A stretch of DNA of 59,258 nucleotides, taken from Pseudomonadales bacterium (GTDB lineage: Bacteria; Pseudomonadota; Gammaproteobacteria; Pseudomonadales; Azotimanducaceae). The notes below the pieces were generated by a model. It was not told the DNA's origin. It did no database searches and saw only the letters and a list, made by a program, of their open reading frames with translations. The stretch lies in assembly GCA_016779585.1 (NCBI GenBank), contig JADHNI010000012.1, positions 1 to 59,258 of the forward strand, in the 5' to 3' direction. Position 1 is the stretch's first letter, and each line of letters opens with the position of its first letter. Below, piece after piece: positions 1-59,258 of the stretch. Made by a program: the position numbers and the translations under genes.

Positions 1-314
1 ATGCCGAGAACCTGGTGCAGTACAGGTTGCGTCGCACGCATCATGACCTCTGAGAACTGCACCAGTGAGGCGATCACCACGATGAAGGCGATGATCCGCA
101 GATATTCGAGACCGAGTGGAATCAGCAGCCAGGTATCGATGAGGTAGCTGACCGCACAGGCCAGCGTCAGAACGAAAGTGGTGGCAGCGGACATGCCCAC
201 GGCTGTTTCCATTCGCTGGCTTGCGCCCATAAACGGACACAGGCCCAGGAACTGGACCATAACGAAGTTGTTGACGAATATGGTCGTCAGCAGAATCAGC
301 AGGGCTTCGGGCAT
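1..314 (-). CDS. rsxA: RsxA/RnfA electron transport complex subunit (3' part outside window)
   Basis: Inner-membrane subunit of the Rsx/Rnf ion-translocating NADH:ferredoxin oxidoreductase complex. Reading leftwards from ATG at 314, the first 104 codons are present and show the family start: a hydrophobic helix, the [16 protein letters not shown] segment and the [18 protein letters not shown] helix, all close to E. coli RsxA. The frame runs off the left edge, so roughly the last half is missing. It begins 16 bp after the metG stop on the same strand, so the two are probably co-transcribed. The remaining rsx genes would be expected beyond the edge. Identification is secure from sequence similarity alone. 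Confidence 0.93.
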
Positions 315-330
315 GGGTGCCCAGTATAAC

Positions 331-2337
331 TTAAGAGACTTTCATTCCCGGCTTGGCGCCGTTATGAGGTTCGAGCAGGTAAATGTCTTCACCACCGGGT
401 CCTGCGGCGAGCACCATACCCTCTGAAACGCCAAATTTCATTTTGCGGGGTGCGAGGTTCGCGACCATGACCGTGAGTTTGCCAACCAGGTCTTCCGGGT
501 TGTAGGCAGCCTTGATGCCGGCGAACACATTTCGTGTCTCACCATCGAGATCCAGCGTCAGTTGCAGCAATTTGTCTGCGCCCTCAACATGATCAGCGGC
601 GGCGATTCTGGCGACACGCAGATCAACTTTTGCAAAGTCATCGAATTGAATCCAGTTGTTCTCTTCCTGCGTGCTTTCTGCGTCGATCGCAGCGGGTGCT
701 TCAACTTTGGAGTTGCTCACAATCGCTTCTACCTTGTCTGGCTCAACACGGGTCATCAGTGGTTTGAACTTGTTGATCTGGTGGCTCACCAAAGGTTTTC
801 CGGCATCGGACCAGGTGAGCGGTGGTACATTCAGGAACGTCTCGGACTTCTCTGCCAGGGCAGGCAGCACTGGTTTCAGGTAGGTCACCAGTCCCTTGAA
901 GAAGTTGATGCCGTCTGAGCAAACCTGCTGCACCTCGTCCCGCTTGTCGTCTTCCTTGACCATGACCCAGGGCTTGTGTTCATCGATGAACTGGTTGGCT
1001 TTGTCGGCAAGCGCCATGATTTCCCGCAGCGCCTTGCCGTAGTCACCGTTTTCATAGTGTTTGGCAATTCCGTCGCTGGCATCAGCGAACTCTTGCAACA
1101 GGGGATTGTCGGCGCTGGCAGACAGCTGGCCGTCAAACTGTTTGTTGATAAAGCCGGCGCACCGCGATGCGATGTTGACCACCTTGCCAACGACATCGGA
1201 GTTAACCCTTTGTATAAAATCCTCCAGGTTGATATCCAGGTCGTCCACGCTGCCGCTCATTTTTGCCGCGAAGTAATAGCGCAGGTATTCCGGGTTCAGG
1301 TGGTCGAGGTAAGTCCGGGCATTGATAAAAGTGCCGCGGCTCTTGGACATTTTCTGGCCATCGACTGTGACAAAACCGTGGGCCTGAACTCTTGTTGGAG
1401 TCCTGAAACCCGCGGTATCCAGCATCGCCGGCCAGAACAGGGCATGGAAATTTACGATGTCCTTGCCAATAAAATGGTGAACCTCGCACTCTGAATCCTT
1501 CTTCCAGAAATCATCAAAGTTGACGTTGTTTGCTTCGCACCAGTTTCGGAAAGACGCCATGTAACCAATTGGCGCATCAAGCCAGACATAGAAGAACTTG
1601 CCGGGCTCCCCTGGAATCTCGAATCCAAAGTAGGGTGCGTCGCGACTGATATCCCAGTCCTGGAGTCCAGCGTCCAGCCACTCGGACAGCTTGTTAGCGA
1701 CCTGGTCCTGCAGTGCGCCGCTGCGCGTCCAGTCTCCGAGGAACTCGTTAAAGTTCGACAGGGCAAAAAAGAAATGCTTCGATTCTTTCAGTACCGGAGT
1801 CGCGCCAGAAATCTTGGATACGGGGTTGATGAGGTCTGTTGCATCGTAGGTAGCACCGCAGGCTTCGCAATTGTCACCATACTGGCCCTCGGTTTTGCAT
1901 TTTGGGCAGGCACCGACAATAAAGCGGTCTGCCAGGAACATTTCCTTCTCGGGGTCGTATAACTGATCGACGGATTTCGTGGTGATCTGGCCGGCTTCGT
2001 CCAGCCGGTTATAGATGAGCGAAGACAGTTCCTGGTTCTCGTTGGAGTGCGTCGAATAGTAGTTGTCATGGCTGATCAGGAAATCCTGGAAGTCAGACTG
2101 GTGCTCTGCATTCACGTCCTGGATCAGGGCTTCCGGTGTGGTTCCCAGTTCCTCTGCGCGCAGCATCGTCGCGGTGCCATGGGTATCGTCAGCGCAAACG
2201 TAGATACATTCATGACCACGCATGCGCTGGAAACGAACCCAGATATCCGTTTGGATATGCTCCATCAAGTGCCCGAGGTGTATTGAACCGTTGGCATTGG
2301 GCAGAGCGCTCGTGACCAGAATACGACGCTTTTCCAT
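331..2337 (-). CDS. metG: Methionyl-tRNA synthetase
   Basis: Charges initiator and elongator tRNA-Met with methionine in the cytoplasm. The 668-residue protein has the class I HIGH signature as HLGH near residue 20, a zinc knuckle (CPKC...CEAC) near residues 143-160, KMSKS near residue 335, an alpha-helical anticodon-binding region, and a C-terminal EMAP/Trbp111-type tRNA-binding domain from about residue 565 ([13 protein letters not shown]). Length and domain order match the dimeric E. coli-type enzyme. It is divergent from mrp, sharing a roughly 145-bp intergenic region, and sits directly upstream of rsxA. Confidence 0.98.
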
Positions 2338-2482
2338 TTTGAGAGTAAGTGCTCCAGAATTTGGGGTGCTAAATATATAGATGAAGGCTGGCTATTGCAC
2401 GTCGAGTTTCTTCGTGTGACGCTACGCCCGCTTTACCGTTTGGAGTTTTGTTATCAGTAACGCAGCCATAGAAAAGTTTGAA

Positions 2483-3283
2483 TTGTCGGGTATTCGCCAC
2501 GTGATTGCGGTTGCCTCCGGCAAAGGTGGCGTGGGTAAGTCCACGGTTTCGGTCAACCTGGCTCTTGCCCTCGCACAGTCGGGTATGAAGGTGGGTGTCC
2601 TGGATGCGGATATCTACGGACCCAGTCAGGGCGCGCTGCTCGGATTGCCCGAGGGCACCAGGCCTGAGGTGGCAAACGAACTTCTGCAGCCCGTTGAGGC
2701 CCATGGCGTCAAATGTATGTCTATGGGGTTCGTGACTTCCGACAGAACACCTGCCATCTGGCGAGGCCCAATGGCTAGCGGCGCGCTGCAGCAGCTGCTG
2801 ACCCAGACCGAGTGGGGTGAACTGGACGCTCTCGTGGTCGATATGCCGCCCGGGACCGGGGATATCCAGCTCACACTTGCCCAACGGGTTCCCATCACCG
2901 GCGCTCTGATTGTCACGACACCGCAGGACATTGCACTGCTCGATGCGCGCAAGGGCATCGAGATGTTCCGCAAGGTCGAGATTCCCGTGATTGGTATTGT
3001 TGAAAATATGAGTACCCATATCTGCAGCAACTGCGGTCATACCGAGGCCATTTTTGGCAGTGGTGGTGGTGAAGCGGTTGCGCAGGACTATGACACGCGG
3101 CTGCTGGGTCAGTTGCCCCTGGCGCTCGAGGTGCGTGAGCAGTCTGATGCGGGCAAGCCGATTGTGGTCGCCTCGCCGGATGCACCGGCGAGCCAGGTGT
3201 TCAAGGAGATTGCGACGCAGGTGAATGATTTCCTGCGGGATGCTGTGGATTCAGCACCGGTGATTAACATCCTCGACGACTAG
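2483..3283 (+). CDS. apbC: Mrp/ApbC-type iron-sulfur cluster carrier ATPase
   Basis: P-loop NTPase of the Mrp/NBP35 group that carries Fe-S clusters to apoproteins. Seen: deviant Walker A GKGGVGKS near residue 14, the DADIYGPSQ motif, the VVDMPPGTGD Walker B region, and a paired CSNC cluster-binding motif near residue 179. At 266 residues it lacks the N-terminal MIP18-like (DUF59) domain of E. coli Mrp. The start is uncertain. TTG at 2483 is the only usual start codon downstream of an in-frame stop at 2417-2419, and only a weak purine run (GAAAAG) precedes it. Divergent from metG, as in Pseudomonas. A hairpin repeat begins inside the stop codon. Confidence 0.93.
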   Translation: MSGIRHVIAVASGKGGVGKSTVSVNLALALAQSGMKVGVLDADIYGPSQGALLGLPEGTRPEVANELLQPVEAHGVKCMSMGFVTSDRTPAIWRGPMASGALQQLLTQTEWGELDALVVDMPPGTGDIQLTLAQRVPITGALIVTTPQDIALLDARKGIEMFRKVEIPVIGIVENMSTHICSNCGHTEAIFGSGGGEAVAQDYDTRLLGQLPLALEVREQSDAGKPIVVASPDAPASQVFKEIATQVNDFLRDAVDSAPVINILDD

Positions 3284-3329
3284 AGGTCTCGACCGGAAGA
3301 GCCGCAGGCTCTGAAGCGGAGAGACCTCT
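3282..3329. repeat. REP-like hairpin repeat, copy A
   Basis: A 48-bp nested palindrome. The outer arms AGAGGTCTC (3282-3290) and GAGACCTCT (3321-3329) are perfect complements, and the inner arms AGAGCC and GGCTCT (3298-3303, 3307-3312) flank a 3-nt loop. It overlaps the mrp stop codon and lies between the convergent ends of mrp and dcd, so it could also terminate mrp transcripts, although no T-run follows. Three related copies occur at 45785, 46891 and 50037 in the same orientation, sharing CTCGAC on the left and GGAGAG-YCTC on the right. Confidence 0.75.
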
Positions 3330-3474
3330 CTGACGCTAAGATATTCTTGTGCTCGGGATTGAGTGCCGCATTGTCAGCACCGGCGTAAACCCATCCCTGG
3401 GACCTGACACGAAACCGTCCAGGTTTCCCGTGGCAGCGAGCTCTAAACAACGCTCGCGACTTCATGTCACGAGC

Positions 3475-4044
3475 CTAGGTTTTGGGTAGCGTAACGCCGG
3501 TCTGTCCCTGGTACTTGCCACCCCGATCCGCATAACTCGTTCCGCAGATCTCATCGGATTCAAAGAACAGCATCTGCGCAACACCCTCGTTGGCATAGAT
3601 CTTCGCAGGCAGGGTTGTTGTGTTGGAGAATTCCAGGGTCACGTGACCTTCCCATTCGGGTTCGAGTGGCGTCACGTTCACGATGATGCCGCAACGGGCG
3701 TAAGTAGATTTACCCAGGCATACGGTGAGTACGCTGCGCGGAATGCGGAAGTATTCAACGGTTCGGGCCAGGGCAAAAGAGTTGGGTGGAATGATGCAGA
3801 CGTCACTTTTGACATCAACGAAGCTCTTTTCGTCAAAGGCTTTCGGATCGACGGTGGCTGAATGAATATTCGTGAATACCTTGAACTCGTCTGAGCAACG
3901 CACGTCGTAACCGTAGCTGGAAGTGCCGTATGAAATCACTCGATTGCCATCATCCGCGTGGCGAACCTGGCCGGACTCGAACGGCTCGATCATGCGTTCG
4001 CCTTCAGCCATACGACGAATCCAGTGGTCAGACTTGATGCTCAT
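3475..4044 (-). CDS. dcd: dCTP deaminase
   Basis: Deaminates dCTP to dUTP, the main source of dUMP for thymidylate synthesis in enteric-type bacteria. The 189-residue protein is collinear with the trimeric E. coli enzyme. It carries [12 protein letters not shown] near the N-terminus, the [10 protein letters not shown] phosphate-binding segment, the catalytic glutamate in LEFSNTT, and the C-terminal [12 protein letters not shown] lid. Start ATG 4044. It lies 39 bp downstream of the DUF3108 gene on the same strand and converges on mrp. The dcd-mrp-metG linkage is also known from Pseudomonas. Confidence 0.97.
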
Positions 4045-4083
4045 GTGTTTTCAAACCTTCTAAATCGTGTCGCGATAATACCA

Positions 4084-4800
4084 CTAGTTATTGGCGACCT
4101 CGACGTCGCTGCCAAACTCAAACCTTTCGAGGTTCAGTTCAAATCCCTTGTCCGGTTCTTCCTGCTTTAACCTGACAAGGAGCAGTTGGTGGTCAAGTGC
4201 CAGCCAGACAGTTGTTCGTCGGTCTTTATCCTCGCGGTAGCGTTCCAGAGCAACGGTTCTCAACTCACCGGCCGGTGTCGACAGCGTTTCTTCGCCGAGC
4301 AGAACAAAGTGGTAGTCTTTGCGTTTCTCCTCGTCTGCGATGGTGTACGCAAGTAATGGCTGGGATGACTCGTCCGTGTCAAGGGTTTGCGCGACATCCA
4401 TGCGCAGCTGCACCTGGTACCCAAGTTTGTCCAGGGTTCCCGGCGCCAGTTTCGACGTGGTGCCTTCATGGCTTGCGCGCATGGCGCTCCAGTCGAAAGT
4501 AACGGATTCTTTCTTCTTCCTGCCGAACACCTTGCGTTGATAGTCGTATGCCGTTGGTACCACAAGACCCTCACGCAAATTGAACTCAGTCACCTCTTTG
4601 ACTTTCATGAACGTCGCGCTGGCAGAAGATGTGAGCCTGTAGCTGCCGTCTTCGAGCCTGCTGAGTTCGCGCATCCCTTTCGCCTTGACGGGAACACCCT
4701 GGTATTTACCCTGATATTCAGCCCTGTAAGGCTGAAGATCTATCGCATGCACAAAACATGAGAAGAAAGTCAGCAGCGGAAGGATGAGCAGCCTGTTCAT
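4084..4800 (-). CDS. DUF3108 family periplasmic protein
   Basis: A 238-residue protein with a Sec signal peptide (hydrophobic segment at residues 3-18, probable cleavage after VHA) followed by a beta-rich domain matching DUF3108. Recognisable parts are the opening LQPYRAEYQGKYQGVPVKAKG and the FGRKKKESVTFDW segment. The molecular function of the family is unknown. In many gammaproteobacteria it lies beside purN-purM and the DUF2066 gene. Here it is divergent from the DUF2066 gene with only 43 bp between them, and purN/purM are absent. Family assignment is fairly secure; any function would be a guess. Confidence 0.85.
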   Translation of the reverse strand: MNRLLILPLLTFFSCFVHAIDLQPYRAEYQGKYQGVPVKAKGMRELSRLEDGSYRLTSSASATFMKVKEVTEFNLREGLVVPTAYDYQRKVFGRKKKESVTFDWSAMRASHEGTTSKLAPGTLDKLGYQVQLRMDVAQTLDTDESSQPLLAYTIADEEKRKDYHFVLLGEETLSTPAGELRTVALERYREDKDRRTTVWLALDHQLLLVRLKQEEPDKGFELNLERFEFGSDVEVANN

Positions 4801-4843
4801 TGTCGGAATTTAGTCAGCCGAATGAGGTTAATGAAGTTACAAT

Positions 4844-5923
4844 ATGCAGATGCAAATTCACATGCTTAGTTCCCGCGTCCCGGCAATTTTCTGCCTGTTG
4901 TTTGGACTCTATTCAGTTTCCACCCAGGCGATGCCTGTTGATGATCTCTATGTGGCGAGAGTGCTTGTGACGGACGAGGGGGCTTCCCAGCTGCAAAGTG
5001 GTGCCAGGGCTGGTCTGATGCAGGTGCTGGTGCGTGTTTCAGGTTCACTGGATGTAGATCAGAGCAGCATGATCCGGAACTCCCTGCGTAATCCTGCGGC
5101 TTATTATTACCAGTACAGCTACGAATCGACCGATCGGACGCTGCTGGTGGGCGAGGAGGAACTGCCCGCAAAAGAACTGACCCTGCATTTTGAACCGAGT
5201 GCCATCGCCCGGTTGCTTCGTGATGCCAATTTCCCGGTCTGGGGCAGCAATCGACCGGCGGTGCTGCTCTGGGTGGCTGTCAACGAAGGGCAGGAGCGTC
5301 GCATCCTGAGTGAGGCGGACCCAAGCAGTATTGTCTCTTCACTGGGCAGCCAGGCCTCGGAGCGTGGCGTGCCACTGTTGTTCCCGATTCTTGATCTTGA
5401 AGATGCATCCCGCATCAGTACAGCCGAGGTCTGGGGCGCATTTCTTGATCGGGTGGATAATGCATCCGGTCGTTACAGTCCGGATGCTGTTCTTACCGCC
5501 CGCATCCAGCAGGAAGTCAGTGGTCGCTGGAGCGGACGCTGGTCCTATCGAATTTCTGGTGGCTGGCAGTCCATGGAGACGGTTGCCTTTTCATCCGATG
5601 AACTTGTCAGGAACATGGTGGACCAGCTTGCCAATGAACTGGCAGCCAGGTTCGCGCTGGATTCTTCCCGGGCCAGGGTGGCGCTTACCGTGGAAGGTGT
5701 TTCAGACGTTACTCGCTATGCGGAACTCAGCCGCTATCTTGAGCAGCTGACCCCGGTTTTGAGCAGCAACATTGTCTCCTTGCAGGGGGATGTGGCCCGC
5801 TTCGAACTTGAGACCGAGGGTCAGGTTGATCAGCTTGTGGATATCATCGAGCTGGATGAACGGCTGCTGCTCCTTGGCAATGATCTTCGCAATGGAAGGC
5901 TGATGTGTCGCCTGAAGCCTTAG
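4844..5923 (+). CDS. DUF2066 domain-containing protein
   Basis: A 359-residue exported protein with an N-terminal hydrophobic segment (about residues 12-28, ending TQAMPVDDLY). It contains the DUF2066 family hallmarks ALMQVLVRVSG-like (GLMQVLVRVSGS) and AAYYYQYSYE. The function is not known. A TACAAT box lies at 4838-4843, immediately before the first ATG. If that is the -10 element, translation would start from a later in-frame ATG (4850 or 4862), which still keeps the signal peptide. It heads a compact plus-strand run in which the next gene starts within or just after its stop codon. Confidence 0.85.
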   Translation: MQMQIHMLSSRVPAIFCLLFGLYSVSTQAMPVDDLYVARVLVTDEGASQLQSGARAGLMQVLVRVSGSLDVDQSSMIRNSLRNPAAYYYQYSYESTDRTLLVGEEELPAKELTLHFEPSAIARLLRDANFPVWGSNRPAVLLWVAVNEGQERRILSEADPSSIVSSLGSQASERGVPLLFPILDLEDASRISTAEVWGAFLDRVDNASGRYSPDAVLTARIQQEVSGRWSGRWSYRISGGWQSMETVAFSSDELVRNMVDQLANELAARFALDSSRARVALTVEGVSDVTRYAELSRYLEQLTPVLSSNIVSLQGDVARFELETEGQVDQLVDIIELDERLLLLGNDLRNGRLMCRLKP

Positions 5924-5931
5924 GGATTCTC

Positions 5932-6507
5932 ATGGCACGCAGTGTGTACAGCGCTATTCCCAATGCCATTACCGTGCTGCGGCTGGTGCTGGTGCTGCCC
6001 ATTGCGTTCGCCATTCTTGATGGCAATTACACCCTGGGGCTGATTCTTTTTACCATCTCGGGTCTGTCTGACGGTTTTGATGGTTTCCTGGCGCGTCGTT
6101 ACGGCTGGGGATCTGCCTTCGGCAAATTGATTGATCCGCTTGCGGACAAGCTGATGATGATTGTCACGACGGTAACCCTGGGGATACTGGATCACTTCCC
6201 GATCCTGTTAATGGTCCTTATTATTGTTAAGGACCTGGCGACCCTCGTTGGCGTCCTTGCTTATACAACGCTGGCAGGTTTCCCAAAAATCCAGCCGACG
6301 TGGCTTGGCAAGTTTACAACCGCCGCCCAGATCATTCTGCTGGTTTCGGTTCTGTTAAACTTGGCGTTTCCTGAAATGCTCCCGGAAAGCTTCTTTCTGG
6401 CCTGGTTCTGGATCGTGGCGTTGATGACCGCCCTGGATGGCATCAGCTACCTCTGGATATGGACAGTTCGGCTCGAAGACGATCCCAGGTGGAAGGACAG
6501 TATCTGA
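5932..6507 (+). CDS. CDP-alcohol phosphatidyltransferase family membrane protein
   Basis: Integral membrane enzyme of the class that moves a phosphatidyl group from a CDP-alcohol to a second alcohol (PgsA/Pss-like). The full signature D-G-x2-A-R-x8-G-x3-D-x3-D is visible as DGFLARRYGWGSAFGKLIDP followed by LAD, and about five hydrophobic helices follow. The substrate cannot be read from sequence. It is probably not the main PgsA. ATG 5932 is preferred because it gives the usual short lead into NAITVLRL and has an AGGG box about 9 nt upstream. An ATG at 5905 would overlap the DUF2066 gene by 19 bp. Confidence 0.88.
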   Translation: MARSVYSAIPNAITVLRLVLVLPIAFAILDGNYTLGLILFTISGLSDGFDGFLARRYGWGSAFGKLIDPLADKLMMIVTTVTLGILDHFPILLMVLIIVKDLATLVGVLAYTTLAGFPKIQPTWLGKFTTAAQIILLVSVLLNLAFPEMLPESFFLAWFWIVALMTALDGISYLWIWTVRLEDDPRWKDSI

Positions 6508-6509
6508 CT

Positions 6510-7670
6510 ATGTCGACCCTGCAGAAAACATTCGCGCTGCTATTGATTGCAGTCTGTCTCGTGCTGATCTACTTCCTGCAACCTATCCTTGCACCATTCC
6601 TCGCCGGGATTGTTCTTGGCTATCTGGGAGACCCGATTGTGGACCGGCTGGAACGTTACCGGTTGCCACGAAGCGCAGGTGTGCTGATTGTGTTCCTGGT
6701 CTTCGGGCTGGTCGTTGGTGCGATCATTCTTGTGGTGTTGCCGCTGGTAGTGGGTGAGTTCGTTAAGCTGATCCGTGACATTCCGGCTGCACTGGCCTGG
6801 TTACAGGAAACGGCAAGTCCCTGGATCGTCTCCCAGTTCGGTATTGACCCGTTTGACGTCAAGCTGGATACCGTGACGGCCCAGGTAGTAGAGAACTGGC
6901 AGAAAGCCGGGGGAGTGGTTGGCACGATACTCGCGCAGGTGACGCAGTCCGGTTTTGCTTTTCTGGGCGCGCTGGGTGTGGTTGGCCTGACACCCGTTGT
7001 GGCGTTTTACATCATGCGCGACTGGGATGACATCATGCTGCAGATTCGAGAAATGATGCCGCGAGATATTGAGCCGACATTTGTGCAGCTTTGCACAGAG
7101 TGTGATGAAGTTCTTGGTGCGTTTCTTCGTGGGCAGCTGTTGATCATGTTCCTGCTTGGCTGCATCTATGCGATTGGCCTTTACATTGTGGGGCTGGAGC
7201 TTGCGATCCTGATTGGCCTGTTATCAGGCCTGGCATCAATCGTGCCGTATCTTGGTTTTTTTGTTGGCATCATCGCTGCGTCCATCGCCGCCATGTTCCA
7301 GTTCCAGGATCCAGTTTACCTGGTGTATGTGGCGATGGTTTTCGGCATCGGTCAGGCGCTGGAGGGCTGGGTGCTGACGCCCTGGCTCGTGGGTGACAAG
7401 ATTGGCCTGCACCCGGTTGCGGTGATTTTTGCGGTGCTTGCAGGCGGACAGCTGTTCGGCTTCGTCGGAATCCTTCTGGCGCTGCCGGTTGCCGCAGTTA
7501 TCATGGTGTTTGTCCGGCATCTTCATGCCAGTTATATCCAGAGTGAGTATTACTTCCAGGGAGATGACTCTTCACAGGTCGCTGACGCTCCCCGGGCCGC
7601 AGGCGCTTCACTGGTCGCTGATGCTAATCAGGCTGCAGGCTCTGACGAGGATAACAGCAGCTGTGGGTGA
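6510..7670 (+). CDS. AI-2E family transporter (PerM/YhhT-like permease)
   Basis: A 386-residue membrane protein of the AI-2 exporter/PerM superfamily. There are about eight hydrophobic helices, a soluble insertion after helix 3 (roughly residues 80-150), and the family segments PILAPFLAGIVLGYLGDP, GLTPVVAFYIMRDWD and EGWVLTPWLVG. The tail after residue 345 is low-complexity and alanine-rich. The transported substrate is unknown. ATG 6510 is preferred over an earlier in-frame ATG at 6459 because it starts 2 nt after the preceding stop and matches family N-termini. Linkage to hda is conserved in gammaproteobacteria. Confidence 0.9.
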   Translation: MSTLQKTFALLLIAVCLVLIYFLQPILAPFLAGIVLGYLGDPIVDRLERYRLPRSAGVLIVFLVFGLVVGAIILVVLPLVVGEFVKLIRDIPAALAWLQETASPWIVSQFGIDPFDVKLDTVTAQVVENWQKAGGVVGTILAQVTQSGFAFLGALGVVGLTPVVAFYIMRDWDDIMLQIREMMPRDIEPTFVQLCTECDEVLGAFLRGQLLIMFLLGCIYAIGLYIVGLELAILIGLLSGLASIVPYLGFFVGIIAASIAAMFQFQDPVYLVYVAMVFGIGQALEGWVLTPWLVGDKIGLHPVAVIFAVLAGGQLFGFVGILLALPVAAVIMVFVRHLHASYIQSEYYFQGDDSSQVADAPRAAGASLVADANQAAGSDEDNSSCG

Positions 7671-8322
7671 ACAGCTTCCTCTCAGATTTCGACTCGATCA
7701 TCATACGCAACTCGATGATTATGTTGGCTCGGCCGGCGTCAGGCTGAGGGAACTCGAAGGTCTCGTACTTGTTTTCGGGGCGTCCGGGACGGGCAAGACT
7801 CACCTGCTCCAGGGATTGTGTCATGAAGCTCTGACAGCCGGGCGCAGTATGATCTTCCTTCCGGAGTTGGCCAGTCTCGACCCATCTGTGCTTGAAGGCC
7901 TGGAATCAAGCTCGCTCGTTTGCCTCGATGACATTGACCAGGTGATTGAGGGTCCCATGTGGCAGGAATCCCTGTTTCACCTGATTAACGCCGTCAGGGA
8001 CCACAAAGGCAAACTGGTTCTTTCATCGTCAGTGGCTGTTGCTGAGCTGCAACCGAATCTTGCCGACCTCACGTCTCGTCTCAAAGGAGCCTACCTGATT
8101 TCGACGGATGAACTTAACGATACCGAGAAGCTGGAGGTTGTTCGCCGGAAGGCTCATCGTCGGGGCTTCGAGATGAGTGAGGAAGTCTGTCGCTTTATTC
8201 TCTCCCGGGCGCAACGGGATATGCATCATCTCGCGCGACTGGTGGAACAACTGGACCGTGAAACCCTGATGCAGCAGAAGAAAGTCACGATCCCGTTTGT
8301 TAAAGCTGCACTGGGTCTTTGA
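7663..8322 (+). CDS. hda: DnaA regulatory inactivator Hda
   Basis: DnaA-related AAA+ protein that, bound to the DNA-loaded sliding clamp, promotes hydrolysis of DnaA-ATP and limits re-initiation. Starting from GTG 7663, the N-terminus contains EQLPLRF, matching the clamp-binding QL-x-LPL-type motif. Walker A is GASGTGKTHLL, Walker B is LVCLDDID, and the C-terminal sensor II region is RDMHHLARLVEQLD. The 219-residue length is typical. A longer reading from 7429 would overlap the permease by 240 bp and is not needed. It overlaps the permease gene by 8 nt and the following murG-like gene by 1 nt, suggesting translational coupling. Confidence 0.93.
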   Translation: MGEQLPLRFRLDHHTQLDDYVGSAGVRLRELEGLVLVFGASGTGKTHLLQGLCHEALTAGRSMIFLPELASLDPSVLEGLESSSLVCLDDIDQVIEGPMWQESLFHLINAVRDHKGKLVLSSSVAVAELQPNLADLTSRLKGAYLISTDELNDTEKLEVVRRKAHRRGFEMSEEVCRFILSRAQRDMHHLARLVEQLDRETLMQQKKVTIPFVKAALGL

Positions 8323-9380
8323 TGCCGAAGATCCTGTTCACCGGTGGTGGAACGGCAGGCCACGTCACACCGAATATTGCCCTGATTGAGGAAACACGTA
8401 AGCGCGGCTGGCTGTGCAGCTACGTGGGTTCTCTTTCCGGTATTGAGCATGACATGATTGCTGCACTCGATGTCCCCTTTCATGGCATCGCTTCAGGGAA
8501 ACTGCGCCGCTATTTTTCATGGCAGAATTTTATTGACCCGCTGTTTGTCGTTTTCGGTTTCCTGCAGAGCCTGGTGATCTGCCTGCGTGAGAAGCCCGAT
8601 TTGGTTTTCTCAAAAGGTGGGTTCGTGTCTGTACCCGTTGTTGCGGCCGCCTGGCTTCTGAGAATTCCGGTTATCAGCCATGAGTCTGATGTGTCTCCGG
8701 GTCTGGCGAATCGACTGGCTTATCCATTCTGCCGCAGGATCTGCGTAACCTTCGAGGAAACCAGGCGCTATTTACCTGGTGATAAAGTTTTTGTGGCGGG
8801 CACGCCGATTCGGGCAAGCCTGCTTAACGGCGATGTGGTCCGGGGGCGTGAGTACCTTGGTTTTGACGGTGCAAAGGACATCCTTCTTGTGTTTGGTGGC
8901 AGTCTCGGTGCCCGGGTTATCAACGAACAGTTACGTTCTGTACTGCCAGCATTGCTCGAGGTGTTCGATATCGTTCATGTGACCGGCAATGACAATGTCG
9001 ATGACGCGCTGGCACAGCCTGGGTATGTGCAGAAGGAGTTTATCCGTGAGCAGTTCGGCGACGTGCTCGCGGCAGCCTCATTGGTGGTTTCGAGGGCCGG
9101 TGCAAATTCCCTTTATGAGCTTTTTGTGACCCGTAAACCTCATTTGCTGGTACCGCTTACGCTTGCTGCAAGCCGAGGAGACCAGATTGAAAACGCTGCC
9201 ATTTTTGAAGCCAGGGGCTTCAGCCGCGTGGTTCGGGAAGAGGCGCTATCTGATGATGTGTTTACCGACGCGCTGTTTCTGTTAAGAGATGAGCGTGAAG
9301 AGATCACCCGGGTGCTTGAAAACTTTGAGGTCCATGACAGCGTGTCGTTGATTATGGACCAGATCCAACAACAGATATGA
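8322..9380 (+). CDS. MurG-like UDP-GlcNAc glycosyltransferase (Firmicutes-type subfamily)
   Basis: A 352-residue GT28 protein with the MurG fold. Seen: the N-terminal loop GGGTAGHVTPN, GKLRRYF and VFSKGGFVSVPVV in the acceptor half, GGSLGA in the linker, and SRAGANSLYEL plus ASRGDQIENA in the UDP-GlcNAc half. The TAGHVTPN start, GKLRRYF and SRGDQI-NA read like the clostridial branch of MurG rather than the E. coli branch (TGGHVFP, GGSQGA). It lies outside any dcw division cluster and directly after hda, with TGATG overlapping stop and start. It may be a second MurG or a transferase for another lipid-linked sugar. The activity assignment is inference. Confidence 0.8.
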   Translation: MPKILFTGGGTAGHVTPNIALIEETRKRGWLCSYVGSLSGIEHDMIAALDVPFHGIASGKLRRYFSWQNFIDPLFVVFGFLQSLVICLREKPDLVFSKGGFVSVPVVAAAWLLRIPVISHESDVSPGLANRLAYPFCRRICVTFEETRRYLPGDKVFVAGTPIRASLLNGDVVRGREYLGFDGAKDILLVFGGSLGARVINEQLRSVLPALLEVFDIVHVTGNDNVDDALAQPGYVQKEFIREQFGDVLAAASLVVSRAGANSLYELFVTRKPHLLVPLTLAASRGDQIENAAIFEARGFSRVVREEALSDDVFTDALFLLRDEREEITRVLENFEVHDSVSLIMDQIQQQI

Positions 9381-9416
9381 AAGCCGCTATACTAGCCTAT
9401 TTTCCGGAGCCGATTC

Positions 9417-10847
9417 ATGACTCGCCAACTGTTTTCCTGTCTTCTGCTAATCAGCCTGTCCTTGGGTGGCCTTTATGCGTCTGCTGACGACGCGCAGGAT
9501 CTGATTCGGAGAATTGACCAGACCGGTGACAGGTTCGATAACCTGGCGATGGAAATCTGGGACCTGGCGGAGTTGGGTTACCTCGAGACCGAAAGCTCCA
9601 GTCGTCTGCAGGCAGTGCTTGAAGATGAGGGTTTCGAGATCGAGACAGGTGTGGCCGGGATTCCCACGGCATTTGTCGCGAGTTACGGAGAAGGGAAGCC
9701 GGTGATTGGCATACTGGCAGAATTCGATGCATTGCCAGGTATTTCGCAGGCCGCGACTCCGGTTCGCCAGTTGTTGGAGGACAAGCACGCCGGGCATGCC
9801 TGTGGTCATCACCTTTTTGGTGCAGGATCCACTGCAGCAGCAGTTGCGCTTCGACACTGGATGGAGATTAACCGGATACCCGGAACCCTCCGTCTTTACG
9901 GAACGCCAGCAGAAGAGGGTGGCTCGGGAAAGGTCTACATGGTCCGTGCCGGATTGTTTGATGATGTCGACACGGTGATCCATTGGCACCCATCCGACCG
10001 TAACTCCGCCAATGCTGAGAGCAGCCTCGCCAACAAGTCAGCCAGGTTCAAGTTTACCGGCACTTCTGCGCACGCGGCAGCCGCACCCGAGCGAGGTCGT
10101 TCAGCACTCGATGGCGTGGAAGCGATGAATTACATGGTGAACCTGATGCGTGAACATGTGCCGGAACAGACGCGGATCCACTATGTCATCACCCAGGGTG
10201 GGGAGGCACCAAACGTCGTCCCGGATTTCGCAGAGGTTTACTACTATGTTCGCCACCCCGACGCTGGCTATCTGGCAGGTATCTGGGAACGTGTTACCAA
10301 TGCAGCCAAGGCCGGGGCCCTTGGCACAGGGACTGAAGTCGACATTGAAGTGATGCACGGCAACCACTCGGTTCTTCCAAATGAGGTGCTCTCGCGGCGG
10401 ATGCACGCGAATCTCCAGAAGGTGGGTGGTGTTCGCTATAACGAGGATGAGCGCGCGTTTGCTGAGAAAATCAGTGAAACGCTGGGCGTCGCCAATTACA
10501 TCGGCATGGAAACACAGATCATGCCGTTTGAGATGCGAGAAGGGCGTGGATCTACAGACGTTGGGGATGTCAGCTGGACTGTGCCCACCGTTGGACTCAG
10601 GACCAGTACCTGGGTTCCGGGCACTGCGGCGCACTCCTGGCAGGCTATTGCAGCGGGAGGTACCACCATTGGTACCAAGGGTATGCGTGTCGCGGCGAAA
10701 GCCATGGCGCTGACCGGTCGCGACCTCTTTCTTGAGCCGGATCTTCTGGCAGCCGGGTGGCAGGAGTTCCACCAGCGCCGGGGCGAAGACTTCCAGTACG
10801 AGGCTTTGCTGGGTGACAGGAAACCCCCGCTGGATTATCGACGCTGA
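9417..10847 (+). CDS. Exported M20-family amidohydrolase (AbgB-like)
   Basis: A 476-residue zinc peptidase/amidohydrolase related to AbgB, the p-aminobenzoyl-glutamate hydrolase B subunit, and other M20D enzymes. A signal peptide is visible (residues 4-22, ending YASADD), so it acts outside the cytoplasm, unlike E. coli AbgB. Metal-ligand segments are HACGHHLFGAG, AEFDALPG, TPAEEGGSGK, an IHWHP histidine and a late TAAHSWQA histidine. The dimerisation insert TGTSAHAAAAPERGRSALD is intact. The substrate cannot be read from the sequence. ATG 9417 follows a CCGGAG box about 5 nt upstream. It appears to be transcribed alone. Confidence 0.88.
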   Translation: MTRQLFSCLLLISLSLGGLYASADDAQDLIRRIDQTGDRFDNLAMEIWDLAELGYLETESSSRLQAVLEDEGFEIETGVAGIPTAFVASYGEGKPVIGILAEFDALPGISQAATPVRQLLEDKHAGHACGHHLFGAGSTAAAVALRHWMEINRIPGTLRLYGTPAEEGGSGKVYMVRAGLFDDVDTVIHWHPSDRNSANAESSLANKSARFKFTGTSAHAAAAPERGRSALDGVEAMNYMVNLMREHVPEQTRIHYVITQGGEAPNVVPDFAEVYYYVRHPDAGYLAGIWERVTNAAKAGALGTGTEVDIEVMHGNHSVLPNEVLSRRMHANLQKVGGVRYNEDERAFAEKISETLGVANYIGMETQIMPFEMREGRGSTDVGDVSWTVPTVGLRTSTWVPGTAAHSWQAIAAGGTTIGTKGMRVAAKAMALTGRDLFLEPDLLAAGWQEFHQRRGEDFQYEALLGDRKPPLDYRR

Positions 10848-10904
10848 GTAAAAAGTAATAATTTCAGTCGGTTAGCCCGTTTCAGAAAAAGATTGTGCCA
10901 GGGG

Positions 10905-10944
10905 TTGTCTGACCCATGATCGGTGTTATAGTTATATATAACAC
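10905..10944 (+). promoter_or_regulatory. Promoter with overlapping GntR/YtrA-type operator
   Basis: A perfect inverted repeat GTGTTATA-N6-TATAACAC spans 10923-10944, the typical shape of a YtrA-subfamily GntR operator. A -35-like TTGTCT (10905-10910), a 16-nt spacer and a -10 TATAGT (10927-10932) place the promoter directly under the operator. Bound repressor would therefore block polymerase. It lies 34 bp before the gntR start, which predicts autorepression of the whole regulator-ABC operon. Confidence 0.75.
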
Positions 10945-10978
10945 TACTCAACTAACACGCAGCAAACCGTCCTAAACC

Positions 10979-11344
10979 GTGCAGATTCAGTTCCACGACA
11001 AGAGCCCAATCTATCGCCAGTTGGCCGACCGCCTGCGTGAAATGATTCTTGAGGGTGTCTACCGAAATGGCGATGCACTGCCGAGCGTGCGCCAGATTGC
11101 CAGCGATCATCGGATCAACCCGATCACCGTCTCCAAGAGTTTCCAGATTCTGGTGGATGATGGCCTGGTAGAGAAAAAGCGCGGGCTTGGCATGTATGTC
11201 ACGGATGGGGCGAAGGAGCAGTTGCTGCAGGATGAGCGAGAGCAGTTCATGCAGGAGGAGTTACCTGCATTTCTCGAGAGAGCGAATCGCCTTGGTTACT
11301 CGAGGGAGTCTTTACTTGAAATTCTGGCCCGGGAGGGGCAATGA
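10979..11344 (+). CDS. GntR family transcriptional regulator (YtrA subfamily)
   Basis: A 121-residue repressor-type regulator: an N-terminal GntR winged helix (YRQLADRLREMI through PSVRQIASDHRINPITVSKSF to VEKKRGLGMYV) and a short two-helix C-terminal tail instead of a large ligand domain. This is the YtrA architecture, which typically controls ABC-transporter operons. It starts with GTG 10979 and overlaps the downstream ATP-binding gene by 4 nt (ATGA). The palindrome at 10923-10944 is the likely self-operator. The inducer is unknown; in related systems cell-envelope antibiotics act as the signal. Confidence 0.92.
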   Translation: MQIQFHDKSPIYRQLADRLREMILEGVYRNGDALPSVRQIASDHRINPITVSKSFQILVDDGLVEKKRGLGMYVTDGAKEQLLQDEREQFMQEELPAFLERANRLGYSRESLLEILAREGQ

Positions 11345-12213
11345 GTGACGCTACCAATATTGTTGAAGTGCGAGATGTATCCAAGCACTACGGTGATTTT
11401 GCCGCTCTGTCAGATGTCCGGTTCACGATAGAACCTGGTTCCATCGTCGGCCTGATAGGACCCAACGGTGCTGGCAAGACGACAACGCTGAAGGCGATTC
11501 TTGGTCTGACCGACTTTGACGGTGAAATGACGGTGCTTGGTCGTGACCCCAGAAAGGGCAGGCACAAGGTAATGGAGCGAGTGTGTTTCATCGCTGATGT
11601 TGGTGTTCTGCCACGATGGCTGCGTGTCTCTGATGCGCTGGATTATATCGAAGGGGTGCATCCGAAGTTTAACCGGGCGAAAGCTGAGGCCATGCTCGCA
11701 GATACAAAAATCTCATCGAGACACAAGGTGAAGCAGCTCAGTAAAGGCATGGTGACGCAGCTTCACCTGGCACTGGTTATGGCGATAGAGGTGGACCTGC
11801 TGGTACTGGATGAACCGACCCTGGGCCTCGACATCCTGTATCGCAAGTCGTTCTACGAAAACCTGCTGAACGATTACTTCGACCACGAAACCAGTATTGT
11901 GATCAGTACTCACCAGGTTGAAGAGATCGAGTCGCTCCTCACGCACCTGCTGTTTATCAACCAGGGCAGGATTGTACTCGACTGTGCCATGGATGAACTG
12001 GATCAGGTGTACTCGGAAGTACTCGTCTCACCGGAGCAGTTGTCCAGTGCGACTGCGCTCAATCCTATTCACTCGAGGGACATGCTGGGACAGAAAGCCA
12101 TGATCTTTGAAAACGTGCCGCGCGGCGAACTGGCCGAACTGGGTGAACTGCATACGCCCAGTGTGGCGGACCTGTTTGTCGCGAAGATGCAGCGCCAGCG
12201 GGAGGCATCATGA
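11341..12213 (+). CDS. ABC transporter ATP-binding protein
   Basis: A 290-residue exporter-type ATPase. Walker A is GPNGAGKTT near residue 40, the signature motif is the variant LSKGM near residue 133, Walker B is LLVLDEPTLGLD, and the switch histidine is in STHQVEE. The last 80 residues form a small extension. It pairs with the permease encoded immediately downstream (4-nt overlap) and the YtrA-type regulator upstream. The gene set resembles the ytr exporters. The substrate is unknown. Confidence 0.92.
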   Translation: MSDATNIVEVRDVSKHYGDFAALSDVRFTIEPGSIVGLIGPNGAGKTTTLKAILGLTDFDGEMTVLGRDPRKGRHKVMERVCFIADVGVLPRWLRVSDALDYIEGVHPKFNRAKAEAMLADTKISSRHKVKQLSKGMVTQLHLALVMAIEVDLLVLDEPTLGLDILYRKSFYENLLNDYFDHETSIVISTHQVEEIESLLTHLLFINQGRIVLDCAMDELDQVYSEVLVSPEQLSSATALNPIHSRDMLGQKAMIFENVPRGELAELGELHTPSVADLFVAKMQRQREAS

Positions 12214-13136
12214 AGCAGTTGATGGTCCTTGTACGACGCGAATTCTGGGAGAACCGGAGCATTTTCGTGGTGCTGCCTGCGGTGATTACCGGCTTTTTCC
12301 TTTTGATCCTGTTGCTCGGTGCGGTTGCGTCACCCGGCGATGCGATGACAGTGACAATTGACGTTCAAAGCGACGAGGAAGTGGAATTCCTGGATGATCT
12401 TCTGGTTTCCGGACACTTGTATCACTACGCCTTGATGCAGCTTGATGCACGGACCATGGTCGAGCGTACGATGTACATCAATGCTGCCATGCAGTCACTC
12501 AGTGCGCCGTTGCTGTTCAGCCTCTGGTTTGTGATCTTCTTTTACCTTCTGGGCTCCCTGTACGACGATCGTAAGGATCGAAGCGTTCTTTTCTGGAAAT
12601 CACTGCCGGTGTCTGATGCGATGACGGTGGTCTCGAAACTGCTGACGGGACTCATCGTTGTTCCCCTGGTTTACCTGGCTGGGGTCATGTTGCTGCAGCT
12701 GTCGGCCCTGATCTTTGTCAGCATCAGTGCGTCAGGAACCGATATCTCGGCGGTGGATACGATCTGGCGACCGGCTGCCCTCTTCTCAACCTGGACCAGG
12801 TATATCGGCCTGTTGCTGTTTTACGGCCTCTGGGCCCTGCCATTTTTTGGCTGGCTCCTGGTGGTTTCAGCTTATGCAAAAAGTGCCCCGCTGGCCTGGG
12901 CAGCGGGTATACCGATCGCCATTCGCGTGGTTGAGGCGATCTTTACGGACCAGACCCGTGTCGGTGACTGGATGCAGGATCACATAATTCCGATCAGTTT
13001 CCTTGATCAACACCGTCCTATTGCTGAAAATGCATTCTCATACTTGTTCAGTCTGCAGATGCTGTCAGCGCTCGTGGTCGGTGGTGCTTTCATTTATCTG
13101 GCAATATGGCTAAGAGGCAAAGCAGATGAAATCTAA
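12210..13136 (+). CDS. ABC-2 type transporter permease
   Basis: A 308-residue membrane protein with about six helices: one near the N-terminus (residues 20-40), then after an extracytoplasmic loop of about 65 residues five more clustered at 95-300. The segment YDDRKDRSVLFWKSLPVSD is typical of ABC-2 permeases of the YtrC/D or NatB type. It overlaps its ATPase by 4 nt and the small lipoprotein gene by 11 nt, so one coupled operon encodes regulator, ATPase, permease and lipoprotein. The exported substrate is not evident. Confidence 0.88.
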   Translation: MKQLMVLVRREFWENRSIFVVLPAVITGFFLLILLLGAVASPGDAMTVTIDVQSDEEVEFLDDLLVSGHLYHYALMQLDARTMVERTMYINAAMQSLSAPLLFSLWFVIFFYLLGSLYDDRKDRSVLFWKSLPVSDAMTVVSKLLTGLIVVPLVYLAGVMLLQLSALIFVSISASGTDISAVDTIWRPAALFSTWTRYIGLLLFYGLWALPFFGWLLVVSAYAKSAPLAWAAGIPIAIRVVEAIFTDQTRVGDWMQDHIIPISFLDQHRPIAENAFSYLFSLQMLSALVVGGAFIYLAIWLRGKADEI

Positions 13137-13317
13137 ACTTCTGACTGTTTTTATCCTTGGTCTGGTCCTCACGGGGTGCAGTAAAGTCCCTTTGGGCAAC
13201 GGACCTTCTTTCCGGACACAGATGTGTGAACTCATGCAGTTGCGTGATTCAGGCGTGATTACCGAGCAGGAGTATCACACATCGAAAAAACTCATATTCA
13301 GCACGATGGTGCACTAA
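13126..13317 (+). CDS. Small lipoprotein with SHOCT-like C-terminus
   Basis: A 63-residue protein. Residues 1-17 form a lipoprotein signal ending in the lipobox LTGC, so the mature protein would be an acylated peptide of about 46 residues. The C-terminal stretch QLRDSGVITEQEYHTSKK resembles the SHOCT short helical motif (leucine, glycine, acidic helix, lysine). It starts inside the last codons of the permease gene (11-nt overlap), suggesting it is an accessory of the ABC exporter. No function is known. Confidence 0.75.
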   Translation: MKSKLLTVFILGLVLTGCSKVPLGNGPSFRTQMCELMQLRDSGVITEQEYHTSKKLIFSTMVH

Positions 13318-13327
13318 GGGGCGAGTT

Positions 13328-14005
13328 ATGGAGCTGCTTGTTGCAGGCTGTCTTGCGTTTCTACTGACCCACCTGGGTGTATCCGGGACGCCGCTTCGCG
13401 CGAAGCTCCAGGATGCGATAGGTGCTCAGCCGTATCTTGGTCTCTACTCGCTGCTGGCATTTGGTTCTCTCGGCCTGATGATTTACGGCTATTCGAAAGT
13501 GCCGCATTTCGAGTTCTTCTGGTATCCGTCGCAACCGGCTTACATGGTGACCAAAGGGTTGTTGTTGCTGTCCCTGGTGACCCTGGTGATGGGTACGCTG
13601 ACGAAAAACCCGACCCAGGTGATGAATGAGGAGGCTCTCGACCATGAGGTTGCGGGTATGCTCAAGATTACACGGCATCCCATCCAGTGGGGCATCCTGC
13701 TGTTTGCGATTGGCCACATTATTGCCAATGGCGACAAAGCCTCGCTGATGTTCTTCGGTACCTTTGCGCTCGTCTCGTTTTTCGGCATGTTGTCGATGGA
13801 CCAGCGCAAACGGGCAGAAGATGATCCCCGCTGGAAGAACTTCATGGCAACAACCTCCATGATGCCGTTTGCTGCGCTCGTTTCCGGTCGACAGGCGTTC
13901 AAGGCTACCGACATCAACTGGATGGGCCTGGTGGCCGGGTTCGGTCTCTATGCCGCGGTTTACTGGATGCACGACGTCGTCAGCGGTGGTGCCAGCCTGT
14001 TCTAG
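13328..14005 (+). CDS. NnrU family membrane protein
   Basis: A 225-residue integral membrane protein with about six helices. It matches NnrU through GLYSLLAFGSLGLMIYGY, the RHPIQWGILLFAIGHIIANGD motif with a membrane histidine, and the late DDPRWKNF segment. NnrU was named for a role near nitrite/nitric-oxide reduction genes, but its biochemical activity is unsettled and it resembles isoprenylcysteine methyltransferase-type folds. No denitrification genes are nearby. It starts 10 bp after the lipoprotein gene and may be the last gene of that operon. Confidence 0.88.
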   Translation: MELLVAGCLAFLLTHLGVSGTPLRAKLQDAIGAQPYLGLYSLLAFGSLGLMIYGYSKVPHFEFFWYPSQPAYMVTKGLLLLSLVTLVMGTLTKNPTQVMNEEALDHEVAGMLKITRHPIQWGILLFAIGHIIANGDKASLMFFGTFALVSFFGMLSMDQRKRAEDDPRWKNFMATTSMMPFAALVSGRQAFKATDINWMGLVAGFGLYAAVYWMHDVVSGGASLF

Positions 14006-14022
14006 CTGAACTTTTCACAATG

Positions 14023-14079
14023 GCTCTCTGCGAGAGCAAGCTGAGGGCTCTCCACACTAAAAGCTGAGAGCTCTCAGCT
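14023..14079. repeat. Cluster of palindromes between nnrU and serA
   Basis: GCTCTC-TGC-GAGAGC at 14023-14037 forms a 6-bp hairpin. AGCTGAGAGCTCTCAGCT at 14062-14079 is a perfect 18-bp palindrome. AGCTGA and GGCTC words recur between and after them. There is no T-run, so a standard terminator is not obvious. They may act as a weak terminator for nnrU or as a protein-binding site upstream of serA. Confidence 0.6.
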
Positions 14080-14140
14080 AAGCTGAAGGCTCCTAATACT
14101 CAGTATGAGAATTTCCCTCACCTAAATTCTGTGGCCCGTG

Positions 14141-14146
14141 TAAAAT
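14141..14146 (+). promoter_or_regulatory. Probable -10 element for serA
   Basis: TAAAAT at 14141-14146 lies 33 bp before the serA ATG, placing a transcript start near 14153. No good -35 is seen at the right distance. If the box is real, a GTG reading of serA from 14131 is excluded. Confidence 0.35.
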
Positions 14147-14178
14147 GCGCCCTTTTTCACGGGATCATCTCACCAACG

Positions 14179-15360
14179 ATGTACAAGATTCGCACTCTCA
14201 ACAATATTTCAGAGAAAGGCCTGAGCCGTTTCCCCTCCGATCACTATGAACTGGGGGACGTCGCGGAACCGGATGCCATTCTGCTGCGCAGTCATCAGCT
14301 GACCCCGGACGATGCGACTTCATCGCTGCTGGCAGTAGGTCGAGCCGGCGCCGGTGTCAACAACATCCCCGTCTCTGACTATACCGACAAGGGTATCGTG
14401 GTTTTCAACACACCTGGCGCGAACGCCAACGCCGTCAAGGAACTGGTAATGGTCGGCATGCTGCTGTCGTGCCGCGGCATCATCCCGGGCATCGAGTATG
14501 TGAACACTCTTGGGGATCACGAAGACAAGGCCGAGCTGAACAAGTTGGTGGAAGCCAGCAAGAAACAGTACAAGGGGCGTGAGCTTAAAGGCAAAACCCT
14601 GGGAGTGCTGGGACTGGGAGCCATCGGTTCCATGGTCGCCGATATGGCGCTCGAAATGGATATGAATGTTGTGGGTTATGACCCTGCGCTGTCTGTTGAG
14701 GCTGCCTGGCGGTTGTCCAGCCGCGTGGAGCGTATGGAAAACCTTGGCATGCTGTTTGGTCGTTCAGACATCGTTACACTGCATGTACCAGCGCTCGATG
14801 CTACCAGGGGCATGATCAATGCAGAAACGCTGGCACAGTTCCGCGATGGTGCAGTGCTGCTTAACTTTGCGCGTGAAGAAATTGTCGACAAGTATGCCAT
14901 CAGCCTGGCGCTGGATACCGGAAAAATTTCCCAGTACATCTCTGATTTCCCGACGCCGGGTCTGATCGGCAAACCCGGTGTGATTTCCACGCCGCACCTG
15001 GGTGCCAGCACCGAAGAGGCGGAAGAAAACTGTGCCATGATGGTTGCCGACCAGGTTCGAGATTTCCTGGAAAACGGCAATATCAAGAATTCTGTCAACT
15101 TTCCGGCGTTGAGTCTGGAGAGAACCCAGGGCTGCCACAGGATCGCACTGGCCAACAAGAACGTGCCACGAATCCTTGGTAGTGTCCTGTCGATACTGGC
15201 TGATCGGAACATCAATGTTGTCGATATGCTCAACAAGAGCCGTGAAGATGTGGCCTACAACCTCATCGATATCGAAACCCAACCGTCGGATGATCTGGTT
15301 GATGAGATCAGCGGTATTGAGGGTGTGATTAACGTCCGTATCCTGGAAGACCAGGCCTGA
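14179..15360 (+). CDS. serA: D-3-phosphoglycerate dehydrogenase
   Basis: First committed enzyme of serine synthesis, oxidising 3-phosphoglycerate with NAD. In 393 residues it shows the substrate-domain start, the Rossmann motif GLGAIGSMVAD near residue 145, the catalytic Arg/Glu region NFAREEIVD, the catalytic histidine in STPHLGAST, and a C-terminal ACT-like regulatory domain from about residue 325 (ILADRNINVVDM). The length corresponds to the short SerA with one ACT domain. ATG 14179 is preferred because a reading from GTG 14131 would include the likely promoter. It converges on mnmC with only 5 bp between the stops. Confidence 0.95.
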   Translation: MYKIRTLNNISEKGLSRFPSDHYELGDVAEPDAILLRSHQLTPDDATSSLLAVGRAGAGVNNIPVSDYTDKGIVVFNTPGANANAVKELVMVGMLLSCRGIIPGIEYVNTLGDHEDKAELNKLVEASKKQYKGRELKGKTLGVLGLGAIGSMVADMALEMDMNVVGYDPALSVEAAWRLSSRVERMENLGMLFGRSDIVTLHVPALDATRGMINAETLAQFRDGAVLLNFAREEIVDKYAISLALDTGKISQYISDFPTPGLIGKPGVISTPHLGASTEEAEENCAMMVADQVRDFLENGNIKNSVNFPALSLERTQGCHRIALANKNVPRILGSVLSILADRNINVVDMLNKSREDVAYNLIDIETQPSDDLVDEISGIEGVINVRILEDQA

Positions 15361-15365
15361 GTTGA

Positions 15366-17066
15366 TTACTTCCGGTCTCGCACGACGAAGCGGGCAGGGG
15401 AGAGCAACTGCTGCTCATCCAGACCCAGTGCTGCAGGTTCACGCAGGATCCTGCTGACGATGTGTTCCGCGCACAGGCGAGCGTGCGTCGCTCCCCGTGA
15501 TGCGAACGCCGTGCAGTAGTGCAGCCCCGGCTGGAACCCGTCCAATGCACTGACGCGGTTAACCAGTGCTGCTGCCTGCCAGTCTGGTGCCTGGCCGACG
15601 ACCGGCAGGCGATCCCTTGAAACTGCTCTTACGCCGGCCCAGGGTGTGACCTCTGTTTCGTCGATGTCCGCATATTGTCGGGCCGTTGCCAGCAATGATT
15701 GTGTTTCTTCATCCCTGACAATGTCACTGTCGATATTCTCGTAGGTGCCGCTGATGACCGACCTGCCATTGACGGTCGGGAAAATCGTTGCAAGGCTGTT
15801 GATGACATGGTTGATGTTGCGGGTGCCGACTTCGATAGCCTGACCTCGAATCGCGCGGACCTGGAGCTGCTCCGGCAGCAGTGAACGATTAAACCCGGTA
15901 GCGAGGATCACATGGTCAGTGTCGACCTTATCGACATCATCGATATGTGTTTGGATGATCCCGGGTTGTAGGTGGTCTGTTAGTTCCTGGAAAGACAGCC
16001 AACCGGCCTGGTGATAATAGGCGCCATCATCTCGCGCCTCGATTAACTGGTTAGGGAAGTCCGTTGCGATCTCCCGCAGTCGAAGCGTTTCTTCTTCCGT
16101 TCTTCCAATCCAGTGCAGTCCTGATGGATGAAATCCAGGCGCGTCCTGCATGAACTGGCTCGCCACCAGCGAAAACCGGTAGCGTGTTTCCGCCGCGCGG
16201 GCCAGCTGTGGGAGCACAGTGAGTTGCGGAATGGCTGACGGGCCTGCCTGTCCGCTGTCGTAGAGATCGCAGGTGATTTGCCGTTTCTTCAAGGCTTCAA
16301 AGCAGAACATTCCGGCGAGACCTGCACCGATAATGCTGATACTTTCCCGGCCGTGTGTGCTCGGCTTCCAGGCACCGGGTTTGGCGGCAAAAAGCATTTC
16401 TTTCTTGTGCCCGAAGCCATGGCGTTTGCCAGTTTCGAAACCAGCGCGCTCAAGTCCTCGCCTGACTGCTCCGGCAGCTGAGTAGGTGGCAATGTGCGCG
16501 CCTGGGCGCGAACGGGCATACATTTTTCGGTAAAGTGCTGGCTCCCACATGGCTTCGTTTCGCGCGGGTGCAAAGCCGTCCAGGTACCAGCAGTCCACCT
16601 CGGCATCCAGGTTGCCTAACGCGCGTTCGACGTCCTCGAAGATCAGCAACAGCCTGATGTTGGGTGCGAGCCAGATAACGTGCTGGCCCCGATACGGTGG
16701 GGGATAAGCCTGCAGCAGTGGAGCACTATGTGGGAAATCGAGGGTGTCCAGGAAGCGCGCAAGCTCCTGCCTGCCGACCGGATGTTTTTCGATGGACACG
16801 ATGTTCAACTGGCAGGAGTCCGGTGCATCCTGCCAGGTCTTGGCGGTGAGCAGACAATTCAGGCCAAAGCCAAAACCAAGTTCGCAGACGGTGACCTGGC
16901 TTTGCGCTCGCGGTTTACCTGCCAGTGACAACAGCGGTTCGACAAAGACCCGGGTTTTTTCTTCCAGGGGTGCTCCCCGGTGCCAGTAGATATCGCCATA
17001 TTTCCGGGAGACGGGGTTGCCTTCTTCCCAGTCGATCTCAGCAGTATCTACAAGATAAGACTGCAT
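15366..17066 (-). CDS. mnmC: Bifunctional tRNA mnm5(s2)U34 enzyme MnmC
   Basis: Completes the 5-methylaminomethyl group of wobble uridine-34 in tRNAs. The N-terminal half is a SAM methyltransferase (CELGFGFGLNCLL near residue 60, then CWYLDGFAPARNEAMW). The C-terminal half is an FAD-dependent oxidase (SIIGAGLAGMFCFEAL near residue 245, TPWAGVRAVSRDRLPVVG near residue 480). At 566 residues it is about 100 shorter than E. coli MnmC but both domains are present. The start at 17066 is chosen because ATG overlaps the sulfurtransferase stop (TGATG) and leads straight into the family N-terminus; an earlier start would add 14 unrelated residues. Confidence 0.9.
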   Translation of the reverse strand: MQSYLVDTAEIDWEEGNPVSRKYGDIYWHRGAPLEEKTRVFVEPLLSLAGKPRAQSQVTVCELGFGFGLNCLLTAKTWQDAPDSCQLNIVSIEKHPVGRQELARFLDTLDFPHSAPLLQAYPPPYRGQHVIWLAPNIRLLLIFEDVERALGNLDAEVDCWYLDGFAPARNEAMWEPALYRKMYARSRPGAHIATYSAAGAVRRGLERAGFETGKRHGFGHKKEMLFAAKPGAWKPSTHGRESISIIGAGLAGMFCFEALKKRQITCDLYDSGQAGPSAIPQLTVLPQLARAAETRYRFSLVASQFMQDAPGFHPSGLHWIGRTEEETLRLREIATDFPNQLIEARDDGAYYHQAGWLSFQELTDHLQPGIIQTHIDDVDKVDTDHVILATGFNRSLLPEQLQVRAIRGQAIEVGTRNINHVINSLATIFPTVNGRSVISGTYENIDSDIVRDEETQSLLATARQYADIDETEVTPWAGVRAVSRDRLPVVGQAPDWQAAALVNRVSALDGFQPGLHYCTAFASRGATHARLCAEHIVSRILREPAALGLDEQQLLSPARFVVRDRK

Positions 17067-17893
17067 CAGTCTCCAGTGGCGACAGGCCTTTCCGGGTCGC
17101 GGATCCACTCGCTCCAGGAACCGGCATAAAGCGCGGGCTCCGGGTAACCGGCAATCTTAAGCGCCAGGATGTTGTGGATAGCCGTGACCCCCGAGCCACA
17201 GTAGCAGACAAGATCGTCGCTTCTATTGAGACCAAGTGCTCGGAAATGCCTGTCCAGGTCCTCGGCAGATTTGAAATGACCATCAGACAGGTTTCCTGAG
17301 AAAGGAACACAAACTGCCCCGGGAATGTGGCCTGCCACAGGGTCTATGGGCTCCTGTTCGCCACGGAACCTAACTGCATCGCGGGCATCGAGCAGCTGGT
17401 GTTCTTGTGACAGGACATCCTTTAGCTCGCAGGACCTGGTCAGGGGTTCGGTTGCGCTGAAATTACCTTTGCTGCGTTGTCGACATTCGGTTTCAAGATC
17501 ATTGCCGCCAGAAACCCAGGCATCCAGTCCACCATCCAGGACCCTGACATTCTCATGACCCAGCCAGCGTGCCAGCCACCAGAAGCGCCCCGCAAAAGCC
17601 CCGTTATTCTGGTCGTAGCAAACCAGTACACAGTCACTGCTGACGCCCCAATCCTGAAACCTGGCCTCCAGTTTGGCTCGCACAGGCAGCGGGTGGCGGC
17701 CGCCATCACCTGGAGGACTTGAGAGGTCGCGATCCAGGTCGGCGTGGACTGCCCCGGGAATATGTCCGGCTTCAAAATCATGTCGGCCTTTCTCCAGGTC
17801 CCCGAGCGCTGCACGGCAGTCGAACAGCAGAAGGCTGTCTGCCTGGTCGGCCGCTGTCTCAGCCAGTTCCATAACGCCTATCAGCGGAAACAT
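17066..17893 (-). CDS. sseA: 3-mercaptopyruvate/thiosulfate sulfurtransferase
   Basis: A two-domain rhodanese of 275 residues. The inactive N-terminal domain includes HIPGAVHADLDRDLS and WWLARWLGHENVRVLDGG. The catalytic domain includes DARDAVRFRGEQEPID, HIPGAVCVPF and the active-site loop CGSGVTA. That loop sequence (CGSG rather than CRKG) favours mercaptopyruvate as sulfur donor. A GGAGG ribosome site for it lies in the last codons of the SUI1 gene, whose TGA directly abuts its ATG. Its place next to mnmC suggests, but does not prove, a sulfur role in tRNA thiolation. Confidence 0.9.
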   Translation of the reverse strand: MFPLIGVMELAETAADQADSLLLFDCRAALGDLEKGRHDFEAGHIPGAVHADLDRDLSSPPGDGGRHPLPVRAKLEARFQDWGVSSDCVLVCYDQNNGAFAGRFWWLARWLGHENVRVLDGGLDAWVSGGNDLETECRQRSKGNFSATEPLTRSCELKDVLSQEHQLLDARDAVRFRGEQEPIDPVAGHIPGAVCVPFSGNLSDGHFKSAEDLDRHFRALGLNRSDDLVCYCGSGVTAIHNILALKIAGYPEPALYAGSWSEWIRDPERPVATGD

Positions 17894-18217
17894 TCAGCCT
17901 CCTGCCAGTTTTACGGTGAAGCCCCTGGCTTCCAGCAGGGGTTTGATGATTTCGCGTTTATCGCCCTGGATCAGGATATCCGCACCTTCAATGGAGCCTC
18001 CCACGCCGCACTTGTTCTTCAGTTCCTTTGCCACTTTCTTGAGGTCCGCATCGGTTAGCGGCAGACCTTTGACCTGGGTGACTGGTTTGCCGTTCCTGCC
18101 CTTGGTCTGACGATGCAGCCGAACAATGCCATCGCCATCAGGCGTCTTCTCGATGGTTTCTTTAGCCGCTTCCTTCCATGAAGGGTCAGTGGAATAGACG
18201 ATTCGCTTCTTGCTCAT
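17894..18217 (-). CDS. yciH: SUI1/eIF1-like protein (YciH family)
   Basis: A 107-residue bacterial homolog of eukaryotic initiation factor 1. The conserved core is visible as GRNGKPVTQVKGLPL, then KKVAKELKNKCGVGGSIEG and ILIQGDKREIIKPLLEARGF. In E. coli YciH can affect initiation accuracy and is not essential. The gene overlaps its upstream neighbour by 4 nt (ATGA) and abuts the sulfurtransferase downstream, so all three should be co-translated. Confidence 0.93.
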   Translation of the reverse strand: MSKKRIVYSTDPSWKEAAKETIEKTPDGDGIVRLHRQTKGRNGKPVTQVKGLPLTDADLKKVAKELKNKCGVGGSIEGADILIQGDKREIIKPLLEARGFTVKLAGG

Positions 18218-18648
18218 TCGGTATAGATAAATACGGACAGCACCTGTTCCTGGCGAATGAGCATACAGAAATGCACGATGTTATAAAGAAACCTCGACAG
18301 TACGTCGATGAGGTCGCCGGGTTCCAGGTCCAGCGCATCCATATCCCCGGATTCGGACCAGATCTGGGCAATGCCCTCGATATCATCTTCCTCGATATCC
18401 GCAAGGCGTTCAGTGATCGTGATATCCAGCTTGAAAACCCAGGGACCCTCAGGACCGAACTCTAAAACCAGTTGTTCCAGGGACTCGGCCTCGTCGAAGA
18501 AGATGCCGAGCAGTTGTGCGTACAGCTGGGTGCGTAATTCCGAATGGATGCCCTCACAGGGCATGCAGGGGAAACTGTCAGCGGGATTGTCACCGATCTC
18601 CAGCGACAGGACCTGCTCTTCGACCGCGAGCAGCATGATTTCCGGCAT
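18214..18648 (-). CDS. Conserved-looking acidic protein of unknown function
   Basis: I do not recognise this 144-residue protein. It is strongly acidic, with clusters such as DIEEDDIEG and ESGDMDALDLEPGD, has no signal peptide or membrane segment, and holds two cysteines close together near the N-terminus (PCMPCEG). The C-terminal third is hydrophobic and helical (FLYNIVHFCMLIRQEQVLSVF). It starts 17 bp after the cold-shock gene and overlaps the SUI1 gene by 4 nt, so it is almost certainly expressed and linked to translation-related neighbours. Coding status rests on the overlaps and the codon pattern. Confidence 0.7.
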   Translation of the reverse strand: MPEIMLLAVEEQVLSLEIGDNPADSFPCMPCEGIHSELRTQLYAQLLGIFFDEAESLEQLVLEFGPEGPWVFKLDITITERLADIEEDDIEGIAQIWSESGDMDALDLEPGDLIDVLSRFLYNIVHFCMLIRQEQVLSVFIYTE

Positions 18649-18665
18649 GGTTGGGTTTCCCGACC

Positions 18666-19079
18666 TTAAGCAGGTATGACTTTATCCGCCTGAGGGCCCT
18701 TGTCACCTGTAGTGACAATGAAGCTGACGCGCTCTCCCTCGTTGATGGCGCGTTTGCCCTTGCCTTCAATATTACGGAAATGGACAAAAACATCCTCGCC
18801 CTGGTCGCGAGTGATGAAACCGTATCCCTTGCGGACGTTGAACCACTTTACGGTGCCCAGTTCCCGGTCATCCGCGTCGGCTCCTCTGGAAGCGCCACCC
18901 GGCAGGGGTGATGTGGCAGCCATGAGCGACGCAAACGACGTTGCCATGAATAACAGCATCAGGCTGATTTCAGGTGTGGTGGCTGGTATGGCGATACCGC
19001 CGTCGAGTAAGACCTTGGTGATCTCGTAAGCTATGAGACCGATAACGATGGAAAGAAGTATCCTCTTAACAATAACCAT
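18666..19079 (-). CDS. Membrane-anchored cold-shock domain protein
   Basis: A 137-residue protein with two predicted membrane helices (residues 4-25 and 37-56), a short flexible linker rich in Gly/Ala/Asp, and a complete cold-shock domain from residue 74. The nucleic-acid motifs KGYGFIT (RNP1) and VFVHF (RNP2) are intact. The domain would be held at the inner face of the membrane, unlike soluble CspA proteins. The 97-bp gap to pdxJ contains a small hairpin (TGCCCG/CGGGCA) and could carry a long 5' leader. RNA chaperone activity is inferred from the domain only. Confidence 0.85.
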   Translation of the reverse strand: MVIVKRILLSIVIGLIAYEITKVLLDGGIAIPATTPEISLMLLFMATSFASLMAATSPLPGGASRGADADDRELGTVKWFNVRKGYGFITRDQGEDVFVHFRNIEGKGKRAINEGERVSFIVTTGDKGPQADKVIPA

Positions 19080-19176
19080 GTGACTCTTTGTAATTTATGT
19101 TGTTTTTAGTGTGTATGCCCGGTTTAGGGCGGGCACATCATACACCAAGAAGCACCTTAGCGGTGGCGTTGGTAGC

Positions 19177-19944
19177 CTACAGGTTATCCAGGATCGATCG
19201 GTAGCGGGATACGGTCTCTGCCAGCCCCAGCCAAAGTGCATCCGTAATGATGGCATGCCCGATGGAAACCTCTTCAACCTCCGGTACCTCACGGCAGAAG
19301 TGTGCCAGGTTGTCCTGGTTGAGATCGTGCCCGGCGTTTATACCCAGACCCAGGCTGATGGCGTGAGTGCCGGCGCGAACAAAGTTCTCCAGGATTTGTT
19401 CGCCTTCTTCGCTGCCATAGTGCTCTGCGTATGGGCCGGTATAGAATTCGATCCGGTCAGCACCGAGGTGAGCTGCAAGCGTAAGTTGATCGTCATCCGG
19501 ATCCATGAAACAGCTGACCCTGGCGTTGTCAGCTTTGAGCTTGTCCACTATGGGTTGCAAACGGTTTGATTCACCGGTCAGGTTCCAGCCATGATCTGAC
19601 GTGAGCTGTTTCGGGTCGTCGGGCACCAGTGTGCACTGGTGCGGTTTCACTGCCTCAACGAGTTCCATGAAACCGGGGAATCCGTTGTCTTCAGGGCCCG
19701 CGTAGGGATTGCCCTCGATGTTGTACTCAATCTCCGAATACTGAGGTTTTACCAGCAACTCGGCCAGGTCATAGACATCGGAGGGGCGGATATGTCGCAT
19801 ATCAGGACGAGGGTGGACTGTGATGCCCTGAGCTCCCGCCTCGATAGCGGTAACGGCCGCATCAACGACATTCGGGATGGTGGTATCACGGGAATTCCTG
19901 ATCAGGGCAATCTTGTTCAGGTTAACGGACAGTTTGGTCGGCAT
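19177..19944 (-). CDS. pdxJ: Pyridoxine 5'-phosphate synthase
   Basis: Condenses 1-deoxyxylulose 5-phosphate with 3-amino-2-oxopropyl phosphate to form pyridoxine phosphate. The 255-residue TIM barrel has the standard start LSVNLNKIALIRNSR, GAQGITVHPRPDMRHIR, the FMDPDDDQL loop, the DRIEFYTGPYA strand, GLGINAGHDLN, and EVSIGHAIITDALWLGL at the end. All expected active-site segments are present. In many gammaproteobacteria pdxJ lies beside recO and acpS, but here it follows the SH3-domain protein gene by 20 bp in a minus-strand cluster. Confidence 0.96.
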   Translation of the reverse strand: MPTKLSVNLNKIALIRNSRDTTIPNVVDAAVTAIEAGAQGITVHPRPDMRHIRPSDVYDLAELLVKPQYSEIEYNIEGNPYAGPEDNGFPGFMELVEAVKPHQCTLVPDDPKQLTSDHGWNLTGESNRLQPIVDKLKADNARVSCFMDPDDDQLTLAAHLGADRIEFYTGPYAEHYGSEEGEQILENFVRAGTHAISLGLGINAGHDLNQDNLAHFCREVPEVEEVSIGHAIITDALWLGLAETVSRYRSILDNL

Positions 19945-19964
19945 GATGGCTCGCTCAGACTTCC

Positions 19965-20630
19965 CTAGGCCCAGCCGCTGTTGCTTCTGCGCTGGTAAAT
20001 TCGACGACCGATCCAGACACCAAACAGGAGCCCCAGCAGCACGGTGCCAGCACCCCGCAGGAACCAGTCCTGGGCGTTGTCATCAGACAGGTCCGCGTTC
20101 TCTGAATTCAGCCGGGCAATCTCCTCGAGCAGGGTTTCGCGGTCTTCGTTGAGCTGCTGGTTTTCCTGGTCAATCGCGATGGTGTTGGCTGAGAGTTCCG
20201 TTAGCTTCGCCAATTCTTCTGCCAGTTCATCTTTTTCGGTAGAAAGGTCGCCCTGTGAGGAATTCAATCGCTCATTTTCTTCGCGTGCTTCGCGCAGGCG
20301 GAGCAGAGTTTGCTGGTGTTCTGCTTCAAGACTGGCCAGGCGGTCTTTCATGCCATCCAGCTGAGTGGCAGCAATCGGCTCTTCCACCAGGTACTGCGTC
20401 TGCATCCAACCCTCCAGCCCATCTTCGGTCCTGACCCGCGAATAGCCCGTATCTTCATTGATCTCAAGCCTTTCCAGTTCCGTACCGCTGCGCAGTCCCC
20501 GGTGCAGGATGCGGTGTTCTGACGATTGGCCGCCACGCAGCGTAACATACAGCGTGTCCCTGACGTAGACGCGTTCTGCGATGGCCGAAGCGCTGGAAAC
20601 GAGTACCAGGAGTAGCAGGACCAGTCTCAT
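19965..20630 (-). CDS. TIGR04211-type SH3-domain membrane protein (YgiM-like)
   Basis: A 221-residue envelope protein. It has a signal peptide (residues 2-19), a bacterial SH3 domain (about 20-90: YVRDTLYVTLRGGQ and DGLEGWMQTQYL), a long acidic coiled coil (about 95-185), then a single membrane helix (about 192-212) with a short basic cytoplasmic tail. This matches the YgiM/TIGR04211 layout. Function is unknown; an envelope role is likely. ATG 20630 is preferred over an upstream start at 20747, which would read back through the yciI end and hide the signal peptide. Confidence 0.88.
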   Translation of the reverse strand: MRLVLLLLVLVSSASAIAERVYVRDTLYVTLRGGQSSEHRILHRGLRSGTELERLEINEDTGYSRVRTEDGLEGWMQTQYLVEEPIAATQLDGMKDRLASLEAEHQQTLLRLREAREENERLNSSQGDLSTEKDELAEELAKLTELSANTIAIDQENQQLNEDRETLLEEIARLNSENADLSDDNAQDWFLRGAGTVLLGLLFGVWIGRRIYQRRSNSGWA

Positions 20631-20631
20631 G

Positions 20632-20931
20632 TCAGGGTACAACTTTTTTGAACGGTTTGACCTTGACAGTGCCCCAGACACCAGCTTGCACATAAGGATC
20701 CGCCTCAGCCCAGGTTTTTGCCTCTTCCAGCGATCCGAATTCAGCAATCACCATGGAGCCTGTAAAGCCTGCTTCCCCGGGATTTTCATCATCAATGGCA
20801 GGCATTGGACCGCCGATGACAACTCTTCCAGCATCGACCAGGGGCTTCATTCGCTCCAGGTGTGCAGGCCTTGAAGCCTTTCGTTTCTCAAGGCTGTCCG
20901 GTGTGTCCTCGGCAATGATGACGTACAACAT
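20632..20931 (-). CDS. yciI: YciI family protein
   Basis: A 99-residue ferredoxin-like-fold protein. It begins [17 protein letters not shown] and contains [21 protein letters not shown], then [20 protein letters not shown], which is the YciI signature with its conserved His and Asp. Members have been proposed to act as small lyases or dehydrochlorinase-like enzymes, but no role is firmly assigned. It lies 18 bp after yciB, the same adjacency as in E. coli. Confidence 0.92.
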
Positions 20932-20949
20932 GTTCGATCCTTATTGTTC

Positions 20950-21522
20950 CTAGTCTGCGGTTGACTCGACGGTGTCGTCAGACTCTTCCTCTTCGATATA
21001 GCCACCTTTAATCAGGTAGGTCATGGTGATGATCATGTAGGTAAGTGTGATGGCGATGCCGCCCACGAGCTTGTAAGTCACCCAGAAGTCGGTACTGAAA
21101 CCATAGGCCACCACCAGGTTCAGTGCGCCTGCCAGAAAGAAGCCAAAAGACCAGCCGTAGGCCAGGTTGCGCCAGACATGGTCAGGCAGGGTTATGTGCT
21201 CGCCCAGCAGTTTTTTCAGCAGGTTATCTTTCGAGACAAACTGGCTCAGGAGCAGGGTGGCGCAGAACACCCAGTTCACGATGGTGGGTTTCCACTTGAT
21301 GAACAGGTCATCCTGGAAGGCGAGCGTCATGCCACCGAAAATCATGGCCACGTAGAACACTACCTGCGTCTGCTTGCGGACGTAATGATCCATACCATAT
21401 TCGAGACCGACCTGGACGCAGACACCAGCCATCAATACGGCGGTGGCCAGGTAGATATCGCGTGTCGTGAAATAGACGGCCACAAAAACGGCGATAGGAA
21501 TAAATTCAATAAACTGGCGCAT
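20950..21522 (-). CDS. yciB: Inner membrane-spanning protein YciB (septation protein A)
   Basis: A 190-residue protein with about five helices. It has the family opening QFIEFIPIAVFVAVYF, then the KWKPTIVNWVFCATLLLSQF segment and the LPDHVWRNLAYGWSFGFFLAGALNLVVAY region. E. coli YciB is linked to cell-envelope synthesis and septation. The C-terminal tail is acidic (EEEESDDTVES). It is the first gene of the minus-strand cluster and is divergent from yciO with 98 bp between them. Confidence 0.94.
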   Translation of the reverse strand: MRQFIEFIPIAVFVAVYFTTRDIYLATAVLMAGVCVQVGLEYGMDHYVRKQTQVVFYVAMIFGGMTLAFQDDLFIKWKPTIVNWVFCATLLLSQFVSKDNLLKKLLGEHITLPDHVWRNLAYGWSFGFFLAGALNLVVAYGFSTDFWVTYKLVGGIAITLTYMIITMTYLIKGGYIEEEESDDTVESTAD

Positions 21523-21620
21523 ACGTTAACTCTTCTACAGATCGCCATAATAAAGCATTTGTGGTTTACCGGCACTGACGTGATTACAATGTCCGCTTTT
21601 TCACGCCGGCGGCAAATGCA

Positions 21621-22241
21621 TTGAGCCAGTTTTTTCGCATTCATCCGGATAATCCGCAGCATCGCCTGATTCACCAGGCAGTTGAGATCCTGAGAAAAGG
21701 GGGAGTCGTAGTTTACCCCACTGACTCAGCGTACGCGCTTGGCTGTCATATTGGTGACAAGAAAGCGATTGAAAGGATCCGGAGAATTCGTCGATTGGAG
21801 CGCGACCATCATTTTGCCCTGGTTTGTCGCGATCTGTCAGAGCTTGGTGTTTACTCCAAGGTGGACAATGCGGCTTACCGGCAAATCAAGGCGGCTACGC
21901 CAGGACCTTACACTTTTATCCTGCCCGCTACCCGTGAGGTGCCAAGGCGGCTGGTGGACGAGAAACGGAAATCCATCGGCCTGCGTGTACCGGACAATGA
22001 AATCTGCAGGGCATTGCTGGCGGAACTGGGTGAGCCGATCATGAGCACCACGTTGATCCTGCCCGGTGATGAGTACCCCCTGACTGATCCCGATGAGATT
22101 CGTGACCTGATGGAGCACCAGGTAGAGCTGGTCATTGACGGTGGCTTCTGTGGGCTGGAGTCGACCACCGTAATCAGCATGGAACAGGACTATCCAGAGG
22201 TGGTTCGTGAAGGTATGGGTGACACCAGCCTGTTCGCCTGA
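21621..22241 (+). CDS. yciO: YciO/Sua5/YrdC-family protein (L-threonylcarbamoyladenylate synthase-like)
   Basis: A 206-residue protein collinear with E. coli YciO from SQFFRIHPDNPQHRL onward. It has YPTDSAYALG, KAATPGPYTFIL, the EKRKSIGLRVPDN nucleotide-binding segment and the closing VVREGMGD. YrdC-family proteins bind ATP and RNA. TsaC members make threonylcarbamoyl-AMP for tRNA t6A, while YciO has weak or uncertain activity of that kind. The only suitable start is TTG 21621; no in-frame ATG gives the conserved N-terminus and no strong ribosome site is visible. Confidence 0.9.
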   Translation: MSQFFRIHPDNPQHRLIHQAVEILRKGGVVVYPTDSAYALGCHIGDKKAIERIRRIRRLERDHHFALVCRDLSELGVYSKVDNAAYRQIKAATPGPYTFILPATREVPRRLVDEKRKSIGLRVPDNEICRALLAELGEPIMSTTLILPGDEYPLTDPDEIRDLMEHQVELVIDGGFCGLESTTVISMEQDYPEVVREGMGDTSLFA

Positions 22242-22271
22242 AAACTGCACGACAGCTGCGATTCGTATCAG

Positions 22272-22277
22272 TATAAT
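22272..22277 (+). promoter_or_regulatory. Probable -10 box for trpS
   Basis: A perfect TATAAT lies 83 bp before the trpS GTG. A transcript start near 22284 would leave a leader of about 77 nt. The -35 region is not convincing. Confidence 0.45.
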
Positions 22278-22360
22278 CCGCTCTAAAACCGCCATTTAAT
22301 GACGTTGAAAACATCCCTCCGCTGTAAAGCACTTGTATTGAACCCCCCACTGGAGCTGCT

Positions 22361-23575
22361 GTGAGCCAGATTGAAGCACAGAAGCGCGTTCTGTCAGGAA
22401 TGCGCCCGACCGGTCGTTTACACCTGGGCCACTATCATGGTGTGCTGAAAAACTGGGTGCGCCTGCAGCATGAGTATGAGTGCTTCTTTTTTGTGGCTGA
22501 CTGGCATGCCCTTACAACACACTATGAAGATCCTGAAGTCATTGAGGAAAGCGTCTGGCAGATGGTGATTGACTGGCTGGCATCCGGCGTAAACCTCGGG
22601 TCTGCTTCGCTGTTTATCCAGTCCAGGGTGCCGGAGCATGCGGAACTGCACCTGATGCTGTCGATGATTACCCCCTTGTCCTGGGTGGAGCGGGTGCCCA
22701 GTTACAAGGACATGATTGCGAAATCCAATGATCGCGACCTGGCTACTTATGGTTTCCTTGGCTACCCGGTTCTGCAGAGCTCGGACATTCTGATCTACAA
22801 GGCTGGAAATGTACCTGTCGGTGCGGACCAGGTACCGCATGTGGAAATCACACGCCAGATTGCTCGCCGATTCAACCATATTTTCGGTCGCGATTCCGGT
22901 TTTGAGGAACATGCAGAAGAAGCCATCAAGAAGATGGGGCGCAAGAATGCAAAGATGTATCGTGAGCTACGGCGGGAATACATGGAACAGGGTAACCAGG
23001 AGTCTCTGGAAAAAGCCCAGGCGCTGATCCAGGACCAGCAGAACATCTCCCTGGGTGATCGTGATCGACTCTTCGGCTATCTCGAAGGCGGCGGCAAGGT
23101 GATATTGCCTGAACCGCAGGCGCTGCTCACGGAAGCTTCAGTGATGCCGGGCCTGGACGGGCAGAAGATGTCCAAGTCCTATAACAACACCATCCAGATG
23201 CGCGAAGAAGAAGACGAAGTGGTCAGGAAGATAAAGACCATGACCACGGACCCTGCACGCGTCCGCCGAACTGACCCCGGGGATCCGGATGTCTGTCCGG
23301 TGTTCCAGTTGCATGTTGTTTATTCCGACGATGAGACCAAAACCTGGGTGAGACAGGGGTGTACCTCAGCAGGCATTGGCTGTCTTGATTGTAAAAAGCC
23401 GCTGATCGACAAGGTGCTTGAAGAGCAGCAGCCGTTCCGTGAGCGCGCCAAACAGTACGAGGAAAACCCGGACCTGGTGAAGTCGATCGTTGCCGAGGGG
23501 TGTGAAAAGGCACGAAGTATCGCCCGTGCAACCATGGAAGAGGTTCGCTCTGCCATGGGTTTGGATTACAGATAG
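22361..23575 (+). CDS. trpS: Tryptophanyl-tRNA synthetase
   Basis: Class I synthetase charging tRNA-Trp. In 404 residues it has the HIGH region TGRLHLGHYHGVLKNW at the N-terminus, the signature KMSKS in GQKMSKSYNN near residue 267, and the long-form insertion characteristic of the Pseudomonas-type enzyme (E. coli TrpS has about 334 residues). A CXXC pair (GCLDCKK) sits near residue 345. It starts with GTG 22361, preceded by GGAG. It is followed after 56 bp by scpA. Confidence 0.96.
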   Translation: MSQIEAQKRVLSGMRPTGRLHLGHYHGVLKNWVRLQHEYECFFFVADWHALTTHYEDPEVIEESVWQMVIDWLASGVNLGSASLFIQSRVPEHAELHLMLSMITPLSWVERVPSYKDMIAKSNDRDLATYGFLGYPVLQSSDILIYKAGNVPVGADQVPHVEITRQIARRFNHIFGRDSGFEEHAEEAIKKMGRKNAKMYRELRREYMEQGNQESLEKAQALIQDQQNISLGDRDRLFGYLEGGGKVILPEPQALLTEASVMPGLDGQKMSKSYNNTIQMREEEDEVVRKIKTMTTDPARVRRTDPGDPDVCPVFQLHVVYSDDETKTWVRQGCTSAGIGCLDCKKPLIDKVLEEQQPFRERAKQYEENPDLVKSIVAEGCEKARSIARATMEEVRSAMGLDYR

Positions 23576-23631
23576 CGCCTGGATTACCGCTAGGTATTTG
23601 ACAGACGACAGGTTCTGTCGAGAGGGAGAGA

Positions 23632-24615
23632 ATGGAAGAGACAAGCGCGGAAGCTGAAAAAAAACAGGGAGGACCTGTCGGTACTGACGGTATTGTTCAG
23701 GCCGAGATGCCCTTTGCTATGGTACAGGGCGCACCGGTCACCCAGCTACCGCTGGACCTTTATATACCCCCTGATGCGCTGGAGGTTATCCTCGAGGCTT
23801 TTGAAGGTCCGCTGGACCTGCTGCTCTATCTCATTCGGAAACAGAATCTCGATATTCTCGATATCCAGGTGTCCGAGATTACCCAGCAGTACATGGAATA
23901 TATCGATCTCATGGAAGAGATGCAGTTCGAAATTGCCGCAGAATACCTGGTGATGGCGGCGGTACTGGCGGAAATCAAGTCTCGCATGCTGTTGCCCAGG
24001 CAGGCGGAAGAAGAAGAGGATGAGGATGATCCTCGAGCGGAACTGATCCGCAAGCTGCAGGAGTATGAACGTTTCAAGCAGGCCGCGATGGACCTGGATG
24101 AGTTGAACCGACTCAACAGGAATTTCTGGGTTGCCATGGCGGAGGCCCCGGTCACCGAGAAGGTTCGGCCCCTGCCGGAAGTTCAGCTGCAGGACCTGCT
24201 GGTGGAACTCTCCCGCGTGCTGAAGCGTGCAGAGAATTTCAGCCACCACCATATTGCCCTGGAACCGCTTTCCACCAGGGAGCGCATGTCAAATATCCTG
24301 GACAGGGTTTCGGCTTCCAGGGGTGTCCAGTTTGTACCGTTTGTCAGTCTGTTCCAGGTGGAAGAAGGCCGCTCCGGGGTGATTGTGACATTTATAGCGG
24401 TGATGGAACTCATCAAGGAATCCCTGCTGGAACTGGTGCAGTCTGAACCCTTTGCACCCATCCATGTGAAGGCGCGAACCACCAGCTTTGAAGAAATCGA
24501 AGAAGAGCCCTCAGCCGGGGTTGTTGAAGAGCCTTCAGCTGGGGTTGTTAAAGACGGTGAAGAGCCCTCAGCTGAAGTTGGCGCAGAACCATTAGCTGAT
24601 GACAAAAGTCAGTAA
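23632..24615 (+). CDS. scpA: Segregation and condensation protein A
   Basis: Kleisin subunit that bridges SMC heads together with ScpB. The core covers residues 45-285: FEGPLDLLLYLIRKQNLDILDI, AAEYLVMAAVLAEIKSRMLLP, and a C-terminal winged helix (RSGVIVTFIAVMELIKESLLEL). The first 40 residues and the last 40 are extensions. The tail carries a degenerate repeat (EEPSAGVV twice, then EEPSAEVG) encoded by 24-bp near-direct repeats at 24502, 24526 and 24559. A GAGGGAGAG ribosome site precedes ATG 23632. The order scpA-scpB-rluB is conserved. Confidence 0.95.
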   Translation: MEETSAEAEKKQGGPVGTDGIVQAEMPFAMVQGAPVTQLPLDLYIPPDALEVILEAFEGPLDLLLYLIRKQNLDILDIQVSEITQQYMEYIDLMEEMQFEIAAEYLVMAAVLAEIKSRMLLPRQAEEEEDEDDPRAELIRKLQEYERFKQAAMDLDELNRLNRNFWVAMAEAPVTEKVRPLPEVQLQDLLVELSRVLKRAENFSHHHIALEPLSTRERMSNILDRVSASRGVQFVPFVSLFQVEEGRSGVIVTFIAVMELIKESLLELVQSEPFAPIHVKARTTSFEEIEEEPSAGVVEEPSAGVVKDGEEPSAEVGAEPLADDKSQ

Positions 24616-24623
24616 GGAATACG

Positions 24624-25547
24624 ATGGAAGGACTACCCTTAAAGCAGATTGTTGAAGGCGCCATTATGGCCGCCGAAACACCCCTGTCTGTTGATCAGCT
24701 GATGCAGCTGTTTGAGGACGAAGGACCTGATCGCTCAGATGTGCGTGAGGTGCTGAAAGAGATTGAAGAGGACTGTGAAGGCCGTGGTTATGAACTGAAG
24801 CAGGTGGCATCCGGGTATCGTTTTCAGGTTCGTAGCGACTATGGTGAATGGGTTTCTCGACTGTGGAAAGAAAAGCCGCCTCGCTATTCTCGCGCCTTGC
24901 TGGAAACGTTGGCGCTGGTGGCCTACAAGCAGCCCATCACCCGTGGTGATATTGAAGAGATTCGTGGTGTTGCCGTCAGCACGAACATCATGCGCACCCT
25001 TGTCGAGCGTGAATGGGTTCGTGTTGTTGGCCACCGGGACGTGCCAGGCCAGCCAGCGCTTTATGCGACAACGAGGGAATTTCTCGATTACTTTGACCTT
25101 CGAAGCCTTGATGAACTGCCAACGCTGGCAGAGATCAAGGATATGACCAAGGTGAACGAAGAGCTCGACATGGAGGAAGAGCTGATTGAGGTGCGCACGC
25201 TTGAGATCGATACCGAGGAGCAGGAAGCGGTTGCAGGAATCGATGACACTGATCTCGATGCGGTTTCCGAGCAGGTCGATAACATCCAACAGAATATCAA
25301 GAACCTGTTCGCCGCTGATCAGGCTGACAATGTTGATTTCGAGGAGGATGACGATATTGATGCCGAGGAGAATGACGGTGCCAGTGAAGCGGTAGCCGAG
25401 GAAACATCTGTGCCTGAATCGGAAGTTGTTGCAGCAGACACTTCGGATGAAGACCCGGATCCTGAAGACCCGGATCCTGAAGACCCGGATCCTGAAGACC
25501 CGGATCCTGAAGACCCGGATCCTGAAGACCGAAGCCGTAGTGTCTGA
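24624..25547 (+). CDS. scpB: Segregation and condensation protein B
   Basis: Two winged-helix domains (about residues 8-165) form the ScpB core that binds ScpA. The characteristic segments are AAETPLSVDQLMQLF, GYRFQVRSDYGEWVSRLW, RYSRALLETLALVAYKQPITRGDIEEIRGVAVS and GHRDVPGQPALYATTREFLDYF. After residue 180 comes a long acidic tail ending in five EDPDP repeats plus ED, encoded by a 15-bp tandem repeat. The last 8 nt overlap the rluB start. The low-complexity tail is probably disordered. Confidence 0.94.
   Translation: MEGLPLKQIVEGAIMAAETPLSVDQLMQLFEDEGPDRSDVREVLKEIEEDCEGRGYELKQVASGYRFQVRSDYGEWVSRLWKEKPPRYSRALLETLALVAYKQPITRGDIEEIRGVAVSTNIMRTLVEREWVRVVGHRDVPGQPALYATTREFLDYFDLRSLDELPTLAEIKDMTKVNEELDMEEELIEVRTLEIDTEEQEAVAGIDDTDLDAVSEQVDNIQQNIKNLFAADQADNVDFEEDDDIDAEENDGASEAVAEETSVPESEVVAADTSDEDPDPEDPDPEDPDPEDPDPEDPDPEDRSRSV
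25449..25530. repeat. 15-bp tandem repeat, 5.5 copies, in scpB/rluB junction
   Basis: Five exact copies of GAAGACCCGGATCCT (25449-25523) plus a 7-nt partial copy. Because the unit is a multiple of three, copy number can change without shifting frame. In the ScpB frame it reads EDPDP. In the rluB frame it is also open and reads KTRIL from an ATG at 25447. The minus strand is open through it too, which creates a long spurious frame. Confidence 0.97.
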
Positions 25548-26301
25548 AGAACTTCCCTCAGAGAAACTCCAGAAGGTCCTTGCCGCCCGTGGTCTCGGCT
25601 CGCGCCGGGAGATAGAGCGCTGGATCAGCGACGGGCGAATCCGGGTCAACGGAAAAGTAGCCACCCTGGGCGATCGTGTTACCGACAAGGACCGGATTCA
25701 GGTTGACGGTAAAAACATCAGCATCCGAAAAAACTCACATCGCTACCTCCTTTACAACAAGCCTGAAGGCGAGATCTGCAGCCGCGACGATCCGGAAGGC
25801 AGGGCGACTGTCTTTGACAAGCTGCCAAAGCTTAGGAGCCAGCGCTGGATCTCCGTTGGGCGGCTCGACTACAACACCAGCGGCCTGCTGTTGTTCACCA
25901 CTGATGGTGAGCTGGCGAACCGCCTGATGCATCCGTCATCCAATATTGAACGGGAATACGCGGTGCGCGTTCTGGGAGATGTCAGCGCGGATGCACTGGT
26001 GCGCATGCGTGAAGGAGTGCTCCTGGAAGACGGCATCTACCGGTTTGCAGATATCCAGCAGCATCCTCATGCAGAAGACAGCCAGGGCGCGGCTAACCAA
26101 TGGTATTACGTTGTACTGATGGAAGGAAAAAACCGTGAGGTGCGACGCCTCTGGGAGTCCCAGGGATACACCGTCAGCCGGTTGAAGCGGGTACGCTATG
26201 GCAGCTTCTTTATTCCTTCATCGGTCAAGGCCGGCCGATTCGTCGACTTGAAAAGCAAAGACGTGAAAGAGCTGTATCGAATGGCAGGCCTGGAGTCATA
26301 A
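25540..26301 (+). CDS. rluB: 23S rRNA pseudouridine(2605) synthase RluB
   Basis: Converts U2605 (E. coli numbering) of 23S rRNA to pseudouridine. An S4 RNA-binding domain (EKLQKVLAARGLGSRREIE) is followed by the RsuA-type catalytic domain with the active aspartate in GRLDYNTSGLLLFTTDG and the KNREVRRLWESQGYTVSRLKRVRYG segment. GTG 25540 gives a 253-residue protein matching family N-termini and overlaps scpB by 8 nt. An ATG at 25447 would add a 31-residue N-terminus made mostly of KTRIL repeats, which cannot be excluded. Confidence 0.93.
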   Translation: MSEELPSEKLQKVLAARGLGSRREIERWISDGRIRVNGKVATLGDRVTDKDRIQVDGKNISIRKNSHRYLLYNKPEGEICSRDDPEGRATVFDKLPKLRSQRWISVGRLDYNTSGLLLFTTDGELANRLMHPSSNIEREYAVRVLGDVSADALVRMREGVLLEDGIYRFADIQQHPHAEDSQGAANQWYYVVLMEGKNREVRRLWESQGYTVSRLKRVRYGSFFIPSSVKAGRFVDLKSKDVKELYRMAGLES

Positions 26302-26303
26302 CC

Positions 26304-26342
26304 GGGGACAGTTTACTACTCTTCAGAAAGTAAACTGTCCCC
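26304..26342. repeat. 14-bp perfect inverted repeat at rluB/yciK convergence
   Basis: GGGGACAGTTTACT (26304-26317) and AGTAAACTGTCCCC (26329-26342) are exact complements around an 11-nt loop. The element starts 3 bp after the rluB stop and contains the last codons and stop codon of yciK. It lacks a T-run. From memory it resembles the GGGGACAG-type REP sequences seen in many environmental genomes near REP-associated transposases. It may act as a bidirectional mRNA-end hairpin. Confidence 0.8.
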
Positions 26343-27083
26343 AATCTGGTCCGCCCTAAAGGTCCTGCCGTGCTCCTCACGGCTGTCCGGACCCATCAGG
26401 TAGAGGTACAACGGCATCAGGGCATCAGGAGTCTTCAGCGTGTTTGGATCTTCAGCCGGGTAAGCTTTGGCGCGCATCGCGGTTCGCGTGCCACCTGGAT
26501 TCAGGATGTTCACGCGAATGGTGGACGTGTTTTCGAGTTCATCAGCCATCAGCTTCGCAAAGCCCTCCATGGCGTACTTGGAAACAGCATACGCGCCCCA
26601 GTAAGCCCTCGGCGTTTCACCGACACTGGAACTCGTAAACAGAACCCTGGCGTCATCGGATTCCCGCAGTAGTGGCATCAGCAATCGTGTCAGCATGAAC
26701 ACCGCGGTGCAGTTTACCTGCATTACCCTTTGCCACTGCTCAATGCTGTAGTGATCGAACGGCACCCGTTCGCCGAGAATCGACGCATTGTGCAGCAGCC
26801 CATCCAGGCGACCGTAGTTCTCGATGAGTGCCTGCACCAGTTCGTTGATCTCTGCCTGGCCGGCTTTCTCCAGGTCCATTGGGACGATGCCCGGCTCAGG
26901 GCCGTTTGCCGCAACGATGTCATCATAAACCTGTTCAAGCTTCTCCACCGTCCTGCCAAGAAGGATGACCGTGGCGCGGTGCCGGGCAAACGTCAATGCT
27001 GCGGTTCGACCGATACCGTCACCGGCTCCGGTAACGAGGACAATGCGATTTTTCAGGAGATCCGGGGCGGGCTCATAACTCAT
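26316..27083 (-). CDS. yciK: YciK-type short-chain dehydrogenase/reductase
   Basis: A 255-residue SDR. The cofactor motif TGAGDGIGRTAA lies near residue 19, NAS in LLHNASILG, the catalytic Ser/Tyr/Lys as TSSSVG and YAVSKYAMEG, and NPGGTRTAMRAKAYP at the end of the core. It matches YciK throughout; the physiological substrate is unknown. ATG 27083 is preferred because an upstream reading would overlap the ubiG end. The final residues fall within a perfect inverted repeat. The mtaD-ubiG-yciK order recalls Pseudomonas, but the mupP/gph gene expected between ubiG and yciK is missing. Confidence 0.92.
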   Translation of the reverse strand: MSYEPAPDLLKNRIVLVTGAGDGIGRTAALTFARHRATVILLGRTVEKLEQVYDDIVAANGPEPGIVPMDLEKAGQAEINELVQALIENYGRLDGLLHNASILGERVPFDHYSIEQWQRVMQVNCTAVFMLTRLLMPLLRESDDARVLFTSSSVGETPRAYWGAYAVSKYAMEGFAKLMADELENTSTIRVNILNPGGTRTAMRAKAYPAEDPNTLKTPDALMPLYLYLMGPDSREEHGRTFRADQIGDSLLSEE

Positions 27084-27093
27084 GAATTCAGGC

Positions 27094-27795
27094 TCAGGCA
27101 GGCCTGGCACAGGCCAGGTAATTGACATCCACATCACGACCCAGTTTGTAGGTTCGCGTGATCGGGTTATACGTCATGCCGGTGAAATCCTCGATATTGA
27201 AACCAGCGTCGCGACAGTAGGTAGCCAGTTCAGCCGGCTTGATCAGCTTGTCGTAGTCGTGTGTACCTTTTGGCAGGAGATTCAAAACGTATTCAGCCCC
27301 CACGATGGCGAACAGGTAAGCCTTTGGATTCCGATTGATGGTGGACAGGAACAGTGTGCCTTCATCCTTCAGCAGTGTTCGACAGGTCCTGATGATGGAA
27401 GCGGGGTCCGGGACATGTTCGAGCATCTCAAGGCAGGTGATGACGTCAAACGGTTCTGGTGATTGTGCAGCCAGCTCTTCAATGGTTGTCAATTCGTACT
27501 CTGGAAACACGTTGGATTCATGCCTGTGCAGTTTCGCGACGTTGAGTGGACCTTCCGCAGCATCGATGCCCAGCACGCTGGCCCCGGCTGCCGCCATGGA
27601 CTCGCTCAGGATACCGCCGCCGCAGCCGACATCGAGCACCCTTTTACCGGCAAGGTCCACGCGGTCAGTGATGTAGCCCAGGCGCAGCGGATTGATGTCA
27701 TGCAGGGGGCGAAACTCACTGTTGCGATCCCACCACTTGCGGGCGAGAGCTTCAAACTTGTCGACTTCGGCGTGATCTACGTTGCGTTCATTCAT
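27094..27795 (-). CDS. ubiG: Ubiquinone biosynthesis O-methyltransferase UbiG
   Basis: SAM-dependent enzyme performing both O-methylations in ubiquinone synthesis. It has the family start VDKFEALARKWWDRNSEFRPLHDINPLRL, motif I VLDVGCGGGILSE, and the FDVITCLEMLEHVPDPASII and LFLSTINRNPKAYLFAIVGAEYVLN segments. It is 233 residues long from ATG 27795. This start overlaps the mtaD stop by 8 nt; a TTG 9 nt earlier is a weaker alternative. Confidence 0.97.
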   Translation of the reverse strand: MNERNVDHAEVDKFEALARKWWDRNSEFRPLHDINPLRLGYITDRVDLAGKRVLDVGCGGGILSESMAAAGASVLGIDAAEGPLNVAKLHRHESNVFPEYELTTIEELAAQSPEPFDVITCLEMLEHVPDPASIIRTCRTLLKDEGTLFLSTINRNPKAYLFAIVGAEYVLNLLPKGTHDYDKLIKPAELATYCRDAGFNIEDFTGMTYNPITRTYKLGRDVDVNYLACARPA

Positions 27796-29116
27796 GGCTG
27801 ACAATGCCTTCTATCTGCTTTTTCCAGTTGGTTGCAGCTTTTACGATGCTTTGGCTGTCCGGTTCCACCAGCTGCCCCCTGGACAGAAGTTGGCGACCTG
27901 CAATCCACACGGTTGAAACATCGCGTGCGGTCGCGGTGTAGATCAATTGGGAGACCGGATTAAACATTGGCTGGAACGTTGGGCCTGAAAGGTCCACGGC
28001 ACAAAGGTCTGCCTGCTTGCCGGGTTCAAGGCTGCCGATTTCATCTGATAGCCCGAGAAACTTTGCACCGCCCAGCGTCATCATTTCCAGGCACTGGTTT
28101 GCGGAGAGCCGGGTGGCGTCGCCTGATTCAATCTTTGACAACATGCTCGCGCTTCGTGCTTCCTGGATCATGTCCAGGTCATTGTTGCTGGCCGCGCCAT
28201 CAGTACCAATTGCGACGTTGACCCCCGCTTCCAGCAATTGTGCGATGGGACAGGTGCCGGAAGCGAGTTTCATGTTTGACTCGGGGCAGTGCACCACCTG
28301 TACACCGTTAGATGCCAGCTGCACAATTTCATCCTCGCGAAGCTGCGTCATGTGAACTGCCTGTAATGACGCAGAGAGAATTCCCAGTTTCTGCATGCGT
28401 GCAATGGGTCTCAGTCCATGATCCCTGATGCTGTCGCTGACTTCCGTCGCGGTTTCATGCAGGTGCAGGTGAATCGGCGTGTCCAGTTGTTCGGAATAGA
28501 GGCGAACCCGTTCGAAACCGCTGTCAGTCACGCTGTAGGGTGCGTGTGGGGCGAATGCGGTAGTCAGGAGCGGCTGGTTCCTGATTCTGTCTCTAAAGGC
28601 AAGTCCCTTGTGAATGTGGTCCTCTTCACCGTGTGCCCAGGCATTGTCGAATTGCAGGACAGGCATGCCTACCTGCGCCCGAAAGTGCATGTCCGAAAAA
28701 GCGCGTGCCGCCGCTTCCGGGAAGAAATAGGTATCCGCCGCACAGGTTGTGCCTCCCATGATCATTTCCAGGGCAGCCAGTCGGGTACCGTCGTATACAA
28801 ATTGTTCATTGACCAGCTGCCCCTCGATGGGCCAGATCCAGTTTGTGAGCCAGTCCATCATTTCACGGTCGTCGGCGACACCTCTCAGCAGCGTCATCGC
28901 AGCATGGCCGTGGCAATTCACGAAACCTGGCGTCAGCAGATGCTGATCCAGCCGGGTTTCCGATGAATCCGGGAATTGTGTGACGGCCTCATCCCTCGGC
29001 AGCAGCACCTCGATCCGGTCACCACTGATCACCAGGCTGTGCCCGGTCAACAGGGTGTCACGCGGAAGCACGGGTGCGATCCAGGTGGGTGAAATAATGT
29101 GTGTGGTGCGGCTCAT
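27788..29116 (-). CDS. mtaD: 5-methylthioadenosine/S-adenosylhomocysteine deaminase (MtaD-like)
   Basis: Amidohydrolase of the TRZ/ATZ group that deaminates methylthioadenosine and S-adenosylhomocysteine. In 442 residues it shows the metal site HGHAAM (FVNCHGHAAMTLLRG), APHAPYSV, HLHLHETATE and the catalytic GTDGAASNNDLDM with its aspartate, then a C-terminal composite domain (GSLEPGKQADLCAVDL). ATG 29116 is preferred because it gives the conserved short N-terminus; an upstream start at 29197 adds 27 unsupported residues. It is divergent from gyrA and coupled to ubiG. Confidence 0.92.
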   Translation of the reverse strand: MSRTTHIISPTWIAPVLPRDTLLTGHSLVISGDRIEVLLPRDEAVTQFPDSSETRLDQHLLTPGFVNCHGHAAMTLLRGVADDREMMDWLTNWIWPIEGQLVNEQFVYDGTRLAALEMIMGGTTCAADTYFFPEAAARAFSDMHFRAQVGMPVLQFDNAWAHGEEDHIHKGLAFRDRIRNQPLLTTAFAPHAPYSVTDSGFERVRLYSEQLDTPIHLHLHETATEVSDSIRDHGLRPIARMQKLGILSASLQAVHMTQLREDEIVQLASNGVQVVHCPESNMKLASGTCPIAQLLEAGVNVAIGTDGAASNNDLDMIQEARSASMLSKIESGDATRLSANQCLEMMTLGGAKFLGLSDEIGSLEPGKQADLCAVDLSGPTFQPMFNPVSQLIYTATARDVSTVWIAGRQLLSRGQLVEPDSQSIVKAATNWKKQIEGIVSHE

Positions 29117-29243
29117 GGAGGCCGCATTATACCTGTCTTCCGGAGTATGTATTTCGAAGGCTTCTTCCAGTGTCGGAAATAAGGTTTTTCGGCCCAAATA
29201 TTTCAGCTAATTCAATAACTTATAGGTAGGATTCAGGGGGACG

Positions 29244-29272
29244 TTGTGTTAGTATTTCACGCATCGTTTAAA
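29244..29272 (+). promoter_or_regulatory. Candidate gyrA promoter
   Basis: TTGTGT (29244-29249) and TTTAAA (29267-29272) are separated by 17 nt, with the gyrA ATG about 97 bp downstream. No other good pair is visible in the 252-bp mtaD-gyrA gap, which otherwise holds nothing I can identify. Confidence 0.4.
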
Positions 29273-29368
29273 GCCCTGAAAAGCCAGAAATGACCACCGA
29301 TTTTGCCCCTTTGCAAGCCATCGGTAGGGCAGCCCCTATGGGTCAGTTTTTTGAAGTAGATAGTCGTT

Positions 29369-31936
29369 ATGTCAGATTCAGATCAGCCAGATATCAGCAC
29401 CATTAACATCGAAGACGAGCTCAAGCAGTCGTACCTCGACTACGCCATGAGCGTGATCGTCGGTCGTGCGTTGCCGGATGTGCGTGATGGCCTGAAACCG
29501 GTTCATCGCCGCGTCCTGTTTGCGATGAACGATCTGAACAACGCGTTCAACCGCCCTTATATGAAGTCCGCCCGTATTGTTGGTGACGTCATCGGTAAAT
29601 ATCACCCGCATGGTGATAATGCGGCTTACGACACAATCGTCCGTATGGCGCAGAATTTCAGCATGCGTTACCCGCTGGTTGATGGCCAGGGTAATTTTGG
29701 TTCGCTGGATGGCGACGGCGCGGCGGCCATGCGTTACACCGAGGTGCGCATGCAGAAAATTGCGCACGAGTTGCTGGCAGATCTCGACAAGGAAACCGTC
29801 GATTTTGTCGAGAACTACGACGGCACGCTGCAGATGCCGGAGGTTTTGCCGGCGAAGTTACCGAACCTGCTGATTAACGGTTCCAGCGGTATCGCCGTCG
29901 GTATGGCGACCAACATTCCACCGCATAACCTGACAGAAGTTGTGAACGGCTGCCTTGCCCTGATCGACAACCCGGAACTTACCGTTGATGAACTGATGCA
30001 ACATGTCACCGGTCCGGACTTCCCGACCGCGGGTATTATCAATGGTCGCGGCGGAATCGTTCAGGCATATCGCACGGGTCGTGGGCGCATCCAGATTCGT
30101 TCCCGCTGTGAAATTGAAAGCGATGAGAAGTCAGGCAAGGACACCATCATCATTAAGGAAATTCCCTACATGGTGAACCGGGCCCGCCTGATCGAAAAGA
30201 TCGCAGAGCTCGTCAAGGACAAGAAGATTGAAGGCATCACGGAATTGCGCGATGAGTCAGCGACAGATACCCGTATCGTCATTGAATTGCGGCGCGGCGA
30301 AGTAGGTGAAGTCATACTGAACAACCTTTACGCCCAGACCCAGCTACAGAGCGTCTTTGGAATCAATATTGTGGCGCTGGTGGAAGGTGAGCCGAAGGTG
30401 CTCAACCTGAAACAGGTGCTTGAACAGTTTGTCCTGCACCGTCGTGAGGTGGTTACCCGCAGAACCGTGTTCCTGCTGCGCCGTGCGAGGGCGCGTGGTC
30501 ATGTCCTGGAAGGTCTGGCGGTTGCCCTATCCAATATTGATCCGGTGATTGAACTGATCAAGAACTCTGCCAATGCACAGGAAGCTCGCGAGAAACTGGT
30601 TGCGCAACCCTGGCGGTCTGAAACCGTGGTGCAGATGCTGGAGAAAGCCGGGCCTAAGGCCGCGAAACCGGAGGACATGGATGAAGCCTATGGTCTAAAG
30701 GACAATGGTGACTATTTCCTTTCTCCCGAGCAGGCGCAGGCCATCCTGGAGATGCGACTCAACCGTTTGACGGGGCTTGAGCAGGAAAAGCTGCTGGAAG
30801 AGTACAAGGAAATTATTGACACAATTGCGGATCTGATGGACATCCTCGGCAACCCGGAAACCCTGATGCAGCTGATCCGTGATGAACTGGTTGAGATCCG
30901 GGACGAGTATGGTGATGAGCGCCGCACAGAGATTGTTGAGACCCAGGAAGATCTCACCATGGAAGATCTCATCACCGAGCAGGATATGGTGGTGACGCTT
31001 TCCCATGGCGGTTACGCCAAGACCCAGCCGCTGGATACTTACCGCGCGCAGCGCCGGGGAGGCCGGGGTAAAACGGCCAGTTCGGTTAAAGATGAGGACT
31101 ACATCGAACACCTGATGGTGGCGAACACACACGACACCATCCTGTGCTTCACCAACCGTGGCAAGGTTTACTGGCTGCGTGTGTTCCAGATCCCGCCGGC
31201 CAGTCGAACGGCACGGGGTCGCCCGATGGTAAATATTCTGCCGCTGGAAGATAACGAGAAAATTACCGCCATGCTGCCGGTGCAGGATTACAACGAAAAT
31301 GAATTTATCTTCATGGCCACCCTGAACGGTACTGTGAAGAAAACCCCGCTCATGGATTTCGCCCGGCAGCGAAGCACAGGTCTTATTGCGATTGAACTGG
31401 AAGAAGGCAACACGCTGGTTAGCGCTGCGGTCACGGACGGTACAAAAGACGTGATGCTTTTTGGTTCCGGCGGCAAGGTGATTCGCTTTAAGGAGTCTGA
31501 TGTCAGAGCCATGGGGCGAACCGCGCGAGGTGTTCGAGGTATCAAACTGAAGCCGGGCGAAACAGTTATCTCCCTGATGATTCCCGATGCGGATGGGCAG
31601 GTATTGATAGCCAGCCGTAACGGCTACGGTAAACGAAGCAACATCGAAGACTATTCCGTCATCGGCCGCGGAGGCCAGGGCGTTATCGGCATGAAACTGT
31701 CAGAGCGCAATGGTGATGTGGTGGGTGCAGTACAGGTATTTGAAGGTGATGAAGTCATTCTGATCAGCGATCGAGGTACACTGGTGCGAATCAAGACGGA
31801 CGAGGTGTCTGTTCAGGGCAGGAATACCCAGGGTGTTCGCCTGATCAACCTCGGCAGTGAAGAACACCTGGTGGGTATGGCGGCAGTGGATGAACCCGAA
31901 GGAACAGAATTCGATGACGAAGAAGAAGAGTCTTGA
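29369..31936 (+). CDS. gyrA: DNA gyrase subunit A
   Basis: ATP-dependent negative supercoiling subunit, 855 residues. The breakage-reunion domain holds the catalytic tyrosine in [10 protein letters not shown]. The C-terminal DNA-wrapping pinwheel has the GyrA box QRRGGRGK near residue 566, and the tail is acidic (DDEEEES). In the quinolone-resistance region the sequence is [10 protein letters not shown], so the position equivalent to E. coli Ser83 is Asn (residue 84, codon 29618-29620), while the Asp87 equivalent is kept. The gene overlaps pheA by 23 nt; serC, often found between them, is absent. Confidence 0.98.
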
Positions 31937-33011
31937 GGACCTTCGCAAGCGCATAGACCAGCTTGATGAGGAGATTCTCGACAAGCTGAACGAACGTGCC
32001 CGCTGCGCCCTCGAAGTCGCTGAGGTGAAGCTCCGTGATTCCAGCGGTGCAGCACCGATCTTCTACCGTCCGGAACGTGAAGCGCAGGTTCTGCGCCGTA
32101 TGGCCGAGATCAATCCAGGTCCGCTTTCCAGTGAAAAAGTTGCCCAGGTCTACCGGCAGATCATGTCTGCGTGCCTCGCCCTGGAAGAACCCCTCAAGGT
32201 GGCCTACCTCGGCCCGGAAGGGACCTTTACCCAGCAGGCGACGCTGAAGCAGTTCGGCGACTCGGTGGTGGGTATTCCAATGGTTACTGTGGATGATGTA
32301 TTCCGCGAGGTGACATCTGAATCCTGCAACTACGGTGTCGTGCCCGTGGAGAATTCATCGGAAGGTGTGGTCAATCACACGCTCGATAACTTCCTGAGCT
32401 CAAGCCTGCAGATCTGCGGTGAAGTTGAACTCCGTGTTCATCATAACCTGATGGTTTCGCCGGATGCGACGGGCGAGATCAAACGAATCTATTCTCACCA
32501 GCAGACACTGGGGCAATGCCGGCGTTGGCTCAACGGCCATTATCCGAATGTACCGCGACTAACCACCAGCAGTAACGCGGAGGCTGCACGAAGAGTGGCT
32601 GAGGAAAAAGATGCCGCGGCTATTGCCGGCGAGATTGCTGCGGAAATATATAACTTGGAAATTGTTTCCCGCCAGATTGAGGATGAGTCCGATAACACAA
32701 CGCGTTTTATTGTGGTCGGGCGCGAAAAAATTGGCCCCTCAGGCAACGACAAAACGTCCATCGTTGTCTCCACCCATAACCAGCCCGGAGCCTTGTATAA
32801 ACTGCTTGAACCCTTCCATCGCCATGGCGTTTCCCTGACCTCCATTGAAACCAGACCATCCCGCACGGGGATGTGGTCTTACGTTTTCTTTATCGATTTC
32901 GAAGGGCACTTTGAAGATGATCTGATCCAGGAAGTGATGGCTGAAATCGACAGTGATGCGCTGGAAGTCAGGCTGCTCGGCAGCTATCCCCGGGCCATCA
33001 GCTACCGGTAA
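31914..33011 (+). CDS. pheA: Bifunctional chorismate mutase/prephenate dehydratase
   Basis: Converts chorismate to phenylpyruvate. An AroQ chorismate mutase (residues 5-90: [23 protein letters not shown]) is followed by prephenate dehydratase ([37 protein letters not shown]) and a C-terminal ACT domain ([13 protein letters not shown], then [10 protein letters not shown]) for phenylalanine feedback. It is 365 residues long. ATG 31914 lies in the end of gyrA and is preceded by AAGGA. Gene order pheA-hisC-tyrA groups three aromatic-pathway steps. Confidence 0.97.
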
Positions 33012-33015
33012 CCTT

Positions 33016-34134
33016 ATGACAGACTTTTTTAAACTGGCGCAGCCCGGCATCACCGAGCTGTCGCCTTACCAGCCTGGTAAACCCATTGAAGAGCTCGAGC
33101 GAGAGCTCGGCATCTCGGATATCGTGAAGCTGGCATCCAATGAGAATCCCCTGGGCCCGTCGAAAAAGGTGACCGAGGGAATCTCCGGTCAGCTTGCTGA
33201 ACTGGCTCGCTACCCGGATGGCAGTGCTTACCTTTTGAAGAAGAAGCTGCAATCGAAGCTGGGTATTGACCCGGCCAGGATTACGGTAGGCAATGGCTCC
33301 AATGACGTGCTGGAACTGGTGGCGAGAGTATTCCTCGGGCCAGGTCTCGAGGCCATCGTGTCAGAACATTCCTTTGTGGTATACCCGCTGGCAACCAAAT
33401 CCCTTGGCGCAGATCTCACGGTGATTCCCGCGAAAAACTTTGGTCAGGACCTGGTGGCAACGGCGGCCGCGATCCATGAAAACACGCGTGTTGTGTTTAT
33501 CGCCAACCCGAACAATCCCACGGGAACCTGGATTGACGGGGACACGCTGACAGCTTTCCTGGACCAGGTGCCATCTGAGACCCTGGTGGTGCTGGATGAG
33601 GCCTATGCTGAATACGTTGAGGATCCTGCTTATCCCAGCGGTCTTGACCTGGTTGATCAATATCCGAATCTAATTGTGACCCGCACCTTTTCCAAGGCTT
33701 ATGGGCTTGCCGGTCTGCGTATCGGTTACTCGGTCAGCCATCCTGATATAGCTGACCTCATGAATCGTGTACGCCAGCCGTTTAATGTGAACCTGATGTC
33801 GCTGGCAGCTGCACTGATTGTGCTGGATGATGAGGACTACCTGCAGGAATCCGTGCGCCTGAATTCCGAAGGAATGAAGCAACTGATAGATGCCTGCACC
33901 CAGATGGGCCTCGGCTATATACCATCAGTAGGCAACTTCCTGACGATTGATTTTGGGCGCGATGCCATGCCTATCTACGAGGCTCTGCTGCATGAGGGTG
34001 TTATTGTGAGGCCGATCGGTGTTTACGGATTACCCAACCATCTTCGTGTTACCGTCGGGCTGCCAGAAGAGAATGCTCGCTTCGTCGACGCACTGCAGAA
34101 GGTGCTTTCCCAGGTTGAAGAGAGCCCGGGCTGA
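33016..34134 (+). CDS. hisC: Histidinol-phosphate aminotransferase (HisC2-type)
   Basis: PLP-dependent aminotransferase of 372 residues. Motifs: KLASNENPLGPSKK, YPDGSAYLLKKKL, the NPNNPTGTW loop, VLDEAYAEYV, and the cofactor lysine in TRTFSKAYGLAGLRIGY. Placement between pheA and tyrA suggests the HisC2 paralogue that can also transaminate prephenate or aromatic keto acids; that dual role is inference from context. ATG 33016 starts 4 bp after the pheA stop. A second hisC in a his operon elsewhere would be expected. Confidence 0.93.
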   Translation: MTDFFKLAQPGITELSPYQPGKPIEELERELGISDIVKLASNENPLGPSKKVTEGISGQLAELARYPDGSAYLLKKKLQSKLGIDPARITVGNGSNDVLELVARVFLGPGLEAIVSEHSFVVYPLATKSLGADLTVIPAKNFGQDLVATAAAIHENTRVVFIANPNNPTGTWIDGDTLTAFLDQVPSETLVVLDEAYAEYVEDPAYPSGLDLVDQYPNLIVTRTFSKAYGLAGLRIGYSVSHPDIADLMNRVRQPFNVNLMSLAAALIVLDDEDYLQESVRLNSEGMKQLIDACTQMGLGYIPSVGNFLTIDFGRDAMPIYEALLHEGVIVRPIGVYGLPNHLRVTVGLPEENARFVDALQKVLSQVEESPG

Positions 34135-34137
34135 CGC

Positions 34138-35019
34138 GTGATAGATCCTGAGTTTAATCGCGTCGCGATCATTGGGCTTGGCCTGATTGGTGGTTCTTTG
34201 GCTGCAGGTATACGTCAGCAGGGTATTGCTAGAACCCTCATCGCCTGGGATGCAGACGACCTGAGCCTGTCGACAGGTCGGGATCTCGGCATCATCGATG
34301 AAGTAGCTGATGATGTGGCTTCTGCAACTGCCGGAGCGGATCTGGTGATCCTCTGTGTGCCGGTGAAAGCCATGAAAGCCGTGTTACGGCAGATTGAACC
34401 GTGCGACCAGATCATTACTGATGTTGGCAGTGTGAAAACACCGTTCCTTAACGAGGCCTGTGAAGTGTTTGGTGATGTCCCGGCGAAACTGATCCCGGGG
34501 CATCCCATTGCCGGTTCTGAACGCCATGGTGTGACTGCAGCGGACCCGAATCTGTTTGCCCGCCACCGCGTAATCCTGACACCAGCCGATAACGCAGACG
34601 ACGATGCCGTCGGCAGGGTGGAATTATTGTGGCAGGGTCTTGGTGCCGAGACGATCCGTATGAGTGCGGAGCATCATGACGATGTCCTCGCGCAGACCAG
34701 TCACTTGCCGCACCTCCTGGCTTATGCGCTGGTTGATACACTATCTTCCGGTGGCGATAGCCTGGAAGTTTTTCAGTACGCCGCGGGTGGCTTTCGGGAC
34801 TTTTCCCGGATTGCAGCATCAGACCCAACCATGTGGAGTGATATTTTCCAGGCGAACCGGAAACCACTGCTGGAGATTCTCGACCGGTATATGGCGGAAC
34901 TCGGCAAGCTACGTGCACTGGTATCAGAGGAAGATGGTGATGCCATGAAAGAAGTGTTCATCCGCGCCAAGGCAGCCCGGGATCATTTTTCGTCGATCGA
35001 TCGGTCTCGCAATGCCTGA
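34138..35019 (+). CDS. tyrA: Prephenate dehydrogenase
   Basis: NAD-dependent oxidative decarboxylation of prephenate or arogenate towards tyrosine. Seen in 293 residues: the GLGLIGGSLA dinucleotide motif at residue 12, ITDVGSVKTPF, the GHPIAGSERHG active-site segment with its histidine, and SHLPHLLAYAL. GTG 34138 begins 3 bp after the hisC stop. In Pseudomonas the equivalent protein is fused to, or followed by, AroA (EPSP synthase); here there is no aroA and tyrA overlaps cmk by 8 nt. Confidence 0.94.
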   Translation: MIDPEFNRVAIIGLGLIGGSLAAGIRQQGIARTLIAWDADDLSLSTGRDLGIIDEVADDVASATAGADLVILCVPVKAMKAVLRQIEPCDQIITDVGSVKTPFLNEACEVFGDVPAKLIPGHPIAGSERHGVTAADPNLFARHRVILTPADNADDDAVGRVELLWQGLGAETIRMSAEHHDDVLAQTSHLPHLLAYALVDTLSSGGDSLEVFQYAAGGFRDFSRIAASDPTMWSDIFQANRKPLLEILDRYMAELGKLRALVSEEDGDAMKEVFIRAKAARDHFSSIDRSRNA

Positions 35020-35707
35020 ACATATTCCGGTCATTGCCGTTGACGGACCCAGCGGGTCCGGGAAAGGAGTGGTCGCAAGCTACCTGGCAACTCAGTATGG
35101 CTACCACCTGCTGGACAGCGGCGCCCTGTATCGCCTGGTTGGGCTCGCCGCCCGAAAAGCCGGTATCGAGCTGGAAAACAACCCGGATCAGGTGGTCCTG
35201 GGGGATATCGCCCAGAGCCTCGACGTCAGTTTCACACCCACCAATGACCCCGAAAACCCGCTTGCCATCACCCTGAACGGTGAGCGCGTTGAAGCGGAAG
35301 TCCGCACAGATGAGGCGGGAGTCGATGCCTCCCTGGTCGGTGCTGTACCCTCGGTCCGGGACGGACTCTTTGAGCTTCAGCGGTCATTCCGGGAAGCACC
35401 TGGGCTGGTTGCCGATGGCCGCGATATGGGCACTGTTGTTTTCCCCCAGGCAGACGTCAAAATCTTTCTCACCGCAAGTGCAGAAGCCAGGGCGGAAAGG
35501 CGCTATAACCAGTTGAAACATAAGGATATTGGTGTTAGTCTGCACGACCTTTTTCAGAGCATCCAGGCTCGGGATGAGCGAGATCGCACCCGCGAGGTGT
35601 CACCGCTTCGACCTGCTGACGATGCTTTTGTCATTGATAGCACGGACATGGACATCGAAGAAGTCCTTCACCAGGTCCAGGCAATTGTGACTGAAAAACT
35701 GGGTTAA
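35012..35707 (+). CDS. cmk: Cytidylate kinase
   Basis: Phosphorylates CMP and dCMP. In 231 residues it has the P-loop GPSGSGKGVVASYLA, the substrate segment LLDSGALYRLVGLAA, LVADGRDMGTVVFP, and the lid region RDERDRTREVSPLRPADDAFVIDST. Standard type 1 bacterial length. It overlaps tyrA by 8 nt and is followed by the rpsA leader, the usual cmk-rpsA-ihfB arrangement. Confidence 0.97.
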   Translation: MPEHIPVIAVDGPSGSGKGVVASYLATQYGYHLLDSGALYRLVGLAARKAGIELENNPDQVVLGDIAQSLDVSFTPTNDPENPLAITLNGERVEAEVRTDEAGVDASLVGAVPSVRDGLFELQRSFREAPGLVADGRDMGTVVFPQADVKIFLTASAEARAERRYNQLKHKDIGVSLHDLFQSIQARDERDRTREVSPLRPADDAFVIDSTDMDIEEVLHQVQAIVTEKLG

Positions 35708-35828
35708 CCAGCGGTCCCAACCTTTCTTTTTCCAAAGGAAGCCCTCTGGCTAGCCTTAACTTTAACTGACCCGCGAAAGTTGGATCGTGGTGCAGCCTTT
35801 GGCGACTCAGCTAATGGTTGTGAGTAAA

Positions 35829-35851
35829 GGGCGCAAGCCCGGGAAAAAATA
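35829..35851 (+). promoter_or_regulatory. rpsA translation-start hairpin
   Basis: GGGC-GCAA-GCCC (35829-35840) is a stem closed by a GNRA tetraloop ending 11 nt before the rpsA ATG, followed by an A-rich run instead of a strong Shine-Dalgarno. E. coli rpsA also starts without a good Shine-Dalgarno and relies on leader hairpins for S1 autoregulation, so this is probably the analogous element. Confidence 0.5.
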
Positions 35852-37531
35852 ATGAGCGAGAGTTTTGCTGAGCTTTTTGAAGAAAGCTTGAAGACGATCG
35901 ACATGAATTCCGGTTCTATCATCACCGGAGTTATCGTCGATATTGATAACGAATGGGTCACGGTTCACGCTGGCCTGAAATCTGAAGGGGTCATCCCCCG
36001 CGCCCAATTCCTCAACGAGAGCGGTGAACTGGAAGTTACCATTGGTGACACTGTCCAGGTGGCCATGGATGCTGTGGATGACGGTTTCGGTGAAACCAGA
36101 CTGTCACGCGAGAAAGCCAAGCGCGCTGAATCCTGGCAGATGCTGGAAAATGTTTACGAGAAACAGGAAGTGATCAAGGGTCTGATCAGCGGTCGTGTCA
36201 AAGGTGGTTTCACCGTTGAAATCCGCGACATCAGGGCATTCCTCCCTGGTTCTCTGGTCGACGTCCGCCCGCTTCGAGAGAACGAACAGCTCGAAGGCCG
36301 GGAACTGGAATTCAAGGTGATCAAGCTGGACCAGAAGCGCAACAACGTTGTGGTTTCCAGACGATCAGTCCTGGAGCAGGAAAACAGCGAAGAGCGCGAA
36401 GCGCTGCTGGAATCCCTGCAGGAAGGACAGGAAGTCAAAGGTATCGTCAAGAACCTCACCGACTACGGTGCATTTGTTGACCTTGGCGGTGTTGACGGAC
36501 TGCTGCACATCACGGACATGGCCTGGAAGCGAATCAAGCATCCGGGTGAAATCGTTGCTGTTGGCGACGAGATTGACGTCAAGGTGCTGAAGTTTGATCG
36601 TGAGCGCAATCGTGTCTCCCTGGGTTTGAAGCAACTGGGTGAAGATCCCTGGGTTGCGATTACCCAGCGTTACCCGGAAGGTGCCCGCACCATGGCACGC
36701 GTGACCAACCTCACCGACTACGGCTGCTTCGCAGAAATCGAAGAGGGTGTTGAAGGCCTGGTTCACGTTTCTGAAATGGATTGGACCAACCGCAACATTC
36801 ACCCGAGCAAGGTTGTTCAGGTGGGTGATGAAGTGGAAGTTATGGTCCTGGATATTGATGAGGAACGTCGTCGTATCTCCCTCGGTATCAAGCAGTGCCA
36901 GGGCAACCCATGGGAAGAGTTCGCTGTGCTTCACGGGAAAGGCGACAATATCAAGGGTCACATCAAGTCCATCACTGATTTCGGTATTTTCATTGGCCTC
37001 GACGGCAATATCGATGGTCTGGTTCACCTGTCCGACATCTCCTGGAACGAGCCGGGTGAGCAGGCAGTTCGTCGCTTCACCAAGGGTGATGAGATTGAAA
37101 CGGTGATCCTGTCGATCGACGCAGAGCGTGAGCGTATTTCTCTCGGTCTGAAGCAGCTCGAGGAAGATCCGTTCAACAACTATGTTGCTGTGAATGATCG
37201 TGGCTCCATTGTTACCGGTAAGGTGAAAGAAGTAGACGCCAAACAGGCTGTTCTCGAGATGGCAGAAGAAGTTGATGCGGTACTGAAGGCTTCCGAGATC
37301 AGCATGGATCGTGTTGAAGATGCCCGTAATGCCGTTAACGTCGGTGACGAGATCGAAGTGAAGATTATTTCCGTTGATCGCAAGAACCGTACGCTGGGTG
37401 TCTCCATCAAGGCGAAAGATCAGGCAGAGGAAGAGGCTGCGGTGCGAGAGCATCAGGCCAGGGAATCTGACGTTCAGCCTGCAACCATTGGTGACCTTAT
37501 CAAGCAGCAGATGGATGTTGGAGAGTCTTAA
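35852..37531 (+). CDS. rpsA: 30S ribosomal protein S1
   Basis: A 559-residue protein with six S1/OB-fold repeats. The first two (about 20-175) bind the ribosome, and the later four (about 190-530) bind mRNA. Repeated signatures are visible as [40 protein letters not shown] and [19 protein letters not shown] with the W-x-P-G type spacing. Size equals E. coli S1. It is separated from cmk by 144 bp and from ihfB by 26 bp. Confidence 0.98.
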
Positions 37532-37557
37532 TCCTTAAGTACGCGTATGACACGGAT

Positions 37558-37899
37558 ATGACCAAGTCAGAGCTGATAGAGAAAATCGCCGCTGTTCAGA
37601 GCCAGCTGTCCTCCAAGGACGTGGAACTGGCAGTAAAGATGATGCTCGATCACATGGCCGAAGCGCTCGCCGAGGGTGAGCGCATCGAGATCAGGGGATT
37701 CGGCAGCTTCTCTTTGCACTACCGAGCGCCGCGACTGGGACGTAATCCCAAGACCGGTGAAAAAGTAGAACTGGCTGGGAAATTCGTGCCGCACTTTAAA
37801 CCGGGAAAGGAACTGCGCGAGCGGGTTAACCAGTCGCTCCAGATGGAGCTGGCTGCTGGAGCATCCGCGAGCCCTCCGGAACCGGAGAATCAAGACTAG
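37558..37899 (+). CDS. ihfB: Integration host factor subunit beta
   Basis: DNA-bending HU/IHF family protein of 113 residues. It starts [22 protein letters not shown] and carries [29 protein letters not shown] with the intercalating-proline arm region ([12 protein letters not shown]). The last 20 residues ([15 protein letters not shown]) are an extension typical of beta subunits. It works as a heterodimer with IhfA, which is encoded at 49363. A strong terminator follows its stop. Confidence 0.95.
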
Positions 37900-37902
37900 A
37901 AT

Positions 37903-37936
37903 AAAAGGGGTGATCCACGGATCACCCCTTTTTTTT
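37903..37936 (+). terminator. Rho-independent terminator after ihfB
   Basis: A perfect 14-bp stem, AAAAGGGGTGATCC with GGATCACCCCTTTT, is followed by further T residues. It begins 3 nt after the ihfB stop and ends the rpsA-ihfB transcript before lapA. Confidence 0.95.
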
Positions 37937-37965
37937 CGTTCCTCTTTTTTCAGTAGAATGTCCTC

Positions 37966-38283
37966 ATGAATTTCATCAAACGAACCGTTTTCATTCTCGT
38001 CGCGTTTGTGGCTGCTGCTGTCGCGCTGCTTGCTGCGGCGGACAACAGTGATGAAGTGGCTCTGAAGTTCCTCGAGTGGGAGTCGCCGGTGTGGCCAATT
38101 TCCTGGTGGATACTTACCGCATTTGTGGTTGGCGTCCTTTTCGGCACCGCACTGAACCTGGTCTCGGATACCCGGCTCAGGATGAATGTTCGCAAAGCCA
38201 ACAAAACGGCTGCCGGGCGAACCAGGGAACTGGACCAGGTTAAGGCATCGAGCACTGAGGTGCAGGTAACTGACAATGGATAA
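37966..38283 (+). CDS. lapA: LapA domain-containing membrane protein (YciS)
   Basis: A 105-residue inner-membrane protein with two helices (residues 5-24 and 46-66) joined by the conserved LKFLEWESPVWPISWW-like loop. A basic cytoplasmic tail follows. In E. coli LapA works with LapB in lipopolysaccharide assembly control. It overlaps lapB by 8 nt (ATGGATAA), so the pair is translationally coupled. Confidence 0.92.
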   Translation: MNFIKRTVFILVAFVAAAVALLAAADNSDEVALKFLEWESPVWPISWWILTAFVVGVLFGTALNLVSDTRLRMNVRKANKTAAGRTRELDQVKASSTEVQVTDNG

Positions 38284-39454
38284 CTGGCTGCTTTACGTTG
38301 TGATCGTGGCTGCCATCGGCATTGGCTGGTGGTTGGGCCGACGCGAACGCAGCAAGGCTTCCGAGATCGTAGGTCCCAATTATTACGAGGGGTTGAACTA
38401 CCTGCTGAATGAAGAACCGGACCGGGCGGTCTCGACCTTTATTGAAAACCTGGAAGTGAACTCGGAGACCCTGGAAACGCACCTGGCTCTGGGCGGTCTT
38501 CTGCGCCGTCGGGGTGAGCTGGAGAAAGCCGTCGTTGTTCATGAAAACATCCTGGCGCACGCGAAGCTGTCGCGATCTGACATGCAGGGTGTTGAGCTTG
38601 AGCTGGCGCGTGATTACCTGCTTGCCGGTCTGCTGGACCGCGCCGAAGAACTCTGTGTTCGCCTGAGCCAGGATCCGGCTTCCAAGTCGGACGAGGTTCG
38701 TCGGGAAAGCCTCAAGATCACACTGGAAATCTATGAGCGTGAGAAGGAATGGTCACAGGCTATTGAAGTGGCCAAGCTGCTTGCTGTTGGTGGTGAGTCA
38801 GACCGCTACGAGAAAGCCATTTCCCATTACTTCTGTGAACTGGCGGAACTGCACTTAAATCGTGGTGAACTTGAAGCTGCCCGGGAGTCTATCCGTGAAG
38901 CCATCGGTCACGACGTGAATAATCCTCGAACGTCGCTGGTTCGAGGCCGACTGGATGTTGAAGAAGGGCACTATGATAACGCCATAACGGCTTTTACCCG
39001 GGTTCGCGACCAGGACCCCGTCTATGTACCGGAGTCGCTGGAAGACCTGGAGCTGGCGTTTGCGCTGGATGGCCGCTCTCAGGAAGAATTGCGCCAGTAC
39101 CTGGCGTCCTGCCTTGAGCTGACTCCGTCGATTTCCATTGTGTTGATGCTGGCGAAGAGCATTCGCGATGAGCTGGGCGATGAAGCCGTAGCCAAGTTTA
39201 TTGCCAATCACCTGAAGAAAAACCCGACGATTCGCGGACTGACGCAGCTGATTGATCTGCATATCGACAATACAGATGGTGTGGCGAAAGAGAATCTTGC
39301 GATCCTGAGAAGCTTTGCCGAGGCGCTGGTGGCAGACAAACCTGCCTACCGATGTCATGAGTGTGGTTTCGAGGGTAAGCGCATGCGCTGGCACTGTCCC
39401 GTATGCAAAGACTGGGCAACGATCGAGCCGATATTCGGCCTTGAAGGTGAATGA
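38276..39454 (+). CDS. lapB: Lipopolysaccharide assembly protein B (YciM)
   Basis: Membrane-anchored TPR protein that in E. coli delivers LpxC to FtsH and so limits lipid A synthesis. In 392 residues: an N-terminal helix (4-20), tandem TPR repeats over about residues 35-340, and a C-terminal rubredoxin-like metal knuckle CHECGFEGKRMRWHCPVC near residue 355 with all four cysteines. All required parts are present. Confidence 0.96.
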   Translation: MDNWLLYVVIVAAIGIGWWLGRRERSKASEIVGPNYYEGLNYLLNEEPDRAVSTFIENLEVNSETLETHLALGGLLRRRGELEKAVVVHENILAHAKLSRSDMQGVELELARDYLLAGLLDRAEELCVRLSQDPASKSDEVRRESLKITLEIYEREKEWSQAIEVAKLLAVGGESDRYEKAISHYFCELAELHLNRGELEAARESIREAIGHDVNNPRTSLVRGRLDVEEGHYDNAITAFTRVRDQDPVYVPESLEDLELAFALDGRSQEELRQYLASCLELTPSISIVLMLAKSIRDELGDEAVAKFIANHLKKNPTIRGLTQLIDLHIDNTDGVAKENLAILRSFAEALVADKPAYRCHECGFEGKRMRWHCPVCKDWATIEPIFGLEGE

Positions 39455-39528
39455 GAAACTGCAGCAGTGCTGCAGTTTCGAGTCGCGACAGCAATATGCA
39501 AATTTGTGCTACAAAAGCGCAAATTTGT
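39455..39528 (+). promoter_or_regulatory. Hairpin and paired CAAATTTG sites between lapB and comEA-like gene
   Basis: GAAACTGCAGC-AGT-GCTGCAGTTTC (39455-39479) is a perfect 11-bp stem just after the lapB stop but without a T-run. Further on, GCAAATTTGT occurs twice (39498-39507 and 39519-39528), each containing the palindrome CAAATTTG, spaced 21 bp, which is two helical turns. These could be tandem operator sites ahead of the comEA-like gene. Confidence 0.45.
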
Positions 39529-39657
39529 TTTTGCGGAAGCGGACATTGAATTGAGCTGCAACCTACGTCTTATCCCTCCATCTCCTACTTCCTGCCGACC
39601 ACCTCCTTGCTACCTTGTTATCGCTTCCAAAGCCAACAACAAGTTAAGGAGAACAAC

Positions 39658-39960
39658 ATGAAGCTGCAAAACCTGATCACCATGATATTCACCCTGGTCG
39701 TGCTGACCTTGGGTTCCGTTACATTGGCAGAGGAGACCTCATCCAGGATGAGCGTCGATGTCGTTACCGTCAATGTGAATGAGGCTGATGCCGCGACTAT
39801 TGCCAACACGCTTTCTGGTGTCGGCCTTTCAAGAGCGCAGGCAATCGTCGATTACCGCAACCAGCACGGCAAGTTTTACTCTGCCGAGGAGCTGACAGCG
39901 GTAAAGGGGATTGGCCAATCCACGGTGGAAAAGAACCTGTCGCGCATTACAACAGAGTAA
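39658..39960 (+). CDS. ComEA-like helix-hairpin-helix protein
   Basis: A 100-residue exported protein: signal peptide (residues 5-24, ending LAEE), then a ComEA-type domain with the paired helix-hairpin-helix motifs (VNVNEADAATIANTLSGVGLSRAQAIVDYR and LTAVKGIGQSTVEKNLSRI). Such small proteins bind DNA in the periplasm and may take part in uptake. A model ribosome site AAGGAG lies 7 nt before ATG 39658, so a longer reading from 39607 is not supported. Confidence 0.92.
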   Translation: MKLQNLITMIFTLVVLTLGSVTLAEETSSRMSVDVVTVNVNEADAATIANTLSGVGLSRAQAIVDYRNQHGKFYSAEELTAVKGIGQSTVEKNLSRITTE

Positions 39961-39988
39961 TACTTCACAGAAGGTGAGGCCTGAAACG

Positions 39989-40016
39989 AAAAAACCGCCG
40001 TTAGGCGGTTTTTTTT
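39989..40016. terminator. Bidirectional terminator between comEA-like gene and tRNA-Asn
   Basis: AAAAAACCGCC-GTTA-GGCGGTTTTTTTT gives an A-run, a GC-rich stem and a T-run, so it can stop transcripts from both sides: the comEA-like gene on the plus strand and tRNA-Asn on the minus strand, whose 3' end is only 8 nt away. Confidence 0.93.
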
Positions 40017-40023
40017 CATTGAG

Positions 40024-40099
40024 TGGCTCCCCGACCTGGGCTCGAACCAGGGACCCAATGATTAACAGTCATTTGCTCTACCAACTGAGCTATCGGGGA
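40024..40099 (-). tRNA. tRNA-Asn(GTT)
   Basis: On the minus strand a full cloverleaf of 76 nt with encoded CCA. Acceptor TCCCCGA/TCGGGGA, D arm GCTCAGTTGGTAGAGC, anticodon loop containing GTT (GACTGTTAATC), T arm with GGTTCGAGCCC. Discriminator G. A strong promoter lies upstream and a bidirectional terminator downstream, so it is a single-gene unit. Confidence 0.98.
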
Positions 40100-40116
40100 A
40101 CAGCTGAAGGGAGCGC

Positions 40117-40145
40117 ATTGTAAAGACAGGTCCGGACCTCGTCAA
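40117..40145 (-). promoter_or_regulatory. tRNA-Asn promoter
   Basis: Reading the minus strand, TTGACG (40145-40140), an exact 17-nt spacer and TACAAT (40122-40117) are followed by the GC-rich GCGCTCCC discriminator typical of stringently controlled stable-RNA promoters. The transcript would start about 10 nt before the tRNA. Confidence 0.85.
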
Positions 40146-40253
40146 TAACGAAAAGCATGAGATCTGCTGCCATCGATGTGTCAGCAGTCGTGCCTCGTCC
40201 AGGGGCCCTCATGACCACATCTGCGCTATCATTGCCCCTCTCAAGAGGTATCC

Positions 40254-42266
40254 ATGAAGTCAGGCGCATTTGAAGTAAGATCAGATTTTGAGCCAGCCGG
40301 TGACCAGCCGGCTGCGATCGAGCGACTGGTGGAGGGCATCGAGTCAGGCCTGGCTTACCAGACGCTGCTGGGCGTGACAGGATCCGGCAAGACTTTCACC
40401 ATTGCCAACGTCATTGAACAGTTGCAACGGCCAACCATGATCATGGCGCCCAACAAGACCCTGGCAGCGCAGCTCTATGGCGAGTTCAAGGAATTCTTTC
40501 CCAATAACGCTGTTGAGTACTTTGTCTCCTATTACGATTATTACCAGCCGGAAGCCTATGTACCGGCATCGGACACGTATATCGAGAAAGACGCTGCGAT
40601 CAACGAGCACATAGAGCAGATGCGCCTTTCTGCCACCAAGGCTTTGCTGGAACGCCAGGACGCCATCGTGGTGGCCTCGGTTTCAGCCATCTATGGTCTT
40701 GGCGATCCCGAATCGTATCTGAAGATGGTTATGCACCTGGATCGTGGCGACAAGGTTGACCAGCGATGGATCCTTCGCCGGCTTGCGGAGCTGCAGTACA
40801 CGCGCAATGAGATGGAACTGCGCCGTGCGACCTACCGTGTACGGGGTGATGTGATCGACATCTTCCCGGCGGAATCGGATAAAAACGCTATCAGGGTCGA
40901 GCTTTTTGACGACGAGATCGAACAACTCTCTTATTTCGATCCGCTGACCGGGGAGGTGCTGCAAAAAGTACCGCGGGTTACCGTGTTCCCGAAGTCTCAC
41001 TATGTCACACCGCGTGAAACCATCGAGAATGCACTCGGTTACATTCGCGATGAACTGCAAGACCGTTTACGATACCTTAAAGAAGCCAACAAGCTGGTCG
41101 AGGCGCAGCGCCTGGAACAGAGAACCCGCTTTGATCTCGAAATGATCAAGGAGCTTGGCTACTGCAATGGGATCGAAAACTACTCCCGGTACCTGTCAGG
41201 TCGGGAAAGTGGTGAACCACCACCCACGCTTTATGACTATCTGCCAGACAATGCCCTGCTGATCATCGATGAATCCCATGTCGGGGTGCCCCAGCTCGGC
41301 GCGATGTACAAAGGTGATCGATCCCGTAAAGAGACCCTGGTGGAGTTTGGCTTTCGGCTGCCCTCGGCGCTGGACAATCGCCCCTTGCGATTTGAAGAGT
41401 GGGAAAAGCGTGCGCCGCAGACCATATTTGTCTCCGCAACACCTGGTCCTTATGAGCACGACAAGTCGGGGCAGATTGTTGACCAGGTGGTTCGTCCAAC
41501 CGGGCTTGTCGACCCGGAACTGGAAGTCAGGCCTGCGCAGACGCAGGTAGACGATGTGCTTTCCGAGATACATGAACGTGTAAAGAAAGACGAGCGAGTC
41601 CTGATTACGACACTGACCAAGCGGATGGCCGAGGACCTGACAGAGTACCTCGACGAAAATGGCATCCGTGTACGTTATTTGCACTCCGACATTGATACGG
41701 TTGAGCGTGTTGAAATCATCCGTGACCTCCGAATGGGTCAGTTTGATGTGCTGGTGGGCATTAACCTCCTGAGGGAGGGGCTTGATATGCCGGAGGTGTC
41801 CCTGGTGGCGATCCTGGATGCGGACAAGGAGGGATACCTGCGTTCTGACCGGTCACTTATCCAGACCATTGGCCGGGCCGCCCGGAATATTCATGGCAAG
41901 GCAATTCTTTACGCTGACAGGGTGACGGAATCAATGAAGCGCGCTATGGATGAAACCGAGCGACGCCGAGAGAAGCAGGTTGCTCATAACGAGCAGAACA
42001 ACATTATTCCGTTCACGGTAAGACGCGAGGTGACAGACATCCTCGAGGGTGCCCGCGGTGCCCCGGCGAAGGGCAAGAAAGCCCAGCGGGTTGCAGAGGG
42101 TAAGGGCAGTTACCGTAATCAGGTCCTGAACCAGGATGACCTGGAAAAGCAGATCATTACGCTTGAGAAACAGATGTTTGATCATGCCAAGGACCTGGAA
42201 TTCGAGGAGGCAGCGCGGTTGCGTGACCAGATTGAAGAACTCAGGCAGCAGTTCGTTCGCTCCTGA
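40254..42266 (+). CDS. uvrB: Excinuclease ABC subunit B
   Basis: Damage-verifying helicase-like subunit of nucleotide excision repair. In 670 residues: Walker [11 protein letters not shown] near residue 40, the beta-hairpin region [25 protein letters not shown] box ([11 protein letters not shown]), motif [11 protein letters not shown] near residue 540, and the C-terminal UVR motif ([18 protein letters not shown]). AGAGG precedes ATG 40254. I found no CTGT-N8-ACAG LexA box in the 150 bp upstream, unlike E. coli uvrB. Confidence 0.98.
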
Positions 42267-42267
42267 C

Positions 42268-42296
42268 TTGAAGGAATGCCCCCTAATTGTTAAATT
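42268..42296 (+). promoter_or_regulatory. Candidate tRNA-Val promoter
   Basis: TTGAAG (42268-42273), 17-nt spacer, TAAATT (42291-42296), then the GC-rich ACGCGCCCTC. The predicted start leaves a leader of about 70 nt with small hairpins (for example CTCCG-CAC-GGAG) before the tRNA. Confidence 0.5.
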
Positions 42297-42374
42297 ACGC
42301 GCCCTCTCCGCACGGAGAACCCGGCCGTCGTAGGCTCATTCGTATGAGTACCGGCAGGGCGGGCGTGACACTGT

Positions 42375-42451
42375 AGGAATGTAGCTCAGTTGGTTAGAGC
42401 ATCGTCTCGACAAGGCGAGGGTCGTCGGTTCGAATCCGACCATTCCTACCA
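42375..42451 (+). tRNA. tRNA-Val(GAC)
   Basis: A 77-nt cloverleaf with encoded CCA. Acceptor AGGAATG/CATTCCT, D arm GCTCAGTTGGTTAGAGC, anticodon stem TCGTC/GGCGA (one T-G wobble), loop TCGACAA with anticodon GAC, T arm GTCGG-TTCGAAT-CCGAC. Position 33, normally U in nearly all tRNAs, is C here. The remaining invariant bases (U8, G18-G19, TTC) are in place, so the gene looks functional. Confidence 0.9.
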
Positions 42452-42478
42452 ATTAATTCGCTTTGCGAATTAGTTGGT
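42448..42478 (+). terminator. Hairpin overlapping the tRNA-Val CCA end
   Basis: ACCAATTAATTCGC (42448-42461) pairs with GCGAATTAGTTGGT (42465-42478), 14 bp with one G-T wobble and a TTT loop. The stem includes the tRNA 3' ACCA, so it may act as a processing or termination signal. There is no T-run after it. Confidence 0.55.
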
Positions 42479-42556
42479 ACCCGACAGCTTCCGCAAAAAC
42501 GATTTGCTAAAATCATGTGGCCCTTGGTAGGGGTCACCACTGAAAGCGAGGACAAT

Positions 42557-44473
42557 ATGCCAGTAATTACCCTGCCTGACGGCACTGAAAAGCCGTTTGA
42601 ATCCCCTGTGACTGTTGCCCAGGTGGCTGAATCCATTGGTCCCGGTCTTGCCAAGGCTGCCCTTGCGGGCCGTGTTGGTGAAACCCTGGTGGATACCTCA
42701 CACCTGATTGAAGAAGATTCCGATCTCGCGATCATTACGGCGAAAGATGAAGACGGCCTGGAAGTGATTCGACACTCCTGTGCCCACCTCATGGCGCAGG
42801 CGGTACAGCAGCTGTTTCCGACTGCCCAGGTGACCATTGGCCCGGTCATTGATGATGGCTTTTACTACGACTTCGCTTACGAGCGGGCATTTACACCTGA
42901 AGACCTGGAAGCGATCGAGAAGAAGATGAACGAGATCGCCAATCAGGACCTCACCGTCGAGCGTTCTGTCATGACGCGCAACGACGCTGTGACATTGTTC
43001 GAGGAGATGGGTGAGAAGTACAAGGTTGAGATTCTTGAGAGTATCCCAGGTGATGAGGAGCTTTCCTTTTACAAGCAGGGAGACTTTATTGACCTGTGCC
43101 GTGGTCCACACATCCCCAGCACGTCAAAAACGGGATCGTTCAAGCTGACCAAGGTGGCTGGTGCCTACTGGCGCGGCGATTCTAACAACGAGATGCTGCA
43201 GCGGATCTATGGCACCGCCTGGGCCGACAAAAAAGCGCTCAAGCAGTATCTGCATATGCTGGAAGAAGCCGAGAAGCGTGATCATCGTAAGCTGGGCAAG
43301 AAACACGACCTGTTCCACACACAGGAAGAAGCTCCGGGCATGGTGTTCTGGCACCCGAAAGGCTGGCAGATTTACCAGATCATCGAGCAATACATGCGTG
43401 AGGTTCAGAACCAGCATGGGTACCAGGAGATCAAGACTCCCCAGGTCGTCGATATGAGCCTGTGGGAAAGGTCAGGTCATGCGGATAAATTTGCTGATGA
43501 CATGTTTTCGGTGCAGACAGACAACCGGCTCTACGCTATCAAGCCGATGAACTGCCCGTGCCACGTGCAGGTCTATAACCAGGGGCTGAAGAGCTACCGC
43601 GACCTGCCTATTCGCCTTGCGGAATTTGGTTCCTGTCACCGCAATGAAGCATCCGGCACCCTGCAGGGCACCATGCGTGTTCGGGGTTTTGTGCAGGATG
43701 ATGCCCATATTTTCTGTGCCGAGGACCAGATTCAGGAGGAAGTGGCCAGTTTTATCCAGATGCTCGAAGGCGTATACGACGACTTCGGCTTTGATGACAT
43801 GATCATCAAGCTCTCGACCCGCCCGGAAAAGCGCGTCGGCAGCGATGAAATCTGGGACAAGTCCGAGGCTGCCCTGGCGGAAGCCCTGGACGCCCGCGGA
43901 TTCGACTGGGAGTATCAGCCGGGTGAGGGCGCTTTCTATGGTCCTAAAATCGAATTCTCGCTGAAAGACTGCCTTGGCCGGGTCTGGCAGTGCGGTACCA
44001 TGCAGGTGGATTTCTCCACGCCAGGTCGCCTGGATGCCCAGTACGTGGCTGAAGACGGTAGCCGGCAGGTACCTGTGATGCTGCACCGGGCGATTCTGGG
44101 TTCATTTGAGCGCTTTATTGGTGTGCTGATTGAGCATTTTGCCGGGGAGTTCCCTGCCTGGCTTGCACCGGTTCAGGCCGTGGTGTTGAACATAACCGAC
44201 AGCCAGGCGGAGTATTGTGGTCAGGTCGTTAAGTCATTGAAACAAAAAGGCTTTCGTGTGGAATCTGACCTTCGTAACGAGAAGGTGGGCTTCAAGATCC
44301 GAGAACATACCATCCAGAAGGTGCCATACCTGCTGGTGGTGGGTGACCGGGAGATCGAAAACGGTGAGGTTGCAGTGCGTGCGCGCAACGGCGATGACCT
44401 GGGTTCCATGTCCATTGAGGCCTTTGCTGAACTCTTGGCAAAAAGTGTAGAAAAAAAGGGACGAACGGGTTGA
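42557..44473 (+). CDS. threonine-tRNA ligase thrS: Threonyl-tRNA synthetase
   Basis: Class II synthetase of 638 residues. An N-terminal TGS domain ([19 protein letters not shown]) is followed by the editing domain with its histidine motif [11 protein letters not shown], the catalytic core with zinc ligands ([12 protein letters not shown] cysteine, plus later histidines), and the anticodon-binding domain ([13 protein letters not shown] onward). ATG 42557 has GAGG upstream and is preferred to an in-frame ATG at 42515. No clear tRNA-like operator for ThrS autoregulation could be confirmed in the 100-bp leader. Confidence 0.98.
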
Positions 44474-44479
44474 TTTTGT

Positions 44480-44485
44480 TATAAT
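44480..44485 (+). promoter_or_regulatory. Possible internal -10 box before infC
   Basis: A perfect TATAAT begins 7 nt after the thrS stop and lies 35 bp before the infC start. The -35 side is poor. It could be a secondary promoter for infC-rpmI-rplT. Confidence 0.4.
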
Positions 44486-44519
44486 CCGCGGCCTTACCAG
44501 ATCTGACGGAGACTGATCC

Positions 44520-45074
44520 ATTAAAGAAAGTTCCAAGAAGCAACGAATAAACGATGAAATTGACGTACCGCAGGTACGATTGATTGGCGCAAATGGAGAA
44601 CAGGTTGGTATCGTGCCAATCGCTCAGGCGAAGCAAGCTGCCCAGGAAGCCAAGTTGGACCTGGTAGAGATTGCGCCTCAAGCTGACCCGGTGGTCTGCA
44701 AGATCATGGATTACGGCAAGCACGTATTCGAGGCTAAAAAAGGTAAGGCAGCGGCGAAGAAAAAACAGCGCCGTATGCAGGTAAAGGAGATGAAGTTCCG
44801 CCCAGGAACGGATGAAGGAGATTATCAGGTCAAACTACGCAACCTGACACGTTTCCTTAATGATGGGGACAAAGCCAAAGTCACGCTCCGCTTCAGGGGT
44901 CGAGAAATGGCTCACCAGGAACTGGGCATGGAGCTATTGAAGCGGATTGAAACCGATCTTGCGGAGATAGGCACAGTTGAAATGTTTCCGAAGATGGAAG
45001 GCAGGCAACTGACCATGGTACTGGCCCCCAACAGCAAGAAGAAAGGTTCTGCAGCCAGCGAAAGCGCGGGTTGA
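44520..45074 (+). CDS. infC: Translation initiation factor IF-3
   Basis: Prevents premature subunit joining and proofreads start codons. The reading frame extends upstream of a TTG at 44580 to an ATT codon at 44520 with GGAG 8 nt before it, giving 184 residues beginning [20 protein letters not shown]. The RIN--I-PQVRL segment is the normal IF3 N-terminus, so ATT is the true start. Rare ATT/AUU starts in infC are the known basis of IF3 autoregulation. Core motifs: [20 protein letters not shown] and [21 protein letters not shown]. Confidence 0.96.
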
Positions 45075-45097
45075 TTCCTGATTAAAGACTGGTTAAT

Positions 45098-45130
45098 CCC
45101 GTCCTGATCAGGATGGGACAGTTTCTTTTT
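45098..45130 (+). terminator. Hairpin with T-rich tail between infC and rpmI
   Basis: CCCGTCCT-GATC-AGGATGGG (45098-45117) with one G-T pair is followed by ACAGTTTCTTTTT. In the 149-bp infC-rpmI gap this could attenuate transcription. L20 represses rpmI-rplT through mRNA structures in this gap in E. coli, and a second stem (CGAC-TCGATC-GTCG, 45178-45191) lies nearer rpmI. Confidence 0.6.
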
Positions 45131-45223
45131 GCTTGCCCCGATTAGCGCTCAGCGTGATTCGAGAGGTACGGGCCCGCGACTCGATCGTCGGGTAACAGTT
45201 ATAAAATAGCGGAGTATTGAAAA

Positions 45224-45415
45224 ATGCCGAAAATGAAAACCCAGAGTGGTGCGGCCAAGCGGTTCAAAAAAACCGCGAAAGGCTATAAGCACCGCCAGTC
45301 GTTCAGGAGTCACATCCTGACCAAGAAAAGCGCCAAGCGTAAGCGTCACCTGCGCAATATGAAAGACATTGCCGCGGCTGACGTGCCACTCATTAAACGA
45401 CTGTTGGGAGACTAA
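45224..45415 (+). CDS. rpmI: 50S ribosomal protein L35
   Basis: A 63-residue, highly basic protein beginning [19 protein letters not shown] with the conserved [15 protein letters not shown] segment. Full family length. It ends 2 bp before rplT, with which it is co-expressed in the IF3-L35-L20 operon. Confidence 0.98.
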
Positions 45416-45417
45416 CC

Positions 45418-45777
45418 ATGCCTAGAGTTAAGCGTGGCGTCACCGCCCATCGTCGACACAAGAAAGTCCTGAAAGCCGCCAAGGGTTATTACGGTGCGCG
45501 TTCCCGCGTATTCCGTGTTGCCAAGCAGGCGGTTACCAAAGCAGGTCAGTATGCATACCGCGACCGCAAGGTTAAGAAGCGTATGTTCCGTGCTCTGTGG
45601 ATCCAGCGAATCAATGCTGCGGCCCGCGAGTGTGGCCTGTCTTACAGCCGACTGATTGACGGCCTGAAGAAGCAGAATATCGAGATTGATCGTCGAGTTC
45701 TGGCTGACCTTGCCGTTCATGAAAAAGAGGCCTTTGCGGCACTCGCTGAGAAAGCCAAAGAAGCCCAGGCTGCCTAG
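45418..45777 (+). CDS. rplT: 50S ribosomal protein L20
   Basis: A 119-residue 23S rRNA-binding assembly protein with [29 protein letters not shown]-type start (split here: [15 protein letters not shown], then [18 protein letters not shown]), and the C-terminal [20 protein letters not shown] domain, which also mediates autorepression in E. coli. Followed by hairpin repeat copy B before pheS. Confidence 0.98.
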
Positions 45778-45784
45778 CACAGCA

Positions 45785-46882
<1,098 letters not shown>

Positions 46883-46890
46883 AACCCCGA

Positions 46891-46937
46891 CCTCGCCTCG
46901 ACCGGAGCAGCCTTCGGCTGTGGAGCGGAGAGGCCTC
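46891..46937. repeat. REP-like hairpin repeat, copy C
   Basis: A 47-bp element in the 71-bp gap between pheS and pheT. It has CTCGACCGGA on the left, centre CAGCC-TTC-GGCTG, and right arm GGAGAGGCCTC. Same orientation as copies A, B and D. The spacer between these two subunit genes is unusually long because of it. Confidence 0.75.
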
Positions 46938-46953
46938 TTCGAGAGAGCGAACT

Positions 46954-49359
46954 ATGAAATTCAGCGAAGCATGGTTAAGAGAATTTGTTAACCCCGACCT
47001 GTCGACCCAGGAGCTGGTAGACCAGCTCACCATGGCTGGTCTCGAAGTGGATGGCTTTGAGCCTGTCGCTGCTGAATTCGACAAGGTGGTGGTCGGTGAA
47101 ATCCTTGAGGTTAATCCGCATCCTGATGCAGACAAACTGGTTGTCTGCAAAGTCAGTTCTGGCGATGAGCAGCACCAGGTGGTTTGTGGCGCACCCAATG
47201 CTCGCGCTGGTATCAAGGTTCCGTTTGCGCTGGTCGGAGCTGTATTCCCCGAGCTCAAAATCAAGAAAGCCAAACTCCGTGGCGTCGAGAGTCATGGCAT
47301 GCTCTGCTCAGAACGGGAACTGGGGCTGAGTGAAAATCATGAGGGGCTGATGGAGCTGCCCCTTGATGCACCTGTTGGTCAGGATATTCGTGCATACCTA
47401 GACCTGGATGATTCCATCATTGAGGTAGATCTCACGCCAAATCGTAGCGACTGCCTTTCCATGATTGGTATTGCCCGTGAAACCGGACTGATGAATCGTC
47501 TTGATGTCACGGAAGCCGCAAGACCTAGAATAGAAGCTGCCATTGAAGAAACTTTCCCGGTTGAGCTCGCAGCAGGCGCTGCCTGCCCTCGTTTTGTTGG
47601 TCGCGTGGTTCGTAACATCAATCAGCAGGCGGAAACGCCGCTCTGGATGAAAGAGAAACTGAGAAGGGCAGACCTTCGTTCCATCGATCCGGTCGTCGAT
47701 GTGACAAACTACGTGATGCTCGAGTTGGGCCAGCCACTTCATGCATACGATCTGGAAAAACTTTCTGGCAGGATTGTGGTTCGCCAGTCAAAGGCCGGTG
47801 AAAAACTGACGCTGCTGGACGACAGCGAAGTCGAAACCCTGGAAGACACCCTGCTGATCACTGACGATTCCGGTCCGATTGGCCTCGCTGGTGTGATGGG
47901 CGGCCTCAGCACTGCTGTCACCGAGTCCACGAAGCATGTTTTTTTTGAAGGCGCCTTCTTTGCGCCAACCGCGATTGCCGGCAGGGCGCGATCCTACGGT
48001 ATGAGTACAGACGCAGCGCACAGGTTTGAACGCGGCGTCGACTGGCAGGGCCAGGTGAGGGCCATCGAGCGCGCAACCGAGCTGCTCACCGAAATCGCTG
48101 GCGGTGAACCCGGACCCGTCACGGAGACCGTGGATAAAGAAAGCCTCCCGACCACGAACGAGGTAGAACTGCGCGCATCCCGGATTGCCAGGGTGCTGGG
48201 TGTTCAGATCGATGATGAGGAAGTTGACGAAATTCTCGATCGGCTGGCTTTTTCCACGGTCACAAAAGACGAGGGTGGAGAGCATAAGTGGATAGTAAGT
48301 GCTCCCTCACATCGGTTCGACATTGCGATCGAGGCCGACCTGGTGGAAGAAATCAGCCGGGTTTATGGTTACAACAACCTGCCCACACGCACGCCAGTCG
48401 CCAGCCTGCAGATGTCTCCCAGATCTGAGACCGAAATCTCCCTGAATCGCATCCGGGATCAACTGGTGTCCCGTGGATACTTCGAAGCGGTGACCTACAG
48501 TTTCGTGGATTCTGCAATGCTTGAGGTGCTGGATCCGGAAAATGAGCCCATTGGACTTGCCAATCCGCTGTCTGCCGAGATGTCGGTCATGCGCACCACT
48601 ATCTGGGCGGGTTTGCTTAAGTCATTGATATATAACGTGAACAGGCAACAGAACCGCGTGCGCCTGTTTGAGACTGGCCTGTGTTTCTCGCAGCCTCCCA
48701 ACCAGGATGGGCTAAGTTTTGCCGATATCAGCCAGGTGAAGAAGCTGGCCGGGGTTGTCTGCGGGCCGAGACAGCAAGAAAACTGGTCTAATGACCAGGA
48801 AGTGATTGATTTTTATGATGTTAAAGGCGACCTGGAGAGTTTGCTGGCTTTAACGGGACAGTCCGACACTTTTGAGTTTGTTTTCGCGAAACATCCCGCC
48901 CTGCATCCTGGACAGAGTGCAGCTATTCAAAAAAGTGGTGAAATTATTGGATATATGGGGCTATTAGATCCAAGAATCCAACAAAACTACGATATTCGCT
49001 ATCCCGTTTTTCTCTTTGAATTGGAAATTGACGCAATTTCCGACAAAAAGGTGGCATCCAGTGCAGTGATGTCCCGTTTTCCTGAAGTTAGAAGGGATAT
49101 TGCGATCATTGTAGACCAGACTGTGACCGCTTCAGCGCTTCGCCAGTGTATCCGGACCGCCGCTGATGATACGCTGCAAAACCTAAAGTTGTTTGACGTG
49201 TATCAGGGCAAAGGTATTGATCCTACTAGAAAAAGTATCGCTTTAGGCTTGACCTTCCAGCACGCTTCCCGCACTCTTACGGACGACGAGATCAACAATT
49301 CAATGGACAAAATTGTTGCTTCCTTGGAAGCGCAATTTGGAGCCAGCTTAAGGAATTGA
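46954..49359 (+). CDS. pheT: Phenylalanyl-tRNA synthetase beta subunit
   Basis: A 801-residue beta subunit. An N-terminal tRNA-binding OB domain (about 40-150: VVGEILEVNPHPDADKLVVCKV) is followed by the B3/4 editing region, the B5 domain (about 400-480), and a C-terminal ferredoxin-fold anticodon-binding domain (SRFPEVRRDIAIIVDQTV). All E. coli domains are in order. From about 48780 onward the DNA looks more AT-rich than before, continuing into ihfA. Confidence 0.97.
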   Translation: MKFSEAWLREFVNPDLSTQELVDQLTMAGLEVDGFEPVAAEFDKVVVGEILEVNPHPDADKLVVCKVSSGDEQHQVVCGAPNARAGIKVPFALVGAVFPELKIKKAKLRGVESHGMLCSERELGLSENHEGLMELPLDAPVGQDIRAYLDLDDSIIEVDLTPNRSDCLSMIGIARETGLMNRLDVTEAARPRIEAAIEETFPVELAAGAACPRFVGRVVRNINQQAETPLWMKEKLRRADLRSIDPVVDVTNYVMLELGQPLHAYDLEKLSGRIVVRQSKAGEKLTLLDDSEVETLEDTLLITDDSGPIGLAGVMGGLSTAVTESTKHVFFEGAFFAPTAIAGRARSYGMSTDAAHRFERGVDWQGQVRAIERATELLTEIAGGEPGPVTETVDKESLPTTNEVELRASRIARVLGVQIDDEEVDEILDRLAFSTVTKDEGGEHKWIVSAPSHRFDIAIEADLVEEISRVYGYNNLPTRTPVASLQMSPRSETEISLNRIRDQLVSRGYFEAVTYSFVDSAMLEVLDPENEPIGLANPLSAEMSVMRTTIWAGLLKSLIYNVNRQQNRVRLFETGLCFSQPPNQDGLSFADISQVKKLAGVVCGPRQQENWSNDQEVIDFYDVKGDLESLLALTGQSDTFEFVFAKHPALHPGQSAAIQKSGEIIGYMGLLDPRIQQNYDIRYPVFLFELEIDAISDKKVASSAVMSRFPEVRRDIAIIVDQTVTASALRQCIRTAADDTLQNLKLFDVYQGKGIDPTRKSIALGLTFQHASRTLTDDEINNSMDKIVASLEAQFGASLRN

Positions 49360-49362
49360 AAA

Positions 49363-49665
49363 ATGGGGGCTTTAACCAAAGCTGGAATGGCCGAAAAGCT
49401 GTTTGAGGAACTTGGGTTAAACAAGCGCGAAGCGAAAGAAGTCGTGGAACTCTTCTTTGAGGAAATCCGTTCATCACTGGAGAGTAACGAGCAGGTTAAG
49501 CTCTCAGGCTTTGGTAACTTCGACTTGCGAGACAAGAGCCAGCGACCGGGACGTAACCCGAAAACGGGTGAAGAAATTCCCATAGCTGCCAGGCGCGTGG
49601 TGACTTTCCGCCCGGGGCAGAAACTCAAGGCCAGAGTGGAAGCGTATGCTGGACCCAGACAATAA
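49363..49665 (+). CDS. ihfA: Integration host factor subunit alpha
   Basis: DNA-bending partner of IhfB, 100 residues: [27 protein letters not shown] start, [28 protein letters not shown] arm region and [15 protein letters not shown] end. It begins 3 bp after pheT, as in E. coli, and overlaps the MerR-type gene by 20 nt. Confidence 0.97.
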
Positions 49666-50002
49666 CGCCGAACTCCCTCCGATACCTGGAAAGCGCTACT
49701 TTACTATTGGTGAAGTCAGCGGTCTGTGTGCCGTGAAACCCCACGTACTCCGCTACTGGGAGCAGGAATTCCCCCAGCTGAAGCCCGTTAAGCGTCGCGG
49801 TAACCGTCGTTACTACCAGCGCCAGGATGTGCTGATGATCCGGCAGATCCGCTCACTCCTTTATGATCAAGGGTTTACCATCGGAGGTGCGCGCCAGCGC
49901 CTGTCCGGCGAAGACCTGAAAGAAGACTCCACCCAGTACAAGCAGCTGATTCACCAGATGATTTCCGAGCTGGAAGAAGTCCTCGAAGTCCTCAAAAACT
50001 AA
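49646..50002 (+). CDS. MerR family transcriptional regulator
   Basis: A 118-residue regulator: winged-helix DNA-binding domain [44 protein letters not shown], then a second helical segment ([19 protein letters not shown]) and a C-terminal coiled coil. No cysteine metal site and no ligand domain are present, so it is not a metal sensor. A MerR gene directly after ihfA is conserved in Pseudomonas-like genomes. Target unknown. Confidence 0.92.
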
Positions 50003-50004
50003 CC

Positions 50005-50080
50005 CTCATCCCGACCCTTCGGCTACGCTCAGATCCCCTCATCTCGACTTGAGCGCGAAGCGCGCAATGGAGAGATCTCT
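50005..50080. repeat. REP-like hairpin repeat, copy D with an adjacent partial copy
   Basis: 50037-50080 contains CTCATCTCGACT, the centre GCGC-GAA-GCGC and right arm GGAGAGATCTC. Directly upstream, 50005-50036 looks like a decayed unit of the same kind (CCCGAC, CTTCGGCTACG, AGATCC). It lies between the MerR gene and the convergent small gene, touching the latter's stop codon. Confidence 0.65.
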
Positions 50081-50274
50081 TAGACATCCTTCGAACCCTT
50101 ACACTTCGCCTTCTTAACCGCCTCCAGCGTCAAACACGTCCCTGGCTGCATTTCGTTCATCAGTAATTCCAGTTTTGCTACCAGATCCTTTGAGTCGATG
50201 CGTTCATCCACGGCAAGTGATTCGAGGATTTTCTGTAAATCGCATTCGGTGATTCGTACATAGACGTTGTTCAT
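50080..50274 (-). CDS. Small hypothetical protein
   Basis: A 64-residue protein from ATG 50274, preceded by an AAGGGG ribosome site, which is why this start is preferred over an upstream in-frame one at 50379. It begins MNNVYVRITECDLQKIL, is mixed-charge and helical, with no signal peptide or membrane helix, and ends in a lysine-rich tail. I do not recognise it. It stands alone between the MerR gene and tRNA-Pro; its expression is plausible but unproven. Confidence 0.6.
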   Translation of the reverse strand: MNNVYVRITECDLQKILESLAVDERIDSKDLVAKLELLMNEMQPGTCLTLEAVKKAKCKGSKDV

Positions 50275-50380
50275 GTTTACCCCTTCAGTAACTTTGCGTG
50301 TTATCAGTGGGGTAAATATTCGCCCTGGTGGGCGGCGGGAAATGGTTATTGGAAGCCAAAGACTGGTCAGGGCATCCAAG

Positions 50381-50408
50381 TTCCAATTCAGGCCGAATCT
50401 TGTACAAT
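50381..50408 (+). promoter_or_regulatory. Candidate tRNA-Pro promoter
   Basis: TTCCAA (50381-50386), 16-nt spacer and TACAAT (50403-50408), followed by the GC-rich GGGCCCTC. The tRNA starts 25 bp further on. Confidence 0.5.
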
Positions 50409-50433
50409 ATGGGCCCTCTCAAGGTTTGAGATT

Positions 50434-50510
50434 CGGGGCGTAGCGCAGTCTGGTAGCGCACCACACTGGGGGTGTGGTGGTCGTAGGTTCAAATCCTGCC
50501 GTCCCGACCA
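50434..50510 (+). tRNA. tRNA-Pro(GGG)
   Basis: A 77-nt cloverleaf with encoded CCA. Acceptor CGGGGCG/CGTCCCG, D arm GCGCAGTCTGGTAGCGC, anticodon stem CCACA/TGTGG around loop CTGGGGG (anticodon GGG), T arm GTAGG-TTCAAAT-CCTGC. The C at position 1 is normal for bacterial tRNA-Pro. Its last 24 nt are repeated at 50558-50581. Confidence 0.97.
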
Positions 50511-50557
50511 TTTTGATAACGAAGGACCGGTGGGTGGTCTTCGCACAGGGTGTGCCC

Positions 50558-50581
50558 GTTCAAATCCTGCCGTCCCGACCA
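50558..50581 (+). repeat. Duplicated 3' end of tRNA-Pro
   Basis: GTTCAAATCCTGCCGTCCCG followed by ACCA repeats exactly nucleotides 50487-50510 (24 nt), 71 bp downstream. Such copies mark integration at tRNA genes (attL/attR) or the remnant of a tandem tRNA. No integrase gene is present nearby in this window. The polysaccharide genes start 26 bp further on. Confidence 0.85.
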
Positions 50582-50607
50582 ATCCTTTTCTCAACCATCG
50601 CCAATTT

Positions 50608-51525
50608 CTAGCTGGCAATGACTCGGGAAAGCAGTCGTGCTGCACTAAGGTTTGCCAGTTTCAGGCGACGTGAAAGCGAGTGTTTCGAGTAAACATCCAA
50701 CGGCCGGTAAGTGTGTTGGAAGTAGATCTTGTCCGTTTTTGAAGGTCGGTGACCCTTCAATACGAGATCGGCCAAAAAGTTCTTTTGCCATGGCTTCGGT
50801 TGCCCGATCGCATGGGACATGATGAATCCGCCGTCGGGGAAATCCATCTGGCTTTTGTCCGTGATGATCAGCGGGATATCTGTCAATTCTTTCGTGATGT
50901 TCAACAGGTCCTGGTCAAATATGAAGTAAGGATCAGAGCGATCTCCTGCAGAGAAATCTACTGTGCCGAGTTTCGGGATTATCTTGTCTTGTACTTCTTT
51001 CCAGAGCCTGAGAAAACTCAGGTCCTCAACCTTAATCCCAATGAAGCCGCCGTTGACGTAAACAGGATCTTTCGCCCGGCTTTCCATCTTCGGAAAATCT
51101 TCTCTCCAGAGCTGGCGGGTCGGGTCAGTCTCGAGTAATGGTGAGCTGACATCTTCACACAGCGCTACCCCGCTATTAACCCACGATTCGAAGTAGGACC
51201 AACGCGTCTTTACGATAATGTCTGGGTCAAAGTAGTAAAGTCTCTTGGCCTCGGGAAATCGTTCGGCCAGTTTCAATAAGTAATTCGGTTTGTACAGAGT
51301 GAAGTGAACATCGGTTTCCAGCTGTTCCAGGTGAACAGATACAGTATCAACTGAAAACTCGTTCGGATTACCAGTAAGCCTTTCGTGAATCCAGTCTGGG
51401 AGTGTTCCCCGGTACCCCGCAACGAAGGTTCCCGAAAAACCAGCTTTGACTAGCGAGTTAACTAATGCACCGAACCCGGCATGGTAGTCATTCTCGAACA
51501 GCGTGCAGATGATTGAATCAGTCAT
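50608..51525 (-). CDS. Putative glycosyltransferase (GT-A fold, GT8-like)
   Basis: A 305-residue soluble protein. It starts with a short beta strand and ligand loop (SIICTLFENDYHAGFGALVNSL) and has a DxD-like metal motif in RLYYFDPDIIV near residue 98, which fits nucleotide-sugar transferases of the GT8-like kind. YVNGGFIGIK is a further typical segment. Donor and acceptor are unknown. It is divergent from the uxs gene, 95 bp apart, and is the first gene of the polysaccharide locus after tRNA-Pro. Confidence 0.65.
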   Translation of the reverse strand: MTDSIICTLFENDYHAGFGALVNSLVKAGFSGTFVAGYRGTLPDWIHERLTGNPNEFSVDTVSVHLEQLETDVHFTLYKPNYLLKLAERFPEAKRLYYFDPDIIVKTRWSYFESWVNSGVALCEDVSSPLLETDPTRQLWREDFPKMESRAKDPVYVNGGFIGIKVEDLSFLRLWKEVQDKIIPKLGTVDFSAGDRSDPYFIFDQDLLNITKELTDIPLIITDKSQMDFPDGGFIMSHAIGQPKPWQKNFLADLVLKGHRPSKTDKIYFQHTYRPLDVYSKHSLSRRLKLANLSAARLLSRVIAS

Positions 51526-51566
51526 TTCTGCTTGGAAACTTCGCGCGCATATTTGGGGCAGTTCTC

Positions 51567-51594
51567 TTCTGATTGAGTTCGAATGCTTTATGAT
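51567..51594 (+). promoter_or_regulatory. Candidate promoter for the uxs gene
   Basis: TTCTGA (51567-51572), 16-nt spacer and TATGAT (51589-51594), 27 bp before the uxs ATG. It is the best match in the 95-bp divergent gap. Confidence 0.35.
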
Positions 51595-51620
51595 AGCAAT
51601 CTAAAAAAAGTAATGGTTGT

Positions 51621-52589
51621 ATGTTTCGTCATCTCAACAAGAGCATATTGGTAACGGGAGGTGCTGGTTTTCTGGGTTCACACCTATGCGAGCGCCTTAT
51701 TGAGATGGGGCATGACGTTATCTGTGTGGACAATTTCTACACGGGCACCAAGGAAAACGTTGCACACCTCCGCGATCATCCACGCTTTGAATTGATAAGA
51801 CACGATGTCTGTTTTCCGTTGTACATTGAAGTTGAAGAGATTTACAACCTTGCCTGTCCTGCGTCACCGATCCATTACCAGCATGACCCGGTTCAGACCA
51901 CCAAGACGAGCGTCCATGGCGCGATTAACATGTTGGGTCTGGCGAAACGAGTCGGGGCAAAGATCCTGCAGGCCTCAACCAGTGAAGTTTACGGTGATCC
52001 GGAGATTCACCCACAGGATGAGAGTTACTGGGGCAGGGTTAACCCGACAGGCCTCAGGGCCTGCTACGACGAAGGCAAGCGCTGTGCGGAGACACTGTTC
52101 TTTGACTATTACCGCCAGCACGGGTTGAAGATAAAAGTCGCACGGATCTTCAACACCTACGGTCCACGCATGCATCCTAAGGATGGGCGCGTTGTATCCA
52201 ATTTCATCACGCAGGCCCTGAGCGAAGCCCCAGTTACGATGTTTGGTGACGGCACTCAGACTCGATCATTTTGTTACGTGGATGACTTGATTGACGGGCT
52301 GATCCGATTGATGGATTCACCTGATGATGTGATAGGTCCGGTTAACCTCGGTAATCCGGGCGAGTTTACAATGCTGCAACTGGCACAACTGATTTTGGAA
52401 ATGACTGGCTCTCGGTCGGAATTGGTGTTTGAACCTTTGCCCAGCGATGATCCGGTTCAGCGCCAGCCGGATATATCCCTGGCCAGGCAGATGCTGGAAT
52501 GGAGCCCCTCGATTGAACTGGCTGAGGGTCTGGGGTTCACGATCGCATATTTCCGGGAGATGCTGGAAAACCAGGGTTTCGGCAACTAG
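51621..52589 (+). CDS. uxs: UDP-glucuronate decarboxylase-type SDR (UDP-xylose synthase)
   Basis: Extended short-chain dehydrogenase of 322 residues. It has NAD motif [15 protein letters not shown], the [15 protein letters not shown] segment, [17 protein letters not shown], catalytic Tyr/Lys in [34 protein letters not shown], and [15 protein letters not shown]. These segments together are characteristic of UDP-glucuronate decarboxylase, which makes UDP-xylose for cell-surface glycans. No UDP-glucose dehydrogenase (needed for the substrate) is present in the window. It converges on the fkbM-type pseudogene with 9 bp between the stops. Confidence 0.9.
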
Positions 52590-52598
52590 AAGATCTTG

Positions 52599-53306
52599 TT
52601 ACTGGCTTCCAGCAACGAATACATGGTTGCCCGGGGTGATTCCACAACTCAGCTCGTTTTCTCCGAGTTCCCGATACCCTGCATCCAGGTCATCAAAAAA
52701 ACGCGCTACCTGCTCGTAGTGATGCTCCCTGATCTCGATAAGACAGGTTGGTCGGTTCTCCTGAAAAAACTCCCTGGCGCCGTTCAGCATTGAGAGTTCG
52801 TGTCCCTCAACGTCGATCTTGATTAGGGTGCAGCCTCTAAGTTCAAGACTGTCGAGTGTCATGGTCTTCACTCTGTGAGTTTCAAACTCATCCGTTTCCA
52901 GGTCTATGTTGTCTTCCAGTGACGCCCACCCGCTCAGCGATCTCCCCGATTGAACGGGTACTTTCAACACATCTTCCCTCAATGAATCAGATAGGGCGAT
53001 GTGGCGGATTTCGACATTCGGTAGATCTGAATCAGCCAGGCACTTTGTAATTCCGGGGTTGGGTTCAAAAGCAATAACACGATCAAACAGTCCGGATTTC
53101 GCGAACGCGAGCGAATACAGCCCAAGATTTGAACCGACGTCTATTGCCTATGAGCCTGGTTTAGCCAGGCGACAGATTTGCTCGATTTCGGGTTCCCACT
53201 TCAGCAGTTTTACCCGCTTGAAGTATTCGATGCGTAGAAGAAGCCTGGCAGGAACCAGAGGCAGGACACATATATCGATTAAGCGACCGAGTGCGTGTCT
53301 GATCAT
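52599..53306 (-). pseudogene. FkbM family methyltransferase, interrupted by an in-frame TAG
   Basis: Read from ATG 53306, the frame runs 52 codons to a TAG (53150-53148) and continues in the same frame for 182 more codons to the normal TAA. The joined 235-residue product is a complete FkbM SAM methyltransferase: KPGS-stop-AIDVGSNLGLYSLAFAK is motif I, then AFEPNPGI and IKIDVEGHELSMLNGA. Only one codon, between Ser52 and Ala54 of motif I, is replaced. FkbM enzymes O-methylate sugars or other hydroxyls. It could be a recent pseudogene or a sequencing error. Without readthrough, only the C-terminal fragment could be made. Confidence 0.85.
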
Positions 53307-53437
53307 ATTAAGTGTGTTGAGTTTTACTGAGTATCGTTGGAGTCAAAGCTATTGTCTATATCTGCAAGGTTCGAAGGTGTGAGTTCTGGTTATTGTCGTG
53401 TAGCCTTATCCCGTGAATCATTGTCTTAGGTAACGCT

Positions 53438-54714
53438 TTGCTCGCTCGGTTGATAGGCTGGTTTCGGTTGCTTGTGGAAAACTTCGCAAGCCAGGCTATT
53501 GTCCTGGCATTTCGAATGGCAACAGCCATATTGTTGATTCGCTCGCTGAGCGTTGATGACTATGCCCTTGTCACGATCGTGGTGACGGCAACCACCTTTA
53601 TTGTGACTTTCTCAGACCTTGGCGTCACTGAAGTCCTGGGTTACCTGAAGCGCCTCGCTGGCTCGTCCACCAAGAGTTTCGCGTCCAGTGTTTCAGAAGT
53701 CCTGAGACTCCGCACTCGGCTCATGTTTATTGGTGGTTTCCTGTCGCTCGGTTACTGTGCAATTGCACTTACTGCAGGTGACTTTGATGTTGTTGATGCG
53801 GTGGTCTGTTCAGTTATTGCTCTCCCGTCTGCATGGTTTACGATAAACGCAGGAATTCGCGGTTATCCTCTTAAGCTCCAGTCTCGCTTCACAGAACTTT
53901 ACAAGCGTGAGTGTTCTCAGAGCTGCTTCGCTTCCTGATTGTTGCATTACTGCTGTTGGTTTTGGGGTTCGATTCTCCTGTGGTGGCGGTGACTGCGCTC
54001 CTCGTCGGGGCCGTCACGCTCAACTGGCTGTTGATTCGTGAAAATTCCAACGAAGAATTGTTCAGCATAACGGCAGGAGAATCCGAGGACCTCAAGTCGA
54101 GACAGATTATTATTGAGCAGACGAGGTTAGTGATTCCCGGTGCACTTCATTCCGTTGTCCAGGGACCACTGTTGATTGCATTAGCAGGCTACGCTGGCGG
54201 TCAATTGAGTGTTGCGGAAGTGGGGGCCCTGGGAAGAATCAGCATACTCTTCGGTATCCTGACAGGATTTGTTTCAGGCGTGGTGGTGCCGAAGTTTGTT
54301 GCCATTACGGATGAAACGCGATTCAGGCAAAGATACCTTTTGGCACTTTCATTGATGATTGCTCTCAGTGGTTTTCTATTTATGCTGGCGCTTATGTTTG
54401 CGACAGAGATTCTTTTGATTCTGGGTGACAACTACAGAAACCTCGAAGCAGAGCTGGTTATTGCCTCAGTTACCTCGCTGTTTGGGACAATCACTGCTTT
54501 CGGCTATGGCATCAATCGATTGCGAGGCTGGACGCAATATCAGGTCCCGTCGGTGATCATGCTGGTGTTCGTCCAGGTATTGCTCCTCCTTTCCCTGGAG
54601 CTGATCGGTACAAGAGAGGTGTTGCTGTTCGGCATGTTCTCAATGATGGTTGGTATGTCACTGCAGATTGTTTTGAATTGGCGTGGCCTGTACAAGGCTG
54701 GAGGAAACAGCTAG
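53438..54714 (+). pseudogene. Wzx-like polysaccharide flippase, frameshifted
   Basis: Two overlapping frames together make one flippase of about 425 residues. The first (from TTG 53438) encodes four or five membrane helices, ending in ELYKRE before switching to an unrelated tail (CSQSCFAS). The second frame takes over at GTG 53911 with FSELLRFLIVALLLLV and runs to the TAG at 54714, with seven or eight more helices. Adding one G after GAG at 53909-53911 would restore KREVFSELLRF. Oligosaccharide-repeat flippases (MATE/Wzx type) have this length and helix count. The 5' start is uncertain. Confidence 0.75.
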
Positions 54715-55670
54715 TGCCCGGGCAGATTCAGATCGTTGTGCCGGATAAATCGGGCGGTGTTCTGGATTACGCGAGTTGCCTCGTGGATTCATTGCCGTCT
54801 GCGTCGTTGATTAGAGTGGGTAAAGAATCCTGCCAACAATGGGAGGTACCCCAGGGAACAAATGTTTACCTTCAGATGAGCGGCTATGGGTACAGTAAAA
54901 GAGGTGCGCCGCTATGGTTACTGGGCGAAGTATCGAAAAGGCGGTCACGGATGCTTCGTCTTGGGGTTTTCTTTCATGAACTCTATGCAAAAGGAAAACC
55001 CTGGCAATCCTCCTTCTGGGTTTCACCTTTGCAAAAATGGGTGGTCAGCCGGCTCGCTTCGGATGCAGACTTCTGGCTGACTAATCGGGAGGCATCAGCC
55101 GAGTGGTTGAGAGAGCGGGCTCATACAAAAGGCGCTGTCCTTCCGGTGTTCTCGAATGTGGGTGAGATAGCTGAGCAGGTTCCTGATCGGGAAACTGAAG
55201 ATGTCGTCTTCTTCGGAGGCTCGGTAGTCAGGGAATCAACTTACGCACGCATCAAGGATTCTGAATTGGAGAAGATTGCTGCAACGGGTGGAACGATCCA
55301 TGATGTCGGGCCGCCCGTTTCTTTGATGACTGCTGATCGTCTACAGCGCCTCGGAGTCCGTATACATGGCCCACTTCCCGCAAGTGAGGTCAGTGCGATT
55401 ATGGCATCTGTCACCTTTGGTGTGCTTGCCTAGAGGGCTGAAGAACTTGAGAAAAGCAGTATTTTCGCAGCCTACTGTGCGCATGGACTTTGTCCGGTCG
55501 TTATCGGTGAATCCTGCGAGGCTGCTGACCAGCTAAAGGCCGACCGTCACTATCTGACAACTTTATCGAGTCGATCGGATACACGGGAAATCGCAAGCAA
55601 CGCGTGGCAATGGTACCAGTCCCACACCCTGGCGACAGCATCAAGCATCGTTGCAGAGAGGTTCGAGTAG
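54714..55670 (+). pseudogene. Glycosyltransferase (GT4-like), interrupted by an in-frame TAG
   Basis: From GTG 54714, which overlaps the flippase stop, the frame encodes 239 residues to TAG 55431-55433 and continues in the same frame for 78 codons to TAG 55668-55670. The joined 318-residue protein resembles a GT-B glycosyltransferase: an N-terminal half with QIQIVVPDKSGGVLDYASCL, then GVFFHELYAKGKPWQSSFW, and a C-terminal half crossing the stop (VTFGVLA-stop-RAEELEKSSIFAAYCAHGLCPVV). The KSSIFAAYCAHGL segment is the donor-site region, so translation ending at the first stop would be inactive. Confidence 0.75.
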
Positions 55671-55675
55671 GTAAC

Positions 55676-56800
55676 GTGGAATCTCCTGTGCTGGTATCTC
55701 ATCCCGGCCGTCAGCATGTAGGTAAACTGTTGGCAACCTTAAATAACGCGGGGCTGCTTCAGCGTTTTTTTACGGTTGCTGCAAACTATCCATCGCTGAT
55801 CGACCCGAACAAAAAGCTCGCGCTGCCAGAAGTTTCGCGAAACCAAGTTGACCAGTTTCCGTGGTTGGCTTTTTGCCAGTACATCCTTGGTGCGGAGCTC
55901 TATCGGGATGTGTATCGCCGATTTGACTCGGCGGTTTCCCGGCGGCTCGATCGATCCGAACACAGGGTGCTCATCGGGTATGAGAATGCCAATCTCTGTT
56001 CCTTTGAACGAGAGAAGGCGCTGGGAGGAACCACGGTGCTGGATCTCGCGGGTGTACACCATAGCAAGAACATTGAACTCTGGGAGCAGTTTCCGGGTTT
56101 TCGGAATGCTTTTCCCGACAGGCAATACTTTGATCAGATGAACGCATACAAGGCAGAGGCGCTGGAGATGACGGACTACTGTGTGTGTCTTTCAGGGTAT
56201 GCTAAGGAAACATTGTCAAATAGTTCACTTTCGAAGGAGCAGGTGTTTGTATTGCCGCTACCGGTCGATCGAAGTGTTTTCTTTCCGTTATAAAGAGAAA
56301 CGCGAACTGACCATAAACTGCAATTGCTCTACGTCGGTCGGGTTTCAGCCATGAAGGGGCTGCGGGAGTTGCTTGATGTGGTAGGCCGCCTGGAAGGGGA
56401 AGTTGAACTGAAGGTCATCGGGGCAGAGAATCGCGGAAAGCAGTTCGAGGTTGAGTGGCCCTCTAATGCAAAACGCCTTGCCGCGGTGCCGAGGGAAGCC
56501 CTGGTATCCCACTACCGTCAGGCAGATGTCTTTATCAACTTTTCCTACTCTGACTCCTGGGGGCAGACAGTTCTTGAAGCCATGGCATGTGGCACGCCCG
56601 TTATCGTCTCTGACAATACAGGAGCCAAGGATGCGCTCAGGGATGGGGGAGGTGTGGTAGTAAAAACAGGGGACAGTGAAGCACTGGAACACTGCATAGT
56701 TTCCCTTCACCGTGACCGAGAGAAGCTTGCCTCGCTAGCGCAGGAAGCAGGGCGATTTGTCTACGGTCATCTGATACGGCCTGGTTCGGCTGTATCCTGA
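55676..56800 (+). pseudogene. Group 1 glycosyltransferase (GT4), interrupted by in-frame TAA and with an odd C-terminus
   Basis: From about GTG 55676 the frame runs to TAA 56291-56293, then continues in the same frame to TGA 56798-56800. The first part is the acceptor domain (VLVSHPGRQHVGKLLATL, LSGYAKETLSNS, VLPLPVDRSVFFPL). The second is the donor domain (LLYVGRVSAMKGLRELLDVV, VFINFSYSDSWGQTVLEAMA, CGTPVIVSDNTGA) with the expected glutamate. The stop falls exactly in the linker between the two domains. After about residue 355 the sequence (GHLIRPGSAVS) no longer resembles a transferase end and runs into the acyltransferase remnant. Confidence 0.78.
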
Positions 56801-57915
56801 TGATAGGTTCGATTTTTGTCGCGAGCGAAGAAAGCGTTTACAGGATCACGGGAACACTACTGTCCGTTCTGGGTTGTGCGCTCGTTATTCTTTGTGCCGA
56901 TGATAGAACCCTGGCAGGTCGATTCCTTGGGTTGCAGCCATTTGTGGCGATTGGACTCATCAGTTACAGCGCATATCTTTGGCATCAACCGCTATTCGCG
57001 CTGGCGAGGGTGTACCTCGTTGATGCGCCGGGTTTCTGGCTCATGTCAGCGCTCTGCCTGGTCACTTTTTTCCTCTCGTATTTTTCCTCGCGATTTATCG
57101 AGCGACCATTTCGCCAGCGCGAGAAGATGCCCCGGGGAGTTGTTATCGGTTCGACCCTTGCGGGTTCTGTGTTGATGCTGATCCTAGGTGCCTGGTTTCA
57201 TTTCCAGAAGGGGCTGCCAGAGCGCTATTCCATGGAGCTTTTGAATCAATGGCAGGATGTAGACAGTCGGACTTATAACGAACGCGTGTACATGTATCGG
57301 CGAGACGCCTTTGAAGCAAAGGTCAAGTTGAAGCTTCTGATTGTCGGCAACAGCTATGCACGTGACTTTGTTAACGTTATTGTTGAAACGTACCTGTCCG
57401 ATGGATTCGAGCTGATCTACCGAGATGACCTGGCCGAATGTATTGATGTAAGCCAGCCGGGACTGTTCAAAGAAGCTGACGTGATAGTTTTTGCCAGTGG
57501 CTTTCCCGACCCAGACTGTGTGTCGCGGGATGTTTCAGAGGCTGAAACAAACGGAAAACGCCTCTTTTATGTCGGTAGTAAATACTTTGGGGCGAATATG
57601 AACTGGATCATTCGGCTGCCAATGGAAAAACGAGCCAACCTGTGGAACCCGATGCTTGACGAAACCCTGCTGCATGAGGAAGAACTGGTGAAGATGATTC
57701 CTCCTGACAATTACCTGTCCCTGTTAGCCCCTATCGTGAGAGACAACCGGGTACCTGTCACGGATAACAAGGGTTTTCCGCTCACTCTTGATCGGGGGCA
57801 TCTGACGAGATTCGGCGCAGTATTCCTGGGTGAGAAGGCCCTGGTTGGCAGCTCCCTTGGTTTGCTGCTTGATTCAACTCACCGTCCTGCCCATCCGGGT
57901 GAATCGGGCGATTGA
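56800..57915 (+). pseudogene. N-terminally truncated acyltransferase-3/SGNH protein (OafA-like)
   Basis: A 371-residue frame containing only the end of an acyltransferase-3 membrane domain (LQPFVAIGLISYSAYLWHQPLFALARVYL, then two helices and SSRFIERPFRQ) followed by a complete periplasmic SGNH domain (LLIVGNSYARDF with the Ser block, and DRGHLTRFGA with the catalytic Asp/His). The first seven or so helices of the OafA/YrhL-type domain, including its catalytic region, are missing, so sugar O-acetylation by this protein is doubtful. The open frame extends upstream to 56716 inside the preceding glycosyltransferase, which fits a deletion joining two genes near 56760-56800. Confidence 0.7.
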
Positions 57916-57930
57916 TCGGGAGATAGGTAT

Positions 57931-58977
57931 ATGAACTCCGTTTTCGTTGCTCTCGTGGTATCGTTCTTGACCTGTTGTCTCACGATTTTCGTGTTTCAAC
58001 GATTTGCGGAACAACTTGGTCTCGTTGATCACCCCAGGGGTCGAAAACAGCATAAGCACAGCACTGCAGTGGTGGGTGGGCTGGGTATCGTTGCTGGCTT
58101 ACTCGGCATTTATCTCACCCTCCCTGAACTCTTCATGACCCACTGGGTTGTCTTTGCTTCTGTTGTCGTCCTGATGATCGTCGGCATTATTGATGACCTC
58201 AGCCATATCCACAGCGCAGTCCGCATGCTGATCCAGATCGGCGTTGGCTGTGCCATTCACTTCCAGGGCAAACTGCCTTTTCTTTCCGTGGGTGACATCT
58301 GGTTTATCGGGGACCTGGGCCTTGGCCCTTACTCGCTCACATTCACGTGTATTGCCGTGGTGGGCGGTGTCAATGCCATCAACATGATGGATGGCCTGGA
58401 TGGGCTTTGCGGGCTCATGGTGGCAAGCGCGCTGATCTGGCTCTCGATCATGGCCTACGTGGCCGGTCACTCAGATGTTTTCATGATTTCGACCACTCTT
58501 CTGGCCTGTATCGTCGCCTTCCTGCTGTTTAACTATCGCTTTCCGTGGAATGAAAGGGCCAGAGTTTTCCTGGGCGACAGTGGTGCTTACGTGCTTGGTT
58601 TCATGATTGCGGCGCTGTTCCTGATGGCAAGCCAGGGCGTCTACAAGGGTGAAATACAGGTGCTGACACCGGTAACGGCCCTCTGGCTGCTGTTCATTCC
58701 CCTCATCGATATTGCGGGTGTTATCTGGCGTCGCAGCCGGTCGAGTCGCTGGCCAGTGGATGATGACCGGGAACACCTGCACTACATGCTGGTGGATCGA
58801 GGCTACTCGACCGAGCAGGTGGTCAACGCACTGTTCCTGCTTTCCTTTGTGCTTGGCGGTCTGGGAGTCGGGCTGTTTTACGCGGGCGTCAGCGAGAGCT
58901 GGTCCTATGTGGCGTTCATGACCTGCTGCGTGGTTTATTTCCTGATCACCAACCGCATGTCACGAGTTGATGGATAG
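57931..58977 (+). CDS. Polyprenyl-phosphate sugar-1-phosphate transferase (WecA/MraY family)
   Basis: A 348-residue membrane enzyme with about ten helices that starts a lipid-linked glycan by moving a sugar-1-phosphate from UDP to undecaprenyl phosphate. Signatures: the LVDHPRGRKQHKHSTAVVGGLGIV loop, IGIIDDLSHIH-like VGIIDDLSHI with the Asp pair, NAINMMDGLDGL, VFLGDSGAYVLGFMIA, and a cytoplasmic DREHLHYMLVDRG with the HxH-type motif typical of WecA. It is most like WecA (GlcNAc-1-P). Start ATG 57931 lies 15 bp after the acyltransferase stop. Confidence 0.9.
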   Translation: MNSVFVALVVSFLTCCLTIFVFQRFAEQLGLVDHPRGRKQHKHSTAVVGGLGIVAGLLGIYLTLPELFMTHWVVFASVVVLMIVGIIDDLSHIHSAVRMLIQIGVGCAIHFQGKLPFLSVGDIWFIGDLGLGPYSLTFTCIAVVGGVNAINMMDGLDGLCGLMVASALIWLSIMAYVAGHSDVFMISTTLLACIVAFLLFNYRFPWNERARVFLGDSGAYVLGFMIAALFLMASQGVYKGEIQVLTPVTALWLLFIPLIDIAGVIWRRSRSSRWPVDDDREHLHYMLVDRGYSTEQVVNALFLLSFVLGGLGVGLFYAGVSESWSYVAFMTCCVVYFLITNRMSRVDG

Positions 58978-59258
58978 GTTCCTGCTGCTGTGTGCTGGTC
59001 TATCTGTTCTGGGTTATTCGCTGACCCATCTCTATCGAGTGATTGCGCTTGCACTTCATATTGTTGATAAACCGAATCACCGAAGTGCGCATAAGGAAGT
59101 CACCCCGACAGGTGCAGGCATTGTGTTTGTGCTGCTTTATTGTCTTGGGCTGTTACTCGCAAATTATTCGGGGGAACTTGGCGCGAATGAGGACGTCTTC
59201 CTGCAGCTGTTGCCGCCGCTATTGCTGGTCGCGCTCGTAGGATTGGTTGACGACTATT
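58970..59258 (+). CDS. Second WecA/MraY-family sugar-1-phosphate transferase (3' part outside window)
   Basis: The frame from ATG 58970 overlaps the preceding gene by 8 nt and runs off the right edge after 96 codons. It shows the family start: a first helix, then VDKPNHRSAHKEVTPTGAGIVFV (the DKP-x-R-S-x-H loop), another helix and the LVGLVDDY aspartate pair at the very end. It resembles WbpL/WbcO-type initiating transferases more than the preceding gene does. Two adjacent genes of this family are unusual. Whether it is intact cannot be seen. Confidence 0.85.
   Translation, partial: MDRFLLLCAGLSVLGYSLTHLYRVIALALHIVDKPNHRSAHKEVTPTGAGIVFVLLYCLGLLLANYSGELGANEDVFLQLLPPLLLVALVGLVDDY

Follow-up and report, generated by a model that had tools for sequence, protein, structure and literature searches.

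The window analysed here is a stretch of 59,258 bases that makes up an entire contig (C93) of the draft genome of an uncultured bacterium (3.49 Mb, 130 contigs, 94.6% complete). The first 50 kb carry housekeeping genes; going by their Pfam domains, these include gyrA, rpsA, uvrB, thrS and pheST. A glycan locus starts after tRNA-Pro and then runs off the contig end. Since the window is an entire contig, this locus lies near a contig end, and the island of broken genes within it is less than 7 kb from that end. The features of the locus are listed in Table 1.

Table 1. Features of the glycan locus, with positions in the window
Feature	Position	Strand	Remark
tRNA-Pro	50434..50510	+	Found by ARAGORN; just upstream of the glycan locus
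Unclassified protein gene, intact, perhaps glycan-related	50608..51525	-	42% identity to a glycan-locus gene of genome G209
uxs-like nucleotide-sugar epimerase/dehydratase family gene, intact, conserved left flank	51621..52589	+	
fkbM-family methyltransferase pseudogene	52599..53306	-	One in-frame TAG, 53148-53150, residue 53 of 235
Pseudogene for a polytopic membrane protein; by context flippase-like (wzx-like)	53438..54714	+	One-base frame change, 53911-53936
gtA, probable glycosyltransferase pseudogene	54714..55670	+	TAG at 55431-55433; no profile match above cut-off
gtB, GT4-type glycosyltransferase pseudogene	55676..56800	+	TAA at 56291-56293; 3' end probably clipped
Putative deletion junction, gtB 3' end / acyltransferase 5' end	~56750..56800	+	
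Acyltransferase-3-like gene without its 5' part	56800..57915	+	Pfam match below cut-off
wecA-like initiating transferase gene, intact, conserved right flank	57931..58977	+	Pfam Glycos_transf_4 above cut-off
Second glycosyltransferase-4-like gene	58967..59258	+	Cut by the contig end

The two flanking genes were compared with G014, a genome of the same genus. The left flanking protein was 76% identical to its G014 counterpart over 317 of 322 residues; we take it to be uxs-like, and the NCBIfam matches shown for it were all below their cut-offs. The right flanking protein was 84% identical over 340 of 348 residues and matched TIGR02380 with an E value of 1.3e-69 and 235 bits, below the cut-off of 326. 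A WecA-kind initiating transferase is present at the locus. The intact minus-strand gene next to tRNA-Pro had no Pfam, NCBIfam or PHROG match; its product belongs to an unclassified family and may be a glycosyltransferase. Its homologue in G209, a genome from another family of the class, sits between homologues of the membrane-protein gene and gtA. Given that position, it is possibly a remnant of the same gene cassette.

The initial annotation had reported lesions in five neighbouring genes within about 5.3 kb, and all five were present in the sequence. The broken frames also read through cleanly as it had described, with no further stop within each gene. All five genes fall between the uxs-like gene and wecA; both flanks are undamaged, and the final 1.3 kb of the contig carries no lesion. 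The description of a single lesion in each gene probably fails for gtB, where a clipped 3' end appears to accompany the TAA.

The fkbM stop lies immediately before the recognizable domain. In the read-through, the match to Pfam FkbM begins at residue 56, three residues past the stop, and does not span it; one weak match below the cut-off (RfbT) does. The next start codon after the stop is 165 nt further on, inside the domain, and the 3' open reading frame alone matches the FkbM profile only from position 66. The gene was judged broken by domain position only.

The membrane-protein gene has a net loss of one base or a gain of two. Its two pieces align in order along one intact homologue with 25% identity, and the interval of the frame change holds no base run longer than two. 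The read-through shows 10 hydrophobic peaks. Profile searches gave no match and PDB searches no meaningful one, and the gene was absent from 37 other genomes at E 1e-6. Single-sequence structure models reached pLDDT values of 36.1 and, for the 3' piece of the membrane gene, 51.6, which made them unusable.

One intact homologue of gtA aligns with the sequence before and after the TAG; for gtB, two homologues do so around the TAA. The gtB stop (residue 206) lies inside the Pfam match GT4-conflict (residues 202-349) and is the only stop of the island within a Pfam match. Among 274 genomes of the class, the genome itself included, gtB was found in two others (E 1e-20) and gtA in one (E 1e-10). A search of a genome-contig collection for close gtB homologues returned 270 pattern matches, none of which was confirmed; records of the genome itself were possibly left out of that collection. 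Profile and structure searches gave no name for gtA. The earlier labels "wzx" for the membrane gene and "glycosyltransferase" for gtA come from context, position, the hydrophobic peaks and distant homologues in another glycan locus, and neither is backed by a profile above its cut-off.

The acyltransferase match starts at profile position 245 of 326, with a score of 24.4 against a cut-off of 31. The frame encodes 399 residues. In 42 of the 46 other matches (the query excluded, two from the same genome) the open frame is at least 584 residues long; the remaining four are short (397-533 residues), and the best-scoring match is among them. Since the end of gtB and the truncation of the acyltransferase gene meet within about 50 bases, one deletion probably clipped both genes, gtB at its 3' end and the acyltransferase gene in its 5' part. 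Genes that stood between them were perhaps lost in the same deletion. The one tandem array detected (57067-57096) coincides with no lesion.

It is very improbable that the genes are still functional through stop read-through, split proteins or phase variation. The downstream pieces do keep open frames, with possible start codons at 56324 (TTG) and 53911 (GTG). However, a restart in fkbM loses the first part of the domain, and the acyltransferase gene lacks its 5' part. No single suppressor would serve, because TAG, TAA and a frame change all occur. Phase variation was rejected, as no simple repeat or long base run was found at any lesion.

The background of internal stops was investigated in 611 kb of the same genome, the window included. 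A stop was flagged if its frame was open for at least 150 nt on each side and ranked as the best coding frame before and after it, with the next start codon at least 24 nt away. Of the 30 stops flagged, 27 fell in the 552 kb outside the window; the three in the window all belonged to the island. At the latter density 0.26 stops would be expected in 5.3 kb, and the probability of three or more is 0.0024. When eight of the 27 background stops were put to Pfam, a domain spanned the stop in six (DUF1631, alpha/beta hydrolase, LpxR, TonB-dependent receptor, GGDEF and AhpC-TSA); the other 19 looked like gene boundaries on visual inspection. With the six domain-spanned stops as background the probability is 3e-5, in a test that is stricter for the background than for the island, where the stops other than that of gtB were assessed from homologues or position. 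Both values are optimistic, because the region was picked for looking broken. Elsewhere in the genome, genes are also broken or recoded, and the island, with three nonsense codons in 5.3 kb, exceeds this background. In 400 kb of G014 the screen flagged 13 stops, none of which looked like a lesion when judged by eye alone.

The initial annotation had also called the rest of the window intact. For nonsense codons, the only lesions that this screen covers, the statement held, since no other stop in the window was flagged. A stricter score screen had missed the island stops and was replaced by the matched screen; it flagged two stops elsewhere in the window, each with a start codon directly after it. 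Coding-potential segmentation with fixed penalties returned zero events, the island included, and was dropped. Promoter and terminator scans stayed at the level of shuffled sequence.

Several genes outside the window were recorded along the way. Domain-spanned internal stops occur at L025:2355 (DUF1631), L062:4511 (alpha/beta hydrolase), L065:4724 (TonB receptor), L065:17551 (LpxR) and L069:15127 (GGDEF). A redoxin gene of the AhpC-TSA family (L073:8336-8338, contig C36, minus strand) carries an in-frame TGA, presumably at the position of the active-site cysteine, and the genome encodes tRNA-SeC (L098). The redoxin is a possible selenoprotein; the RNA fold downstream of the TGA was no better than that of shuffles (z -0.55). 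A glycosyltransferase-4-like gene at L076:11505-12362 has a frame that stops after 285 residues, with an odd tail, and might be broken too.

The choice between recent decay and poor sequencing had been left open by the initial annotation, and decay is now favoured. An assembly or consensus error, in which few reads or a strain mixture over a variable island gave wrong bases and a chimeric join, is an unlikely explanation. Variable polysaccharide islands recruit few metagenomic reads, so read coverage of the island may be low. The island's place near the end of a window that is a whole contig fits such an error, and the other internal stops of the genome could likewise be errors. However, a method prone to indels should produce more frame shifts, chiefly within base runs, whereas here substitutions lead by three to one. 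Three chance stops would require about 1.5% wrong bases. No lesion is seen in the uxs-like gene, in wecA or in the last 1.3 kb, although at the lesion density of the island this would still have a chance of 0.12. Decay is therefore likelier than poor sequencing, because substitutions dominate, the shift is not in a base run, and the contig end is clean; the damage is also bounded by uxs and wecA. If point changes fell at random, three nonsense codons would correspond to about 76-95 of them in 5.1 kb, or 1.5-1.9% (95% interval 0.3-5.4%). For consensus error this rate would be high, whereas after a period without selection it would be nothing unusual. On these grounds the assembled bases are presumed to be correct.

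The gene content of the segment was compared with that of relatives. G014 gave the best match at the locus, and there uxs and wecA keep their order, with about 15 kb between them. The set of genes between them differs from that of the window, in this one relative only. Among 37 genomes, eight besides the genome itself gave DNA matches to the locus, and these were confined to uxs or wecA. The GC content was 0.512 for positions 52590-57915 and 0.545 for positions 1-50400. GC3 was 0.52-0.58 in six stretches of the broken genes and 0.56-0.66 in seven core genes, so that the ranges touch. The results suggested that the segment is a strain-variable cassette, flanked by conserved genes and probably exchanged horizontally. 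The locus of G209 (L022) shares with the window the order of membrane gene, homologue of the unclassified gene, gtA-like gene and gtB-like gene. It differs in that its frames are open, and the identities are 25-42%. Downstream of its gtB homologue it carries what we read as additional transferase genes and one for a putative polymerase.

A doubtful but credible variant, which overlaps with decay as a sub-case of it, is that horizontal transfer failed: the cassette would have arrived incomplete and never been used, instead of being lost by a lineage that had formerly produced the glycan. The slightly lower GC than in the core genes and the lack of a counterpart in the relatives searched are consistent with it. 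In a survey of 64 genomes, as far as the available part of its text states, the chance of appearing transferred was 2.3 times higher for pseudogenes than for genes (PMC522871). Against this, flanks shared with the G014 cassette fit either history.

The island is thus read as a strain-variable surface-glycan cassette of slightly lower GC that is probably in pseudogene decay. The cassette would comprise fkbM, the flippase-like gene, gtA, gtB and the acyltransferase gene, placed between the uxs-like gene and wecA behind tRNA-Pro. Its function would have been lost and its sequence would be drifting. Drift would account for three nonsense substitutions and one single-base frame change; one deletion would have fused gtB to the acyltransferase gene, perhaps with the loss of intervening genes.

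The genome was also searched for the machinery of polymer synthesis. Wzy_C had no match in this 94.6% complete genome and was found in nine of 14 control genomes. Polysacc_synt and Wzz were likewise without a match, with presence in 13 and eight of the 14 controls, respectively. The single Polysacc_synt_3 match was MurJ-like, as judged from its sequence. No open reading frame for a Wzy polymerase was seen between uxs and wecA. The absence of flippases is soft evidence, because the broken flippase-like gene itself escapes those Pfam models. In the same genome, contig C95 carries nucleotide-sugar genes that we read as manC-, galU- and ugd-like, so the synthesis of a different glycan is possible. 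The loss of a surface glycan proposed in the initial annotation is plausible given the missing Wzy_C, Wzz and Polysacc_synt matches, and a polymer would not be made by this route. The causes proposed with it, namely escape from phages or grazers and host adaptation, found no support here.

Phages and grazers have surface glycans as a first target, and few parts of bacterial genomes vary as much as the cassettes that encode them. Polysaccharide islands are described as variable genome parts in the available portion of PMC2800850. According to that portion, metagenomic islands of Salinibacter ruber hold genes for cell-surface or cell-wall polysaccharides, have low GC and contain many pseudogenes, and the cassette in the window resembles them in these features. 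However, Salinibacter ruber belongs to another phylum and its islands were compared with metagenomic reads, whereas the window is known from assembly alone. The segment is also short with every gene hit, unlike those islands as described.

The O-antigen cluster of Yersinia pestis, whose primary papers are reportedly Skurnik 2000 and Prior 2001, was used as a further comparison. In the accessible text of PMC5589760, several genes of the cluster are reported as inactivated with the cluster retained, as in the window. The same text mentions that certain genes of the cluster are functional in some strains and that some of the mutations may be phase-variable. Many strains have been sequenced in the Yersinia pestis case as given there, whereas the window is one assembly of an uncultured bacterium and offers its genes alone.

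The bacterium might have been caught abandoning a polymeric surface glycan. The variable cassette would then decay as a whole while selection maintains the shared end genes, and the genome would have no Wzy, Wzz or dedicated flippase left besides. This stronger reading is rather improbable. If it were true and fixed in the population, the timing and cause of O-antigen loss could be traced in an environmental lineage. Most likely, the island is a further case of an already known and rather ordinary gene decay, in which a swappable cassette has fallen out of use. Because it is a single assembly without reads, it serves mainly to illustrate a pattern already known. A decaying cassette with intact shared flanks is a modest and usable case for the question of whether loss or replacement comes first.
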